Shown here in pieces: positions 1-64,000 of a stretch of 64,000 bases of DNA. The stretch spans positions 4,588,001 through 4,652,000 of the forward strand of contig NZ_CP080332.1 in assembly GCF_019456655.1 (NCBI RefSeq), in the 5' to 3' direction. Each line of letters starts with the position of its first letter. Position 1 is the stretch's first letter. The DNA comes from Mycolicibacterium diernhoferi (GTDB lineage: Bacteria; Actinomycetota; Actinomycetes; Mycobacteriales; Mycobacteriaceae). A model generated the notes under the pieces. That model had not been told where the DNA came from. It ran no database searches and saw only the letters and a program-made list of their open reading frames with translations. The translations under genes were made by a program, and so were the position numbers.

Positions 1-1
1 C

Positions 2-226
2 GCCGAGGGCATCGACGTGGCCGAGATGGCCAAGGCCTTCGACACCAAGCTCGCCCGCACCAGCCCGGAGCGCGCCGCCCAGATCATCATGGAAGCGGTC
101 CGCAAGGACCGGGCCCGCGTGCTCGTCGGCGCCGATGCCAAGATCCTGGACGTGATCATCCGGATCACCGGCGCCGGCTACCAGAAGCTGTTCTCGACGG
201 TGGCCAAGGGTCTGATCCCGAAGTAG
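2..226 (+). CDS. Short-chain dehydrogenase/reductase, C-terminal fragment
   Basis: Open reading frame entering from the left edge of the window; the first visible codon is at position 2 and the stop is at 224-226. The 74 visible residues resemble the C-terminal tail of mycobacterial SDR oxidoreductases, with the pattern RTSPERAA, then ARVLVGADAK, then a GAGYQKLF-like end. The Rossmann fold and the catalytic Tyr-Lys motif would lie upstream and cannot be seen, so the substrate is unknown. It ends directly against the convergent lpqZ gene with no gap. In M. tuberculosis an SDR (Rv1245c) also neighbours lpqZ, which fits. The methionine at 17 is internal, not a start. Confidence 0.8.
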   Translation, partial: AEGIDVAEMAKAFDTKLARTSPERAAQIIMEAVRKDRARVLVGADAKILDVIIRITGAGYQKLFSTVAKGLIPK

Positions 227-1054
227 TCAGTGCCCCAGCGGGTTGGCGTCGAGCCAGGCGGTGGCGACCGCCCCGGGCTCGGCGCCGGCCGCCACCGCGG
301 CGCGCATCTGCGCCAGCGCATCGGTGTCGAGCACCCCGGCCAGCTCGTTGAGCGACCGTAACTGCATCTGGTTCAACGTGTTCCGGCGGAACACCGGCAC
401 CACGTTCTCGGCCCGGATCAGTGCGGTCCGGTCCGAGAGCATGGTCAGGTCCTCGGGAAAATCCGGTGCCGCCGTCGACGTCCAGGCGATGTCGACCTTG
501 CCGCTGCGCAGCGCCGCCCACAGCGCGCCGGCGTCGGCGAACTCCCGTGCCGGCCGCGGGGTGCAGGTGCCGAACGACTCCGGTACCCGCGTCCCTTCGG
601 CCGCACCGGGTGTCAGAGCGGCGCACCGCTCGATCAGTGCCGTCACATCACCGGCCTGCCAGTCCCGCGCGGTGCCGGTGGTGACCGCCACGGCGGGCTT
701 GTCCGAGGTGCTGTCGGCGTAGTCACCGGCGCCCAACCCCTCGGGCAGCGCCCCGATCATGGCGCGGTACACCTGCGCCGCCGATCGGGCCGCGGAGTCG
801 GGGGCGAACCGGGTGAGCACCTCGCCGGTGAACGCCGGGGCCACATCGACGTCACCGGAATCCAACGCGCCCAACGGATCCGGGGTGTCCCGCACATGCG
901 CAGGGCTGCCGTAGTAGCGCAGCGCGGCGGCATACAGGTGAGCCAGCAGCACCGACTCGGCGTCGGCGCCGACCACCACCGACGCCGGCACCGGCGGGGA
1001 CCCGCCGCAGCCGGCGATCAGCAGCGCGGCGAGTACCACCGCCAGCCGGCGCAT
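227..1054 (-). CDS. lpqZ: LpqZ-like lipoprotein, osmoprotectant-type substrate-binding protein
   Basis: 275-residue lipoprotein. I chose the ATG at 1054 because it gives a signal peptide (MRRLAVVLAALLIAGCGG) with a lipobox ending LIAGC; the longer upstream extension is low-complexity Arg/Pro and reads through the gap to the malic enzyme gene. The mature part looks like the glycine betaine/choline-binding fold of OpuAC-type proteins (VVVGADAESVLLAHLY near the N-terminus, VDVAPAFTGEVL, then VDIAWTSTAAPDF). No permease or ATPase gene lies next to it, so a transport role is inference. It lies 13 bp downstream of the malic enzyme gene on the same strand and is probably co-transcribed with it. It would sit on the outer face of the cytoplasmic membrane. 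Confidence 0.85.
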   Translation of the reverse strand: MRRLAVVLAALLIAGCGGSPPVPASVVVGADAESVLLAHLYAAALRYYGSPAHVRDTPDPLGALDSGDVDVAPAFTGEVLTRFAPDSAARSAAQVYRAMIGALPEGLGAGDYADSTSDKPAVAVTTGTARDWQAGDVTALIERCAALTPGAAEGTRVPESFGTCTPRPAREFADAGALWAALRSGKVDIAWTSTAAPDFPEDLTMLSDRTALIRAENVVPVFRRNTLNQMQLRSLNELAGVLDTDALAQMRAAVAAGAEPGAVATAWLDANPLGH

Positions 1055-1067
1055 CGTGGTGCGAACC

Positions 1068-2237
1068 TCAGACCCCGGACGCCTCGGCCACGGCCTTGGC
1101 GACGGCCGGGCCGACCCGCGGATCCAGCGCGCTGGGCACAATGTGGTCGACGGCCAGGTCGTCCCCGACCACCGAGAAGATGGCATGCGCGGCAGCGACT
1201 TTCATTTCCTCGGTGATGCGGCGTGCACCGGCGTCCAGCGCGCCCCGGAAGACGCCGGGGAAGGCCAGCACGTTGTTGATCTGGTTCGGGAAGTCGCTGC
1301 GGCCGGTGGCCACCACCGAGGCGTACTTGCGTGCGGCATCGGGATGGATCTCCGGATCAGGGTTCGACAGCGCGAAGACGATGCCCTTGGGCGCCATCGT
1401 CGCGATCAGCTCCTCGGGCACCAGGCCGGCGGACACCCCGAGGAAGACATCGGCACCGTTGAGCGCCTCGGCCACCCCACCGGACAGGCCGCGCGGATTG
1501 GTGCGCTGCGCGAGTTCGGCCTTGAAGGAGTTCAGGTCGCTGCGACCGGTCTCCACGATGCCCTTGCTGTCCAGTACGACGATGTCGTTGATCCCGCTGT
1601 TGAGCAGGATGTTGGTGCAGGCGACGCCGGCGGCACCGGCACCGGACACCACCACCTTGAGCGAGGCGATGTCGCGGTCGAGCGCCTTGACCGCACCGAG
1701 CAGGGCGGCGAGCACCACGATGGCGGTGCCGTGCTGATCGTCGTGCATCACCGGGCAGTCCAGCGCCTCGATGACGCGGCGCTCGATCTCGAAGCAGCGC
1801 GGCGCCGAGATGTCCTCCAGGTTCACCGCACCGAAGGTCGGGCGCAGCCGGATCAGGGTCTCGACGATCTCGTCGGGGTCCTTGGTGTCCAGCACGATCG
1901 GGATGGAGTTCAGCCCACCGAAGGTCTTGAACAGTGCGCTCTTGCCCTCCATCACCGGCAGCGAGGCGGCGGCGCCGATGTCGCCGAGGCCCAGCACGGC
2001 GCTGCCGTCGCTGACCACGGCCACCAGCCGGTTGGCCCAGGTGTACTTCTTGGCCAGCGCCGCATCCGCGGCGATGGCACGGCTCACCTGAGCTACGCCC
2101 GGGGTGTAGGCGATGGACAGCGCGCGCTGGGTGTCCAGCGGCGCTTTCAGCTCGACCGAGAGTTTGCCACCCTCGTGGGCCGCGAAAATCTCCGCGTCGT
2201 CGATGACAACCTGAGGGGTCTTTACCAATTCAGCCAC
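1068..2237 (-). CDS. NAD(P)-dependent malic enzyme, short type
   Basis: 389-residue protein that should oxidatively decarboxylate malate to pyruvate in the cytoplasm. Visible motifs are YTPGVAQVSRAI (substrate region), SDGSAVLGLGDIG, the metal-binding stretch NLEDISAPRCFEIE, HDDQHGTAIV, and a Rossmann nucleotide-binding motif GAGAAGVAC. The length matches the short bacterial malic enzymes (about 390-400 residues) without a phosphotransacetylase-like C-terminal domain. The start is a GTG at 2237, seven bases downstream of a TAACGT -10 element, so the transcript is probably leaderless. It heads a two-gene unit with lpqZ. In M. tuberculosis I recall a malate dehydrogenase (mdh) at about this place, so the pathway position is similar but the enzyme differs. 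Confidence 0.93.
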   Translation of the reverse strand: MAELVKTPQVVIDDAEIFAAHEGGKLSVELKAPLDTQRALSIAYTPGVAQVSRAIAADAALAKKYTWANRLVAVVSDGSAVLGLGDIGAAASLPVMEGKSALFKTFGGLNSIPIVLDTKDPDEIVETLIRLRPTFGAVNLEDISAPRCFEIERRVIEALDCPVMHDDQHGTAIVVLAALLGAVKALDRDIASLKVVVSGAGAAGVACTNILLNSGINDIVVLDSKGIVETGRSDLNSFKAELAQRTNPRGLSGGVAEALNGADVFLGVSAGLVPEELIATMAPKGIVFALSNPDPEIHPDAARKYASVVATGRSDFPNQINNVLAFPGVFRGALDAGARRITEEMKVAAAHAIFSVVGDDLAVDHIVPSALDPRVGPAVAKAVAEASGV

Positions 2238-2249
2238 GCCGTCACGTTA
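2238..2249 (-). promoter_or_regulatory. Leaderless promoter of the malic enzyme gene
   Basis: On the minus strand TAACGT (2249-2244) is followed by six bases and then the GTG start at 2237. This spacing puts the predicted transcription start on the G of the start codon, the usual mycobacterial leaderless arrangement. No Shine-Dalgarno sequence is seen before this GTG, which agrees. Confidence 0.55.
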
Positions 2250-2369
2250 CTTCAACGATGGAACTCACCGGCACCCCCTTCCCCCTGGTGAGAGGTTGGA
2301 AATACGACTGACGAGTAACATTCTCCGCACGGGAGACGCGTTTGCGCCCCCCAGATGATGGAGGTCGCG

Positions 2370-3476
2370 ATGCCGTCTTTCCGCCCCCTGCCACCGTCGA
2401 TGACGAAACCCCCCGGACGCCGGACGGCACACGATCCGGATGCGTCCGGCATCCATGTCCCGGTCTCGCAGGCCATGGTCGACTGCGCGGTCTACTGCGA
2501 CGGCGCCCGGCTGCCCGGTAAGTACGCCCACGCCGCGGCGCTGGACAAGGTGCACGAGATCGAGGCCCAGGGCAGCTCGGCGTTCGTCTGGATCGGTCTG
2601 CATGAACCCGACGACCATCAGATGCAGGCGGTCGCCGATGTGTTCGGTCTGCACGTGCTGGCCGTCGAGGACGCCGTACACGCCCATCAGCGCCCGAAGC
2701 TGGAGCGCTACGGCGACACCCTGTTCCTGGTGCTCAAGACGGTGAAGTACGTCGAGCACGAATCGATGGCCAATGCCCGCGAGATCGTGGAGACCGGGGA
2801 GATCATGATCTTCGTCGGGCCGGACTTCGTGGTCACCGTCCGGCACGGCGAGCACGGCGGACTGGCCGGGGTGCGTAAGCGCCTGGAGGAGTCGCCGTCA
2901 CATCTGCGGCTCGGCCCGTACTCGGTCATGCACGCCATCGCCGACAGCATCGTCGACAGCTATCTGGATGTCACCGAGCTCATCGAGACCGACATCGACG
3001 CCATGGAGGAGGACATCTTCTCCCCTCTCCAGCAGACCAAGATCGAGACCATCTATCTGCTCAAGCGCGAGATCGTGGAACTGCGCCGCGCGGTCAGCCC
3101 GCTGGCCACCGATCTGCAGCGCATCGGCACCGACCACGCCGACATCGTCAACGTCGAGATCCGCCAGTACATGGGCGACGTGCTCGACCACACCATCAAG
3201 GCCGCCGACCGGATCGCCAGCTACGACGACATGCTCACCTCGCTGGTGCAGGCCGCCCTCGGCAAGGTCGCCATGCAGCAGAACGTGGACATGCGCAAGA
3301 TCTCGGCGTGGGTGGCGATCGCCGCGGTGCCCACCGCGATCGCGGGCATCTACGGGATGAACTTCGAGCACATGCCCGAACTCGGCGCCACCTGGGGCTA
3401 CCCGCTGGTGCTGCTGGTGATGCTCACCGTGTGCACGCTGCTGTACCGGACCTTCCGCCGCAACCACTGGCTGTAG
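2370..3476 (+). CDS. corA: Magnesium/cobalt transporter CorA
   Basis: 368-residue CorA-family divalent cation channel. The soluble N-terminal domain is followed by a long helical region (residues about 200-300, rich in ELIETDIDAMEEDIF-like helices) and two C-terminal membrane segments. The signature YGMNFEHMPE lies between them and the C-terminus is basic (YRTFRRNHWL). I set the start at the ATG at 2370 because GGAGG lies at 2361-2365 just upstream; the ATG at 2355 would overlap that ribosome binding site. Divergent from the malic enzyme gene. In M. tuberculosis corA (Rv1239c) likewise adjoins the sugABC genes. Confidence 0.95.
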   Translation: MPSFRPLPPSMTKPPGRRTAHDPDASGIHVPVSQAMVDCAVYCDGARLPGKYAHAAALDKVHEIEAQGSSAFVWIGLHEPDDHQMQAVADVFGLHVLAVEDAVHAHQRPKLERYGDTLFLVLKTVKYVEHESMANAREIVETGEIMIFVGPDFVVTVRHGEHGGLAGVRKRLEESPSHLRLGPYSVMHAIADSIVDSYLDVTELIETDIDAMEEDIFSPLQQTKIETIYLLKREIVELRRAVSPLATDLQRIGTDHADIVNVEIRQYMGDVLDHTIKAADRIASYDDMLTSLVQAALGKVAMQQNVDMRKISAWVAIAAVPTAIAGIYGMNFEHMPELGATWGYPLVLLVMLTVCTLLYRTFRRNHWL

Positions 3477-3503
3477 CGTTTTGCGGAGTCTTACCCGCGC
3501 GGG

Positions 3504-4121
3504 TTACGAGGGTTCGGAAGCGCGGCGGCCCGCGTCGAACACGTCCACCCCGTCGGCGCGCCACGCCTCGCGCATCGCCTCGGCGCCCTTGAGCCGCACC
3601 CAGGCCGCCTCGGTCGGGGTGATGGGGGTGGCCTGAAGCACCGTCACCGCCGAAAGCGGTTCGGGCAGAACGATATCCTCGACCGGGCTGGGGCCGAGCA
3701 GGAATGCGGTGAACGGCGCGGTCCGCGGCCCGCCGGGGGTGTCGACGGAGAACAACGGGGCACTCAGATCGACCAGGGCATCGGGTTCGAGCACCAGCCC
3801 CTCCACCGAGGGCGCGGCGGCCAGCACCGCCATCGACCGGGCCAGGCCGGTCGGGCTCGGCGGGCGCAGCGACACGACCAGCTCGGCGCGCGGCCCGAGC
3901 TGGGTGTCGGTCACGAAATTCGTCGGGTCGACCATCGGGTAACGCGAACACCCGAGCGTGACAAAGTGGTTCACACCGTCGGCGTCCGGCCCGAAGCGCA
4001 GCACCGAGATCCGTTCGGCCCCCAGGAAGGTGACGCTGGCCTCGGCGGGGTCACCGACCACACCGGCCGCAGTGAAGTGCTCCTGCAACCGGTGGCGTAC
4101 CTCGGCGAGGACGTCAACCAC
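3504..4121 (-). CDS. Suppressor-of-fused (SUFU) domain protein
   Basis: 205-residue cytoplasmic protein without signal peptide or membrane segment. It has the general look of the bacterial SUFU/Imm-like family: HFVTLGCSRYPM near residue 55, ELVVSLRPP, VEGLVLEPDALVDLSAPLF and a C-terminal AAWVRLKGAEAMREAW. Bacterial members are of unknown biochemistry; some are immunity proteins of contact-dependent toxins, but no toxin gene is present here. It starts only 9 bp after the sugC stop on the same strand, so it is very probably the last gene of the lpqY-sugABC operon. I do not recall such a gene at this position in M. tuberculosis. A link to trehalose uptake is only inferred from position. Confidence 0.8.
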   Translation of the reverse strand: MVDVLAEVRHRLQEHFTAAGVVGDPAEASVTFLGAERISVLRFGPDADGVNHFVTLGCSRYPMVDPTNFVTDTQLGPRAELVVSLRPPSPTGLARSMAVLAAAPSVEGLVLEPDALVDLSAPLFSVDTPGGPRTAPFTAFLLGPSPVEDIVLPEPLSAVTVLQATPITPTEAAWVRLKGAEAMREAWRADGVDVFDAGRRASEPS

Positions 4122-4130
4122 CAGCAGATA

Positions 4131-5303
4131 CTAGCCCGCCGGCGGGATGGACAGATTGACCCCACTGTCGGCGTCGAACAGGATCAGCTTGGAGGTGTCC
4201 ACCGCCAGCTCCGCCTTCTTCCCGGCGGTCGCCTTCGAATCGGCCGAAACCCGTGCCACGAACTCGTTCTCACCGGCACCGGATTCCGCCGCCAGCTCGG
4301 CGAGCTGCGCCGCCTTCGCGCCCGATCCCTCGGTGCGGAAGTGCAGGTACTTGTCGGCACCGAGGGACTCCACCAGGTCGATGTCGACCTCGAAGGTCAG
4401 CCCGCGGATCCGGGTGTACGAGTCGATCAGCGTGGAATCGTCGAAATGCTCCGGCCGGATTCCGGCGATCACGTTGGCGGGCTTGGGATGCTGGTCGAGC
4501 ACCCGCTGGGCCTCGTCGGTGAGCACCACCTCGCCGAACGGCAGCTTGATGCCGCCGTCGGTCAGCGTGGCCGGGAAGAAGTTCATCCCCGGAGAGCCGA
4601 TGAATCCGGCGACGAACAGGTTCGCCGGGGTGTGGTACAGCTCGTCGGGGGTGCCGATCTGCTGTGCGACGCCGGCCAGCATCACCACCACCCGGTCCCC
4701 CAGCGTCATCGCCTCGGTCTGATCGTGGGTGACATACACGGTGGTGGTGCCCAGCCGGTCCTGCAGCCGGGCGATCTCGGTGCGCATCTGCACGCGTAGC
4801 TTGGCGTCCAGGTTCGACAGCGGCTCGTCCATCAGGAAGGCCTTGGGGCTGCGCACGATTGCGCGTCCCATCGCCACCCGCTGACGCTGTCCACCGGAGA
4901 GCTGGGAGGGCTTGCGGTCCAACAGCTGCGACAGGTCGAGGATCTTCGCGGTCTCCTCCACCTTGCGGTTGATCTCGTCCTTGGACAGCTTGGCCAGCGT
5001 CAACGGGAAGGCGATGTTCTGCCGCACCGTCATGTGCGGGTACAGCGCGTAGGACTGGAACACCATGGCGATGTCACGGTCCTTGGGCGCCTTCTCGTTG
5101 ACCCGTTCCCCGCCGATGCGCAGATCACCGGAGGTGATGTCCTCCAGGCCGGCGATCATGTTCAGCGTGGTGGACTTTCCGCACCCGGACGGGCCGACCA
5201 GGATGATGAACTCACCGTCGGCGATGGTCAGCGACAGGTCCTTCACCGCCGTGGCGCCGTTGGCGTAGCTCTTCGACACCCGATCCAGCACGATTTCGGC
5301 CAT
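4131..5303 (-). CDS. sugC: Trehalose ABC transporter ATPase SugC
   Basis: 390-residue ATPase of the LpqY-SugABC trehalose importer, acting on the cytoplasmic face as a homodimer. Walker [11 protein letters not shown]-loop [10 protein letters not shown], signature [14 protein letters not shown], Walker [13 protein letters not shown] and switch histidine [11 protein letters not shown] are all present. The C-terminal third is the regulatory TOBE/OB-fold region typical of MalK/UgpC-type ATPases ([10 protein letters not shown]). It follows sugB by 3 bp. In mycobacteria this importer recycles trehalose released when mycolates are transferred from trehalose monomycolate. Confidence 0.97.
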
Positions 5304-5306
5304 GGA

Positions 5307-6143
5307 TTACCCCTTCACCGCGCCGGAGGTCAACCCGGCCACGATCCGTCGCTGAAAGATGAGAACAAAGATGATGATGGGCACGGTGATGACCATCGCG
5401 CCCGCCGCGATCGACCCGGTCGGCTCCTCGAACTGCGAGCTGCCGGTGAAGTTGGCGATGGCCACCGGGGCGGTGATCGCCCGGTCGGTCGCGGTCAGCG
5501 ACAACGCGAGAAGCAGGTCGTTCCAAGCGAAGATGAACACCAGGATGGCGGCGGTGACGATGCCGGGCGCGGCCAGCGGTGCGATCACCTTCCGGAAGGC
5601 CTGCCCGGGCGTGGCGCCGTCCATCTTGGCGGCCTTCTCCAGATCCCACGGGATCTCCTTGAAGAACGCGCTCATGGTGTAGATCGCCAGCGGCAGCGCA
5701 AAGGTGATGTACGGAATGATCAGGCCGGGCCAGGTGTCGAACAGCCCGAGCCGGCGCTCGATGTTGAAGATCGGTGTGACCAGCGAGATCTGCGGGAACA
5801 TCGCGATCAGCAGGGCGACGCCGACCAGAATCTTCTTGCCGGGGAACGCCAGCCGGGCGATCGCGTAGGCGGCCATCCCGCCGATCGCCACCGCGATCAC
5901 GGTGGTGATCAGCCCGATACCGATCGAGTTGACCAGCGCCGAGGTGAACATGTTGCCCTCGAAGATGGCCTTGTAGTTGGCGAAGGTGATCTCCGACGGA
6001 ATCAGCTTGCCGTCCTTCACCGTTGACGTCGGCTTCAGCGACAGCGACAGGATCCACAGCACCGGGAACAACGCGTACAGCACGACGAGCACGTTGACGA
6101 CCGCCCAGCCGGCCGCGCGGCGGGCACCCACGTTGTCCGCCAT
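5307..6143 (-). CDS. sugB: Trehalose ABC transporter permease SugB
   Basis: 278-residue inner-membrane permease of the MalG type with about six hydrophobic segments. The EAA loop that docks to SugC is seen as [16 protein letters not shown] followed by [12 protein letters not shown]. The first hydrophobic segment ([17 protein letters not shown]) follows a short basic N-terminus. The ATG at 6143 abuts the sugA stop without any gap, so the two permeases are translationally coupled. It pairs with SugA to form the membrane channel for trehalose. Confidence 0.96.
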
Positions 6144-7049
6144 CTAGCGACCCCCCTCGGCAGTGTCGTCGCTGCCGGGCGCGGCAGCTCCGAAGATCTT
6201 GATGAAGATGAAGGCGATGACGGCCACGCACAGGAAGATCAGCACGCTGATGGCCGAACCGAGTCCGAGGTTGAACGCCTTGAACAAGTTGTCGTACCCC
6301 AGGATCGACACCGAGCCGGTGTCGTTGGCACCCCCGGTCAGCACGTAGATGTTGTCGAAGATCCGGAACGCGTCCAAGGTGCGGAACAGCAGCGCCACCA
6401 GGATGGCCGGCTTGATCAGCGGCAGGATGATCCTGGTCAGCCGCGTCCAGGCGCCGGCCCCGTCGACCTGGGCCGCGTTCAGCAGGTCCTGGGGCACCAG
6501 GGCCAGACCGGCCAGCAGCAGCAGGGCCATGAACGGCGTCGTCTTCCACACCTCGGCCAGCACCACGATCGCCAGCGACGGAAGCTGTTCGGTCAGCGGC
6601 GCGCTGCCCTCGGGCAACAGATTGGCCAGATAGCCGGTGCCCGGCGTCCACGCGTAGTACCAGCTGTAGGACGCCGCGACGGTCACGATGCCGTAGGGCA
6701 CCAGGATCGCCGTGCGGACGGTGCCCTTGCCGAAGATGGTGCGGTGCATGACCAGCGCCAGCGCCATGCCGAGCGCGAACTCGATGGCCACCGAGACGAT
6801 GGTGATACCCAGCGTCACCGCGAACGCCGTCCACCAGTACCGGTCGGTCAGGATGGTGACGTAGTTGTCGAGCCCGACGAACTCGGTGTCATCGGGTGCG
6901 GCCAGGTTGTAGCGCTGCATGCTCAGCCACACCGCATAGATGATCGGGTAGGCCGTCACCGCGAGCATCAGCACGACGGCGGGGCTGATCAGCCAGAAGG
7001 CGAGCCGCCGCTGCGAGGCGAGGTCATCGGTCTGGGTCGTCGTACTCAT
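6144..7049 (-). CDS. sugA: Trehalose ABC transporter permease SugA
   Basis: 301-residue MalF-type permease. The start is set at the ATG at 7049 (MSTTTQTDDLASQRRLAFW); the frame stays open to 7331, but the extension is an Arg/Ser-rich shadow of the lpqY end. First membrane segment FWLISPAVVLMLAVTAYPII, later segments typical of the family, and an EAA loop LLNAAQVDGAGAWTRLTRII near the C-terminal third. Located between lpqY and sugB. A short duplication of CGCGATCCCGCTTC is seen just upstream, between sugA and lpqY (7051-7084). Confidence 0.95.
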   Translation of the reverse strand: MSTTTQTDDLASQRRLAFWLISPAVVLMLAVTAYPIIYAVWLSMQRYNLAAPDDTEFVGLDNYVTILTDRYWWTAFAVTLGITIVSVAIEFALGMALALVMHRTIFGKGTVRTAILVPYGIVTVAASYSWYYAWTPGTGYLANLLPEGSAPLTEQLPSLAIVVLAEVWKTTPFMALLLLAGLALVPQDLLNAAQVDGAGAWTRLTRIILPLIKPAILVALLFRTLDAFRIFDNIYVLTGGANDTGSVSILGYDNLFKAFNLGLGSAISVLIFLCVAVIAFIFIKIFGAAAPGSDDTAEGGR

Positions 7050-7098
7050 GCGCGATCCCGCTTCCCCATGCGCGATCCCGCTTCGCTTTCTCGCTTGG

Positions 7099-9112
<2,014 letters not shown>

Positions 9113-9262
9113 GACTACTCGTTCTCCTTCGTTCGCGTCGGCGCTGGGCGACGTGCGCAGACGGGTACGCGTCCCTCGGTTTCGATCATCAACCCTAGCC
9201 CCAACCAGGCCCGCATGCGGCCAGCCCCGGACACGAATCATGGCGGGGACCAGCACGTACGC

Positions 9263-9268
9263 TACGTT
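9263..9268 (+). promoter_or_regulatory. Leaderless -10 for the Pro/Tyr-rich membrane protein gene
   Basis: TACGTT at 9263-9268, six bases, then the ATG at 9275. This fits a leaderless transcript beginning on the start codon. Confidence 0.5.
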
Positions 9269-9274
9269 TGCAGG

Positions 9275-9913
9275 ATGAGCAATCCGGGTGAGGACACAGG
9301 CGCGACACCACCATCGGATGAGGGTTCCGGTTCCGAGCCGACCGCCGCCGGGTACGAGGCGCCGCCGATCGAGCAGACCCCGCCGCCCGCCCCGAGTTAC
9401 CCGCCGCCGCCGGCGTACGGCAACTACGACCCGCCGCCTGCCTATCAGCAGCCCGATCCCGCGCTGCAGTTCCCGCCGCCGGGCCAGGACGCCGCCGGCT
9501 TCCCGCCGCCGTTCCCCCCGCCGGGACAGGTCGCACCCGGCTACGGGGCGACCGGCTATCTCCCGCCGCCGCCCGGTTACGGTGCGCCGGGTTTCGGGGC
9601 ACCGCCGTTCGGCACGCCCCCGGCGCCGGGTTATCCCGCGCTGCCACCGCCCTACGGTGCGACCCCCGGCTACGGCGGTTACGGCCCGCCGCCGCCGTCC
9701 GGCACGAATTCGTTGGCGATCGGATCGTTGATCGCCTCGCTCGTCGGAGTCATCTGCGGCATCGGGTCGATCATCGGGATCGTGCTCGGTGTCATCGCCC
9801 TCAACCAGATCAAGCAGAGCAACCAGGGCGGCCGCGGCCTGGCGATCGCCGGCATCGCCGTCGGCGGGTTCTCACTGGTGATCAGCCTCGTGTGGGCCTT
9901 TTCGCTGCTGTGA
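9275..9913 (+). CDS. Proline-rich DUF4190 membrane protein
   Basis: 212-residue protein. Residues 1-145 are low-complexity, rich in Pro, Gly and Tyr, with many PPPxYG-like units, and probably extended. Residues about 150-212 carry two hydrophobic segments (SLIASLVGVICGIGSIIGIV and AIAGIAVGGFSLVISLVWAF) separated by a short basic loop, the DUF4190 arrangement. The start at 9275 is supported by a leaderless -10; the long upstream extension of the frame to 8402 is antisense to lpqY and the stress-protein gene and is not real. It corresponds to the Rv1233c type in M. tuberculosis. No function is known. Its stop overlaps the start of the next gene, which has the same domain. Confidence 0.88.
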   Translation: MSNPGEDTGATPPSDEGSGSEPTAAGYEAPPIEQTPPPAPSYPPPPAYGNYDPPPAYQQPDPALQFPPPGQDAAGFPPPFPPPGQVAPGYGATGYLPPPPGYGAPGFGAPPFGTPPAPGYPALPPPYGATPGYGGYGPPPPSGTNSLAIGSLIASLVGVICGIGSIIGIVLGVIALNQIKQSNQGGRGLAIAGIAVGGFSLVISLVWAFSLL

Positions 9914-10299
9914 GCGACGGCCCGCCGCAGCCCGCACCGGGCGATCCCGGGGGCCCGGTGGAGTATCCGGCCGACGCCGTCCTGCCGCCGCCGGTGTACC
10001 CGGGCCCGCCCGGCTATCCCGGTTGGGACCCGTACCGCGCCCCAAAACCGCCGGGCACCAACGGCAAGGCCATCGCCGCACTGGTCTGCGCCCTGGCCGG
10101 ATTGGCGTTCTGCGGACTGCCATCGGTGGCCGGGCTGGTGTTCGGGGTCATCGCGATGCGCGAGACCAGGCGCACCGGCCAGGACGGTTACGGTCTTGCC
10201 CTGGCCGGAGCCGTCATCGGCGGCCTGATCACCGCCGGGCTGGTGCTGCTGACGCTGCTGTGGATCGGCGTGGTCGTCAGCGGCTTCACCCTGGTTTAG
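9910..10299 (+). CDS. Second DUF4190 membrane protein
   Basis: 129-residue protein starting with a GTG that overlaps the preceding stop codon (GTGA, 9910-9913), so it is translationally coupled. A short Pro-rich N-terminus (AVLPPPVYPGPPGYPGW) precedes two hydrophobic segments (AALVCALAGLAFCGLPSVAG and LAGAVIGGLITAGLVLLTLL). It has the same layout as the gene upstream, so the pair looks like an old tandem duplication with a shortened Pro-rich tail. An alternative GTG at 9892 lies deeper in the upstream gene and is less likely. The end overlaps the convergent CitE-like gene by 4 bp. Confidence 0.83.
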   Translation: MSDGPPQPAPGDPGGPVEYPADAVLPPPVYPGPPGYPGWDPYRAPKPPGTNGKAIAALVCALAGLAFCGLPSVAGLVFGVIAMRETRRTGQDGYGLALAGAVIGGLITAGLVLLTLLWIGVVVSGFTLV

Positions 10300-11255
10300 G
10301 CGGGCGGCCGGTACGGCGCGGTCGTGCGCGACATGCCCGCGGCCCGGCCCTTGCCCGCGACCACCAACGCCATCTTCCGGCTGGCCTCATCGATCATCTC
10401 GTCACCGAGCATCACCGCGCCGCGCGCTCCGCCGGCCACCGAGGTGTGCCATTCGTAGGCCTCCAGGATCAACTCGGCGTGGTCGTAGTCGGCCTGGCGG
10501 GGGCTGAACAGTTCGTTGCCCGCGGCGATCTGATCCGGGTGCAGCACCCACTTGCCGTCATAGCCCAGTGCCGCCGATCGTCCGGCCACCCGGCGGAACC
10601 CCTCGACGTCGCGCACCTTCACGTACGGTCCGTCGATCGCGTTGATGCCGCGTGCCCGGGCGGCGACCAAGATTTTCATCAGCACGTGATGGTGGGCGTC
10701 GCCGAGGTCATAGCCCTCGGGTTGCCCACCGACCTCGAGGGTGCGCATGTTCAGGCTGGCCGCCATGTCGCCGGGCCCCAGTACGAGGGCCTGCACCCGC
10801 GGGGCGGCGGCGATGGCGTCGACGTTGGTCAGCCCGAGCGCGTCCTCGATCTGCGGTTCGATCCCGATCCGGCCCACCGGCAGGCCATGGATGGTCTCCA
10901 GTTGGGTCAGCAGCAGATCGAGCGCATGCACGTGGGTGGCGTCGGACACCTTGGGCAGCACGATGATGTCGAGCACCGAACCGGCGGTGGCAACCACGTC
11001 GATGACGTCGGCGTGCGTCCACGGTGTGGTCCAGTCGTTGACCCGCACCCCCTTCAGCGATCCGGCGGACCATCCCGGCTCCATCAGGGCGGCGGCCACC
11101 CGGGACCGGGCGTCGGCCTTGGCGTCGGCGGCGACCGCATCCTCCAGATCCAGGAAGACCTGGTCGGCGGCCAGCGTTTTGGCCTTCTCAATCATCTTGT
11201 CGCTACTGCCCGGAACCGACAGACACGTCCGGCGGGGGCGATACACGTTGTCCAC
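10296..11255 (-). CDS. HpcH/HpaI aldolase / CitE-family CoA-ester lyase
   Basis: 319-residue cytoplasmic TIM-barrel enzyme of the CitE/malyl-CoA lyase group. Visible are the N-terminal RRTCLSVPGSSDKMIEKA, the metal-site region VFLDLEDAV, IIVLPKVSD, IGIEPQIEDALGL, VLGPGDMAASL and the C-terminal GYDGKWVLHPDQI. Members cleave or hydrolyse (S)-malyl-, citramalyl- or beta-methylmalyl-CoA; the exact substrate cannot be read from this sequence. The start is a GTG at 11255 located seven bases from a GAGACT -10, divergent and only 25 bp from the next gene. No companion CoA-transferase or other CoA-ester gene is adjacent. Confidence 0.9.
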   Translation of the reverse strand: MDNVYRPRRTCLSVPGSSDKMIEKAKTLAADQVFLDLEDAVAADAKADARSRVAAALMEPGWSAGSLKGVRVNDWTTPWTHADVIDVVATAGSVLDIIVLPKVSDATHVHALDLLLTQLETIHGLPVGRIGIEPQIEDALGLTNVDAIAAAPRVQALVLGPGDMAASLNMRTLEVGGQPEGYDLGDAHHHVLMKILVAARARGINAIDGPYVKVRDVEGFRRVAGRSAALGYDGKWVLHPDQIAAGNELFSPRQADYDHAELILEAYEWHTSVAGGARGAVMLGDEMIDEASRKMALVVAGKGRAAGMSRTTAPYRPPA

Positions 11256-11261
11256 GCCCCC

Positions 11262-11273
11262 AGTCTCTACGCT
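11262..11273. promoter_or_regulatory. Abutting divergent leaderless -10 elements
   Basis: Minus-strand GAGACT (11267-11262) sits six bases from the GTG at 11255. Plus-strand TACGCT (11268-11273) sits seven bases from the ATG at 11281. The two hexamers touch, and only 25 bp separate the two start codons, so each transcript would be leaderless. Confidence 0.5.
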
Positions 11274-11280
11274 CTAGTTC

Positions 11281-12576
11281 ATGGCGGCGGTAACCAGGGT
11301 CTATGCGGCCCGCCTGGCGGGGATGGTCGTCCTCGGCCCGGATGGCGAGTCGATCGGCCGTGTCCGCGATGTGGTGGTGAGCATCAGCATCGTCCGCCAG
11401 CAGCCGCGCGTCCTCGGCCTTGTCGTCGAATTGCTCACCCGCCGAAGGATTTTCGTGCCGATCCTGCGGGTCACGGCGATCGAGCCGCACGCCGTCACGC
11501 TCACCACCGGCAACGTGTCACTGCGCCGGTTCAGCCAGCGCCCCGGTGAGGTGCTGGCGCTGGGCCAGGTGCTGGAGACCCGGGTCCGCGTCGACGACCC
11601 CGATCTGGAGCAGCTGGCCGGACTCGACGTGGTCGTCGTCGATCTCGGCATCGAGCAGACCCGCACCCGGGACTGGGTGGTCACCAAGGTGGCCGTGCGC
11701 CCGCAGCGCCGGCTCGGCCGGCGCAGCAACGTCTACGCCGTCGACTGGCAACGCGTCCAGGGCTTGACGCCGTCCGGTCTGGCCATGCCCGATCAGGGGG
11801 TGGCCCAGCTGCTGGAGCAGTTCCAGGGTCAGCGCCCCGTCGAGGTCGCCGACGCCGTCCGCGAGCTGCCGCCCAAGCGGCGGTTCGAGGTCGTCAACGC
11901 CCTCGATGACGAGCGACTGGCCGACGTGCTGCAGGAATTGCCCGAGGACGAGCAGGTGGCCGTGCTGCGGCAGCTGAAGACCGACCGGGCCGCCGACGTG
12001 CTGGAGGCGATGGATCCCGACGACGCCGCGGACCTGTTGGGCGCGATGACGCCGGCCGACGCCGAACAGTTCCTGCGCCGGATGGACCCCGAGGACTCCG
12101 AGGATGTCCGACGGCTGCTGAGCCACTCCCCGAACACCGCCGGCGGCCTGATGACCTCCGAGCCGGTGGTGCTGGCGCCGGACACCACGGTCGCCGAGGC
12201 GCTGGCGCGGGTGCGCGACCCCGACCTGACGCCGGCGCTGGCCTCGCTGGTGTTTGTGGTGCGCCCGCCCACCGCCACCCCGACCGGCCACTACCTGGGC
12301 TGTGTGCACCTGCAGCGGCTGTTGCGGGAGCCACCCGCCACGCTGGTCAGCGGCATCATCGACACCGATCTGCCCAACCTGCGACCGGAAGAGACGCTGG
12401 GGGCGCTGACCCGTTATTTCGCCGCCTACAACCTGGTCTGCGGGCCGGTGGTCGACGAGGAGAACCACCTGCTCGGCGCGGTGTCGGTCGACGATGTGCT
12501 CGACCACCTGCTGCCCGACGACTGGCGCGAAGGTGAGACCGAGCCGGTCATCACGCCCGCGGGGAAGACGTCATGA
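11281..12576 (+). CDS. PRC-barrel / MgtE-N / CBS domain protein
   Basis: 431-residue soluble protein. Residues about 1-140 hold a PRC-barrel-like repeat (ARLAGMVVLGPDGESIGRVR, and again LEQLAGLDVVVVDLGI). Residues about 170-285 form the helical MgtE N-terminal domain (VADAVRELPPKRRFEVVNAL, LAEMDP-like units). A CBS pair occupies about 285-420 (LMTSEPVVLAPDTTVAEALA and LRPEETLGALTRYFAAYN). The membrane channel of true MgtE is absent, so it is not a transporter by itself; it may sense Mg2+ or regulate a partner, which is inference. It matches the Rv1232c type and is coupled to the DUF1003 gene downstream (ATGA overlap). Confidence 0.88.
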   Translation: MAAVTRVYAARLAGMVVLGPDGESIGRVRDVVVSISIVRQQPRVLGLVVELLTRRRIFVPILRVTAIEPHAVTLTTGNVSLRRFSQRPGEVLALGQVLETRVRVDDPDLEQLAGLDVVVVDLGIEQTRTRDWVVTKVAVRPQRRLGRRSNVYAVDWQRVQGLTPSGLAMPDQGVAQLLEQFQGQRPVEVADAVRELPPKRRFEVVNALDDERLADVLQELPEDEQVAVLRQLKTDRAADVLEAMDPDDAADLLGAMTPADAEQFLRRMDPEDSEDVRRLLSHSPNTAGGLMTSEPVVLAPDTTVAEALARVRDPDLTPALASLVFVVRPPTATPTGHYLGCVHLQRLLREPPATLVSGIIDTDLPNLRPEETLGALTRYFAAYNLVCGPVVDEENHLLGAVSVDDVLDHLLPDDWREGETEPVITPAGKTS

Positions 12577-13121
12577 CCGATAGCCGCCGCATCGACACCC
12601 CGCGGGTGTCCCGCCGGCGCTTCACCCCGCAGTTCGACGTGGAGGCGGCCGGCCGCTTCGGTGAATCGTTCGCCCGGTTCCTGGGAACCGGGCGCTACCT
12701 GGCGATGCAGACGGTGTTCGTCATCGTGTGGATCCTGCTGAACCTCTCGGCGCTGACCCTGCAGTGGGATCCGTACCCGTTCATTCTGCTGAACCTGGCG
12801 TTCTCCACCCAGGCCGCCTACGCGGCGCCGCTGATCCTGCTGGCCCAGAACCGCCAGGAGAACCGGGACCGGGTGGCCCTGGAGGAGGATCGCCGACGCG
12901 CCGAGCAGACCAAGGCCGACACCGAATTCCTGGCCCGCGAGTTGGCCGCGCTGCGATTGGCCATCGGCGAGGTTGCCACCCGCGATTACCTCCGCCGGGA
13001 ACTCGAAGAACTGCGCGAAATGCTGGTCGAGTTGTCGCCGCCGAAGCCCAAGAAGCAGAAGGGCAAGCGGGCGAACGAGGCCGACGGTGGCGAACCCGAA
13101 CCCGGTCCGGACGCGCCGTGA
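12573..13121 (+). CDS. DUF1003 membrane protein
   Basis: 182-residue protein starting at an ATG that overlaps the stop of the MgtE-N/CBS gene (ATGA at 12573-12576). Two membrane segments (about residues 50-65, QTVFVIVWILLNLSAL; about 75-95, FILLNLAFSTQAAYAAPLIL) are followed by the family hallmark LLAQNRQENRDR and a long charged helix (EDRRRAEQTKADTEFLAREL), ending in a Lys-rich tail. It corresponds to Rv1231c. Function unknown; stable pairing with the MgtE-N/CBS protein suggests joint action at the membrane. Confidence 0.9.
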   Translation: MTDSRRIDTPRVSRRRFTPQFDVEAAGRFGESFARFLGTGRYLAMQTVFVIVWILLNLSALTLQWDPYPFILLNLAFSTQAAYAAPLILLAQNRQENRDRVALEEDRRRAEQTKADTEFLARELAALRLAIGEVATRDYLRRELEELREMLVELSPPKPKKQKGKRANEADGGEPEPGPDAP

Positions 13122-13218
13122 CCGCCATTGCACCCCATTGCCGCACCACGGCGGCAGCCGAGTAGGTATGGTGACCTGGTTCACAAGCGGTCGGGTCCGG
13201 CAAATATAGGACGGTTGA

Positions 13219-14538
13219 GTGGTCAAAGGGGCAGCCTCCGCCCTCGCCGCAGTGCGGCATGGCGCAGGGCGGGTGATGCGTACGGTGGCTGATTCCGCGC
13301 CGAGTACCCGGGGTTTGCTGGGTCTCGCCGTCATCAGCCCGTTGGTTCTGACGCTGGGCGTCGGCGCCTCCGCGCCGGTCGCGAAGCCGGTCCTGGAGAC
13401 GACGGTGACCCCGCTCGCGGCCGTGGTCCCCACACCCGACGGCGAGTCCGGTGTCAGCGTCGTCGCGGCCAAGAAGGTCCCGCGGCCGTTCCAGACCGCG
13501 GGCAGCGCGCTGTCCGCCCCGCCGCCGACCGCGGTGGTCACTTCCCCTGGCAGCCTTCGCATTCCGACGGTCGCCCTGAACGCCTACCGCAATGCCGAAC
13601 GGATGATGGCCGCCTCGGCACCCGGCTGCGGGATGAGCTGGAACCTGCTCGCCGGTATCGGCCGGATCGAATCCATGCACGCCAACGGCGGCGCCACCGA
13701 CGTCAACGGCACCGCGGTGAGGCCCATCCTGGGGCCGGCACTGGACGGCACCCTGCCCGGCAACGAGATCATCGTGCAGAGCCGCAGCAACGACCGGGTG
13801 ACCTACGCCCGGGCGATGGGCCCGATGCAGTTCCTGCCCGGAACCTGGTCGCGGTACGCCTCCGACGGCAACGGTGACGGCAAGACCGAGGTGCAGAACC
13901 TGTACGACGCGACCCTGGCCGCGGCCCGCTACCTGTGCAGCGGCGGGCTGAGCATGCGTGATCAGAACCAGGTGATGACGGCGATCCTGCGCTACAACAA
14001 CTCTGTCGCCTACGCCCGCAATGTGCTCGGCTGGGCCGCGGCCTACGCGACCGGTGTGGTCCCGGTGGACCTGCCGCCCATCACCGGGTCGGTTCCGCAG
14101 CTCAGGGATGCCAATGTGCATCTGAACAGCGAGGCCGAGGGTCTGGGCCCCGGGCTGCCACTGAACGCGCTCGGATTGCCGTCGACCGACCCGATGGCCG
14201 TGATGCCGTTCTTCGACCTGGGCCGGGCCAACGTGGCCGACCGGCTGCCGGTGCCGCCCGGACCGGATCAGCCCGCGGCGGTCCCGAACTGCGCGGTGTT
14301 CTGCATCGGGGAGAACACCCCGGCCCCGGCACCCGCCGCGCCGCCGGCACCGTTCAACCCGTTCGCCCCGCCGCCACCCGCGGCACCGCCGGCGCTGTTC
14401 AACCCGTTCGCCCCGCCGCCACCGGCGGCCGCGCCTGCGGCGCCGTTCAATCCGTTCGCGCCGCCACCGCCCGCCCCGGCGGCACCGGCGCTGCCGGGGA
14501 TGACCGGAACCGGCGCGCTGCCCGGCCCCGTGGACTGA
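13219..14538 (+). CDS. Secreted lytic murein transglycosylase, MltB-like
   Basis: 439-residue exported cell-wall enzyme (Rv1230c type). The start is a GTG at 13219; an N-terminal hydrophobic segment (GLLGLAVISPLVLTLGVGA, about 34-52) is the signal or anchor. The catalytic domain spans about 115-290: GIGRIESMHANGG carries the likely catalytic Glu, followed by YARAMGPMQFLPGTWSRYA, DGNGDGKTEVQNLYDATLAA and YLCSGG. The enzyme should cleave peptidoglycan glycan strands to anhydro-muropeptides. The C-terminal region (about 365-430) has tandem FNPFAPPPPA units, probably a wall-spanning or interaction tail. It lies directly upstream of mrp. Confidence 0.92.
   Translation: MVKGAASALAAVRHGAGRVMRTVADSAPSTRGLLGLAVISPLVLTLGVGASAPVAKPVLETTVTPLAAVVPTPDGESGVSVVAAKKVPRPFQTAGSALSAPPPTAVVTSPGSLRIPTVALNAYRNAERMMAASAPGCGMSWNLLAGIGRIESMHANGGATDVNGTAVRPILGPALDGTLPGNEIIVQSRSNDRVTYARAMGPMQFLPGTWSRYASDGNGDGKTEVQNLYDATLAAARYLCSGGLSMRDQNQVMTAILRYNNSVAYARNVLGWAAAYATGVVPVDLPPITGSVPQLRDANVHLNSEAEGLGPGLPLNALGLPSTDPMAVMPFFDLGRANVADRLPVPPGPDQPAAVPNCAVFCIGENTPAPAPAAPPAPFNPFAPPPPAAPPALFNPFAPPPPAAAPAAPFNPFAPPPPAPAAPALPGMTGTGALPGPVD
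14360..14490 (+). repeat. In-gene Pro-rich repeat (FNPFAPPPPA units)
   Basis: At least three near-identical codon blocks encode FNPFAPPPP at the C-terminus of the transglycosylase. The bases repeat as well as the residues, which points to slippage-type expansion. Confidence 0.7.
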
Positions 14539-14601
14539 GCGTCCGGTACGGCCCCGCGGCCTGAGCGTCCTCCCCGAGAATCCGGGTCCGCGGGCGCGGC
14601 C

Positions 14602-14607
14602 TACACT
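14602..14607 (+). promoter_or_regulatory. Leaderless -10 for mrp
   Basis: TACACT at 14602-14607 lies just before GTGATG (14613-14618). A transcript starting on the G at 14613 would begin with the start codon. Confidence 0.45.
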
Positions 14608-14612
14608 CGCGG

Positions 14613-15758
14613 GTGATGTCCTCGCCTAATACCGACCTCGAAGCTGCGGTTCGCTCCGCGCTCGCCAAGGTCGTCGACCCCGAACTGCGCCGCCCGATCA
14701 CCGAGGTCGGCATGGTCAAAAGCGTCACCATTGCCGACAACCAGGCCGTCGGTGTCGAGATCTACCTGACCACCTCGGCCTGCCCCAAGAAGGCCGAGAT
14801 CGTGGACAGGGTGACCGCCGCGGTCACCGACGTCCCCGGCACCGGCGCGGTCAAGGTCAGCCTCGACGTCATGAACGACGAGCAGCGCGCCGAATTGCGC
14901 AAGCAGTTGCGCGGTGACTCCCGCGAACCGGTGATCCCGTTCGCCCAGCCCAACTCGCTGACCCGGGTCTACGCCGTGGCCTCCGGCAAGGGCGGAGTCG
15001 GAAAGTCCAGTGTCACCGTCAATCTCGCGGCCGCACTGGCTGCCCGCGGATTGTCGGTGGGCGTGCTCGACGCCGATATCTACGGCCATTCGGTGCCGCG
15101 GATGATGGGCATCGTAGACCGGCCCACCCAGGTCGACTCGATGATCCTGCCTCCGATCGCACATGACGTGAAGGTCATCTCGATCGCCATGTTCACCCAG
15201 GGCAACACCCCGGTGGTGTGGCGCGGACCGATGCTGCACCGCGCCCTGCAGCAGTTCCTGGCCGACGTCTACTGGGGCGATCTGGACGTGCTGCTGCTCG
15301 ACCTGCCGCCCGGCACCGGCGACATCGCCATCTCGGTGTCCCAGCTGATCCCGGGTGCGGAGATCCTGGTGGTCACCACCCCGCAGTCGGCGGCCGCCGA
15401 GGTCGCCGAACGGGCCGGCGCGATCGCCCTGCAGACCCGTCAACGCATCGTCGGCGTGGTGGAGAACATGGCCGGGCTGACCCTGCCCGACGGCACCGTC
15501 ATGCAGATCTTCGGCGAGGGTGGTGGCGCGCAGGTCTCGGCGTCGCTGACCCGGTCGGTGGGCGCCGAGGTGCCGCTGCTGGGTCAGGTGCCGCTGGAGC
15601 CCGAACTGGTGGCCGCGGGCGACTCCGGGTTGCCGCTGGTGCTATCGGCGCCGGACTCCCCCGCCGCCAAGGAGCTGCGCAAGATCGCCGACGCGCTCGG
15701 CGCCCGCAAGCGTGGGCTGGCCGGCATGTCGCTGGGACTGGATCCCGCCGGGCGTTAG
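14613..15758 (+). CDS. mrp: Mrp family iron-sulfur cluster carrier ATPase
   Basis: 381-residue P-loop ATPase of the ApbC/Mrp/Nbp35 group, which carries and transfers Fe-S clusters in the cytoplasm. An N-terminal DUF59/FSCA domain (about 8-95: VVDPELRRPITEVGMVKSV, AEIVDRVTAAV) precedes the deviant Walker A SGKGGVGKSSVTVNLA, then VGVLDADIYGHSVPRMMG and VLLLDLPPGTGDIAISV. The C-terminal CxxC of some homologues is not evident. The start is either the GTG at 14613 or the ATG at 14616; a leaderless -10 favours 14613. Corresponds to Rv1229c. Confidence 0.94.
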   Translation: MMSSPNTDLEAAVRSALAKVVDPELRRPITEVGMVKSVTIADNQAVGVEIYLTTSACPKKAEIVDRVTAAVTDVPGTGAVKVSLDVMNDEQRAELRKQLRGDSREPVIPFAQPNSLTRVYAVASGKGGVGKSSVTVNLAAALAARGLSVGVLDADIYGHSVPRMMGIVDRPTQVDSMILPPIAHDVKVISIAMFTQGNTPVVWRGPMLHRALQQFLADVYWGDLDVLLLDLPPGTGDIAISVSQLIPGAEILVVTTPQSAAAEVAERAGAIALQTRQRIVGVVENMAGLTLPDGTVMQIFGEGGGAQVSASLTRSVGAEVPLLGQVPLEPELVAAGDSGLPLVLSAPDSPAAKELRKIADALGARKRGLAGMSLGLDPAGR

Positions 15759-15850
15759 CTCGCGTCAGGTTCGGGCCGACAGGCCTGCGAGCTTCGGGTT
15801 TCCCCGCTGGCCGCGGCTCTCGGGAAGACATACCCCGTGCAACTGCTTGG

Positions 15851-15943
15851 GCGAGATCGACGCCAGGGTTGTTGGTTGTGCACGACGAGCCGCAACATGT
15901 GACCCTGCGCTCGATCTCGTCGCGAGATCGACGCCAGGGTTGT
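15851..15943. repeat. Two 22 bp direct repeats with inverted partial copy
   Basis: The 22 bp element beginning GCGAGATCGACGCCAGGG occurs at 15851-15872 and again at 15922-15943, 71 bp apart. Between them 15902-15919 matches its reverse complement at 15 of 18 positions. This could be a dispersed mycobacterial intergenic repeat or a small structured element. Confidence 0.6.
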
Positions 15944-16078
15944 CGGTGGGCCCGAAATCCGTGCAGCGGGCGGCCATCAGATCGATCTCGTCCTAGGGAT
16001 TCGACAGCATGTCCCCAGACTCAGCCGCGCACGAATGCCGGATTCACCGCCTCCGTCGAACGCCACGCCGCAGGCCGT

Positions 16079-16102
16079 ACCTGACGTCCCAGGACGTCAG
16101 GT
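16079..16102 (-). terminator. Hairpin directly after the tatB stop codon
   Basis: Perfect 11 bp stem: ACCTGACGTCC (16079-16089) pairs with GGACGTCAGGT (16092-16102), with a two-base loop. It sits immediately downstream of the tatB stop (16103-16105, minus strand). No T-run follows, as is common for mycobacterial terminators, so termination is inferred from position and stability. Confidence 0.55.
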
Positions 16103-16513
16103 CTAGGTGGCGTCGGCGTCGAAGCGGGTGACCCCGGGCTGAGCCGGGGCCGCGGGACCGGGCGGCGCCGACGGCTCGGCCGGCTTCGGCGCATCCGAGG
16201 ACACCGGCTTGACCGGCTTGTCGAAGTTGCCGGTCAGGAACGAGTCGTCCCCGTCGAGCAGATGTTTGGTGAGCGCGGCGCGCGGCGTCATGCCCCGCAG
16301 CTTCTGCAGCTCGCTCAGCGGTTCCCGTAGGTCCTCGAACTCCGGGCCGAGATCCTGGCGCAGCTGGTTGGTGGCGCCACTGAGGTACTCGCGGGCCTGA
16401 CGCACCGCACCGGAGGTCCAGCGGATCGCGCCGGGTAGCCGTTCGGGGCCGAGGATGACCAGTCCGGCCACCACCAGCAGCAGCATCTCGCCCCAACCGA
16501 CGTTCGCGAACAT
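16103..16513 (-). CDS. tatB: Sec-independent translocase component TatB
   Basis: 136-residue membrane protein of the twin-arginine translocase. It begins [20 protein letters not shown], with the conserved glutamate near residue 9 and the hinge GPERLP, followed by an amphipathic helix ([18 protein letters not shown]) and an acidic helical stretch ([17 protein letters not shown]). The C-terminus is an unstructured Pro/Ala tail. TatB with TatC forms the receptor for folded RR-signal proteins. It directly follows htrA with a 1 bp gap, reproducing the sigE-rseA-htrA-tatB order of M. tuberculosis (Rv1221-Rv1224). Confidence 0.95.
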
Positions 16514-16514
16514 G

Positions 16515-18023
<1,509 letters not shown>

Positions 18024-18075
18024 TCAAGCGCGCACCAAGAGACGGCACCCGCGACTGATCGTCCTCGCATCAACC

Positions 18076-18468
18076 CTACCGGCGCTTGCGCCGGGAGCGA
18101 CCTGCGCCTTCGACGGAATGCTGCGGCGTTTCCTCGGTGGGTGTCACCGGGGTGCGGTCGGGAATCTGGGACAACAAGCCCAGCAACGAGTTGGGCATGG
18201 CGATCGGACAGGCCTCCCGCAACGCGGACCGGGCCTGACGCTGCGCGTCCACCTCGCCGGCACACAGCGGGCACAGCGACAGATGGTGCCCGGCACGCAG
18301 ATGGGCGGTCATCCGCAACTCACCGTCCACGTAGGCGGCGATGGCCTCCGTGGACAGGTGTTCGGTGGAGCCGAACTGACGCGGGCCGACCGGCTCACCG
18401 CTCTGCGATGCGAACTGGGTGGGAAGCCAGGAGAACGCACGACGGAACACATCGCCCGGGTCTGCCAT
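18076..18468 (-). CDS. rseA: Anti-sigma-E factor RseA
   Basis: 130-residue zinc-type anti-sigma factor. The start at 18468 has AAAGGAG eight bases upstream; the frame is open further but lacks that signal. The ZAS motif His62-x3-Cys66-x2-Cys69 is present (HHLSLCPLC), preceded by the helix LSTEAIAAYVDGELRM. The C-terminus is strongly basic (GRSRRKRR). No membrane segment is seen, so it is a soluble inhibitor that holds SigE and releases it under redox or envelope stress. In M. tuberculosis RseA is phosphorylated by PknB and degraded by ClpC1P2; whether that holds here is unknown. Confidence 0.94.
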   Translation of the reverse strand: MADPGDVFRRAFSWLPTQFASQSGEPVGPRQFGSTEHLSTEAIAAYVDGELRMTAHLRAGHHLSLCPLCAGEVDAQRQARSALREACPIAMPNSLLGLLSQIPDRTPVTPTEETPQHSVEGAGRSRRKRR

Positions 18469-18553
18469 TACCCGACTCCTTTCGGACCGCCCCCACTTCG
18501 CACTGTTCCCATCTGAATGTAGCGCGGGAACCCGCACCTCACATCCATCATGA

Positions 18554-19360
18554 TCAGGCGGAAGCGCTCAGCTCGTCCGAATGCTTGGCCAGATGCTCAC
18601 GCAACGCCTGCCGACCACGGTGGATACGGCTGCGGACGGTGCCCAGTTTCACACCGAGGGTGGCGCCGATCTCCTCGTAGGACAGGCCCTCGATGTCGCA
18701 CAGGACCACCGCGGCGCGGAACTCCGGCGGCAGCGAGTCCAGCGCGGCCTGCAGGTCCGGGCCCAGCCGCGAGTCGTGGTAGATCTGCTCCGGGTTCGGG
18801 TCCTCGGCCGGCACCCGGTCGTAGTCCTCGGGCAGCGCTTCCATGCGGATGCGGGTGCGGCGGCGCACCATGTCGAGGAACAGGTTGGTGGTGATGCGGT
18901 GCAGCCAGCCCTCGAAGGTGCCCGGCTGGTAGTTCTGCAGCGACCGGAACACCCGGATGAACGTCTCCTGGGTCAGGTCCTCGGCGTCCTGCTGGTTACC
19001 GGCGAGGCGGTAGGCCAGCCGGTACACCCGGTCGGCATGCTGGCGGACCAGTTCGTCCCAGGACGGCATGGTGGCCTTGTCGCCGGTGGCGTCGAACACC
19101 GCGGTGCCGACCAGTTCGTCGGAGGTCTCCACCCAGTCGCCGTCGGTGTATTGCTCCAGGTGAGGCATCGAGACAGGAGACGCACCGGGGGAAGCGACCG
19201 GAATTGCGGGGACAACGAGGGTGGTGATCTTCAGATCCTCCATATCAGGGTGGCAGGCCACGTGAGCGGGCGTCTGCTCGGAGTCGTTGAAAGCGTTGCT
19301 CATGGGAACGTGGCCGAGGCCATCCGTATTCCGCGATCGCAAGCTGTCGCCGTGTTCCAT
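18554..19360 (-). CDS. sigE: Extracytoplasmic-function sigma factor SigE
   Basis: 268-residue ECF sigma factor. Region 2 is seen as [19 protein letters not shown] and [18 protein letters not shown], region 4 as [20 protein letters not shown] and [18 protein letters not shown]. The N-terminal 90 residues are a long extension with several possible starts; the ATG at 19360 ([12 protein letters not shown]), ATG at 19303 ([10 protein letters not shown]) and downstream ones are in frame, and alternative starts are known in M. tuberculosis sigE. The core is nearly identical to the pathogen protein as I recall it. It directs the response to envelope stress and sits upstream of rseA by 85 bp. Confidence 0.96.
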
Positions 19361-19523
19361 GGAAGTACCGTCTCCGACCGGGGTGTGCCTGGCATATGAG
19401 CAAACTGAACAGAACCTGAGAAAGTAGATACCCGGTCGGCGACCAGGGAAAACCCGGTGTTTTCGGGTGTGATTTACCCATCATGGGCGGGCGTGTCGCG
19501 ACTCGGGCGATCCGGGTTCGGCC

Positions 19524-19529
19524 TACGCT
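19524..19529 (+). promoter_or_regulatory. Leaderless -10 for the O-methyltransferase gene
   Basis: TACGCT at 19524-19529, six bases, then ATG at 19536; no Shine-Dalgarno sequence is seen. Confidence 0.5.
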
Positions 19530-19535
19530 GCGGGC

Positions 19536-20183
19536 ATGGCCAGCACCGACGATTCCGCTCGCGCCCTGTCGATCGTCTCGCACGCGGAGCAGTCGATCAG
19601 CGAGGACGAGGTGACGGCCGCCGCCCGTGATCGCGCCGTGGACAGCGGCGCCGGGGCCGTCACCCCGGCCGTCGGGGCGTTGCTCAGCGTGCTGGCCCGG
19701 CTCACCGGGGCCAAGGCGGTGGTCGAGGTCGGTACCGGCGCCGGGGTCAGCGGTCTGTGGCTGCTGGCCGGGATGCGCGAGGACGGGGTCCTCACCACGA
19801 TCGACGTCGAACCCGAGTACCAACGGCTGGCCAAGCAGGCGTTCAGCGAGGCCGGCGTCGGCCCGTCCCGGACCCGGCTGATCAGCGGCCGCGCCCAGGA
19901 GGTGCTGCCCCGGCTGGCCGACGATTCCTACGATCTGGTCTTCATCGACGCCGCCCCGACCGATCAGCCGCAGTTCGTGGCCGAGGCGGTGCGCCTGCTG
20001 CGCCCGGGCGGCGCCATCGTGGTGCACCGCGCCGCGCTCGGCGGCCGTGCCGGTGACGCGTCGGCCAACGACGCCGAGGTCAGCGCGGTCCGTGAGGCCG
20101 CCCGGCTGATCGCCGAGGACGAGCGATTCACCCCCGTGCTGATCCCGCTGGGCGACGGTCTGCTCGCCGCCGCGCGCGACTGA
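19536..20183 (+). CDS. SAM-dependent O-methyltransferase
   Basis: 215-residue class I methyltransferase of the caffeoyl-CoA/catechol O-methyltransferase family (Rv1220c type). Motif I is [16 protein letters not shown], followed by [18 protein letters not shown], the metal/SAM region [17 protein letters not shown], and [20 protein letters not shown]. The substrate is unknown. It is transcribed divergently from sigE, with 175 bp between the start codons, and has its own leaderless -10. The same head-to-head arrangement with sigE occurs in M. tuberculosis. Confidence 0.9.
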
Positions 20184-20286
20184 CCCTTCGGGGCTCTCTT
20201 TTCGCGAGATTGCCGTTGCCGCGGCCTCGTCTCGCGCTTTCTCTCGATATCCGCAATCTGGGGCCGCTGCACCCTTGACCGCCTAC

Positions 20287-20320
20287 TGAACGCGCGTTTA
20301 GCGTATTGAACATGCGTTCA
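20287..20320 (+). promoter_or_regulatory. Tandem TetR operator sites overlapping the regulator start
   Basis: Two copies of TGAAC-N4-GTTYA: 20287-20300 (right half GTTTA) and 20307-20320 (right half GTTCA). Their centres are 20 bp apart, about two helical turns, so two dimers could bind one face. The second copy contains the ATG start at 20312. This is the expected form of an autoregulatory operator for the TetR gene and its efflux genes. Confidence 0.65.
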
Positions 20321-20965
20321 GCCCAGGATCTGACCACCACCGCACGGATCCGGGATGCCGCCATCCGGCAGTTCGGGGAGCACGGGTTCGGCACCAGCGT
20401 GCGCGCGATCGCCGCCAGGGCCGGTGTCAGCGCCGGGTTGGTCATCCACCACTTCGGCTCCAAGGACGCGCTGCGCAAGGCGTGTGACGACTACATCGCC
20501 GAGCAGATCCACGGCGCGAAGGCGGAGACCATCCAGTCCTCCGACCCCGGCACCTGGCTGGCCCAGGTGGCCGAGATCGACGAGTACGCACCGATGATGG
20601 CCTACCTGGTGCGCAGCATGCAGGCCGGCGGCGACCTCGCCAAGTCCTTCTGGACCAAGATGTTGGAGAACACCGAGGACTTCCTCGAGGTGGGGGTGCG
20701 GGCCGGCACCATCAAACCGAGCCGGGACCCCAAGGCACGCGCGAGATTTCTCGGAATCCTCAGTGGCGGCGGGTTTCTGCTCTACCTCCAACTGCACGAC
20801 AACCCCTCCGATGTGCGCGCCGTGCTGCGTGACTACGCCGAGGACATGATGCTGCCGGCCCTGGAGCTCTACACCGACGGCCTGATGACCGATTCCACCA
20901 TGTACGACGCGTTCCGGGCCGACCACGACCGGACCCACCCACCCGACGGAGGAGCACGCCGATGA
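20312..20965 (+). CDS. TetR-family regulator of the adjacent ABC exporter
   Basis: 217-residue regulator (Rv1219c type). The N-terminal helix-turn-helix is clear ([40 protein letters not shown]) and the C-terminal ligand domain follows (about 60-215). I chose the ATG at 20312; a TTG at 20306 is two codons earlier. Its start lies inside the second operator copy, suggesting autorepression. The stop overlaps the next gene (ATGA), so regulator, ATPase and permease form one operon. The homologous regulator in M. tuberculosis represses this exporter. Confidence 0.93.
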
Positions 20966-21861
20966 CGCACGCATCCGCACCTGCAGTCGAAATCAGAGAC
21001 CTGACAAAGAAGTTCGGCCGCCACAAAGCACTGGACGGACTCGACCTGACCGTCTCCCCCGGCGATGTCACCGGGTTCCTCGGCCCCAACGGCGCCGGGA
21101 AGTCGACCACCATCCGGGTGCTGCTCGGCCTGCTGCGCGCGGACAGCGGCACCGTACGTCTGCTCGGCGGCGACCCGTGGCGGGACGCCGTGGCACTGCA
21201 TCGCCGGATCGCCTACGTGCCCGGCGATGTCACCCTGTGGCCCAATCTGACCGGCGCGCAGGCCATGGACTTCCTGGCCCGGCTGCGCGGCGGAGCCGAT
21301 ACCCGGCGCCGCGACGAGTTGATCGAACGTTTCGAACTGGACCCGCACAAGTCGGCCCGCACCTATTCGAAGGGCAACCGGCAGAAGGTCGCCATCATCG
21401 CCGCCTTCAGCACCGATGCCGAACTGTACATTCTCGACGAACCCACATCCGGGCTGGACCCGTTGATGGACAAAGTCTTTCAGCAATGTGTCGCGGACGC
21501 GGCGGCGCGCGGAGCCGCGGTCCTGCTGTCCAGCCACATCCTCGCCGAGGTCGAAAAACTCTGCGACAACGTCACCATCATCCGGGCCGGGCGAACGGTC
21601 CGCTCGGGCGCGCTGGCCGAACTGCGGGACCTGATGCGCACCACGGTCACCGTCCGCACCCGCGGCGACGGGACGGCGCTGCGGCGGCTGCCCTACATCC
21701 ACGATTTCAGCGAACGGGACGGGCAGCTGAGCTTCTCGGTGGGCCGCGCCGACCTCGATGGCGCCATGGACCGGCTGGCCGCCCTCGGCATCGACGAGCT
21801 GTCGGTGGCCCCGGCCTCTCTGGAGGACCTGTTCCTGCGTGAGTACCGGGCGGTGAGCTGA
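20962..21861 (+). CDS. ABC exporter ATPase (tetronasin-type)
   Basis: 299-residue ATPase (Rv1218c type). Walker [11 protein letters not shown]-loop near [14 protein letters not shown], signature [16 protein letters not shown], Walker [13 protein letters not shown] and H-loop [14 protein letters not shown] are present. The C-terminus has the small domain typical of drug exporters ([19 protein letters not shown]). Its start overlaps the TetR stop, and its stop overlaps the permease start (TGATG). It should drive efflux of hydrophobic drugs; the M. tuberculosis homologue has been linked to efflux of several inhibitor classes. Confidence 0.95.
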
Positions 21862-23462
21862 TGACGGTCACCGCCCACAGGGCGCCGGCGACCGAGTCAC
21901 CGATCACCGGCGCCGCGCCCCTGTTGCGATTGGCGTTGCGCCGGGACAGGATTCGGCTCACGGTGTGGATCGCGCTGCTCACCCTGCTGATGGCCTACAC
22001 CCCCGGCGCGCTGCGAATGGCGTACCCGGGCGAGGAACAGCGCCAGGCCCGGGTCAGCCTGATGCAGACCCCGGCCGGAACCATCATGGGCGGGCCGATG
22101 TTCGGGTACAACGAGACGGCGCCGGGCGCCATGCTCGCCAATGAGCTGATGCTCACCATGATCGTCGCCGCCTCGATCCTGGCCATCCTCACCGTCATCC
22201 GGCACACCCGTCGCGACGAGGAGAGCGGCGCCGCCGAACTGGTGCTGTCCTCGGTGGTCGGCCGCCACGCGCGCACCGCCGCAGCGCTGATGCTCGTCGC
22301 GGCCGTCAACCTCGTCCTCACCGTCACGATGACGGTCACGGTGGCCGCCGCCGGGTTCGATCTCGCCGACAGCGCCGCCATGATTCTCGGGATCACCTGG
22401 GTGGCAATGCTGTTCGGCGCAGTCGCCGCCGTCACCGCCCAGCTGTGGCGACAGGCCCGCACCGCCACCGGCGCGGCGATGGGCGCCCTGGCGTCGGCCG
22501 CCCTGGTCCGCGGTGTCGGCGATGTCATCGACCCGGCCGGCAGCGCCTTGAGCTGGTGCTCCCCCATCGCCTGGGCACAGCAGATGCGGGCGTTCGTCGA
22601 CCTGCGCTGGTGGCCGCTGGCTCTGCTGATCGGCGTGACCGCCGCCCTGATCGTGACCGCCGCGGTCCTGGAAGGACGCCGCCAGTATGACGCCGGCATC
22701 ATCAGAACCACCGGCGAACGGCCCGGCGCCCATCCGATCCCGAATGTGTTCGTCCTGCATCTCACTCTGGCGCGCGGTCAGTTGATCGGTTGGGGCATCG
22801 GCCTGTTCCTGGCCGGACTGGCGTTCGGGTCGATGACGAACTCCCTGCTGGATGCGGCGCGCGACAACGAACTACTGGCGCGGATGCTGACGGTCTCGGG
22901 CACCGACGGGGTGTACACCACCATGACCCAGTTCCTGGCCGCGACGGTCGGCGGTTACGTGGTCTCGGCCGTGCTGCGCACCTACGCCGACGAGGAGTCC
23001 GGGCTGTCCGAACCCGTGCTGGCCGCCGCGGTGTCACGCTGGCAGTGGCTGCTGACCTCGGTGGCCGCCGCACTGACCGGGGCGAGCGCACTGCTGTTGT
23101 GCGCCGGGTTGGGCAATGGGTTGGGCGCCGGGCTGACCGTCGGCGAGCCGGGCACCGTCGCGCGGCTGACACTGGCCGGGCTCGCCAACATCGCGGCCAT
23201 GGCGGTGATGGCGGCGATCGCGGCGTTGGCCGTCGCGCTGCGCCGGCCCTGGATCGGCTGGCTGGCGGTCACCTTCGTGGTGGCCTCGCTGTACCTCGGC
23301 CCGCTGCTGCGGCTGCCGCAGTGGCTGCTGGACGCCTCCCCGGTCGGACAGACCACCGCGCCAACCGATTTCCCCCTCACCACGATGGCCGCCATGGTCC
23401 TCATCGCCGCCGGACTGTGCCTGGTCGCCGGGCAGATCTACCGAAACCGAGACGCGGTATAG
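21861..23462 (+). CDS. ABC exporter permease (tetronasin-type)
   Basis: 533-residue membrane protein (Rv1217c type) with roughly twelve hydrophobic segments, such as LTVWIALLTLLMAYTPGAL at the N-terminus and WLAVTFVVASLYLGPLL near the C-terminus. Two halves are each built of about six segments, so it may contain a complete membrane channel for the ATPase dimer. The motif AMLANELMLTMIVAASILAI and loops rich in ExxxAAELVLSS are typical of the family. Start ATG at 21861 shares its A with the previous stop. Confidence 0.93.
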   Translation: MTVTAHRAPATESPITGAAPLLRLALRRDRIRLTVWIALLTLLMAYTPGALRMAYPGEEQRQARVSLMQTPAGTIMGGPMFGYNETAPGAMLANELMLTMIVAASILAILTVIRHTRRDEESGAAELVLSSVVGRHARTAAALMLVAAVNLVLTVTMTVTVAAAGFDLADSAAMILGITWVAMLFGAVAAVTAQLWRQARTATGAAMGALASAALVRGVGDVIDPAGSALSWCSPIAWAQQMRAFVDLRWWPLALLIGVTAALIVTAAVLEGRRQYDAGIIRTTGERPGAHPIPNVFVLHLTLARGQLIGWGIGLFLAGLAFGSMTNSLLDAARDNELLARMLTVSGTDGVYTTMTQFLAATVGGYVVSAVLRTYADEESGLSEPVLAAAVSRWQWLLTSVAAALTGASALLLCAGLGNGLGAGLTVGEPGTVARLTLAGLANIAAMAVMAAIAALAVALRRPWIGWLAVTFVVASLYLGPLLRLPQWLLDASPVGQTTAPTDFPLTTMAAMVLIAAGLCLVAGQIYRNRDAV

Positions 23463-23474
23463 GAGGCGGCGACC

Positions 23475-24149
23475 GTGAAGCTTGCCGTGCAGTTCATCGC
23501 GTCGACACTGGTTGGCCTGGCGTTCTTCGCCGCGGTCCTGTTCGTGCCGGCCGGCACCCTGGACTACTGGCAGGGCTGGGCGTTCCTGCTCGTGTTCATG
23601 GTCACCACGCTGGCACCGAGTGCCTACCTGGCGGTCACCGACCCCGCCACGTTGGCCCGCCGCATGCGTGCCGGCCCGACGGCCGAAACCCGTCCGGCCC
23701 AACGCATCGCCGCGGCCGGATTCACCGTCGCGGTGACCGTATGCCTGATCGTCAGCGTGCTCGATCACCGGTTCGGCTGGTCGTCGGTGCCGACGGCGGG
23801 CGCCATCACCGGGTTGGTGCTGGTGGCGGTCGGGCTGAGCGTGGCCCAGTGGGTGATCTTCCAGAACCGCTATGCCGCAGCCAACATCACCGTGGATGCC
23901 GAGCAGACGCTGGTGTCGACCGGTCTGTACGCCGTGGTGCGGCACCCGATGTACACCGCCGTGACGGTGATGATGGTCGGCACACCGCCGGCACTGGGGT
24001 CACTGTGGGGCCTGCTCGTCCTCGTCCCCATGCTGGCCGTGCTGGTCGTCAGAATCCTCGACGAGGAGGCGATGCTCACCGAACAGTTGCCCGGCTACCG
24101 CGAATACTGCGGGCAGGTGCGCTACCGGCTGTTACCGCACGTCTGGTGA
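23475..24149 (+). CDS. Isoprenylcysteine carboxyl methyltransferase-family membrane protein
   Basis: 224-residue protein of the ICMT/PEMT-like group (Rv1216c type). The start is a GTG at 23475 with AGGAGG ahead of it. Five or so membrane segments are followed by the conserved C-terminal region: TLVSTGLYAVVRHPMYTA, then DEEAMLTEQLPGYREYCGQV, the SAM-binding and catalytic part. The substrate is unknown, since bacteria lack prenylated CaaX proteins; a lipid or small amine is possible. It follows the exporter permease by 12 bp and is probably part of the operon. Confidence 0.88.
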   Translation: MKLAVQFIASTLVGLAFFAAVLFVPAGTLDYWQGWAFLLVFMVTTLAPSAYLAVTDPATLARRMRAGPTAETRPAQRIAAAGFTVAVTVCLIVSVLDHRFGWSSVPTAGAITGLVLVAVGLSVAQWVIFQNRYAAANITVDAEQTLVSTGLYAVVRHPMYTAVTVMMVGTPPALGSLWGLLVLVPMLAVLVVRILDEEAMLTEQLPGYREYCGQVRYRLLPHVW

Positions 24150-24163
24150 ATTCTTCGGCCGGA

Positions 24164-24169
24164 TAGGCT
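24164..24169 (+). promoter_or_regulatory. Leaderless -10 for the small CxxC protein gene
   Basis: TAGGCT at 24164-24169, six bases, then ATG at 24176. Confidence 0.45.
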
Positions 24170-24175
24170 TCGCTC

Positions 24176-24364
24176 ATGACCGCAAGACCGTGCCCGGGTG
24201 GCGGGAAGAACTGGACGGTCGACATCGCCGGCAAGCCGATCTGCCCGCGGTGCCGACGCACGATCGCCACCGTCGCCGGCAAGGGGCGCACCCCCCGTAA
24301 CACGCCGGTGGTCCCGCCGCACGACCGCCCGACCGGTAAGAGCAACCCGCGCCGAAGCTCCTAG
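24176..24364 (+). CDS. Small basic protein with CPRC motif
   Basis: 62-residue protein of unknown function. It has a single CPRC pair (residues about 23-26, KPICPRCRRTIAT) plus Cys6, which could hold a metal, and a Lys/Arg-rich C-terminus (TGKSNPRRSS). Reality is supported by strong third-position GC throughout and by a leaderless -10 placed exactly seven bases before the ATG. It is not homologous to anything I recognise by name. It may be a nucleic acid-associated small protein, but that is only suggested by charge. Confidence 0.6.
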   Translation: MTARPCPGGGKNWTVDIAGKPICPRCRRTIATVAGKGRTPRNTPVVPPHDRPTGKSNPRRSS

Positions 24365-24382
24365 GTCCGCGCCACCGGATCG

Positions 24383-24388
24383 CATACT
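24383..24388 (+). promoter_or_regulatory. Leaderless-type -10 for the DUF4126 gene
   Basis: CATACT at 24383-24388, six bases, then ATG at 24395. The first base departs from the TAnnnT consensus. Confidence 0.35.
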
Positions 24389-24394
24389 GACCCC

Positions 24395-24982
24395 ATGGAA
24401 CTGCTCACCGGGTTCGGGCTGGCGACCGCGGCGGGACTCAACGCCTACATCCCGCTGCTGGCCCTGGGGCTGCTGTCCCGGTTCACCGATCTGGTCACGT
24501 TGCCCGCCGGCTGGTCCTGGCTGGAGAACGGCTGGGTGATGCTGATCGTGGCGGTCCTGCTGGTGGTCGAGATCGTCGCGGACAAGATCCCCGCGCTGGA
24601 CTCGGTGAACGACGCGGTGCAGACCTTCGCGCGCCCGACCGCCGGGGGCATCGTCTTCGGGTCCGGCACCGCCGCCGAGACCGCGGCCGTCACCGATCCC
24701 GGGGCCTTCGCCTCGTCGGGACAGTGGATCGGGGTCGTCCTCGGCATCGTCACCGCGCTCGTCGTGTCGCTGACGAAATCCGCGGTCCGCCCGGTCGCCA
24801 ACCTCGGCTCCGCGGGTATGGCCGCGCCGGTGCTGAGCACCGCCGAGGACGTCACCAGCGTCGGGCTGGTGTTCGTCTCGCTGCTGCTACCGCTGCTGGT
24901 GCTGGTCGCGCTGGCACTGGTCGCGTTCGCGGTGTTCCAGGTGTGGCGCCGGCGACGGCGCAAACCGACCGCGACCGGTTAG
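24395..24982 (+). CDS. DUF4126 membrane protein
   Basis: 195-residue integral membrane protein. The N-terminal [20 protein letters not shown] and a following [19 protein letters not shown], then [20 protein letters not shown], are typical of DUF4126. There are about four or five membrane segments and a basic C-terminal tail ([13 protein letters not shown]). Function unknown. It is convergent with glgC and overlaps its end by 4 bp around the shared stop TTAG/CTAA. Confidence 0.88.
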
Positions 24983-26193
24983 ATCCACACGCCCTTACCG
25001 ACGGCGACCACACCGCCGGAGCTGATGGAGAACCGCTCGCGGTCCTTCTCCAGATCCACCCCGACCATCTCGCCGGGGCCGACGACCACGTTCTTGTCCA
25101 GGATCGCCCGGCGCACCACCGCGCCGCGTCCGATCCGCACACCCGGCATCAGGACGCTGCCCTCCACGATGGCGCCGTCCTCGATCGCGACGTTGGACGA
25201 CAGCACCGAATTGCGCACCGAGGCAGCCGAGATGATGCTGCCGGCACCCACCACGGACTCCTGCGCGGGTCCGCCGTTGACGAACTTGGCCGGCGCCAGG
25301 TTCTCCGCACCGCCGCGGATCGGCCAGCGCTTGTTGTACAGGTTGAACACCGGATGCACCGAGACCAGATCCATGTGCGCGTCGTAGAACGCGTCCAGCG
25401 TCCCGACGTCACGCCAGTACCCGTGGTCGCGTTCGGTGGCGCCGGGGACCTCGTTGTCATCGAAGTCGTAGACGCCGGCCATCCCGTCGGCGACCAGCCG
25501 CGGAATGATGTCCCCGCCCATGTCGTGATCGGAGTGGTCCTCGTCGGCGTCGGCCTTGATGGCGTCGATGAGCACCTTGGTGGTGAAGATGTAGTTGCCC
25601 ATCGAGGCGAAGGTCTGTTCCGGGTCGTCCGGGGTGCCGGGCGGGTCGGCGGGCTTCTCCACCCAGCCCCGGATCCGGCCGGACTCGTCGGCGTCGATGC
25701 AGCCGAACGCCGAGGCCTCCGAACGCGGCACCCGGATGCCGGCCACCGTCGCGCCGGCCCCGCTCTCGATGTGGTGCTGCAGCATTTGTTCGGGGTCCAT
25801 CCGGTACACGTGGTCGGCACCGAAGATGACGATGTAGTCCGGGTCCTCGTCGTAGATCAGGTTCATCGACTGGTAGATCGCGTCGGCCGAACCGGTGTAC
25901 CAGCGAGGGCCGAGCCGCTGCTGCGCGGGCACCGGGGTGATGTACTCACCGGCGAGCCCGGACAACCGCCAGTTCTGCGAGATGTGCCGATCCAGCGAAT
26001 GCGATTTGTATTGCGTCAGAACGCAGATGCGCAGGAACCGGGCATTCACGAGGTTCGACAGCACGAAGTCGATCAACCGGTAGCCACCGCCGAACGGCAC
26101 CGCCGGCTTCGCCCGGTCTGCCGTGAGTGGGTAAAGCCGTTTACCCTCCCCTCCAGCCAGGACGATGCCCAGCACATGTGGCGCTTCCCTCAT
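24979..26193 (-). CDS. glgC: Glucose-1-phosphate adenylyltransferase GlgC
   Basis: 404-residue ADP-glucose pyrophosphorylase, the same length as the M. tuberculosis enzyme (Rv1213). Visible are the nucleotide-binding motif [17 protein letters not shown], the phosphate-binding [39 protein letters not shown] and a left-handed beta-helix C-terminus with repeats such as [15 protein letters not shown] and [15 protein letters not shown]. It makes ADP-glucose for alpha-glucan synthesis and supplies the divergent glgM product. The start at 26193 lies seven bases from a TAGGTT -10, so it is leaderless. Confidence 0.97.
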
Positions 26194-26199
26194 GCTGCC

Positions 26200-26205
26200 A
26201 ACCTA
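26200..26205 (-). promoter_or_regulatory. Leaderless -10 for glgC
   Basis: Minus-strand TAGGTT (26205-26200), six bases, then the ATG at 26193. Confidence 0.55.
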
Positions 26206-26344
26206 TCTGGCCTGCCGCAGTGCGGCTAGCCAAACTGCCGATCGAAGTCCCGCCGGTCGCGGTGTAAAAGCGCCGATCGACATGTCCGGGCGCTGATCAT
26301 GATTCGCGAACTGGATGGGAGGTGCGTTGCGAACGGCCGCCCGT

Positions 26345-26350
26345 TACCGT
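26345..26350 (+). promoter_or_regulatory. Leaderless -10 for glgM
   Basis: TACCGT at 26345-26350, six bases, then ATG at 26357. It faces away from glgC across a 163 bp gap. Confidence 0.5.
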
Positions 26351-26356
26351 GCTCAC

Positions 26357-27520
26357 ATGCGCGTGGCAATGATGTCCCGGGAGTATCCGCCCGAGGTGTA
26401 CGGCGGGGCAGGTGTGCACGTGACCGAGCTCGTCGCACAGCTGCGGCGGTTGTGCGAGGTCGACGTGCACTGCATGGGCGCGCCGCGGGACACCGCGATC
26501 GTCGCCGCACCCGACCCGGCACTGGCGGGCGCCAACCCGGCGCTGTCCACGCTGTCGGCGGACCTGGTGATGGCCAACGCGGCGGCGGGGGCGACGGTGG
26601 CGCATTCGCACACCTGGTACACCGGGATGGCAGGCCATCTGGCCGCGCTGCTACACGACATCCCGCACGTGCTGACCGCCCACTCGCTGGAACCGATGCG
26701 CCCCTGGAAGGCCGAGCAGCTCGGCGGCGGGTACCGGGTGTCGTCCTGGGTGGAACGCACCGCCGTGGAAGCGGCCGACGCGGTCATCGCGGTGAGCTCC
26801 GGTATGCGCAACGACGTGCTGGCCACCTACCCGGCCCTGGACCCCGCCCGGGTGCACGTGGTGCGCAACGGCATCGACACCGCGGTCTGGTATCCGGCGC
26901 CCCCGGAGTCGGAGGGTTCGGTGCTGGCCGAGCTCGGGGTCGACCCGAACCGGCCGATCGTGGCGTTCGTCGGGCGGATCACCCGGCAGAAGGGCGTCGC
27001 TCACCTGATCGCCGCGGCACACAAATTCGATCCCGAGATCCAACTGGTGCTCTGTGCCGGCGCCCCCGACACCCCGGAGATCGCGGCGGAGATCAGCGCC
27101 GCCGTGCAGGATCTGGCCGCGGCGCGCTCGGGCGTGTTCTGGGTGCGGGAGATGCTGCCGATCGGCAAGATCCGTGAAATTCTCTCGGCATCAGCAGTTT
27201 TCGTGTGCCCGTCGGTGTACGAGCCGCTGGGCATCGTGAATCTGGAGGCGATGGCCTGTTCGACGGCGGTGGTCGCCAGCGATGTCGGCGGCATCCCCGA
27301 GGTGGTGGCCGATCACGAGACCGGGCTGCTGGTGCACTACGACGCCACCGACACGGCCTGCTACGAGACCCGGCTCGCCGAGGCGGTCAACACCCTGGTG
27401 GCCGAGCCGGAGCGGGCCCGCCGCTACGGCGCGGCCGGGCGGCAGCGGTGCATCGAAGAGTTCTCCTGGGCACACATCGCCGAGGAGACGCTCCGGATCT
27501 ACAACCTGGTGACGCGCTAG
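26357..27520 (+). CDS. glgM: Alpha-maltose-1-phosphate synthase / glycogen synthase GlgM
   Basis: 387-residue GT4-family glycosyltransferase. The start is set at the ATG at 26357 (MRVAMMSREYPPEVYGGAGV), which matches the family N-terminus and has a leaderless -10; the frame opens upstream to 26315. Donor-site motifs are VAFVGRITRQKGVAHLI and the E-x7-E region PSVYEPLGIVNLEAMACSTA. In M. tuberculosis the equivalent Rv1212c uses ADP-glucose and glucose-1-phosphate to make maltose-1-phosphate for GlgE, feeding capsular alpha-glucan. It is divergent from glgC. Confidence 0.95.
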   Translation: MRVAMMSREYPPEVYGGAGVHVTELVAQLRRLCEVDVHCMGAPRDTAIVAAPDPALAGANPALSTLSADLVMANAAAGATVAHSHTWYTGMAGHLAALLHDIPHVLTAHSLEPMRPWKAEQLGGGYRVSSWVERTAVEAADAVIAVSSGMRNDVLATYPALDPARVHVVRNGIDTAVWYPAPPESEGSVLAELGVDPNRPIVAFVGRITRQKGVAHLIAAAHKFDPEIQLVLCAGAPDTPEIAAEISAAVQDLAAARSGVFWVREMLPIGKIREILSASAVFVCPSVYEPLGIVNLEAMACSTAVVASDVGGIPEVVADHETGLLVHYDATDTACYETRLAEAVNTLVAEPERARRYGAAGRQRCIEEFSWAHIAEETLRIYNLVTR

Positions 27521-27558
27521 CCGGATCTCCGGCTGGCGCGGCACCGTGGGTGCTGTGC

Positions 27559-27726
27559 CTAGCTGGTCACATTCTTGAGTTCTTCGCCGAGCGCGGCGGC
27601 CTCATCGGGGGTCAGCTCGACCACGAGCCGCCCACCCCCTTCCAGTGGTACCCGCATCACGATGCCGCGCCCCTCTTTGGTCGCTTCCAAAGGACCGTCA
27701 CCGGTCCGGGGCTTCATGGCCGCCAT
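27559..27726 (-). CDS. DUF3117 small conserved protein
   Basis: 55-residue protein, start ATG at 27726 with GGAGG about eight bases upstream. The frame is open to 27792 but without another ribosome binding site. It has the invariant actinobacterial DUF3117 sequence (MAAMKPRTGDGPLEATKEGR, then RLVVELTPDEAAALGEEL), nearly identical across mycobacteria (Rv1211 type). Its strong conservation and small size suggest a structural or regulatory role, but none is known. It is convergent with glgM and lies 164 bp downstream of the tagA stop on the same strand. Confidence 0.92.
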   Translation of the reverse strand: MAAMKPRTGDGPLEATKEGRGIVMRVPLEGGGRLVVELTPDEAAALGEELKNVTS

Positions 27727-27889
27727 CGTGTGCTCCCTCCGCTGAGCCGGCCCGCACTGGACGGACCCGATCAAGCCGGCATGTACCGGCACAGAATTGG
27801 TACTGAACTTCTCCTATTGTTCCCTATGGGAGCGCTGTGGTGTGAAAAGACCCGGCGAAAGGCCCCGACCGTGACCGGATCGACAGCGG

Positions 27890-28474
27890 TTACCCCCGTG
27901 CCGGGACCCAGCAGGAGGCCGTGTGGTCGTCGACCATTCCGGTCGCCTGCATCAACGCATACGCCGTCGTCGGCCCCACGAAACGGAACCCCCGGCGCTT
28001 GAGCTCCTTGGCCATGGCGGTGGATTCCGGCGTGACCGCGGGGACCGCGGACAGCTCCGCCGGCCGCGGCCGGGCCGGCGGAGCGAACGACCACAGCAAA
28101 TCCGACAGCTCGACATCCAGGTCGGCGATCGCGCGGGCGTTGTTGATCGTCGCCTCGATCTTGGCGCGGTTGCGCACGATCTCGGCGTCCTCCATCAGCC
28201 GGGCGACATCCCGGTCGGTGAAGCGGGCCACCTTCTCCACCTCGAAGCCCTCGAACGCGCGCCGGAACCCTTCCCGCTTGCGCAGAATGGTCAGCCAGGA
28301 CAACCCGCTCTGGAAGGCCTCCAGGCTGACCCGCTCGAACAGCGCCACGGTGCCACGCAGCGGCATGCCCCACTCGGTGTCGTGGTACTCCCGATAGAGC
28401 ATGCCGTTGGGGCTGGAATCGGTTGGCACCCAGCCGCATCGGATGCGGCCGTCGGGCGCGGCCGGATCGCTCAT
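27890..28474 (-). CDS. tagA: DNA-3-methyladenine glycosylase I
   Basis: 194-residue base-excision repair enzyme removing 3-methyladenine from DNA. The zinc-site residues of the family are present: Cys13 (IRCGWV), His31 (YHDTEWG), and near the C-terminus His184 and Cys188 (DDHTASCW). Other conserved parts are LFERVSLEAFQSGLSWLTIL and NRAKIEATINNARAI. The start overlaps the stop of the upstream DivIVA-like gene by 4 bp. Corresponds to Rv1210. Confidence 0.95.
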   Translation of the reverse strand: MSDPAAPDGRIRCGWVPTDSSPNGMLYREYHDTEWGMPLRGTVALFERVSLEAFQSGLSWLTILRKREGFRRAFEGFEVEKVARFTDRDVARLMEDAEIVRNRAKIEATINNARAIADLDVELSDLLWSFAPPARPRPAELSAVPAVTPESTAMAKELKRRGFRFVGPTTAYALMQATGMVDDHTASCWVPARG

Positions 28475-28824
28475 GATTCGTCCGACCGGGCGTGTGCGGG
28501 CGCGTGCTCGGCCGGCTGCTCGTCATCATCGAGCCCGTAGGCGGCCCGCAGCGCGGCCAACTCGCCACGCAACGAGTCGAGTTCGGCGCCGAGCCGGTCC
28601 AGCACCCAGTCCACCTCGCTGGTCTTGTACCCCCGCAGGGTCTGGGTGAACTTGAGCTCATCGACGTCGCTGCCGGTCACCCCGGAGGCGGGCAGCACCG
28701 TCGCCGTGGTGGCGTGGGGCAGCGGCGGCAGTCGCTCCCCACGGCCGAACAACACACTGCCCAGGGCAAACAACACGGCACCGACCAGGATCAGCACCAC
28801 CAGGTACAGCAATATCAACGTCAC
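28471..28824 (-). CDS. DivIVA-domain small membrane protein
   Basis: 117-residue protein (Rv1209 type). One N-terminal membrane segment (TLILLYLVVLILVGAVLFAL) is followed by a linker and a DivIVA-like motif: LRGYKTSEVDWVLDRLGAEL, then a coiled coil DSLRGELAALRAAYGL, ending in an acidic/His-rich tail. Membrane anchoring plus coiled coil suggests a role near the growing pole or septum, but this is inference. It overlaps tagA by 4 bp and lies 84 bp downstream of gpgS. Confidence 0.87.
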   Translation of the reverse strand: MTLILLYLVVLILVGAVLFALGSVLFGRGERLPPLPHATTATVLPASGVTGSDVDELKFTQTLRGYKTSEVDWVLDRLGAELDSLRGELAALRAAYGLDDDEQPAEHAPAHARSDES

Positions 28825-28908
28825 GCTCTCGATACTGCCCTACCGGTCGGACATCGGGATCAGCCAGACTCCGTGCTCGTCGGCACCGGAAGGGTCAGGC
28901 CGGCGACG

Positions 28909-29883
28909 CTATCGCGGCGGTCGCAACGTGTTCATCGGCGGTCGGTCGGCCAGCGACACCGACGAGGTGCGCGCGGTGTAGTCGTCGCCGTCGGCGAAGA
29001 ACTGGGTGAGACCGACACCGGAGTCCTCGATGCCGCACCGCGACAGCAGCGTGGCGATGACCTGCCGGCTCATCGAGGCCAGTTCGGTCAGCGGCCGGTT
29101 GCGGTGTTCGCGCACGCCCAGATTGACCTGGGCGATGCCGTCCAGGCCGTAGCGGTTGTAGGTGTCGACCAGCAGGCCGATCTCGACGCCGTAGGCGGGC
29201 GCGAACGGCACCGAGGTCAGCAGCTCCCGGGTGCCGGCGTACTCACCGCCGAGCGGCTGCATCACGCACGTCAGCTCGGGTCGCAGCGCGGCCAGCAGCG
29301 GCCTGGCGACCAGTTCGGTGACCCGTCCGCCGCCGCTCTTGTCCTCGCTCCCGCTCACCTTGAGCGGCCGCCGGTAGAACCCCTTGACCAGATGCACACC
29401 CTCGGTCGTCAACAGCGGCCCGAGCAGCTTGGGCACGAACATCGGGTCCGGGTCGATCAGGTCGGAGTCGACGAACACCACCAGGTCGCCGGTGGTGGCG
29501 GCGAGCGACCGCCACAGCACCTCACCCTTACCGGGGCGCGGTGCCAGCTCGGGCAGCGCCGTCTCGCGGCTGACCACCCGGGCGCCTGCCGCCAGGGCCC
29601 GGATCTCGGTGTCGTCGGTGGATCCGGAATCCAGCACGATCAGTTCGTCGACCAGTCCGCCGAGCAGCGGGGAGATGGTCTCCACCACCGAGCCGACGGT
29701 CTCCTCCTCGTTGAGCGCCGGGAGCACCACCGAGACGGTGCGGCCCGCTTTCGCGGCGATCAACTCCTCCACGGTCCAGGACGGACGACCGAAACTGTGG
29801 TCTGTCATCCAGCGGTGCCCTGTCACCGCGTCAGTGTCGTCGATCTCGGCCAGTTCTGGTGTCAGCTCCGATATCACCGTCAT
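28909..29883 (-). CDS. gpgS: Glucosyl-3-phosphoglycerate synthase GpgS
   Basis: 324-residue GT81-family, metal-dependent retaining glycosyltransferase (Rv1208 type). It transfers glucose from UDP-glucose to 3-phosphoglycerate, the first step in methylglucose lipopolysaccharide synthesis. The N-terminus MTVISELTPELAEIDDTDA leads to SVVLPALNEEETVGSVVE and LIVLDSGSTDDTEIRALA; the DxD-type motif is VVFVDSDLID, with EYAGTRELLTSVPFAPAYGV later. Its start overlaps the folP2 stop (ATGA), so they are co-translated. Confidence 0.95.
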   Translation of the reverse strand: MTVISELTPELAEIDDTDAVTGHRWMTDHSFGRPSWTVEELIAAKAGRTVSVVLPALNEEETVGSVVETISPLLGGLVDELIVLDSGSTDDTEIRALAAGARVVSRETALPELAPRPGKGEVLWRSLAATTGDLVVFVDSDLIDPDPMFVPKLLGPLLTTEGVHLVKGFYRRPLKVSGSEDKSGGGRVTELVARPLLAALRPELTCVMQPLGGEYAGTRELLTSVPFAPAYGVEIGLLVDTYNRYGLDGIAQVNLGVREHRNRPLTELASMSRQVIATLLSRCGIEDSGVGLTQFFADGDDYTARTSSVSLADRPPMNTLRPPR

Positions 29884-30755
29884 GCCAGTCCCCTTACCGT
29901 GCGCGTCGGCGGACGCGATCCGCGGATCGACGCGACCATTTCCAGTACGCGTCGAGTGGGACCGACCTCGTGAACCCGGAACATGGCGGCTCCGTCGGCG
30001 GCGGCCAGAGCCGTCGCCGCCAGCGTGCCCTCCAGGCGCTCGGTCAGTCCCACCCCCAGAGTCTCCCCGACAAAATCCTTGTTACTCAGGGCCATCAGGA
30101 CCGGCCATCCCGTGTTTACAAGATCTTTCACATGGCGCAACAAACTAAGACCGTGGTAAGTGTTCTTGCCGAAATCGTGAGTGGGATCGATCACTATCGC
30201 GTCCCGCGGTACCCCGACCGCGACCGCACGTTCGGCCGCCGAGGTCACCTCGGCGATCACGTCGTCGACCACACCGCGTTCGGTGATGCCGTAGTTCACC
30301 CGGAACGGCCGGGTCCGCGGAATCGCGCCGCCGGTATGCGAACAGACCAGCCCGGCCTGGAATTCGGCGGCCACCTCGGGCAGCCCCGGGTCGGCTCCGG
30401 CCCAGGTGTCGTTGATGAGGTCGGCACCGGCCGCGCAGGCCTGTTTGGCGACGGTCGCGCGCCAGGTGTCGACGCTGATGAGTTGGTCGGGATAGGCACC
30501 GCGCAGCCATTCGATGAACGGCACCACCCGGGCGATCTCCTCGTCGGCGTCCACCGTGTTACCCGGGCCGGCCTTGACGCCACCGATGTCGACGATGTCG
30601 GCGCCCTCGGAGATCACCCGGTGGGCGGCCTCCTTGGCGGCCTCGTCGGTGAACGTGGCGCCGCGGTCATAGAAGGAGTCCGGGGTGCGGTTGACGATTG
30701 CCATGATCAGCGCTCGATCACCCGCCACCGGGCGGCCCAGGAAAGTCGACTGCAC
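29880..30755 (-). CDS. folP2: Dihydropteroate synthase-like protein FolP2
   Basis: 291-residue TIM-barrel protein of the pterin-binding family (Rv1207 type). Family motifs are ALIMAIVNRTPDSFYDRG, GADIVDIGGVKAGPG, SVDTWRATVAKQACAAGADL and PVLMALSNKDFVGETLG. Known FolP2 proteins of mycobacteria do not show normal dihydropteroate synthase activity, and the stable linkage to gpgS suggests another role; its substrate is not established. The start is a GTG at 30755, seven bases from a TAGCCT -10, so the gene has its own promoter although an insertion sequence now lies 97 bp upstream. Confidence 0.9.
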   Translation of the reverse strand: MQSTFLGRPVAGDRALIMAIVNRTPDSFYDRGATFTDEAAKEAAHRVISEGADIVDIGGVKAGPGNTVDADEEIARVVPFIEWLRGAYPDQLISVDTWRATVAKQACAAGADLINDTWAGADPGLPEVAAEFQAGLVCSHTGGAIPRTRPFRVNYGITERGVVDDVIAEVTSAAERAVAVGVPRDAIVIDPTHDFGKNTYHGLSLLRHVKDLVNTGWPVLMALSNKDFVGETLGVGLTERLEGTLAATALAAADGAAMFRVHEVGPTRRVLEMVASIRGSRPPTRTVRGLA

Positions 30756-30761
30756 GCTTCC

Positions 30762-30767
30762 AGGCTA
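30762..30767 (-). promoter_or_regulatory. Leaderless -10 for folP2-gpgS
   Basis: Minus-strand TAGCCT (30767-30762) within TATAGCCT, six bases, then the GTG at 30755. It lies between folP2 and the insertion element, so it survived the insertion. Confidence 0.55.
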
Positions 30768-30852
30768 TAGGCCGCCAGATCCGGTGCATTTTCGCTGCCC
30801 AGACCCGGTTGGTGAGCGGCGAAACTCGCGTACCCGTCGCTGCCGAGCCCTT

Positions 30853-30877
30853 GGCTTCAAGGGGTGGATGCAACAGC
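30853..30877 (+). repeat. Left terminal inverted repeat of the IS30-family element
   Basis: Begins GGCTTCAAGG and ends TGCAACAGC; complementary to 32144-32168 except at a few positions. Confidence 0.75.
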
Positions 30878-30889
30878 ACTACTTGAGGA

Positions 30890-32164
30890 GTGCTGTTGTC
30901 TCGGAGATCGCTCAGGTCTGTTCGTGAAGCGTTTTGGGGTCATATCGGTGCCGGCCTGACCGAACGTCAGGCCGCTGTGGCTGCCGGCGTGTCGGTAACG
31001 ACTGGGGTCACGTGGTTCGCTGACGCTGGCGGGGTGAAACCCCAGTTCACTGCCCCTAGGAAGAACGGTCGGCGACGGCGCCTGGATCTGGCTGATCGGA
31101 TCCGGATCCAGATCGGCGTGCACAACTATGAATCGCTGAACTCGATAGGGCGCAGCTTGGGCCGGCCGGCCTCGACGATCAAATACGAACTCGACGTCAA
31201 TGGTGCCATCGCCGCCCACAATGGCGGCAAGTCCGGCTACCGGCGCAAGGAACGCTTCGGGGCCCGCCAGAGCGGTCGCACCACGAGGTTGAAGTACGAC
31301 GCGTTGCTGGCCCAGGTCCGCTCCGAGCACCGGGCTCGACGCCCCAAGGCGGGCAAGCTGGCCACCAATGCGCGGCTGCGCGATGCCGTGCAGTACCGGT
31401 TGGGCCACGAACAGCACAGCCCAGCCCAGATCGCCCACCGGTTACGGTGGGAGTTCCCCGACGATCCGGAGATGTGGGTGTCGCACGAGACGATCTACCA
31501 GGCAATCTACGTGCAGGGCAAGGGGAATCTGCGCCGCGACTTGCACACGTGTTTGCGCACGGGTCGAGCACTGCGCAAACCGCAGCACCGCCCCGACCAG
31601 CGACGCCCGCGTATCCGGGACATGGTCAGCATCAGTGACCGGCCTGCCGAGGTCGAGGATCGTGCCATCCCCGGCCATTGGGAAGGCGACCTGATCACTG
31701 GAACGGAAAACAAGTCCGCGATCGGCACCCTGGTCGAACGCAGCACCCGGTTCGTGATCCTGCTGCACCTACCCGATAACCACGGCGCCCTGGCAGTCCA
31801 AGAGGCCATCGTGGCCAAAATCGCCCAGCTGCCCGCGATCATGGCCCGCACGCTGACCTGGGACCAGGGCATCGAAATGGCCAACCACGCCAAGATCGCT
31901 GCAGCCACCGATCTCGACATCTACTTCTGCGATCCGCACTCACCCTGGCAACGAGGCACCAACGAGAACACCAACGGCCTCCTGCGCCAATACTTCCCCA
32001 AAGGCACTGACCTATCGGTCTTTCCCGCCGACTACCTCGACTACGTCGCCGCCAAACTCAACAACCGACCCCGCCAGACCCTGGGCTGGAGAACACCCGC
32101 CGAAGCCCTCGACGCATTACTGTCAGACCCGCCTAAACCACCCGCTGTTGCAACCACGACTTGA
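30890..32164 (+). CDS. IS30-family transposase
   Basis: 424-residue DDE transposase. The N-terminal HTH region (LTERQAAVAAGVSVTTGVTW, SLNSIGRSLGRPASTIKYEL) binds the ends. The catalytic core shows HWEGDLITG (first Asp), TLTWDQGIEM (second Asp) and NENTNGLLRQYFPKGTD (Glu), the IS30 signature. The frame starts at a GTG at 30890 that overlaps GAGGAG; the TTG at 30896, five bases after that ribosome binding site, may be the true start. The gene is intact, so the element may be active. It reads opposite to the folP2 and fadD6 genes. Confidence 0.93.
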   Translation: MLLSRRSLRSVREAFWGHIGAGLTERQAAVAAGVSVTTGVTWFADAGGVKPQFTAPRKNGRRRRLDLADRIRIQIGVHNYESLNSIGRSLGRPASTIKYELDVNGAIAAHNGGKSGYRRKERFGARQSGRTTRLKYDALLAQVRSEHRARRPKAGKLATNARLRDAVQYRLGHEQHSPAQIAHRLRWEFPDDPEMWVSHETIYQAIYVQGKGNLRRDLHTCLRTGRALRKPQHRPDQRRPRIRDMVSISDRPAEVEDRAIPGHWEGDLITGTENKSAIGTLVERSTRFVILLHLPDNHGALAVQEAIVAKIAQLPAIMARTLTWDQGIEMANHAKIAAATDLDIYFCDPHSPWQRGTNENTNGLLRQYFPKGTDLSVFPADYLDYVAAKLNNRPRQTLGWRTPAEALDALLSDPPKPPAVATTT

Positions 32165-32168
32165 AACC
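32144..32168 (+). repeat. Right terminal inverted repeat of the IS30-family element
   Basis: Begins GCTGTTGCAACCACG and ends TTGAAACC; overlaps the last codons and stop of the transposase gene. Confidence 0.75.
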
Positions 32169-32218
32169 GCCGCCTACGACAGCGACCGGTACGCGTGTTT
32201 CGCGCGCTACGCGAGGCG

Positions 32219-33991
32219 CTACTTGGGGCGCTTGCCGTCCTTGACCTCGTCGACGTACTCCGGATAGAAGGGCACGTAGCCCTCGGTCCGGTCGGCCAGC
32301 ACGTACAGCGGGTCCTCGACGTCCTCGCCGTAGCCCTGCTTGCGCAGATCGACCTTCTGACTCTTGAACGTCGAGGTGTGCGCCAGCTCGGGCACGATCC
32401 GGACGAACAGCGGCACCGCATAGGCGGGCAGGTGCGCGAACGCCGTCTTCGCCAGCGCGGCACCGTCGAAATCGACACCCGTCTTGAGCTGCAGCGCAAC
32501 CATTCCCGCGCGGCCACCGGCACCGGGTACCTCGACGCCGAACACCGCGGCCTCCTCGACCTGCGAATCCCCGGACAGCCCGGCCTCCACCTGGGTGGTG
32601 GCGACGTTCTCCCCCTTCCACCGGAAGGTGTCGCCGAGCCGGTCGGCGAAGGCCGCGTGCCCGAAGCCCTGCGACCGCATCAGGTCACCGGTGTTGAACC
32701 AGACGTCGCCGTCCTTGAAGGCGTCGCGCACCAGCTTCTTCTCCGACGCCGACTTGTCGGTGTAGCCGTCGAACGGCTGGAAACTGCTCACCTTGGACAG
32801 CAGCAGGCCGGGCTGCCCGCGCTTGACCTTGCGCAGTCGGCCGTCGGCGCCGCGCGCGGGTTCGCCTGTCTCCAAGTCGTATTCGACGAACGCGACGGGG
32901 CTCGGGCAGATGCCGGTGGACTTCGACACGTTGAACACGTTGACGAACGCGGTGTTTCCCTCACTGGCGGCGTAGAACTCACAGACCCGCGGGATGCCGA
33001 AGCGGTCGGTGAACTCGTCCCAGATAGCCGGTCGCAGCCCGTTCCCGCAGATCACCCGGACCTTGTGCTGGCGGTCGGTCGGCTTGGGCGGCTGGTTGAG
33101 CAGGTACCCGCAGATCTCCCCGATGTAGACGAACGCGGTGGCGTCGTAGCCGATCACCTCGTCCCAGAACCGGGATGCGGAGAACGACTTCCCCAGCGCC
33201 AGAGCGGCTCCCGCGTTCAGCGCCGAACCGACCGCGACGGTCAGGGCGTTGTTGTGGTAGAGCGGCAGGCAGCAGTAGAGGGTGTCGTTGCTGTTCAGCC
33301 GCAGCCCGAGACCGCCGAAGCCGGCGAGCGCCCGCAACCAGCGGTAGTGCGTCATGACGCTGGCCTTGGGCATCCCGGTGGTTCCCGAGGTGAAGATGTA
33401 GAACGCCTTGTCCTTGGCCAACACCGCGGCGGTGGCCGCCGGGTTGGTGGTCGGTGCGGTGACGGCGGCCTGTTTGAGCTCCTCGAGGGTGATCAGACCG
33501 TCGGTCTGCACACCGCTGTCGGTGATCGGCTCGATCAGATCGGACTCGGCGACCACGGCCTTGGCGTCCAGCAGCCCGATGCTGTGGGCGAGCACCTTGC
33601 CGCGCTGGTGGTAGTTGAGCATGCCGGCGGTGGCGCCGCACTTGACGGTCGCCAGCATCAGCAGCACCGCGTCCGGGGAGTTGCGCAACATGATGCCGAC
33701 GACGTCGCCGTGCCCCACTCCCCGGGCCGCGAGCACCGCGGCATACCGGTTGACCGTCTCGTTGGCCTGCCGGTAGGTGATGCGCTGATCCTCGAACTTC
33801 AGGAAGATCCGGTCCCCGTACTGGGCGGCGCGTTCCTGGAAGACCTTGCCGATCGAGGTCTCGGCGCTCGGGCGGGCGCCCATGCCGGTGACCACGCCCC
33901 GGATGATGGCCGGGATGTCGAACAGCAGACCTGGAATTTTGCCGGCGATGTCAAGCAGGCCGACGCTGGCGCGGGTGAAATCCTCACTCAT
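32219..33991 (-). CDS. fadD6: Long-chain fatty-acid-CoA ligase FadD6
   Basis: 590-residue acyl-CoA synthetase of the FATP/very-long-chain type (Rv1206 type). The ATP/AMP-binding P-loop is FYIFTSGTTGMPKASVMTHY, followed by VCEFYAASEGNTAFVN, VWFNTGDLMRSQGFGHAAF and RLGDTFRWKGENVATTQVE. The N-terminal segment LLFDIPAIIRGVVTGMG could contact the membrane, in line with import coupled to activation. In M. tuberculosis it precedes folP2 directly; here the IS element separates them. Its -10 overlaps the stop codon of the upstream LOG gene. Confidence 0.95.
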   Translation of the reverse strand: MSEDFTRASVGLLDIAGKIPGLLFDIPAIIRGVVTGMGARPSAETSIGKVFQERAAQYGDRIFLKFEDQRITYRQANETVNRYAAVLAARGVGHGDVVGIMLRNSPDAVLLMLATVKCGATAGMLNYHQRGKVLAHSIGLLDAKAVVAESDLIEPITDSGVQTDGLITLEELKQAAVTAPTTNPAATAAVLAKDKAFYIFTSGTTGMPKASVMTHYRWLRALAGFGGLGLRLNSNDTLYCCLPLYHNNALTVAVGSALNAGAALALGKSFSASRFWDEVIGYDATAFVYIGEICGYLLNQPPKPTDRQHKVRVICGNGLRPAIWDEFTDRFGIPRVCEFYAASEGNTAFVNVFNVSKSTGICPSPVAFVEYDLETGEPARGADGRLRKVKRGQPGLLLSKVSSFQPFDGYTDKSASEKKLVRDAFKDGDVWFNTGDLMRSQGFGHAAFADRLGDTFRWKGENVATTQVEAGLSGDSQVEEAAVFGVEVPGAGGRAGMVALQLKTGVDFDGAALAKTAFAHLPAYAVPLFVRIVPELAHTSTFKSQKVDLRKQGYGEDVEDPLYVLADRTEGYVPFYPEYVDEVKDGKRPK

Positions 33992-33999
33992 GCTGACCT

Positions 34000-34005
34000 A
34001 GCCTA
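34000..34005 (-). promoter_or_regulatory. -10 of fadD6, overlapping the upstream stop codon
   Basis: Minus-strand TAGGCT (34005-34000), eight bases, then ATG at 33991. The first three bases are the TAG stop of the LOG-family gene. Confidence 0.4.
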
Positions 34006-34566
34006 GTGACTGGGGCCACATGCGCTGAGAGCCGTCTCAACATCGCTGACCAGTACCAACCGCTCCAGGGCGCGTTCGCCGACGTAACCGGTGTCCACCA
34101 GGCTGCGCAACCAGCTCAACAGACCGTCGTAGTGACCGAACGGGTCGAGCATGACGATCGGTTTGTCGTGCATCCCGAGGTAACCCGCGGTCCAGGCCTC
34201 GAAGAACTCCTCCAGGGTGCCGATGCCGCCGGGCAGCGCGATGAACGCGTCGGCGCGCTCCTCCATCACCTGCTTGCGTTCCCGCATGGTGTCGGTGACC
34301 ACCAGTTCGTCGGCTTGGACGTCGGCGAGTTCGCGGTGCACCAGCGCCTTCGGGATGACGCCGATGGTCCGACCGTTGCGCTGACGGGCTCCGTCGGCGA
34401 CCGCGCCCATCGCCGAGACGTTGCCGCCACCGGAGACCAGGGTCCAACCGCGGTCGGCGATGGCCCTGCCGACAGCGGTGGCGAGTTCGAGCAATTCGGG
34501 GTGGGTCGGACCGGATGCGCAGTACACGCAGACGGCCCACGGGCTGGTTTCGGGCGCATCGGACAC
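34003..34566 (-). CDS. LOG-family phosphoribohydrolase
   Basis: 187-residue protein of the LONELY GUY family (Rv1205 type). It should hydrolyse N6-modified AMP (cytokinin riboside monophosphates) to the free base. The signature is complete: SGGGNVSAMGAVADGA near residue 45 and LPGGIGTLEEFFEAWT near residue 110, with RERKQVMEERADAFIAL between. In M. tuberculosis the proteasome substrate Rv1205 accumulates cytokinins whose breakdown aldehydes sensitise cells to NO. The start is a GTG at 34566 with a leaderless -10. Confidence 0.93.
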   Translation of the reverse strand: MSDAPETSPWAVCVYCASGPTHPELLELATAVGRAIADRGWTLVSGGGNVSAMGAVADGARQRNGRTIGVIPKALVHRELADVQADELVVTDTMRERKQVMEERADAFIALPGGIGTLEEFFEAWTAGYLGMHDKPIVMLDPFGHYDGLLSWLRSLVDTGYVGERALERLVLVSDVETALSACGPSH

Positions 34567-34572
34567 AGCCCA

Positions 34573-34578
34573 AACCTA
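34573..34578 (-). promoter_or_regulatory. Leaderless -10 for the LOG-family gene
   Basis: Minus-strand TAGGTT (34578-34573), six bases, then GTG at 34566. Confidence 0.5.
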
Positions 34579-34614
34579 CCGCCGGTTTCCCCCTGGTCGC
34601 GTCGCCGACCGCCA

Positions 34615-34620
34615 TACACT
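34615..34620 (+). promoter_or_regulatory. Leaderless -10 for the helical repeat protein gene
   Basis: TACACT at 34615-34620, six bases, then GTG at 34627. It favours this GTG over the ATG two codons later. Confidence 0.5.
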
Positions 34621-34626
34621 GCGACG

Positions 34627-35850
34627 GTGCCCATGCCGCCCAGTCCTGCGGGCGCGGCCGCCGACGCGCTCGGTCGCGGAGACCTCGCGGCCGCCGAGGA
34701 CCTGGCTCGCGCGGCGTTGCGCGCCGGCGAGTCGTTGCCGGCCCGGTTGACGCTGGCCCAGGCGCTGGCCTGGCAGGGCCGCGGCCGGGACGCCGATGCG
34801 GTGCTCGCCGAGGTCGACCCGGGCACCCTCGCCGAGGCGGATCTGGTCGCATGGGCGCTGCCGCGGGCGGCCAACCAGTTCTGGATGCTCGACGAGCCGG
34901 AGCGGGCCACCGCCTTCCTGCGGGCCACCCGCGCGCGGCTGCAGTCCGCGACGACGGTGGATGCGTTGCTGAGCACCTTCGCGATGAACGCCGGCAGCCC
35001 GCAACGGGCACTCGATCTTGCCGAGGCCGTATTGAGAACACCGGACGCCGAGGACCGGGCCATCGGCTGGGCGGCCTCGACGGCGGCGCTGTCGGCCGCC
35101 CGGATGGGCCGGTTCGCGCCGGTGGACTCCCTGGCGATGCGGGCGAGCGCGGCCGGGCACCCCGGGCTGCTGCGGTTCACCTCCGCGTTCGGGCAGACCA
35201 CCGCGCTGACGATGGCCGGCGAACTGGACCGCGCCGAGTCGTTGGCGCGCCAACTCGCAGCTCCGGCACAGCCGTCGTCGGCCATCGCGCAGGTGTTGCT
35301 GGGCGAGGTCCTGCTGACTCGCGGCGAGCTGGACGAGGCGGTGTCGCTGCTGTGGGAGGCGGCCACCGCGCTGTCGGTCACCGGGTACTCGTGGGGACCG
35401 TTGGCATGGATGTTGTCGGCCCAGGCGCTGGGCAGGCAGGGCCGGGCGGTGGACGCGGCCAAGGCGTTGGCGCGCGCCGAATCCCGGCACGGCCTGAAGT
35501 CGATGTTGTTCGCGCCCGAACTGGCGCTGGCGCGGGCCTGGACCTGCTCGGCACGCCGCGACCCGGTTGGCGCCGTGGCGGCCGCCCGCGATGCAGCGCG
35601 TGCGGCGGCACGCGGCGGGCAATCCGCAGTGGCAGTGCGCGCACTGCACGACGCCGCATGTCTCGGCGACAATCGGGCGGGCGAGAGCATCGCCGCGCTC
35701 GAAATGGACTGCACATTCGCTGGTTTGGCACTCGAACATGCGCGTGCCCTGGCTGGCCGAGACGACACCCGCCTGGAGTCCGTTGCCAAAAGGCTCGCTG
35801 CGTTCGGAATATCGAGAACGAGTCCGGGCGGCCCGCGACCTACCCGGTAG
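34627..35850 (+). CDS. TPR-like helical repeat protein
   Basis: 407-residue Ala/Leu-rich protein made of repeated helix pairs, such as AAADALGRGDLAAAEDLARA, LARQLAAPAQPSSAIAQVLL and VAAARDAARAAARGGQSAVA. The pattern resembles the TPR/MalT-like region of LuxR-type regulators, but no HTH domain and no P-loop is present. It is probably the equivalent of M. tuberculosis Rv1204c or of part of it; I am not certain. The start GTG at 34627 is supported by a leaderless -10, divergent from the LOG gene with 60 bp between starts. Function unknown; likely a scaffold or sensor. Confidence 0.78.
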   Translation: MPMPPSPAGAAADALGRGDLAAAEDLARAALRAGESLPARLTLAQALAWQGRGRDADAVLAEVDPGTLAEADLVAWALPRAANQFWMLDEPERATAFLRATRARLQSATTVDALLSTFAMNAGSPQRALDLAEAVLRTPDAEDRAIGWAASTAALSAARMGRFAPVDSLAMRASAAGHPGLLRFTSAFGQTTALTMAGELDRAESLARQLAAPAQPSSAIAQVLLGEVLLTRGELDEAVSLLWEAATALSVTGYSWGPLAWMLSAQALGRQGRAVDAAKALARAESRHGLKSMLFAPELALARAWTCSARRDPVGAVAAARDAARAAARGGQSAVAVRALHDAACLGDNRAGESIAALEMDCTFAGLALEHARALAGRDDTRLESVAKRLAAFGISRTSPGGPRPTR

Positions 35851-35923
35851 ATCGGCCCGCCGGTCCTTGCCACAACGGGCTGCGAACACTCTTGCAACGC
35901 CCTAGTGTTTGGTCGTCAATTAC

Positions 35924-38017
35924 ATGGGCACGACGGGGAGCAGCACCATCAAGGAACCGGACCAGACCGCGGCCGTTCGGGAGAAGCGCCTCGATATCCA
36001 AGGCATGCGCGCGGTCGCCGTCATGCTCGTCGTGTTGTTCCACGCCGAGATCCCCGGGTTCGGCGGCGGCTATGTCGGCGTCGACGTCTTTTTCGTCATC
36101 TCCGGATTCCTCATCAGTACCCATCTCCTTGAGTCGCTGCGGAATCGGGGCGGCATCGGCTTCGCGTCCTTCTACGCCCGCCGGGTGCGCCGACTGTTAC
36201 CGGCAGCCTTCCTGGTCATCCTCGCCACCGTCGTGGCAGCTCGTTTGCTGGTGTCCCCCATCCAGTTCCGCTACGTGGTGCAGGACGCGATCGCTGCCGT
36301 CTTCTACGTCCCCAACATGTGGTTCGTCCACAACGCCACCGACTACCTCGCGGAGAAGACCCCGTCGCTGTTCCTGCACTACTGGTCGCTGGGCGTGGAG
36401 GAACAGTTCTATCTGCTGTGGCCGCTGCTGCTCGCCCTGCTATTCCGCTTCTTCACAGCGCGCTGGACGATGGCGATCGCGATGTCGGTGATGGTGGTGC
36501 TGTCCTTTGTGGTGTGCCTTTATCTCACCACCGCGGCCCAACCGGCCGCGTTCTTCATGCTGCCGGCCCGGATGTGGGAGTTCGGACTCGGTGCACTGGT
36601 GGCGCTGGCCCTGCTCGACGGGCGCAGGTTGTTCGCACCGCGGGTGGCGGCGGTGCTGGGCTGGATCGGCCTGGCGGCGGTCCTCGGGTCCGGAATGGTG
36701 TTCACCATCAAGACCGTCTATCCCGGTTCGGCGGTGGCGATCCCGGTGCTGGGCGCGGCCCTGCTGATTGCGGCCGGCACCGCGCCGGGTGGCCCGGCGG
36801 CCGTGCTCAGCGTGCGACCGGTCACCTGGATCGGCGACATCTCCTACTCGCTGTACCTCGTGCACTGGCCGGTTCTGGTGCTGCCCGTCGCCGCCGGCGC
36901 GTACATGGATCAGCTGCCGATGTGGGCGCGGATCGCCTTGGCGCTGGCCTGCCTGCCGCTGGCCTGGCTGTTGTACACCTACGTCGAGGTACCCGGCCAG
37001 CGCCTGGAGTGGCTGCGCGCCGCACGTCCGCGCCGCACCTTCGGCGTGACGGCCGGTGCGATGGCGACCATCGTGGCGACCGCCGTGACGGCGGGGCTGC
37101 TCATCCAACCGAAACTGGACGCCGGTAAGCCCGCTCCCGACGTGGCGCTCGCCGCGAGCCCGGTCGGCACCGACTACGTTCCGAGCAATCTGATACCGAC
37201 GCTCGCAGAGGTGGACGACGACAACTCGGTGCTCTATGACAACGGATGCCACCGGTCCCTGCACGACGCCGGCCTCGCCGACTGCGTCATCGGGTCGAAT
37301 CCGGCCGCACCGCGGGTCGTGCTGTTCGGTGACTCCCATGCCGCACAGTGGTTCCCGGCGCTGCAGCCGCTCGCCGACAGCGGCGCGGTGCGCCTGGAAT
37401 CGCACACCAAGAGCGGTTGCCCCGCGGCCCCGCCGTCGCACCTGCCCTACGCCAGCTGCCCCGCCTGGGTGGAGGCGGTGGCCGCCAAACTGGCGGCCGA
37501 CCCGCCCGCGCTGATCCTGCTCGGCAACTTCGGGAAGCGATACCTCGAGGACCTGCCGAACCCGGGCGAGCTCTGGCAACAGGCACTGACCGCGGCGATC
37601 GAACGACTCCCCGCCGAATCACATATCGTCCTGCTCGCCGACACCCCCTCCATCGGGGTCACCCCCTCGATCTGCCTGGCCCGTTTCTCCGACGAGGCCG
37701 ACTACTGCGCGCTGCAACGCCCAGAGGCCCTGAACGAAGAATTGCGTGCCGTCGAGCGAAATGTGGCGGAGCGGTTCGACAACGTCTCCTATGTCGATTT
37801 CACCGAGCTGATCTGCAATGACACCAACTGCCCCACCATCATCGGTAACACGCTGGTCTACCGGGACGGCAGCCACATCACCACCGAGTTCGCCCGAGTG
37901 CTCTCCGGGGCTGTCACCTCCGCAGTGCAGGGCTATCTACCACCGGTCCCCGGCACGGAATCCGTATCGCCTCCGCAGGACATTCTCACGGTGATGAAGG
38001 TCCCGGGCAACCGGTAG
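35924..38017 (+). CDS. Acyltransferase-3 / SGNH fusion protein (OafB type)
   Basis: 697-residue membrane O-acyltransferase. The N-terminal part (about 20-380) is an acyltransferase-3 domain with about ten to eleven membrane segments: LDIQGMRAVAVMLVVLFHAE carries the conserved R and H, then GGGYVGVDVFFVISGFLI. The C-terminal periplasmic SGNH domain (about 455-690) shows VVLFGDSHAAQWF with Ser471 and the DGSHIT motif. Such proteins acetylate or acylate surface glycans or glycolipids. I chose the ATG at 35924; the frame opens at a TTG at 35909 that overlaps the -10-like TAGTGT. The acceptor cannot be read from sequence. Confidence 0.92.
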   Translation: MGTTGSSTIKEPDQTAAVREKRLDIQGMRAVAVMLVVLFHAEIPGFGGGYVGVDVFFVISGFLISTHLLESLRNRGGIGFASFYARRVRRLLPAAFLVILATVVAARLLVSPIQFRYVVQDAIAAVFYVPNMWFVHNATDYLAEKTPSLFLHYWSLGVEEQFYLLWPLLLALLFRFFTARWTMAIAMSVMVVLSFVVCLYLTTAAQPAAFFMLPARMWEFGLGALVALALLDGRRLFAPRVAAVLGWIGLAAVLGSGMVFTIKTVYPGSAVAIPVLGAALLIAAGTAPGGPAAVLSVRPVTWIGDISYSLYLVHWPVLVLPVAAGAYMDQLPMWARIALALACLPLAWLLYTYVEVPGQRLEWLRAARPRRTFGVTAGAMATIVATAVTAGLLIQPKLDAGKPAPDVALAASPVGTDYVPSNLIPTLAEVDDDNSVLYDNGCHRSLHDAGLADCVIGSNPAAPRVVLFGDSHAAQWFPALQPLADSGAVRLESHTKSGCPAAPPSHLPYASCPAWVEAVAAKLAADPPALILLGNFGKRYLEDLPNPGELWQQALTAAIERLPAESHIVLLADTPSIGVTPSICLARFSDEADYCALQRPEALNEELRAVERNVAERFDNVSYVDFTELICNDTNCPTIIGNTLVYRDGSHITTEFARVLSGAVTSAVQGYLPPVPGTESVSPPQDILTVMKVPGNR

Positions 38018-38450
38018 CGAAACCAAATCATCTCGGCCTCAACGTAACTCACACATCTCGGGAGTGGTCGGCTCCAGTGAACCTTACGGCGGGCCACAGC
38101 GCGCCGTGCGTTTCCAGTCCTACGGTGACCTTGCCAGAAGGAGCCGTCGATGAGACGAACCTCCGCGACTGCAGTTTCGCCATCGCAGCCAACCCACCGA
38201 CCCGCGGACCGGTGAGTTAGCAAACTCTTTGCGATATCCGAATTTGACTGATCAAACTCAACCCCATCGGGCCTGATTCGACCTGATCATCATTGCCACA
38301 ACGGTACGACTGTTCTATATGCACAGATAAGGACACCTAAGCACCCCCTCTAGCAGTGTGCTTTAAATTCGGGACACGAGCCGGCGGCGGCTTTCGCATT
38401 CGACGCCTACCATGGTCAATGGCTAATTCTTTTGCAGATGGGGCCATGAC
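38018..38450. other. Intergenic region before the small secreted protein
   Basis: 433 bp without a confident gene. A possible 21-codon ORF (38150-38215, beginning MRRTSATAVS) has AAGGAG seven bases before its ATG but is too short to judge. The second half (38220-38440) is AT-rich for this genome, with TTTGCGATATCC and TTCTATATGCAC stretches, and probably holds the promoter of the downstream gene. Confidence 0.5.
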
Positions 38451-38720
38451 ATGAAAAACATCATCATCGGCGCGGTAGCCGCTGCGATTGCCGCCGGCAC
38501 ACTCATTGCCGCACCAATCGCCGGGGCCGCACCCGCCACCGACCCGACCGTAGACGTCACCGTGGACGGTCCGTTTGCCGGTCCGTTCGAATTTCCGGTC
38601 ACGTTCCCGCGCCTGATGCGGGAGCCGCGTTATGGCCCGAGGGGGACCGACTTGGGAGTCCGCTCGGTTCGCTCGGTCCACTCGGCCTACTCGATCCCGG
38701 CCTCGAACCCGACCGCATAG
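38451..38720 (+). CDS. Small secreted protein, unknown function
   Basis: 89-residue protein with a clear signal peptide (MKNIIIGAVAAAIAAGTLIA, cleavage likely after AGA-A near residue 26). The mature part has no Cys and no recognised domain (VDVTVDGPFAGPFEFPVTFP, then a Ser/Arg/Val-rich tail). I considered a frameshift in the run of five G at 38641-38645, but third-position GC stays high in the present frame up to the stop, so it is probably intact. It precedes the EspC-like gene by 130 bp. Confidence 0.62.
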   Translation: MKNIIIGAVAAAIAAGTLIAAPIAGAAPATDPTVDVTVDGPFAGPFEFPVTFPRLMREPRYGPRGTDLGVRSVRSVHSAYSIPASNPTA

Positions 38721-38850
38721 GGGTCGGCGGCTTCGTACCCGGTGGCACCGCCACCCGGGTGGGTGATCGACGGCCGCAGACACCGAAAACTTCCGCAGAA
38801 CCCTCCGGCTCCCCCGCCATAGACTTGCTGGGAGCGACGGGGGCACACAG

Positions 38851-39624
38851 ATGACCGATCCACTCTTCGTCCAGACGGACGGCGTGCTGAACTACTCGAA
38901 ACGCCACGCCCAAGTGGCTGCCGGGCTGTCCGGACTGGCCGGCACCGACGGGGCCGGTGTGCAGAACAGCCACGGCGCCATCGCCTCCGCGGTCAGCACC
39001 GCCCTGCACTCCGCGCTTCACGAGCGCACCGGCGCCGTGGGCGCGACGTCCACGTCGGCATCCACCATCTCCGATCTACTGCAGAAGGCGGCCCACGCCT
39101 ACACCGCCGGTGACGAGGAGGGCGCGTCCCGGCTGCATGCGGCCGTCGCGGCGCTGGAGGGCAGGGCCGGGTCGCCGGATTCCGGCGCGGGTGCGCAGGT
39201 CGGTCCCGGCGCCCGGGCGGCAAACGGTGCGGCCGGCTCCCCCGGTGCCGACGCCATGGGTCAGATGGGTCAGATCATGGGTCAGATCGGCCAGCAGGTC
39301 GGGCAGTTGGCTCAGCTGGTCACCGCTCCGCTGCAAGGCCTGGCGCAGGGCCTGCAGCAGGTGCCCCAGCAGATCCTCCAGGGAGTGCAGCAGGCCGTCC
39401 CCGCGGGCCAGACCGCCTCCCCCGACGCCGGTCCGGATGCCGGGACGCCGGCCGAGAAGCCCGAGGATGACACCGAGCGCGAAGACCGCGCGCAGCGACG
39501 CGAGCAGGCCGAACCGGCACCGGAGCGCGAAGTGCGGGCGGGCGGTGACGTCGTTTCGGGTCACGCACCCGTGGCGGCGACCGAACCGGCCCGGCCGGCA
39601 CCGACGCGCCCGCAGGTCGACTAG
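38851..39624 (+). CDS. EspC-like putative type VII secretion substrate
   Basis: 257-residue protein. The first 90 residues resemble the ESX-1 secretion-associated/DUF2580 (EspC) helical hairpin: LFVQTDGVLNYSKRHAQVAA, SGLAGTDGAGVQNSHGAIAS, HSALHERTGAVGATS. A Gln/Met-rich middle follows (GQMGQIMGQIGQQVGQLAQL, LQGLAQGLQQVPQQILQGVQ), then an acidic and Pro-rich tail. No signal peptide is present, as expected for type VII substrates. No ESX apparatus genes are nearby, so export would use a system encoded elsewhere. It is convergent with the ABC-F gene, overlapping by 4 bp. Confidence 0.72.
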   Translation: MTDPLFVQTDGVLNYSKRHAQVAAGLSGLAGTDGAGVQNSHGAIASAVSTALHSALHERTGAVGATSTSASTISDLLQKAAHAYTAGDEEGASRLHAAVAALEGRAGSPDSGAGAQVGPGARAANGAAGSPGADAMGQMGQIMGQIGQQVGQLAQLVTAPLQGLAQGLQQVPQQILQGVQQAVPAGQTASPDAGPDAGTPAEKPEDDTEREDRAQRREQAEPAPEREVRAGGDVVSGHAPVAATEPARPAPTRPQVD

Positions 39625-41210
39625 GTCGCCAGTAGCGATCCGTCGGCCAGCGTCAGGCGGCGGCTGACCCCGATATTGGCGAGGAAGCTCTCGTCGTGGC
39701 TCACCACCACGAACGCACCCCGGTAGGCGCCCAGCGCCGACTCCAATTGAGCCACGCCGGCCAGGTCGAGATTGTTGGTGGGCTCGTCCAGCAGCAGCAA
39801 CTGAGGGGCGGGTTCGGTGACCAGCACGCATGCCAGGGTCGCCCGTAACCGTTCGCCGCCGGACAGTGCCGAGACCGGGAGATCGATACGGTCACCACGG
39901 AACAGGAACTGCGCCAACAGATGCCGACGCCGCGTCACCGAGAGTCCGGGCGCGAATGCCGCCAGGTTCTCGGCGACCGAACGTCGCTCGTCGAGCAGGT
40001 CGAGTCGCTGCGACAGGTAGGCGATGCGCCCCTCTCCCCGCTGCACCGTGGCCGGCCCGGGCTCCAGGTCTCCGGAGACGATCCGCAGCAGGGTCGACTT
40101 TCCGGCCCCGTTGCCGCCGGTCAACGCAATCCGTTCCGGTCCACGGATGTCGAGCATCACCTCGTCGAAAACCGAAGAGCTCAGCCCGGTTCCGCTGAAC
40201 ACCACCCGGCCCGCGGGCACCTCGGTGTCGGGCAGGTCCAGGGTGAGCACGGCATCGTCACGGACGGCCCGTTCGGCCTCGTCGAGGCGGGCCCTGGCCT
40301 CCCCGACACGGCGGCCATGCACATCGTCGGCCTTGGCTGCGGACATCTGGGCGTCTCGTTTCAGTTTTCCGGCAACGATTTTCGGCAGTCCGGCATCCTT
40401 GAGATTGCGCGCGGCGGTCGAGGCCCTGCGGTCGGCGCGTTCCCGAGCCTGCTGCATCTGCTGCTTCTGCCGCTTGAGTTGCTGCTCGGCATTGCGCACC
40501 TCGCTGTGGGCGAGTTCCTGGGCCGCCCGCACGACGTTCTGATAGTCACTGAATCCGCCGCCGTAGAACTCGACGTCACCGGACCGCAACTCCGCGATGG
40601 ATTCCATCCGGTCCAGCAGCATCCGATCATGGCTGACCACGACCAGACAGCCGCCGAAATCGTCGAGAACCTCGTAGAGCCGTCGGCGCGCAGCGACATC
40701 CAGATTGTTGGTGGGTTCGTCCAGCAGCAGCACATCGGGCCTGCGGAGCAACTGCGCGGTCAGGCCGAGTGACACCACCTGCCCGCCGGACAGCGTCGAA
40801 AGACGCCGGTCCAGGTCCAGATCGCCCAGGCCGAGCCGGTCCAACTGGGCGCGCGAGCGCTCCTGGATGTCCCAATCGTCACCGATGGCGGTGAAGACCG
40901 CATCACTGACATCGCCTGCGGCCAGCGCGTCGAGTGCGGCGACCACCGGAGTCAGCCCGAGCACATCGGCGACGGTGTGCTCGGCCAGGAACGGCAGGTT
41001 CTGCGGCAGATGGCCCAGCACACCGTCCACCGACACCGCACCGGATGTCGGTGTCAGGTCACCGGCGATCAACCGCAGCAGCGTGCTCTTGCCGGCGCCG
41101 TTGGGCGCCACCAGTCCGGTGCGGCGCCGGCCGAACGAGCAGGACAGGTCGGTGAACACCGGGGTGTCATCGGACCAACTGAACGAAAGATGGGAACAGA
41201 CAATGGACAT
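39621..41210 (-). CDS. ABC-F protein, antibiotic-resistance type
   Basis: 529-residue cytoplasmic protein with two ABC domains and no membrane part. Domain 1: Walker [42 protein letters not shown]. Domain 2: GGNGAGKST, LSGGERLRATLACVL, LLLLDEPTNNLD. The interdomain linker is a charged coiled coil (EQQLKRQKQQMQQARERADR). This is the ABC-F layout; members bind the ribosomal E site and displace antibiotics or aid translation. It lies 106 bp downstream of dapE on the same strand, with a short leader ORF in that gap, which suggests antibiotic-responsive attenuation. Confidence 0.9.
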   Translation of the reverse strand: MSIVCSHLSFSWSDDTPVFTDLSCSFGRRRTGLVAPNGAGKSTLLRLIAGDLTPTSGAVSVDGVLGHLPQNLPFLAEHTVADVLGLTPVVAALDALAAGDVSDAVFTAIGDDWDIQERSRAQLDRLGLGDLDLDRRLSTLSGGQVVSLGLTAQLLRRPDVLLLDEPTNNLDVAARRRLYEVLDDFGGCLVVVSHDRMLLDRMESIAELRSGDVEFYGGGFSDYQNVVRAAQELAHSEVRNAEQQLKRQKQQMQQARERADRRASTAARNLKDAGLPKIVAGKLKRDAQMSAAKADDVHGRRVGEARARLDEAERAVRDDAVLTLDLPDTEVPAGRVVFSGTGLSSSVFDEVMLDIRGPERIALTGGNGAGKSTLLRIVSGDLEPGPATVQRGEGRIAYLSQRLDLLDERRSVAENLAAFAPGLSVTRRRHLLAQFLFRGDRIDLPVSALSGGERLRATLACVLVTEPAPQLLLLDEPTNNLDLAGVAQLESALGAYRGAFVVVSHDESFLANIGVSRRLTLADGSLLAT

Positions 41211-41264
41211 GCGGGAACTCCAGACAGACGCAGAGTGAGTGACGACGCAAGAGATCTCGGGGTG

Positions 41265-41303
41265 TTACCCGGAGATGTCGTCGATTCCCAGCACGAAATC
41301 CAT
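41265..41303 (-). CDS. Candidate leader peptide upstream of the ABC-F gene
   Basis: A 12-codon ORF on the minus strand, encoding MDFVLGIDDISG, with ATG at 41303 and TAA at 41265-41267. It begins 13 bases after the dapE stop (41317-41319) and ends 54 bases before the ABC-F ATG at 41210. Leader ORFs of this size precede many ribosome-protection genes and act by stalling. No strong Shine-Dalgarno sequence is seen ahead of it, and no clear alternative hairpin pair was found, so it remains a candidate. Confidence 0.35.
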   Translation of the reverse strand: MDFVLGIDDISG

Positions 41304-41316
41304 GCTACGGACGGCG

Positions 41317-42384
41317 TCAAGCGGTTAAGTACGCCCGCAGTGTCTCGGTGGTCGCGGTGATGGCTTCGGTCTCGACGTGCTCGTCGACCTTGTGCGCCAG
41401 GTTGGGGTCGCCGGGGCCGTAGTTGACCGCGGCGATCCCCAGCGCGGCGAACCGGGCGACGTCGGTCCAGCCGTACTTGGCGCGTACCTGACCACCGGCG
41501 GCGGCGACCAGTGCCGTGGCGGCCGGGTTGGCCAACCCGGGTAACGCGCCGGCGGCGGCGTCGGTGACCTCGCACGACACCTCCAGCCCGTGGAGCACCT
41601 CATGTACGTGCGAGATGGCCTGCTCGACGGTGCGGTCGGGTGCGAACCGGAAGTTCACCGTCACCGAGGCGGCATCGGGGATCACGTTGCCCGCGATACC
41701 GCCGTCGATGCGCACCGCCGACAACCCCTCCCGGTAGACGCAGCCGTCGATATCGACACTGCGGGCCTCGTACCGGGACAGCCGGTCGAGCACCGCACCG
41801 AGTCTGTGGATGGCGTTGTCGCCCAACCAGGATCGTGCCGAATGCGCCCGGGTGCCCGCGGCGCCGACGATCACCCGGATGGTGCCCTGGCAGCCGGCCT
41901 CGATGAACCCACCGGACGGCTCGCCCAGGATCGCGACGTCGGCGGTCAGCCAGTCCGGCAACTCACGTTCGATGCGGCCCAGCCCGTTGGCACTGGACTC
42001 GATCTCCTCGCAGTCGTACATGACCAGGGTGAGGTCGTGCGCCGGTTCGGCGATGGTCGCGGCCAGGTGCAGGAACACCGCGTCACCGGACTTCATGTCC
42101 GAGGTGCCGCAGCCGTACATCAGGCCGCCCTCGACCCGGCTGGGCAGATTGTCCGCAGCCGGCACCGTGTCGGTGTGCCCGGCCAGCAGTACCCGCGACG
42201 GGCGGCCGAGGTTGGTGCGGGCCAGCACGGCGTCGCCGTTGCGGATGACCTCGAAGTGCGGGGCCTGGGTGCGCAGGGCGTGCTCGATCTCGTCGGCGAT
42301 GCGTTGTTCGTGCCGGGATTCGCTGGGGATGTCCACCAGTGCGGCGGTCAGTGCGATCGGATCAGCGCGCAGGTCTAGGCCCAT
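41317..42384 (-). CDS. dapE: Succinyl-diaminopimelate desuccinylase DapE
   Basis: 355-residue M20-family zinc amidohydrolase that makes LL-diaminopimelate in the lysine/peptidoglycan pathway. Metal-site motifs are [25 protein letters not shown] and [15 protein letters not shown], with the C-terminal [17 protein letters not shown]. Dimerisation region about 175-285. Start ATG at 42384 with a TAGCCT -10 nearby. It faces dapD, which acts two steps earlier, and probably continues into the ABC-F gene. Corresponds to Rv1202. Confidence 0.96.
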
Positions 42385-42392
42385 GGCCCTCG

Positions 42393-42438
42393 AGGCTAGT
42401 CCGGTGGGGATGGACCGTGGAATCTGCTCCAGTAACCT
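42393..42438. promoter_or_regulatory. Divergent promoters of dapE and dapD
   Basis: Minus-strand TAGCCT (42398-42393) lies nine bases from the dapE ATG at 42384; plus-strand TAACCT (42433-42438) lies nine bases from the dapD GTG at 42447. Both transcripts would have no leader or one or two bases. The 62 bp gap has no other clear signal. Confidence 0.45.
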
Positions 42439-42446
42439 AAATCAAC

Positions 42447-43391
42447 GTGACTGCTGCATCTGGTATCGGCCTGGCCACCATCGCCGCCGACGGAACCGTC
42501 CTGGACACCTGGTTTCCCAACCCCGAGCTGGCCGGTGACGGTGTGGCCGGCACCACCCGGTTGTCGGTTGCCGAGGTAGCCGAGTCGCTGGCCGCCCTGA
42601 CCGGCCCGGACGCCGACCGTGACGTCGAGGTGGTGGCGGTGCGCACCACCATCGCGTCGCTGGACGACAAGCCGATCGATACCTATGACGCGTACCTGCG
42701 CCTGCATCTGCTGTCGCACCGGCTGACCAAGCCGCACGAGGCCAACCTGGACGGCATCTTCGGTCTGCTGGCCAATGTGGTCTGGACGAACTTCGGCCCC
42801 GCCGCGGTCGACGGTTTCGAACTGGTGCGCGCCAAGCTGCGCCGCCGCGGCGCCGTTGCGGTGTACGGCATCGACAAGTTCCCCCGGATGGTCGATTACG
42901 TGACCCCGACCGGGGTGCGGATCGCCGACGCCGACCGGGTCCGTCTCGGCGCGCACCTCGCCAGCGGCACCACCGTCATGCATGAAGGTTTCGTCAACTT
43001 CAACGCCGGCACCCTGGGTACCTCGATGGTGGAGGGCCGGATCTCGGCCGGAGTGGTCGTCGACGACGGATCCGACATCGGTGGCGGCGCGTCGATCATG
43101 GGCACCCTGTCCGGCGGCGGCAAGGAGGTCATCAGGGTCGGCAAGCGGTGCCTGCTGGGCGCCAACGCCGGGCTGGGCATCTCGCTCGGCGACGACTGCG
43201 TCGTCGAGGCCGGGCTGTACGTCACCGGCGGCACGAAGGTCAGCACCGCGGACGGACAGACGGTCAAGGCGGTCGAGCTCTCCGGATCGAACAACCTGCT
43301 GTTCCGTCGCAATTCGCTCTCGGGTGCGGTCGAGGTCGTCAAGCGCGACGGCACCGGCATCACGCTCAACGAGGCCCTGCACGCCAACTAG
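42447..43391 (+). CDS. dapD: Tetrahydrodipicolinate N-succinyltransferase DapD
   Basis: 314-residue trimeric left-handed beta-helix enzyme of the actinobacterial type (Rv1201c), succinylating tetrahydrodipicolinate in the DAP pathway. The N-terminal globular domain (about 1-145) precedes hexapeptide turns such as [40 protein letters not shown] and [20 protein letters not shown]. Start is a GTG at 42447 ([10 protein letters not shown]). Followed by two hairpins likely to end transcription. Confidence 0.96.
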
Positions 43392-43438
43392 CAGCCGACC
43401 GCGAAACGCCGGTCAGCGGCGAATTTCGCAATGCGCAT

Positions 43439-43463
43439 TGTCACGGCGCGCCCCGCCGTGACA
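43439..43463 (+). terminator. First hairpin after dapD
   Basis: TGTCACGGCG (43439-43448) pairs with CGCCGTGACA (43454-43463) around the loop CGCCC; a pyrimidine-rich CCGCTCTTTCTCC follows. Confidence 0.6.
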
Positions 43464-43483
43464 CCGCTCTTTCTCCCTTACGC

Positions 43484-43514
43484 ACAGCCCTGGCAAATTG
43501 TTTGCCAGGGCTGT
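43484..43514 (+). terminator. Strong intrinsic terminator after dapD
   Basis: A perfect 14 bp stem, ACAGCCCTGGCAAA with TTTGCCAGGGCTGT, and a three-base loop TTG, followed by CGCTTTTCC. It is the best intrinsic terminator in the window and also works on paper in the reverse direction. Confidence 0.8.
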
Positions 43515-43774
43515 CGCTTTTCCTGGACTGCGACGCCGAACACGGGTCCCGCCGCACCGCCGAATATCAACGCATGGCCTGTTCAGGCGCATGATGGCCG
43601 GTTAGGCGGCGCCATCGTCCCGAGACCACCGACGCGGGCAAATATTTTCGTTCGCCAAATTTCGCCATTTGCCGGAGACTTTTATTGACTTATGCGTAAG
43701 TTTTGCGCGTAACCGTTATCAAAGGGTTACACGCAGGCCAGCCGGGTTCCCCGCCCACGTCGGAAGGCAACACC

Positions 43775-46486
43775 GTGCACGTTCACGCCAGTCACCCCGC
43801 AGCAGACCAGATGCCGTCGAGCGGTGCGGGATACGCCCGGCATGTCGGACGGATCGGAGCGCTCGCGGTGGCCCTGGGCGTCGGCGCCGCGGTGGCCACC
43901 AGCCTCGGGGCGGGCACCGCTCGGGCCGACGACACGGGTTCGGCCGGCGCCTCCACCGCGTCGGACTCGGCCACGTCGACCCCCGATCGGTCCCGGCGCA
44001 CCGGCGCCGAATCGGTGAAGCGGCCGGCGGACAAGCCGCGGGTCTCCACGCGCACCACCGCGCAGACCGGCGAGCGGGTCAGCCGCGATTCGAAGGTGAC
44101 CTCGACGACCTCACGTGCGGCCCGGGTCTCCGCCGCTTCGGCCGTGAAGCCCCGCACCACGGCGATCTCGGCGCGGACCGTGTCGGCACCGAAGCGTGTC
44201 ACCGTCGCCGGGCAGACACCCGCCCCCCAGGCCCAGCCCGCCGCCACCATCACCTCGGACGCCCGGTCCACGCTGGACACCGATTCCGTGTCGGCACCCG
44301 AACTGTCCAGGGCCACACCGTCTGTCGAGGTGGCCGAGGCGGTGGCGGCACCGTCGCCGTCGACCGCCGCGGGTGACACCGCCCCGGCGGAATCACCGGC
44401 GCTGTGGGCGCTGCTGGCCTGGACCCGCCGCGCGTCCACCGAGAACATCCAGACCGACGGGGCGGTCGCACCGGCGGCCGTGACGACAAGCGAGACCACG
44501 GACGTCCCGGAGGACACGGTCGTCAAGGACATCGTCGTCAAGGACACCGAAGCCGTCGGGAACACTGGCGTCGTGGAGAACACCACCGTCAATGGCGACG
44601 TCACCGGCGTAGGGAACACCGGCGTCAACGAGTTCATCGGATCCTCCGCACTCGGGCAGACGATCACGGTGTCGCTCGGCCCGGACACGAACGGCGAGTT
44701 CACTTTCGATACGCGAGACGTCCTGCCGACCGCCCTTGGACTTTTCTCCCTGCAGGTTCTCGTCGCACCCAGTCACGGCGCTGTGACCGTGTCGAATGAC
44801 GGAATGGTGACATACAAAGCCGACCCGAAATACACCGGCGAAGACACCTTCACCGTTGGCTACGACGCGCTGGGACTCGGACTCGGACTTGTGGTAGCGG
44901 TCGACTTTGAGGTTTTTGTGACGTCGGCCAACCAGGTTCCGTGGGGGTCGTCCCACACCTACCTCATGGTTGCGGGGACATCTCTGACCGGGAACCTACT
45001 GCAGTACAGCCATGGCGGTGACGGACCACTGACAGTGAGCCTGCACAGTCAGCCCGGCTCCGGATCGGTGGTGCTGGGTGTCGACGGCACCTTCGTCTAC
45101 ACCCCTCACGCCGGATTCGCCGGGACGGACATCTTCTCGTACACCGTCACCGATATCGACGGAGACAGCGCCATCGGAAAGGTGACCATCCAGGTCCAGG
45201 GCAACGCCCCGCTCGCGGCCGACGACACCGCCACCGTCACCGCCGGCGACAAAGTGACCATCGACGTCCTCAAGAACGACCAGCACTCCGGCGGCGAACT
45301 GAAGATCGAACTCGTCGACAAACCCGCCCACGGTTCAGTCGAATACGACGCCACCACACGGACATTCACCTATACCGCAGGCCCCAACCAAACCCAAGGC
45401 TCCGACACCTTTACTTACTCGATCATCGACGCCCACGGCCAAAGCACCGCCACGGTGACCATCCAGATCGCGGGCAAGCCCCCGCTCGCGACCGACGACA
45501 CCGCCACCGTCACCGCCGGCGACAAAGTGACCATCGACGTCCTCAAGAACGACCAGTATTCCGGCGGCGAACTGAAGATCGAACTGGTCGGCCAGCCCAC
45601 CTACGGAAAAGTCGAATACGACCCGAGCACCCGGACTTTCACCTACATCGCCGGGGCAAACCAGACCCAGGACTCCGACACCTTCACGTATTCGATCACC
45701 GACGGCAACGGCCACACCAGCACCGCCACGGTCAAGGTCGCGATCCTGGTGAAGCCGACCGGGCCCACCGCCAACGACGACTGGGCCACCACTCCGAACA
45801 CCTCCCCGGTGACCATCGACGTGCTGGCCAACGATGACGCCCCGGGCGAGAAGCCGCCGACCGTCCGGATCGATTCGCCGCCGCGGTCCGGCAAGGTCGA
45901 ACTGCTCGACGGAAAGCTCGTCTACACCCCGGATCCCGGCTTCGTCGGGTCGGTGAGTATCGGCTACAGCATCACCGACCCCAGCGGGGTCACCAGTGCC
46001 GCCACCGTCACGGTGACGGTCACCGGCAAGGAGTACGCAGAGCACCACTACACCGTCACCCAGGGTGCGACACTGCGCATCCCCGGCTTCGAGGGTCTGC
46101 TGAGTGATCCGCGCTATCAGGGCTGGACGGTCAGCATGGCCCAGGGTTCCGGCCGCGGGACGGTGGCGCTCCATCCGGACGGCACCTTCAGCTACACACC
46201 CGAGCCCGGGTTCCTGGGCGAGGACAGCTTCATCGTGTACGTCTCCGACGGCAAGACCGAGACGAAGATGAACGTCTACATCAACGTCGTTGAGGCGCCG
46301 ACCGAGTCCGAACCGCAGCCCGTCGTGCAGCCCGTCGGGTTCACCTCATCGGCGCTCGCACTCGGCGGCGGACGCACCACCGCCGAATGCACCGACTACT
46401 ACTGGCCCGAGATCGTCGACCCGGACACCGTGTGGCCGACGTGCACGCTGCTCTATGTCCGCGACGACTTCAACCAGGTCCGATGA
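43775..46486 (+). CDS. Secreted Ig/cadherin-like tandem-repeat surface protein
   Basis: 903-residue exported protein. Start at GTG 43775, with GGAAGG seven bases upstream (the frame opens at a TTG at 43703). An N-terminal basic stretch and a signal segment (GALAVALGVGAAVATSLGAG, cleavage near ARA-DD) lead to a Ser/Thr/Ala linker (about 45-250) containing ALWALLAWTRR. From about 290 onward there are at least five beta-sandwich repeats of the VCBS/cadherin-like type, e.g. DTATVTAGDKVTIDVLKNDQ and GSVEYDATTRTFTYTAG. Two adjacent repeats are near-identical in DNA. No sortase signal or membrane anchor is seen at the C-terminus (TVWPTCTLLYVRDDF). Probably an extended adhesin-like surface protein; ligand unknown. 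Confidence 0.82.
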   Translation: MHVHASHPAADQMPSSGAGYARHVGRIGALAVALGVGAAVATSLGAGTARADDTGSAGASTASDSATSTPDRSRRTGAESVKRPADKPRVSTRTTAQTGERVSRDSKVTSTTSRAARVSAASAVKPRTTAISARTVSAPKRVTVAGQTPAPQAQPAATITSDARSTLDTDSVSAPELSRATPSVEVAEAVAAPSPSTAAGDTAPAESPALWALLAWTRRASTENIQTDGAVAPAAVTTSETTDVPEDTVVKDIVVKDTEAVGNTGVVENTTVNGDVTGVGNTGVNEFIGSSALGQTITVSLGPDTNGEFTFDTRDVLPTALGLFSLQVLVAPSHGAVTVSNDGMVTYKADPKYTGEDTFTVGYDALGLGLGLVVAVDFEVFVTSANQVPWGSSHTYLMVAGTSLTGNLLQYSHGGDGPLTVSLHSQPGSGSVVLGVDGTFVYTPHAGFAGTDIFSYTVTDIDGDSAIGKVTIQVQGNAPLAADDTATVTAGDKVTIDVLKNDQHSGGELKIELVDKPAHGSVEYDATTRTFTYTAGPNQTQGSDTFTYSIIDAHGQSTATVTIQIAGKPPLATDDTATVTAGDKVTIDVLKNDQYSGGELKIELVGQPTYGKVEYDPSTRTFTYIAGANQTQDSDTFTYSITDGNGHTSTATVKVAILVKPTGPTANDDWATTPNTSPVTIDVLANDDAPGEKPPTVRIDSPPRSGKVELLDGKLVYTPDPGFVGSVSIGYSITDPSGVTSAATVTVTVTGKEYAEHHYTVTQGATLRIPGFEGLLSDPRYQGWTVSMAQGSGRGTVALHPDGTFSYTPEPGFLGEDSFIVYVSDGKTETKMNVYINVVEAPTESEPQPVVQPVGFTSSALALGGGRTTAECTDYYWPEIVDPDTVWPTCTLLYVRDDFNQVR
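45208..45753 (+). repeat. Two tandem 273 bp repeats inside the surface protein gene
   Basis: Units 45208-45480 and 45481-45753 are nearly identical at base level (91 codons each), especially the first about 110 bases. They encode one Ig/cadherin-like domain apiece, indicating a recent duplication or ongoing conversion. Confidence 0.8.
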
Positions 46487-46510
46487 CCTGACCCGGGGGG
46501 TGCCGGCCGG

Positions 46511-46858
46511 TCAGTCGGGGGCCAGGATGCAGAACTCGTTGCCCTCGGGATCGGCCAGCACCACCCAGCTCTGCTCCCCCTGGCCGATGTCGACCGGTGT
46601 GGCGCCCAGGCCGATCAGCCGGTCCACCTCGGCCTGCTGATCGTCCGGGGTGAAGTCCAGGTGCAGCCGGTTCTTGACGGTCTTGCCCTCGGGTACCGCC
46701 AGGAACAGCCACGGCGGCCCACTGCCCGGCGGCGGGCTCAGCCGCACGTCCCCGTCCGCGTCGGTCTCACTGTGCCACCCGAGCGCGCTCGCCCACCAGG
46801 CCCCGAGCGTCGTCGGGTCGTGGGCGTCGATGCAGATTTCGCTGAACCTCAGTGCCAC
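46511..46858 (-). CDS. VOC-superfamily (glyoxalase-like) protein
   Basis: 115-residue protein with the vicinal-oxygen-chelate fold: FSEICIDAHDPTTLGAWWAS at the N-terminus, VKNRLHLDFTPDDQQAEVDR in the middle, and SWVVLADPEGNEFCIL at the end. The pattern is that of the common actinobacterial glyoxalase-like domain; substrate unknown. Its start overlaps the 3' end of fadD36 by 10 bp on the same strand, so it is translated with fadD36. It is convergent with the surface protein gene. Confidence 0.88.
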   Translation of the reverse strand: MALRFSEICIDAHDPTTLGAWWASALGWHSETDADGDVRLSPPPGSGPPWLFLAVPEGKTVKNRLHLDFTPDDQQAEVDRLIGLGATPVDIGQGEQSWVVLADPEGNEFCILAPD

Positions 46859-48264
46859 TGCGCCAGCTGCTTCTTGAGTAGTTTGCCCATCGCGTTACGC
46901 GGAAGACTGTCCACCATGCGCACCTCCCTTGGCCGCTTGTGCGCCGAAAGCTGTTCGGCGACAAAGTCTATGAGCTGCTGCGGTTCGGCGTCGCCCACTA
47001 CGAACGCGACGATCCGCTGCCCGAGGTCGTCATCGGGTACCCCGACCACCGCGACTTCCCGCACTCCGGGATGGCCGAGCAGCACGGTCTCGATCTCACC
47101 GGCACCGATCCGGTAGCCGCCGGACTTGATCAGGTCCACCGATTCCCGGCCGACGATGCGGTGCATCCCGCCGGCGTCGATCACCGCGACGTCGCCGGTG
47201 CGGAACCACCCATCGGCGTCGAACGCCTCGGCGGTGGCGTCCGGCCGGTTGAGGTAGCCGCTGAAATTCGTCGGGCTCTTGATCTGAAGCTGCCCAATGG
47301 ATTCCCCGTCGTGGGGCACCGGCTCGCCCGTCTCGTCGACCAGCCGGGTCTGCACACCTGCCAGCGGCAGGCCCACCCAGCCGGGGCGGCGCTCGCCGTC
47401 GATGCGGGTGCTGATGGTGATCAGCGTCTCCGTGCTGCCATAACGCTCGATGGGCGCATGCCCGGTCAGCCGGACCAGATCCTCGAACACCGGCGACGGC
47501 AGCGCCGCGCTTCCCGACACCAGCAGCCGCGCCGAGGACAGGGCCCTGGCCGCTTCGGTATCCGCGGCGATGCGTGACCACACCGTGGGCACACCGAAAT
47601 ACAGGGTGCCGCCGGCCTCCGCGTACGCCTGCGGGGTGGGTTTCCCGGTGTGCACGAACCGGTTTCCGATCCGCAGTGACCCGAGCAGACCCAACACCAG
47701 GCCGTGCACGTGGAACAGCGGCAGGCCGTGCACCAGGGTGTCGGAGTCGGTCCACTCCCAGGCTTGGGCCAGCGCATCGATATCGGCGGCGATCGCGCGA
47801 CGGGTGATCGTCACGCCCTTGGGCAGACCGGTGGTGCCCGAGGTGTACATGATCATGGCCACCGACTCCGGGTTCGGTTCGGCGTAGCGATGCCAGGACC
47901 GGGCGTGCATCCGCACCGGGATGTGCGGTAGCCCTTCGTTGTCGGCCGGTACCTCACCCAGCCACGCCTGGGCACCGGAATCGCTGAGCAGGTGCGCGCG
48001 TTCGGTGGCGCCGACGTCGGCGGGGACCGGCACGAACGGGACACCGGCGATCAGGCAGCCGGTGACGGCGAGCACCGTCGTCGCGGTGGGGGTGGCCAGG
48101 ATGGCGACGCGCCGCGCCCGCGCGACGCGTTCGGCGACCGACGTCCCCGCTCCCACCAGATCGCTTCGGCTCAGCGTCACACCGTCGATGCGCACCGCGT
48201 CGGCCAGGTCGTGCCCGGCGGCCACCGCGGCCGGGTCCAGCGAGGTCAGCAACGCCTTCAACAT
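46849..48264 (-). CDS. fadD36: Fatty-acid-CoA ligase FadD36
   Basis: 471-residue acyl-CoA synthetase, the length expected for FadD36 (Rv1193). The start is set at the ATG at 48264 (MLKALLTSLDPAAVAAGHDL); the frame is open another 330 bases, but that is antisense to the NUDIX gene. ATP-binding motif VAMIMYTSGTTGLPKGVTIT, then PIERYGSTETLITIS, GWFRTGDVAVIDAGGMHRIV and the C-terminal Lys motif LPRNAMGKLLKKQL. It is closest in type to malonyl/medium-chain ligases, but the substrate is not certain. The gene has a leaderless -10 overlapping that of the NUDIX gene. Confidence 0.94.
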   Translation of the reverse strand: MLKALLTSLDPAAVAAGHDLADAVRIDGVTLSRSDLVGAGTSVAERVARARRVAILATPTATTVLAVTGCLIAGVPFVPVPADVGATERAHLLSDSGAQAWLGEVPADNEGLPHIPVRMHARSWHRYAEPNPESVAMIMYTSGTTGLPKGVTITRRAIAADIDALAQAWEWTDSDTLVHGLPLFHVHGLVLGLLGSLRIGNRFVHTGKPTPQAYAEAGGTLYFGVPTVWSRIAADTEAARALSSARLLVSGSAALPSPVFEDLVRLTGHAPIERYGSTETLITISTRIDGERRPGWVGLPLAGVQTRLVDETGEPVPHDGESIGQLQIKSPTNFSGYLNRPDATAEAFDADGWFRTGDVAVIDAGGMHRIVGRESVDLIKSGGYRIGAGEIETVLLGHPGVREVAVVGVPDDDLGQRIVAFVVGDAEPQQLIDFVAEQLSAHKRPREVRMVDSLPRNAMGKLLKKQLAQWH

Positions 48265-48271
48265 CCCTGCG

Positions 48272-48281
48272 AGGCTACTCT
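48272..48281. promoter_or_regulatory. Overlapping divergent leaderless -10 elements (fadD36 / NUDIX)
   Basis: Minus-strand TAGCCT (48277-48272) lies eight bases from the fadD36 ATG (48264); plus-strand TACTCT (48276-48281) lies seven bases from the NUDIX ATG (48288). The two hexamers share the central TA, and only 23 bp separate the start codons. Confidence 0.55.
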
Positions 48282-48287
48282 TACGCC

Positions 48288-48827
48288 ATGGCCCCGATCG
48301 AGCGGATGTCCAGTCGTGAGGTGTACCGCAACAGCTGGATGACGGTGCGCGAGGACGCCATCCGCCGGCCCGACGGCAGCCACGGCATCTACGGCGTGAT
48401 CGACAAACCCAGTTATGCGCTGGTGATCGCGCGCGACGGTGACCGTTTCCATCTGGTGGAGCAGTTCCGCTATCCGATCGGGTTGCGGCGCTGGGAGTTC
48501 CCCCAGGGCACCGCGCCGGGCCTGGCCGACCTCGATCCGCACGAGCTGGCCGCCCAGGAACTGCGCGAGGAGACGGGCCTGCGCGCGGAGTCACTGATCC
48601 GGCTCGGCCAGCTCGACGTGGCGCCGGGGATGAGCAGCCAGCGCGGCTGGGTGTTCCTGGCGACCGGGCTGACCCAGGGCGAGCACGAGCGCGAGCACGA
48701 GGAGCAGGACATGCACAGCGCCTGGTTCACCGCGGCCCAGATCGAGCAGATGATCCGCGAGGGCGCCATCACCGATGCCCAGACGATCGCCGCGTGGGCG
48801 ATGGTATTGCTGTCCGAACGAGACTGA
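48288..48827 (+). CDS. NUDIX hydrolase, ADP-ribose pyrophosphatase-like
   Basis: 179-residue protein with the NUDIX fold. The box is seen as ELAAQELREETGL (about residues 86-98), where Gln replaces the first Arg of the classical REUxEExGU; the preceding region FPQGTAPGLADLDPHELAAQ also deviates, as in ADP-sugar pyrophosphatases. Other features are VYRNSWMTVREDAIRRPDGS at the N-terminus and VAPGMSSQRGWVFLATGL. It would hydrolyse a nucleoside diphosphate-linked compound; the exact substrate is unknown. Leaderless start. Confidence 0.9.
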   Translation: MAPIERMSSREVYRNSWMTVREDAIRRPDGSHGIYGVIDKPSYALVIARDGDRFHLVEQFRYPIGLRRWEFPQGTAPGLADLDPHELAAQELREETGLRAESLIRLGQLDVAPGMSSQRGWVFLATGLTQGEHEREHEEQDMHSAWFTAAQIEQMIREGAITDAQTIAAWAMVLLSERD

Positions 48828-48947
48828 CGCGCCGTCCGCGTCACAATGTGGTCTCTAATTGACGCAGCTGCCATGACGATCCGGAGTTTTGTCACACTCC
48901 GCGGCTACCGTTGTGACAGCTGATCTTGTGACTGAATAGGGAAAGGG

Positions 48948-49445
48948 ATGTTGGTCCGTCGACTGTGTATTGCGCTGGCAACCGTCCTGGTCGCCGGTCT
49001 CGCTCCCATGCCCACCGCCGCCGCGGTCGGGCAGGCGTGGAATGGCCGCTACCACGTCGTGAGCTACGCATCGCAGAAGAACGGCACCAGTGTGGCCGCC
49101 CGCCAACCCGAGGGTGATCTGAGCGCGGTCTACACCTTCTCGACGGCGTGCGCCGGCAGTAGCTGCGTCGCCACGGTGCTCGACGGCCCCGCCCCGTCGA
49201 ATCCGACCATCCCACAGCCGCAGCGCTACAAGTGGACCGGCAGCAAGTGGACCTTCGCCTACAACTGGCAGTGGGAGTGCTTCCGCGGTGAAGGCGTTCC
49301 GCGGGTGTTCAGCCCGGCCGAGTCCTGGGTCACCTACACACCCCAGCCCGACGGTTCGCTGGTGGGCAGTTGGTACACCGACATCCTCAGCGGCCCCTGC
49401 CGCGGCAATGTGCTGATGCCGGCGGCGGCGTTCCCGCTGCCCTGA
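48948..49445 (+). CDS. Secreted protein of unknown function
   Basis: 165-residue exported protein. The ATG at 48948 has AAAGGG right upstream. Signal peptide MLVRRLCIALATVLVAGLAP with cleavage near TAA-AV. The mature part has four cysteines (ACAGSSC, WECF, GPCR) that can form two disulfides, and aromatic-rich strands (YKWTGSKWTFAYNWQWECF, DGSLVGSWYTDI), resembling small mycobacterial secreted beta-rich proteins. No catalytic motif is recognised. It is convergent with the proline dehydrogenase gene. Confidence 0.85.
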   Translation: MLVRRLCIALATVLVAGLAPMPTAAAVGQAWNGRYHVVSYASQKNGTSVAARQPEGDLSAVYTFSTACAGSSCVATVLDGPAPSNPTIPQPQRYKWTGSKWTFAYNWQWECFRGEGVPRVFSPAESWVTYTPQPDGSLVGSWYTDILSGPCRGNVLMPAAAFPLP

Positions 49446-49449
49446 GCCG

Positions 49450-50403
49450 TCAGTCCAGCAGCGCGCGCAAGAAGAACGTCAGGTTGGCCGGGCGTTCGGC
49501 GAGCCGGCGCACGAAGTACCCGTACCACTGCGTACCGAAGGGGACGTATACCCGCACGTGGTTTCCGTTGCCGGCCAGCCGCCGTTGCTCGTCATCACGG
49601 ATGCCATAGAGCATCTGATACTCGAAATCATCGACCCCGCGGCCGAACTCGGCGACCAACCCGGGTACTGCGTCGATGATCGCCGGGTCGTGCGACGCGA
49701 CCATCGGATAGCCCGAGCCGCACATCAGGATTCGCAGGCACCGCAGGTAGGACTCGGTCACGTCGTCGGCGTCCCGGTAGGCCACCGCGGCCGGTTCGTC
49801 GTAGGCACCCTTGCACAGCCGGATCCGGGCACCGAGCGCCGCGAATTGCTCACAGTCGGCCGCGGTCCGTTTCAGGTAGGCCTGCAGCACCGCACCCAGC
49901 CATCCGAAGTCCGTTCGCAGGTCCCGCACGATCGACAACGTCGAATCGGTGGTGGTGTGGTCCTCCGCGTCGACGGTCACCCAGATCCCGGCCCGCTCGG
50001 CCCGCTCGCAGATGGCTTGCGCGTTCTGTAGCGCGATCTTCTCCCCGTCCCGGGGCAGCGCCTGCCCGAGCGCGGACAGCTTGAGGGAGACCTCCAGCGG
50101 GCGCACCGGCGCCGCGGCCTCGGTGCGCGCGGCCAACGCGTCGAGCAGTCCGAGATAGGCCTGCACCGTGGCATCCGCCGCGTCCGCATCGCCGACGTCC
50201 TCGCCGAGATAGTCGATGGACACCAGTCGCTGCGTGTCACGCAGCTGGACAATCGAATTCACGACATCGGCGGTGCTCTCCCCCGGCACGAAGCGGTGCA
50301 CCACCTCCCGGGTCAGCGGTAGCCGCTCCGCGGTGCGGCGCAGGCCGTCGCGTTTGGCCGCGGCCAGGATCGCCGGTCGCGCCACCTTCTGGAAGACACC
50401 CAT
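49450..50403 (-). CDS. putB: Proline dehydrogenase
   Basis: 317-residue FAD-dependent monofunctional proline dehydrogenase (Rv1188 type), oxidising proline to pyrroline-5-carboxylate at the membrane face. Typical motifs are SLKLSALGQALPRDGEKIA, VTVDAEDHTTTDSTL, RIRLCKGAYDEPAAVAYRD and the C-terminal VRVYVPFGTQWYGYFVRRLA. It is separated from pruA by one base, so the two enzymes of proline catabolism are made together. Confidence 0.95.
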   Translation of the reverse strand: MGVFQKVARPAILAAAKRDGLRRTAERLPLTREVVHRFVPGESTADVVNSIVQLRDTQRLVSIDYLGEDVGDADAADATVQAYLGLLDALAARTEAAAPVRPLEVSLKLSALGQALPRDGEKIALQNAQAICERAERAGIWVTVDAEDHTTTDSTLSIVRDLRTDFGWLGAVLQAYLKRTAADCEQFAALGARIRLCKGAYDEPAAVAYRDADDVTESYLRCLRILMCGSGYPMVASHDPAIIDAVPGLVAEFGRGVDDFEYQMLYGIRDDEQRRLAGNGNHVRVYVPFGTQWYGYFVRRLAERPANLTFFLRALLD

Positions 50404-50404
50404 T

Positions 50405-52042
50405 TCAGGCCTCCATGTGCGGGTATTCGTGGCTGGTGGGCGGCACGAACGTTTCCTTGATGGAGCGGGCCGACGTCCAGCGCAGCAGGTTCAGTAGCGA
50501 TCCGGCCTTGTCGTTGGTACCCGAGGCGCGCGAACCGCCGAAGGGCTGCTGTCCGACGACGGCGCCGGTCGGTTTGTCGTTGACGTAGAAGTTGCCTGCG
50601 GTATCGCGCAACCGGTGTGCCGCGGTCGCCACCGCGGCCCGGTCGTCGGCGATCACGGCGCCGGTGAGTGCGTAGGCGGCGGTGCTGTCGACGACGCCGA
50701 GGATGTCGTCGAACTGGCCGTCGGGATAGACGTGCACGGCCAGGATCGGGCCGAAGTACTCCGTCGAGAACGCCTCATCGGTCGGGTCGTCGGACAACAG
50801 CACCGTCGGGCGCACGAAATAGCCCTCGCTGTCGTCGTATTCACCGCCTGCGGCGAGCGTGACGCCCGGGGCCCCCTTGGCTCTCTCGATCGCCGCGACA
50901 TTCTTGGCGAAGGCCCGTTCGTCGATCAGCGCACCGCCGTAGTTGGTCAGGTCGGTGATGTCGCCGAAGCGCAGCGCCTCGGTGGCCGACAGGAAGTCAT
51001 CGCCCATCCGCTGCCAGACCGAACGCGGGATGTAGGCCCGCGACGCGGCCGAACACTTCTGGCCCTGATAGTCGAACGCACCGCGGATCAGGGCGGTGCG
51101 CAACACATCCGGGCGAGCCGACGGGTGCGCGAGGATGAAGTCCTTGCCGCCGGTCTCACCGACCAGACGCGGGTAGGTGTGATACCGGTCGATGTGGTTT
51201 CCGACCTCCCGCCACAGGTGCTGGAAGGTGGCGGTCGACCCGGTGAAATGGATGCCGGCCAGCCGCGGGTCGGCCAGCGCCACCTCCGAGACCGCCCGCC
51301 CGTCCCCGGCGAGCAGGTTGATCACCCCCGGCGGGAGCCCGGCCTCCTCCAGCAGGGCCATGGTGAGGTGGGCTGCGAGGGTCTGGGTGGGCGACGGTTT
51401 CCACACCACGGTGTTGCCCATCAGCGCGGGCGCGGTGGGCAGGTTCCCGGCGATGGCCGTGAAGTTGAACGGGGTGATGGCGTAGACGAAGCCCTCCAGG
51501 GGGCGGTAGTCGGTACGGTTCCACACCCCGGGGCCGCTGACCGGCTGCTGGGCCAGGATCTGCCGGGCGAACGCGACGTTGAACCGCCAGAAGTCGACCA
51601 GCTCGCACGGCGCGTCGATCTCGGCCTGATACGCGGTCTTGGATTGGCCGAGCATTGTGGCGGCGGCGATCTTCTCCCGCCACGGCCCGGCCAGCAGATC
51701 GGCGGCCCGCAGGAACACCGCGGCCCGCTCGTCGAAGGGGAGTGCGGCCCAATCGTTCTTGGCGTGCAGCGCGGCCTCGATGGCGGCGCCTGCATCGGCG
51801 TGCCCGGCGTTGGTCATCGTGCCCAGCACCCGGTCGTGATGGTGCGGCGCGACGACGTCGATGCGTTCTCCGCTGCCCATCCGGCGGTCTCCGCCGATGA
51901 CGTGGGGCAACTCGACGGTGTCGGCGGACTGGGCGTCGAGGGCACTGAGCAGGCGGGTGCGTTCGGCCGAGCCGGGGCGGTAGTCGTGGACCGGCTCGTT
52001 GTGCGGCAACGGCACCTGGGTGATTCCGGTGAGTGCATCCAT
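50405..52042 (-). CDS. pruA: Delta-1-pyrroline-5-carboxylate dehydrogenase
   Basis: 545-residue aldehyde dehydrogenase of the P5CDH group (Rv1187 type). It converts glutamate semialdehyde to glutamate with NAD+. Visible are FVYAITPFNFTAIAGNLPTA, NTVVWKPSPTQTLAAHLTMA, the Glu-containing LVGETGGKDFI, the nucleophile Cys in GQKCSAASRAYIP, and QQPFGGSRASGTNDKAGS. The start at 52042 has GGGGAG upstream. It lies divergent to the regulator gene at 52127. Confidence 0.96.
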   Translation of the reverse strand: MDALTGITQVPLPHNEPVHDYRPGSAERTRLLSALDAQSADTVELPHVIGGDRRMGSGERIDVVAPHHHDRVLGTMTNAGHADAGAAIEAALHAKNDWAALPFDERAAVFLRAADLLAGPWREKIAAATMLGQSKTAYQAEIDAPCELVDFWRFNVAFARQILAQQPVSGPGVWNRTDYRPLEGFVYAITPFNFTAIAGNLPTAPALMGNTVVWKPSPTQTLAAHLTMALLEEAGLPPGVINLLAGDGRAVSEVALADPRLAGIHFTGSTATFQHLWREVGNHIDRYHTYPRLVGETGGKDFILAHPSARPDVLRTALIRGAFDYQGQKCSAASRAYIPRSVWQRMGDDFLSATEALRFGDITDLTNYGGALIDERAFAKNVAAIERAKGAPGVTLAAGGEYDDSEGYFVRPTVLLSDDPTDEAFSTEYFGPILAVHVYPDGQFDDILGVVDSTAAYALTGAVIADDRAAVATAAHRLRDTAGNFYVNDKPTGAVVGQQPFGGSRASGTNDKAGSLLNLLRWTSARSIKETFVPPTSHEYPHMEA

Positions 52043-52112
52043 GGTTGAAAGGCTCCCCGTCCGCGGGTCGGTAGGGATTGGCCGTTTCGACAGACATGAC
52101 CGGTGTGGTTAG

Positions 52113-52118
52113 TAGACT
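52113..52118 (+). promoter_or_regulatory. Leaderless -10 for the PucR-type regulator gene
   Basis: TAGACT at 52113-52118 lies nine bases from the ATG at 52127; the upstream GTG at 52103 would precede the -10 and is unlikely to be used. Confidence 0.4.
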
Positions 52119-52126
52119 CGGCCAAC

Positions 52127-53695
52127 ATGGCGGGTGTCGGGCTGGGTCGGCTGATCCTGGCATTGGACGCCACCATGGTGCGGCTGGTCGAGGCCCCGCG
52201 CGGGCTCGACCTGCCGGTGGCCTCCGCCGCCCTGATCGACGCCGACGACGCGCGGTTGGGTCTGGCGGTCAGCGTCGGTGCGGCCGACATCTTCTTCCTG
52301 CTCGGCATCCCCGACCGTGAGGCGCTGCATTGGCTGGACGGGCAGGCGCGCACCCGCGCGCCGGCGGCGATCTTCGTCAAGGAACCGTCCGAAGCGGTGA
52401 TCACCCGCGCCACCGCCGCCGGGACCGCCGTCGTCGCGGTGGAACCGGCGGCCCGCTGGGAGCGGGTGTACCGCCTGGTCAACTACGTTCTCGAACATCA
52501 CGGCGACCGCGCCGACCCGCTGCACGACCCGAGCACCGATCTGTTCGGGCTGGCCCAGTCCATCGCCGACCGCACCCACGGCATGGTGAGCATCGAGGAC
52601 GCCCAGTCGCATGTGCTGGCGTATTCGGCCTCCAGCGATGAGGCCGACGAACTGCGCCGGCTGTCCATCCTGGGCCGGGCCGGGCCACCCGAGCATCTGC
52701 AGTGGCTGGCGCGGTGGGGCATCTTCGATGCGCTGCGCGCCGGCCCGGCGGTGGTGCGGGTCGCCGCGCGTCCGGAACTCGGGTTGCGGCCCCGACTGGC
52801 AGCGGGAATCCATCGCGGCGGCCGGGATCGGCTCTCCCCCGGGTTCGCCGGCACCATCTGGCTGCAGCAGGGCTCCGCGCCGCTGGCCGAGGACGCCGAG
52901 GAGGTGCTGCGCGGCGGCGCCGTGCTGGCGGCGCGCATCCTGGCCCGGTTGGCCGCCATCCCGTCGGCGCACGCCGCACTGGTGGCCGAGATCCTGGGTC
53001 TGGGCGACGCCGCCCGGGACGTCTCCGATCTCGCCCGCGAACTCGGGGTGCCCGTCGACGGCAAGCCCACCGTCATCGGGTTCGCCGGCGACCATCCCGA
53101 ACCGGCGCAACTGGCCGACGTGCTGGCGTTGAGCGCCAGCGCCTTTCGCGCCGACGCCCAGGTGATTCCGCACGGTTCACGGGTGTACGTGCTGTTCGCG
53201 CACCCCGGCCGCGCGTCGGTGCCGTCCTGGGTGCGCGGGATGATCCCCACCCTGCGGGCCCGGCTGGGCATCGACCTGCAGGCCGTGATCGCCACCGCCC
53301 CGGGCGGACTGGCCGCAGCCGCGCAGGCCCGCGCGGAGGTCGACCGGGTACTCGATAGTGCGGGACGGCACCCCGGCACTCTGGCCGCGGTGACCTCGCT
53401 GGCCGAGGCCCGCACCACGGTGCTGCTCGACGAGATCATCACCACCATCGCCGCCGACGACCGTCTGATCGATCCGCGGGTGCGGGCCCTGCGCGCGGAC
53501 GAACCGGCGCTGGCCCACACGTTGAGCGTCTTCCTGGACCGGTTCGGCGACGTCGCCGCCACCGCCGAGGAACTGCACGTGCACCCCAACACGGTGCGGT
53601 ACCGGGTGCGCCGCGTCGAACAGGTACTGGAGACCTCGCTGAGCGACCCCGACGCGCGGCTGCTGCTGGCGCTGAGCCTGCGCGCCACGGCCTGA
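52127..53695 (+). CDS. pruC: PucR-family regulator of proline catabolism
   Basis: 522-residue regulator (Rv1186c type). An N-terminal PucR-like sensor region (about 1-125) precedes a GGDEF-like middle domain (about 280-400) and a C-terminal helix-turn-helix of the CdaR type (DVAATAEELHVHPNTVRYRV, RRVEQVLETSLSDPDARLLL). In M. tuberculosis this protein activates the divergent pruA-putB genes, and the same head-to-head layout with an 84 bp gap is kept here. The start ATG at 52127 is chosen by the -10. Confidence 0.92.
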   Translation: MAGVGLGRLILALDATMVRLVEAPRGLDLPVASAALIDADDARLGLAVSVGAADIFFLLGIPDREALHWLDGQARTRAPAAIFVKEPSEAVITRATAAGTAVVAVEPAARWERVYRLVNYVLEHHGDRADPLHDPSTDLFGLAQSIADRTHGMVSIEDAQSHVLAYSASSDEADELRRLSILGRAGPPEHLQWLARWGIFDALRAGPAVVRVAARPELGLRPRLAAGIHRGGRDRLSPGFAGTIWLQQGSAPLAEDAEEVLRGGAVLAARILARLAAIPSAHAALVAEILGLGDAARDVSDLARELGVPVDGKPTVIGFAGDHPEPAQLADVLALSASAFRADAQVIPHGSRVYVLFAHPGRASVPSWVRGMIPTLRARLGIDLQAVIATAPGGLAAAAQARAEVDRVLDSAGRHPGTLAAVTSLAEARTTVLLDEIITTIAADDRLIDPRVRALRADEPALAHTLSVFLDRFGDVAATAEELHVHPNTVRYRVRRVEQVLETSLSDPDARLLLALSLRATA

Positions 53696-53780
53696 GCGCC
53701 GGGGTCCACCATTCGGTTGACCCGAGATTCGACCGGGCAGTCGTCGCGCCCGGACCCCGGAAGCGCGCACCATCGAGTAC

Positions 53781-55259
53781 ATGACCCCACCCGTCGTCTC
53801 CGAGAACACCGCCCCCGCGGCACCGCTGCGGCCGTCGGCCAACCCGTTCCTGGCCGGCAACTACGCACCGGTCCACGAGGAGGTCACCGTCACCGACCTG
53901 GACGTCACCGGCACCATCCCCGACTACCTCGACGGCCGCTATCTGCGCGTCGGCCCCAACCCGCTCACCGATCCGGACCCGGCCAAGCACCACTGGTTCC
54001 TCGGCGACGGTATGGCGCACGGCCTACGCCTGGCCGACGGCACCGCGCACTGGTACCGCAACCGCTGGGTCCGCTCGGCGCTGGTGGCCCGTGCCCTCGG
54101 CGAGCCCTGGAAGCCCGGGGCCCGCGGCGCGGGGCTCGATTTCGCGGGAAACACCAACATCATCGGCCATGCCGGGCGCACGCTGGTGCTCACCGAGGCG
54201 GGTGCGCGGCCCTACGAGCTGACCGAGGAACTCGACACCGTCGGCGGATCGGACTTCTGCGGCACCCTCGTCCACGGGTACAGCGCGCACCCCAAGCACG
54301 ACCCGGACACCGGTGAGCTGCACGCGGTGTCCTATCACCCCATGCGCGGCAACCGGGTTCGCTACACCGTCACCGGCGTCGACGGCCGGGTCCGCCGAGC
54401 CGTCGACATCGAACTGACCGAGCAGACGATGATGCACGACTTCTCGCTGACCGAACACTACGTCGTGCTCTACGACATGCCGGTCGTGCTGGATTTCGGC
54501 GGCGGCCCCATCGGCCGGGCCGTGAGCCGTTTCGTGGCAACACATTCCGCACCCGATGCGGTGGTGCGCGCGGTGATGCGGGGATCCGAACGCACCCGGG
54601 GCGGCATCAACGCCATGCCGTATCGCTGGGCGCCGGAGAAGCAGGCCCGCATCGGGGTGCTGCCCCGCGACGGGCACAGCGGCGACATCCGCTGGTTCGA
54701 GGTCCCCCAGTGCTACGTGTTCCATCCGCTGAACGCCTACGAGGACGGCGCCGGACTGGTGCTCGACGTCGTCACGCACCCGTCGGTGTTCGCCGTCGGC
54801 GCCGGGCTGTTCGAGCCCCCGGCGCTGGACCGCTGGACCGTCGACCTGGCCACCGGCCGGGTGTCCTCGGCGCGCCTGGACGACGACCCGCAGGAGTTCC
54901 CCCGCGTCGACGAGCGCCGTGTCGGCAAGCCGCATCGCTACGGCTACACCATCGGCAGCGTGATGACCGCGGACAGCTCCACCCCGCGCACCCTGCTGCG
55001 CCACGACCTGCACACCGGGCAGACCCGCCGGGTGACTTTCGACGACGACGGTGAGCCCGGCGAGTTCGTCTTCGTCCCAGCCTCGGCCGATGCCGCCGAG
55101 GATGACGGCGTGGTGATGGGATTCGTCTACCGCCGCGGCACCGACCGCAGCGATCTGGTGCTGCTCGACGCGCAGACGCTGGAGACGGCGGCCGTGGTGC
55201 ACCTGCCCTGCCGGGTGCCGCACGGCTTTCACGGCAACTGGGTTCCCGGCACCGGTTAG
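53781..55259 (+). CDS. Carotenoid cleavage dioxygenase
   Basis: 492-residue non-haem iron oxygenase of the carotenoid oxygenase family. The propeller motifs with the four iron-binding histidines are visible: SAHPKHDPDTGE, QTMMHDFSLTEHYVVLYDMP, QCYVFHPLNAYEDGAGLVLD and, near the C-terminus, VPHGFHGNWVPG. The N-terminal GRYLRVGPNPLTDPDPAKHH is typical. It would cleave a carotenoid, apocarotenoid or stilbene-like double bond; the substrate is unclear. The two-component genes follow without space, and the -10 of the kinase gene overlaps the stop codon here. Confidence 0.94.
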   Translation: MTPPVVSENTAPAAPLRPSANPFLAGNYAPVHEEVTVTDLDVTGTIPDYLDGRYLRVGPNPLTDPDPAKHHWFLGDGMAHGLRLADGTAHWYRNRWVRSALVARALGEPWKPGARGAGLDFAGNTNIIGHAGRTLVLTEAGARPYELTEELDTVGGSDFCGTLVHGYSAHPKHDPDTGELHAVSYHPMRGNRVRYTVTGVDGRVRRAVDIELTEQTMMHDFSLTEHYVVLYDMPVVLDFGGGPIGRAVSRFVATHSAPDAVVRAVMRGSERTRGGINAMPYRWAPEKQARIGVLPRDGHSGDIRWFEVPQCYVFHPLNAYEDGAGLVLDVVTHPSVFAVGAGLFEPPALDRWTVDLATGRVSSARLDDDPQEFPRVDERRVGKPHRYGYTIGSVMTADSSTPRTLLRHDLHTGQTRRVTFDDDGEPGEFVFVPASADAAEDDGVVMGFVYRRGTDRSDLVLLDAQTLETAAVVHLPCRVPHGFHGNWVPGTG

Positions 55260-55262
55260 CAT
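55257..55262 (+). promoter_or_regulatory. Leaderless -10 overlapping the oxygenase stop codon
   Basis: TAGCAT (55257-55262) contains the TAG stop of the oxygenase gene, and six bases later comes the kinase ATG at 55269. The kinase could thus have its own leaderless transcript. Confidence 0.45.
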
Positions 55263-55268
55263 CGGCCG

Positions 55269-56447
55269 ATGGACGGCGGCGGGCCCGAGCACCCGACCTG
55301 GCATTGGCTGTGGGATCTGTACATGACCGCGATGTGCGGCGTCACGATCGGCGGCGTGCTGCTGCTCGACGATTCGGTACCGGGCCGCTCGCCCGCCGGC
55401 GCCGTGGCCGCGCTGGTCGCGATGCTGGTGTGGCTGACCGTCGTCGGCCGGCGGGTGCCGCGGCTGGGCGGGCTCGGCCCGCGCCCGCTGGGCTACGTCC
55501 TCGTCGCGGTGGCGCTGTGGTGCGTGGCGATGTGGTGCGCCCCGGCGGCGGTGGCGGCGATTCCCGCGCTGTTCCCCGTGGTGTTCTCCACGCTGCCGCT
55601 CGGCGCCGCGATCGGTGCGGCGGTGACGATCGCGGTGCTCCCGCTGGGGCTGGTGCTCGCGGACTCCGGTGCGTCGTCGCGGTACCTCACCATCGCACTG
55701 GCGGTGGCGCTGATGGGGCTGGTCACCGGGCCGATCCTGGGCATCTTCATCGTCAACTCGGTCCGCCAGCGGATGGCGCTCGCACTTCTGGTCGACGAGC
55801 TGCGCGACAGCCGGGCCGAAACATCAAGACTGTCAAGGGAAGCCGGTGTCGCGGCCGAACGCGAGCGGCTGGCCGGGGAGATCCATGACACCCTCGCGCA
55901 GGGATTCACCAGCATCGTGGCGCTGACCCAGGCGATCGAGGCCGAAATGGGCACCGACCCGGAGGCCGCGGCCCGGCATCTGGCGCTCATCGAGTCGACC
56001 GCCCGGGAGAATCTCACCGAGGCCAGGACCATGGTCACCCGGCTGACGCCCACCGCGCTGGACGGTGCGACGCTGCCCGCCGCGATCCGGCGGTTGTGCC
56101 TCGCCTTCGAGGCGGAGACCGGGATCTCGGTGCGCGACCGTATCGCCGAGGGCACGCCCTCGGCGGGGATGGCCGGCGACGTGGTGCTGCTGCGCGCCGC
56201 CCAGGAGGCACTGGCCAACATCCGGCAGCATGCCGGGGCCGGGTCGGTGGCGGTCACCCTGGACAGCGACACCGACGCGGTGCGGCTGACCGTGTCCGAC
56301 AACGGGATCGGGCTGACCGAACCGCACACCGACGGATTCGGGCTGCGCGGCATGCGATCGCGGGTGGCCCAGGTCGGCGGCACGGTCACGCTGTCCGCCG
56401 GGGCCGCCGAACGTGGCCTGCGACTCGACGTCGAGGTGCCGACATGA
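55269..56447 (+). CDS. NarL-type sensor histidine kinase
   Basis: 392-residue membrane sensor kinase. Residues about 15-175 hold five to six membrane segments with hardly any extracellular loops, so it may sense membrane state or a lipophilic signal. The HisKA_3 domain has His206 (LAGEIHDTLAQGFTSI), and the ATPase domain shows EALANIRQHA, DNGIGLTEPHTDGFGLRGMR. Its stop overlaps the regulator start (ATGA), so the pair is coupled. Cognate signal unknown. Confidence 0.93.
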   Translation: MDGGGPEHPTWHWLWDLYMTAMCGVTIGGVLLLDDSVPGRSPAGAVAALVAMLVWLTVVGRRVPRLGGLGPRPLGYVLVAVALWCVAMWCAPAAVAAIPALFPVVFSTLPLGAAIGAAVTIAVLPLGLVLADSGASSRYLTIALAVALMGLVTGPILGIFIVNSVRQRMALALLVDELRDSRAETSRLSREAGVAAERERLAGEIHDTLAQGFTSIVALTQAIEAEMGTDPEAAARHLALIESTARENLTEARTMVTRLTPTALDGATLPAAIRRLCLAFEAETGISVRDRIAEGTPSAGMAGDVVLLRAAQEALANIRQHAGAGSVAVTLDSDTDAVRLTVSDNGIGLTEPHTDGFGLRGMRSRVAQVGGTVTLSAGAAERGLRLDVEVPT

Positions 56448-57094
56448 CCGGCGGGGGCGGGCGTGGCGACGGGAAACACACCGTGCTGCTCGTCGACGAT
56501 CACCCGGTGGTGCGGGAGGGTCTGCGCGGCATGATCGAAGCCGAGGACGACCTGACCGTCGTGGGTGAGGCGGCGTCGGGAACCGAGGCGCGGACCATGG
56601 CGGCCGCGCTGCGGCCCGACGTCATCCTGATGGACCTGCGGATGCCCGACGGCGACGGTGTCACCACCACCGAACGCATTCTGGCCGAACTGCCGCAGAC
56701 CCGGATCGTCGTGGTCACCACCTACGAATCCGACGCCGACATCCTGCGCGCGGTGGAAGCGGGCGCGGCGGGTTACCTGCTCAAGGACGCCTCCCGCGCC
56801 GAACTCGCGGCGGCCGTGCGGGAGGCGGCCGCCGGCAAGACGGTGCTGGCGCCCTCGGTGGCGGGCCGGCTGATGGGCCTGATGCGCGAACCCGCCCCGG
56901 CCGCGCTGACCGCCCGGGAGATCGAGGTGCTGACACAGGTGGCCCAGGGCCAGACCAACGCCGACATCGGGCGTGCGCTGCACATCAGCGAGGCCACGGT
57001 GAAGACGCACCTGCTGCGGACGTTCTCCAAGCTGGAGGTGTCCGACCGCACCGCGGCGGTCACCACCGCGATGGCGCTCGGGTTACTGCGCTGA
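56444..57094 (+). CDS. NarL/LuxR-family response regulator
   Basis: 216-residue response regulator. Receiver domain with phospho-acceptor Asp64 (DVILMDLRMPDGDGVTTTER) and acidic pocket VLLVDDHPVVREGLRG, a linker, then a LuxR-type HTH (LTAREIEVLTQVAQGQTNAD, IGRALHISEATVKTHLLRTF). It starts at ATG 56444, four bases before the end of the kinase gene. Targets are unknown; the adjacent carotenoid oxygenase gene is a natural candidate. The C-terminus is close to a 25 bp tandem duplication. Confidence 0.94.
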   Translation: MTGGGGRGDGKHTVLLVDDHPVVREGLRGMIEAEDDLTVVGEAASGTEARTMAAALRPDVILMDLRMPDGDGVTTTERILAELPQTRIVVVTTYESDADILRAVEAGAAGYLLKDASRAELAAAVREAAAGKTVLAPSVAGRLMGLMREPAPAALTAREIEVLTQVAQGQTNADIGRALHISEATVKTHLLRTFSKLEVSDRTAAVTTAMALGLLR

Positions 57095-57096
57095 CC

Positions 57097-57146
57097 GCTG
57101 CACCGCAGCTTCAGCCCAATCGCTGCGCTGCAGCTTCAGCCCAATC
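57097..57146. repeat. 25 bp tandem duplication at the 3' end of the aminotransferase gene
   Basis: Copies 57097-57121 and 57122-57146 share CTTCAGCCCAATC and differ in two bases near GCTGCACC/GCTGCGCT; a partial third unit begins at 57147. The second copy includes the stop codon of the minus-strand aminotransferase gene. Confidence 0.8.
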
Positions 57147-58233
57147 GCTGCGCCGCAGCGGCGATACGTTCGTCGGTGGCGGTCAACGCCACCCGCACAT
57201 GCTGCGCGCCGGCCGGCCCGTAGAACTCGCCCGGCGCCACCAGGATTCCGCGTTCGGCCAGCCAGGCCAGGGTGTCGCGGCAGGGTTCGCCGCGGGTGGC
57301 CCACAGGTACAGCCCGGCCTCGGAGTGGTCGATGGTGAAGCCGGCGGCCTGCAGGGCGGGCAGCAGGATCGCGCGGCGGCGGGCGTAACGCTCGCGCTGC
57401 ACCGCGACGTGCTCGTCGTCCTCGAGGCCGGCGACCATGGCCGCCTGCACCGGTCCGGGCACCATCATCCCGGCGTGCTTGCGCACTGCGAGCAGTTCGG
57501 CCACCACCGCCGGGTCGCCCGCCACGAAGCCGGCCCGGTAACCGGCCAGCGAGGAGGTCTTGGACAGCGAGTGGATGGCCAGCAGACCGGTGTGGTCGCC
57601 GTCGCAGACCGACGGGTGCAGCACCGACAGCGGTTCGGCGTCCCACGCCAGCCCGAGGTAACACTCGTCGGAGGCGATCAGCACGCCGCGTTCGCGGGCC
57701 CAGCCGACCACCTTGCGCAGGTGATCGAGACCGAGCACCTTGCCGGTCGGGTTGCTCGGCGAGTTCAGGTAGATCAGGGCGGGTGTCTGCGGACCGATCT
57801 GGGTGAGCGAGTCCGCCGCGAGCACCTTCGCCCCGGCCAACCGGGCGCCGACGTCGTACGTCGGGTATGCCAGCTCCGGGATCACCACGGTGTCCTCGGC
57901 TCCCAGGCCGAGCAGGGTGGGCAGCCAGGCGATGAGTTCCTTGGTGCCGATCACCGGCAGCACCGCCGCGGGCGCCACGTCGGTGATGCCGAACCGGCGT
58001 GCCAGTGCGGCGTGGATCGCGGCCCGCAACTCCGGGGTGCCCGCGGTGGTGGGGTATCCCGGTGTGGCGCCGGCAGCGGCCAGCGCCTCCTGGATCACCG
58101 GGGCGACATCATCGACCGGCGTGCCGACCGACAGGTCGACGATGCCGTCCGGATGTGCGCGTGCGGCAGCAGTGACGTCTGCCAGGGTGTCCCAGGGGAA
58201 CACCGGCAGCGATGCAGACTTGAGGGGGCTCAC
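57136..58233 (-). CDS. dapC: Succinyldiaminopimelate transaminase
   Basis: 365-residue PLP-dependent class I aminotransferase. The PLP lysine lies in [20 protein letters not shown]; other motifs are [55 protein letters not shown] and [10 protein letters not shown]. This family member (Rv1178 type) is commonly annotated as N-succinyl-DAP aminotransferase, which would complete the DAP pathway of dapD and dapE; in M. tuberculosis the gene named dapC is elsewhere (Rv0858c), so the assignment is uncertain. It overlaps fdxC by 4 bp. Confidence 0.88.
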
Positions 58234-58550
58234 TCGCCCTTGGGCTCGAGATCCTTGATGACCTGCGGGTCATTGTCGGTCTGCCCGACCTTCGACGCAC
58301 CGCCGGGCGAACCCAGTTCGTTGAAGAAGTCGGCGTTGCTCTGCGTGTAGCTGCTCCACTGGTCGGGCACGTCATCTTCGTAGTAGATGGCCTCGACCGG
58401 GCACACCGGCTCGCAGGCGCCGCAGTCGACGCACTCATCCGGGTGGATGTACAGCATCCGACCACCCTCGTAGATGCAATCGACCGGGCACTCTTCGATA
58501 CATGCCTTGTCTTTGACGTCGACGCAGGGTTCGGCAATGACGTACGTCAC
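58230..58550 (-). CDS. fdxC: Ferredoxin FdxC
   Basis: 106-residue 7Fe-8S-type ferredoxin (Rv1177 type). Cluster ligands are seen as [15 protein letters not shown] for one cluster and [20 protein letters not shown] for the other; the C-terminal extension ([15 protein letters not shown]) is typical of mycobacterial FdxC. It carries single electrons between reductases and oxidases. The start is a GTG at 58550 with AGGAGA upstream. Its stop overlaps the start of the aminotransferase. Confidence 0.95.
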
Positions 58551-58766
58551 TGGTGTCTCTCCTGTCCAGGGGGCTGCTGGTCGGGTTTCGTTCCGGGGCG
58601 GGACGCCTGGGTGAGCATCCGCACGGGCCAGTATGAATGGCCCGAAACGGGAAGCCTGTCTAAGTGTGCCCTAACTTCGCGCTCCGCCGAATTTGTCGGC
58701 GCGTGATTACTGATACTAACCGTCGCAGATACATCTCGCCTAGTGGCACCCGCGCCCGTGTTTCTG

Positions 58767-61372
<2,606 letters not shown>

Positions 61373-61765
61373 TTCACGCCTGCTACGTCTTGCGCGAGCG
61401 GGTAAGCACACGATCGCATGCAGCAAATTTCTCAGCGCTCGCCGCAATGCCCTCTATTGAACCGTCCGGTGCACCATGCCCGCGATACTGGTTCCTGATA
61501 CCCGCACGTGCCACAAGGATTCGCCCGCCCGCCGCAGTCGAGGCAATCTGCCGCCGTAGATCCGCTGATCATCGCTGGTCAACGTGCACAATACCCCGTT
61601 CGGCTGACACTGCGTGTCAGGCAAGAGGAGTCATTTGCAGAGGTCTGAGCACAAAGCCCATGAGATACACACGAGCTTATTGACGCTAGCTGCTAATTTC
61701 ACCGCATTCACGGCCTCGGCCGGCAGCTCCCCTTCGCTTTGGCGACCTTCAGCAAAGGACATGTC
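61373..61765. other. Intergenic region before the long surface protease-like gene
   Basis: 393 bp with no credible gene; base composition falls below that of the neighbouring coding DNA. It holds an inverted repeat at 61604-61620 (CTGACAC-TGC-GTGTCAG, perfect 7 bp arms) and AAGAGGAG nearby, but no fitting start codon follows. The downstream gene has AAAGGA at 61754-61759. Confidence 0.5.
61604..61620. promoter_or_regulatory. Perfect inverted repeat CTGACAC-N3-GTGTCAG
   Basis: Seven-base arms around TGC, 145 bp ahead of the long open gene. It could be an operator or a small RNA hairpin. Confidence 0.4.
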
Positions 61766-64000
61766 ATGTCTGCCCCTAGTCCGCGCAAGTCTCATCGGTC
61801 GAAGGGCCGCCACCGCAAACAGCAGCAACTTCACGAAGACATCGCTGGGTGGCTTCGCATTGGAGCAGCCACCGTCGGGATCGGCGCGGCGTTCACACTC
61901 GGCAGTGGCGTTGCCATCGCTGATTCCAGTACCAGCGGCGACGGCGACTCCTCAAGTTCGGCTTCCGGTAGTGACACCACCGATAAGGGAACTTCGGACT
62001 CTGCGGGGTCAGGTGGCACTGATTCGGATCCGGATACCTCTACGAATAGTGACCCGGCCGGGCCGGATGCAGAAGACGAGGACGACCCCTTCGCCGGCAG
62101 TACGCCCGTCGACAGCGAGAATACATTTCCTGACGACGATGCCAGCGACGAGACCCTGACGGACGTTGGCACCCAGAATGAGAACGCGGCGGGGCTCACG
62201 ACACGTAAGACCGGCCTGGAGTCCAAGTGGTCAAGGCGTTCCAGCACACGCGCCATCGATCCGGAAGCTCTCCGCGCAACATCGACTGATGTCAGCAGCG
62301 ATGTAGAGCAGCAGAATTCGACCAGTCCCAGCGGATCTGACTCAAGCGAGGCCTCTAGCGAAGAATCTCCACAAGCCACGGTGGCAGCAGCACGGGCGGG
62401 CACACCGCTAGCCCTCACTAACGCCGCACATGCGAACGCGCCGGGCCTGACCACCGCTGTAGCGAGACCCGCGGTGACAGTTAAGAGCATCTTCGTCGAT
62501 GTACTGACCTGGATCGGGCTAGGTCCGATCGCCAAGTACGTACCGCTCCCCGCCCTGCCTCTTCCAAACTTCGTCGAAGCGATTTGGATCGGTGTACGGG
62601 AGTTCAACCAGCGCTTCAATAATCAGCAGCCGAAGGCGCGGCCCACCATTACAGGGCAGGGAACCGACGGGACGATCACTGGCAATCTCAACGCTGTCGA
62701 CTTCGACGGCGATACGCTGACGTTCACGGCGGGCGTCGCGAAAAACGGTGGCATGGTCCACGTTGCACCCGATGGGAGCTTCACGTACACCCCAAGCCCA
62801 GAGCTGGCGGCGACCGGCGGTGTCGATACCTTCAGGGTCCAGATCAGCGATTCGGTTGGTAACCCATGGCATATGCACGGGTTACTTGGGGCCCTCGGAC
62901 TCTTGGGGCCGATCACCAAGAAGGTGACCGTGAGAGTGGATAAGGTCACGGGCCCCGTTGACCATTCGCCCGAGGCCCTCGATCCGCCGTACACAATTAC
63001 CGGTACTGGCTTAGATGGTTCCGTCTACGGCCAAGTCAACGTGAGAGACGCCGATACCGACACCGGCACACTGATATTCGGCCTAGCCGTACCAGTCGAT
63101 TCCGCAGTGGGAATCGCGATCGTAGGCAGCAATGGAGCATGGACCTTTACTCCAACGCCGCAGGCGCGGTACCACGCATCATTGTCAACCGAGGTCGACA
63201 TCGTCGATTTCGCGGTCAGAGTTTCCGATGGTACTAGCATCATCACAATCCCTGTGACTGTTCAGATCTCGCCGTTGAGTCCCGACAATGATGGCACTCT
63301 CGACCCTGCCGAACTCGAAGACCTCGTAGCAAGCGGACTCGTCGCAGTCATCGAGAACGAGAACGGCACCCTACGAGTGATCGACGGCCGGTTCTCCGAT
63401 AATGTCGTGCACAGCACGTCCGATGCCGCCGAAGTACTCAACCAGATTTCGGGGTTGCTAGGGGCTAGCCCTGGGTTTGCGTCATCGACCAGTATTGACA
63501 CTCAAACCGTCACTCAAACGACGGATACAGGCGAAGTTATAGAAACCTTCTATCGCCTGAACCCAGTAATCGATGGAATAGCGGTCTTAGGCAGCCAAGT
63601 AGTGCTGTCAACCGACGGTAGTGGCCGAGTCACCGGTGTTATCAGCGGTTACAATCCGGGTCTCGCTCACACCAATACGGTGCCCGACGGAGCAGTCGAT
63701 GCGGACGCCGCTGTCCGAGCAGCTACCGAAGCCCTACTCCTAGAACTATCCGAACTACTCGACGGATCAGGCACCTCGAGCTTTCTTCAGTCGCTGAGCG
63801 TCACACCGGAATTGATTATCTACGCGGCAGACTCTGAAACGCCGCCCCGATTGGCTTGGCAAGTGGTCGTATACACCGCCCCTGCATCCGCGGACGATGA
63901 GCTCGGCCAAGAACTTCGCCCCTACATCAGTGCGGTCCTATTCGTTGCTGCCGACGGAAGCGACGCAGGATCTGCATTCGCGAGCCTATCGAGTACCTCC
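61766..64000 (+). CDS. Secreted cadherin-repeat protein with FTP-type protease propeptide (partial)
   Basis: Open at the right edge; 745 codons are visible without a stop. ATG at 61766 with AAAGGA six bases upstream. The basic start (MSAPSPRKSHRSKGRHRKQQ) leads to a signal segment (IGAATVGIGAAFTLGSGVAI, cleavage near AIA-DS), then a Ser/Asp/Thr-rich region (about 55-225), the mycobacterial motif VLTWIGLGPIAKYVPLP (about 240-260), and cadherin-like repeats (about 285-510; VDFDGDTLTF, APDGSFTYTPSPE, GAWTFTPTP). From about 515 onward there is a fungalysin/thermolysin propeptide-like stretch: YRLNPVIDGIAVLGSQVVLS, then VTGVISGY and LAWQVVVYT. An M4/M36-type metallopeptidase domain is therefore expected beyond the window. 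Codon use is unlike its neighbours (many CTA, ATA, GTA, GAA). Confidence 0.75.
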   Translation, partial: MSAPSPRKSHRSKGRHRKQQQLHEDIAGWLRIGAATVGIGAAFTLGSGVAIADSSTSGDGDSSSSASGSDTTDKGTSDSAGSGGTDSDPDTSTNSDPAGPDAEDEDDPFAGSTPVDSENTFPDDDASDETLTDVGTQNENAAGLTTRKTGLESKWSRRSSTRAIDPEALRATSTDVSSDVEQQNSTSPSGSDSSEASSEESPQATVAAARAGTPLALTNAAHANAPGLTTAVARPAVTVKSIFVDVLTWIGLGPIAKYVPLPALPLPNFVEAIWIGVREFNQRFNNQQPKARPTITGQGTDGTITGNLNAVDFDGDTLTFTAGVAKNGGMVHVAPDGSFTYTPSPELAATGGVDTFRVQISDSVGNPWHMHGLLGALGLLGPITKKVTVRVDKVTGPVDHSPEALDPPYTITGTGLDGSVYGQVNVRDADTDTGTLIFGLAVPVDSAVGIAIVGSNGAWTFTPTPQARYHASLSTEVDIVDFAVRVSDGTSIITIPVTVQISPLSPDNDGTLDPAELEDLVASGLVAVIENENGTLRVIDGRFSDNVVHSTSDAAEVLNQISGLLGASPGFASSTSIDTQTVTQTTDTGEVIETFYRLNPVIDGIAVLGSQVVLSTDGSGRVTGVISGYNPGLAHTNTVPDGAVDADAAVRAATEALLLELSELLDGSGTSSFLQSLSVTPELIIYAADSETPPRLAWQVVVYTAPASADDELGQELRPYISAVLFVAADGSDAGSAFASLSSTS

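Follow-up and report, generated by a model that had tools for sequence, protein, structure and literature searches.

An inserted Mycolicibacterium gene predicted to encode an M4 (thermolysin-type) protease zymogen with an exchangeable cadherin-like repeat head

What does an unfinished reading frame of low GC content, in which cadherin-like repeats run into a protease propeptide, encode in a mycobacterium, and how did it come to its present site? The frame lies at the end of a 64,000-nucleotide stretch (the window) of the Mycolicibacterium diernhoferi genome, a single contig of 6.0 Mb. It opens at ATG 61766 on the + strand, occupies 61766..64000 within the window and passes the window edge, with the stop codon ending at 65440 in window coordinates; counted from this ATG the full product has 1224 residues, with residues 1-745 encoded inside the window. 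The sequence AAAGGA ends 6 bases before the ATG, and the frame is likewise open from a TTG 27 bases ahead of the ATG. A database protein of 988 aa (P0001) is identical in sequence with its start placed later, at residue 237. Promoter and terminator scans gave scores within about one standard deviation of shuffled sequences.

The N-terminus resembles, by eye, a long basic signal peptide (residues 1-52, 61766..61921, +), with basic residues at 1-29, a hydrophobic stretch at 30-50 and AIA|D at 50-53; cleavage after AIA is a guess, and similar heads occur in some paralogues of the same genome. A linker judged by eye to be rich in Ser, Asp and Thr follows (residues 53-236, 61922..62473, +); it lies outside the structure model and is probably unstructured. 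The next element (residues 237-285, DVLTWIGLGPIAKYVPLPALP...NNQQP; 62474..62620, +) was modelled as helices with low confidence (pLDDT 62-73), and a like element stands ahead of the repeats in the consensus of 22 named relatives (from the best 80 of at least 536). A Pfam scan found Big_9 in two stretches, and so in multiple copies, at 39.5 bits against a cut-off of 23.6, the better being cadherin-like repeat 1 (residues 286-365, 62621..62860, +); cadherin/VCBS-like repeat 2 (residues 422-499, 63029..63262, +) matched NCBIfam TIGR01965 at 28.5 bits against a cut-off of 15.5.

The propeptide, comprising an FTP motif and a following domain, occupies residues from about 505 to 745 (63278..64000, +). 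The FTP model PF07504 that an earlier note on this DNA had expected to match did so at residues 594-625 (63545-63640; E 0.0021) but scored 18.3 bits, under its gathering score of 21; it exceeded that score in some kin (a paralogue of the same genome, 27.9 bits; P0002, 21.9; P0007, 27.0), and a thermolysin-type propeptide fold was found ahead of the enzyme. Beyond the window, Pfam placed Peptidase_M4 at residues 755-908 (66.8 bits; gathering score 22.4) and Peptidase_M4_C at residues 922-1070 (52.2 bits; gathering score 24.4), whereas the cut-off for PF02128 (peptidase family M36, fungalysin) was not reached in this protein. The note's proposal of an exported-type cadherin-repeat protein joined to a propeptide and zinc protease is thus borne out; it had left the choice between M4 and M36 open, and only M4 stands.

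The HExxH predicted for the continuation past 64000 is present as HEFTH (residues 901-905), with NEAYAD as second zinc motif (residues 928-933), both beyond the window. The full set is H901, E902, H905, E929, D933, R976 and H994, to which we assign the roles presumed for family M4, namely HExxH with a third Glu ligand and catalytic His and Arg. All but H994 were identical in 53 of 53 aligned proteins; H994, presumably the equivalent of thermolysin His231, was kept in 48 (Tyr in four, Asp in one). A second set, of 105 rows, retained H901, E902, H905 and E929 throughout (105), R976 in 104 rows and H994 in 100. Tyr replaces the catalytic His in relatives L006, P0006, P0010, P0064 and L149, whose activity is possibly altered or lost. 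In the present protein the active site is intact and the order propeptide, protease, tail is present; the gene product is predicted to be an M4 (thermolysin-type) zinc protease zymogen with an exchangeable repeat head.

The domain that ends the protein is a TerD/PPC-like beta-sandwich. Its fold matched TerD chains, with the TerD beta-sandwich extending over the whole domain, while at the level of sequence TerD (PF02342) was absent among matches at E up to 1 in each of 18 tails, and a comparison of tail and TerD profiles gave a probability of 1.9, E 0.026 and a score of 20.3, a value reached by two of 200 column shuffles and approached by the reversed profile (19.8). PPC (PF04151) scored 10.8 bits in the tail of this protein, short of its gathering cut-off of 25.9, and matched weakly in 4/18 tails at E up to 1 (best E 0.0041); no Pfam family was at or above cut-off in this tail. 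Searched by sequence against solved structures, the tail profile returned a single match, to collagenase domain 5sv5 (E 0.081). Genes for TerD proper numbered none in this genome at E 1e-3, one in 21 genomes of the genus and one in 41 of the phylum. Three further genomes of the genus have long frames (L180, L181, L182) with no match to M4 in which the tail domain was also seen, by eye, near the end.

The earlier note held this architecture to be unusual for a mycobacterium, and here it was mistaken. The protease half matched at E<1e-50 in 28 of 198 genomes of the genus, and at E 1e-3 in 37 of them, a count that includes the genome studied and some tail-only or weak M4 matches. Identical family segments are shared with records of Mycolicibacterium species, among them M. 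hodleri, M. frederiksbergense, M. xanthum and M. vanbaalenii. In 394 genomes of the class, the six that match below E 1e-50 all belong to this genus; outside it, five match over the M4 portion with E of 1e-10 to 1e-18. The 22 named mycobacterial relatives, drawn from the best 80 of at least 536, are loci labelled Mycobacterium, Mycolicibacterium or Actinomycetes bacterium, with a Williamsia record omitted as flagged for unverified contamination; at E 1e-3 they carried M4 in 22/22, Big_9 in 18/22 and FTP in 11/22. To our knowledge, thermolysin-type exoproteases are rarely associated with mycobacteria, and in the open-licence PMC literature we found no description of a cadherin-like plus thermolysin-type metalloprotease architecture in Mycobacterium, nor anything joining S-layer homology with a thermolysin propeptide or Mycolicibacterium with M4 family metallopeptidase.

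The same genome encodes a second M4 protein of this kind (L070:1913-6808, G000:C1 near 3.79 Mb), a frame of 1632 residues with five Big_9 stretches, weak propeller-like matches, no tail and a GC3 of 0.90, which falls in a separate clade of six rows. Residues 1-499 matched 14 other open frames of the genome at E 1e-3 (30 matches, itself included), part of them through the repeats alone or the low-complexity linker; Pfam found Big_9 in 11 of the 14, the exceptions being L066, L069 and L077. The second M4 enzyme, L070, is one of their varied cargoes. L064 and L069 have weak alpha/beta-hydrolase matches below cut-off, L068 a cellulase-type end, L076 a beta-helix and L077 DUF4185; L071 and L073 have propeller or lactonase-type repeats, and L065, L072 and L074 are essentially repeats alone. 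Two short cadherin-headed frames without a Pfam enzyme hit (L067:2288-4297 and L075:1504-3318) contain HE[FL]LHSFG by eye and possibly carry another metalloprotease cargo. Given such varied cargoes, and a tail that also occurs on non-M4 frames, these proteins look assembled from interchangeable modules: heads, repeats, enzymes and tail.

The codon use and GC3 of the gene are, as had been noticed, unlike those of its neighbours. GC3 is 0.637 against a mean of 0.876 (sd 0.044, lowest 0.751) for 46 window ORFs, a contrast that is partly built in because the ORFs were picked greedily at a minimum of 150 aa after frames with GC3 under 0.70 had been dropped; the eight ORFs just downstream, chosen by place with no GC3 filter, gave 0.83-0.91, or 0.77 for one of them if started at its earliest possible start. 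Of every thousand codons in the gene, 38.4 are CTA, ATA, GTA or AGA; the pooled window ORFs have 6.0, and no single one exceeds 17.1. In 200-base steps GC is 0.46-0.63 across the gene, and the 393 bases ahead of it have 0.585, against 0.684 for the window.

DNA similarity to two relatives (G011 and G012) ends at 61371-61372 and returns at 65491. Between the gene for an OYE-type reductase (stop 61372) and a YceI-like gene there is thus an inserted segment of 4118 bases (61373..64000 and on to 65490, unstranded), in place of which G011 has 665 bases and G012 has 83. In both, the order of neighbours is conserved, namely aminotransferase, ferredoxin, PadR-like, OYE-type reductase, YceI-like, fbiC and mshB-like, names that we assume from sequence type. 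A small frame at 66125-66592 is unmatched in both, and G012 has other DNA between fbiC and YceI. In a further genome (G014) the YceI gene adjoins ferredoxin, with reductase and regulator unmatched, and in three more of the six relatives examined YceI was the only match. None of six direct-repeat families checked was present at both insert ends; a short-loop inverted repeat at 65453-65484 looks like a shared terminator. The DNA comparison indicates that the gene reached this site as one accessory insertion of low GC3, in keeping with the earlier suspicion of a transferred or accessory gene.

A plasmid origin was tried by tblastn against 72,556 plasmid records and rejected: 35 matched, all under 60% identity and none with 80% of the query aligned at a single place. 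At this intergenic spot G011 carries another open frame, some 200 codons long (L176:9962-10626), so gene uptake may be recurrent here. Downstream lie three exported-looking proteins with long Asp/Glu/Thr-rich tails (L002:9493-10608, 10692-11792 and 13462-14814; window 69493-74814), the first two of which are matched by a stretch beside fbiC in G011.

It is possible, if short of probable, that no recent transfer took place and that this is a native, fast-evolving gene, with low GC3 a trait of its class of repeat genes. Among the 14 other frames that share its head or repeats, three likewise fall below 0.75 in GC3 (0.647, 0.684 and 0.747), and about 5 kb separates two of these, so low GC3 may be both customary in this gene class and a sign of transfer; the head, too, is mycobacterial in style. 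Against native origin, two relatives that keep most of its neighbours lack the gene at this site, and the low GC extends into the 393 bases before the gene. Two of the kin frames, L064 and L073, stand close together (G000:C1 3.897-3.914 Mb) with GC3 of 0.647 and 0.684, one having a weak alpha/beta-hydrolase match at its end.

The protease half has an unexpected distribution, being common to mycobacteria and clostridia. A search of 5.8 billion proteins, with the 7999 best candidates scored, gave at least 286 relatives, of which the best 120 were taken further, and a scan of named genomes confirmed at least 536, of which the best 80 were taken. Beyond mycobacteria these 80 were mostly Clostridia, then Coriobacteria, Bacilli and Chloroflexi, with single others such as a Muribaculum record; several clostridial relatives come from animal guts, going by record names. 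Among the matches listed, the propeptide-protease-tail module is 30-41% identical to proteins of Clostridia.

In a tree of 59 tail-bearing rows, 18 cadherin-headed rows fell on one side of a branch with support 100/99, the label being taken from Pfam lists and, for P0011 and L027, from kinship or by eye. A rooted tree was built from 46 rows hand-picked from 105, after nine short rows and seven duplicates had been dropped and with tail-only loci given no row; its 21 mycobacterial-labelled rows form one clade (98/94), which joins three of the 17 rows of the clostridial set (99/99) inside the rest, the Muribaculum record being counted in that set. An AU test did not reject the clostridial set as one clade (p 0.333), and the nesting of mycobacterial rows inside Clostridia is therefore not taken as a direction of transfer. 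One exchange of the protease module between Clostridia and mycobacteria, in either direction, is well supported by these trees.

The heads differ between the two groups and their position does not. At least 150 residues lie ahead of the propeptide in 111 of 120 relatives (the best 120 of at least 286, P0001 among them; median 300), and at least 50 residues follow the tail in only one of the 101 listed proteins whose match reaches the tail end; these counts are extrapolated from BLAST over proteins limited to 0.55-1.75 x 1224 aa, a range that admits headless enzymes. In eight of nine hand-picked relatives scanned, the best stretch of every accessory domain lay ahead of M4, P0090 having no such domain; the domains were SLH, CBM2, CBM26, CBM49, choline-binding, Listeria-Bacteroides repeat, cadherin and propeller.

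We consider it fairly probable that the protein is a secreted M4 zymogen with a mycobacterial display head that releases itself from its envelope anchor. Exported by its long signal peptide, the precursor would be held to the cell envelope or biofilm matrix by linker, helical element and two cadherin-like repeats, while the FTP-type propeptide, by homology, would fold and inhibit the enzyme. Self-cleavage would then follow near residues 735-755, where propeptide and catalytic domain meet, a site that is a guess because this junction varies among relatives; with the head ahead of the propeptide, the cut should part catalytic domain and tail from the anchor, and the tail may steer the freed enzyme to protein substrates or bind calcium.

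Alternatively, the head might never be parted, either in a single-chain surface enzyme or because the cut propeptide and head stay bound. Going by the title of vibriolysin structure 3nqy, 'autoprocessed complex', a propeptide may remain with its enzyme after the cut, and the head is common to non-protease proteins of the same genome, in which no such cut would be expected. M4 propeptides are, however, cut off as a rule, and anchors precede the propeptide in both groups, where cutting would lose them and self-processing should thus free the enzyme. The M4 protease E495 sheds its propeptide on maturation (PMC3327674), and an anchor ahead of the propeptide would likewise be lost at activation. 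We regard a permanently tethered enzyme as unlikely. That a repeat-rich adhesin has kept a decayed protease as a binding relic is highly improbable, for although the end branch is long (0.82-0.99 changes per column) and GC3 low, all catalytic residues checked are kept and the frame is intact.

Self-release may also be cast more broadly, in a form that we offer tentatively and ourselves think doubtful. A detachable protease of two phyla would consist of a constant propeptide, M4 domain and TerD-like tail behind swappable anchors, and self-cleavage would launch the enzyme from cell wall, polysaccharide or mycobacterial envelope; mycobacteria would have taken the module once from Clostridia and swapped in a cadherin head, and the tail would have branched off from the TerD fold as a secreted form, found also at the end of repeat proteins that are not proteases. 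The family is not rare in mycobacteria; what makes it interesting is that two phyla set the anchor ahead of the propeptide, that the tail resembles TerD and that the module records a gene exchange with Clostridia. That order, if it means release, would be a simple way to hold a safe precursor and then free an active enzyme.

Among known systems, thermolysin, bacillolysin and aureolysin (M4) are 28-31% identical to this protein in structural alignment, and we know of no cadherin head before the propeptide or TerD-like tail in them. The vibriolysin-type E495 shares a layout of propeptide, M4 and a small C-terminal domain, in its case a PPC that binds protein through conserved Asp and Tyr/Trp; it is described without a display head (PMC3327674), and the present tail differs in being under the PPC Pfam cut-off and fold-matched to TerD chains. 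Clostridial M4 proteins have the same propeptide-M4-tail module (Family XIII P0007, 39% identity over 99% of the searched part; Ruminococcus P0026, 38% over 98%) behind SLH, carbohydrate-binding or choline-binding heads in place of cadherin. Two Mycolicibacterium proteins, 'tandem-95 repeat' (P0023) and 'YVTN beta-propeller/VCBS repeat' (P0002), are of the kind described here: they share repeats, M4 and tail at 40% and 42% identity and have more repeats, with propeller-like matches in P0002; their database names omit the protease, masking an enzyme behind a 'repeat protein'.
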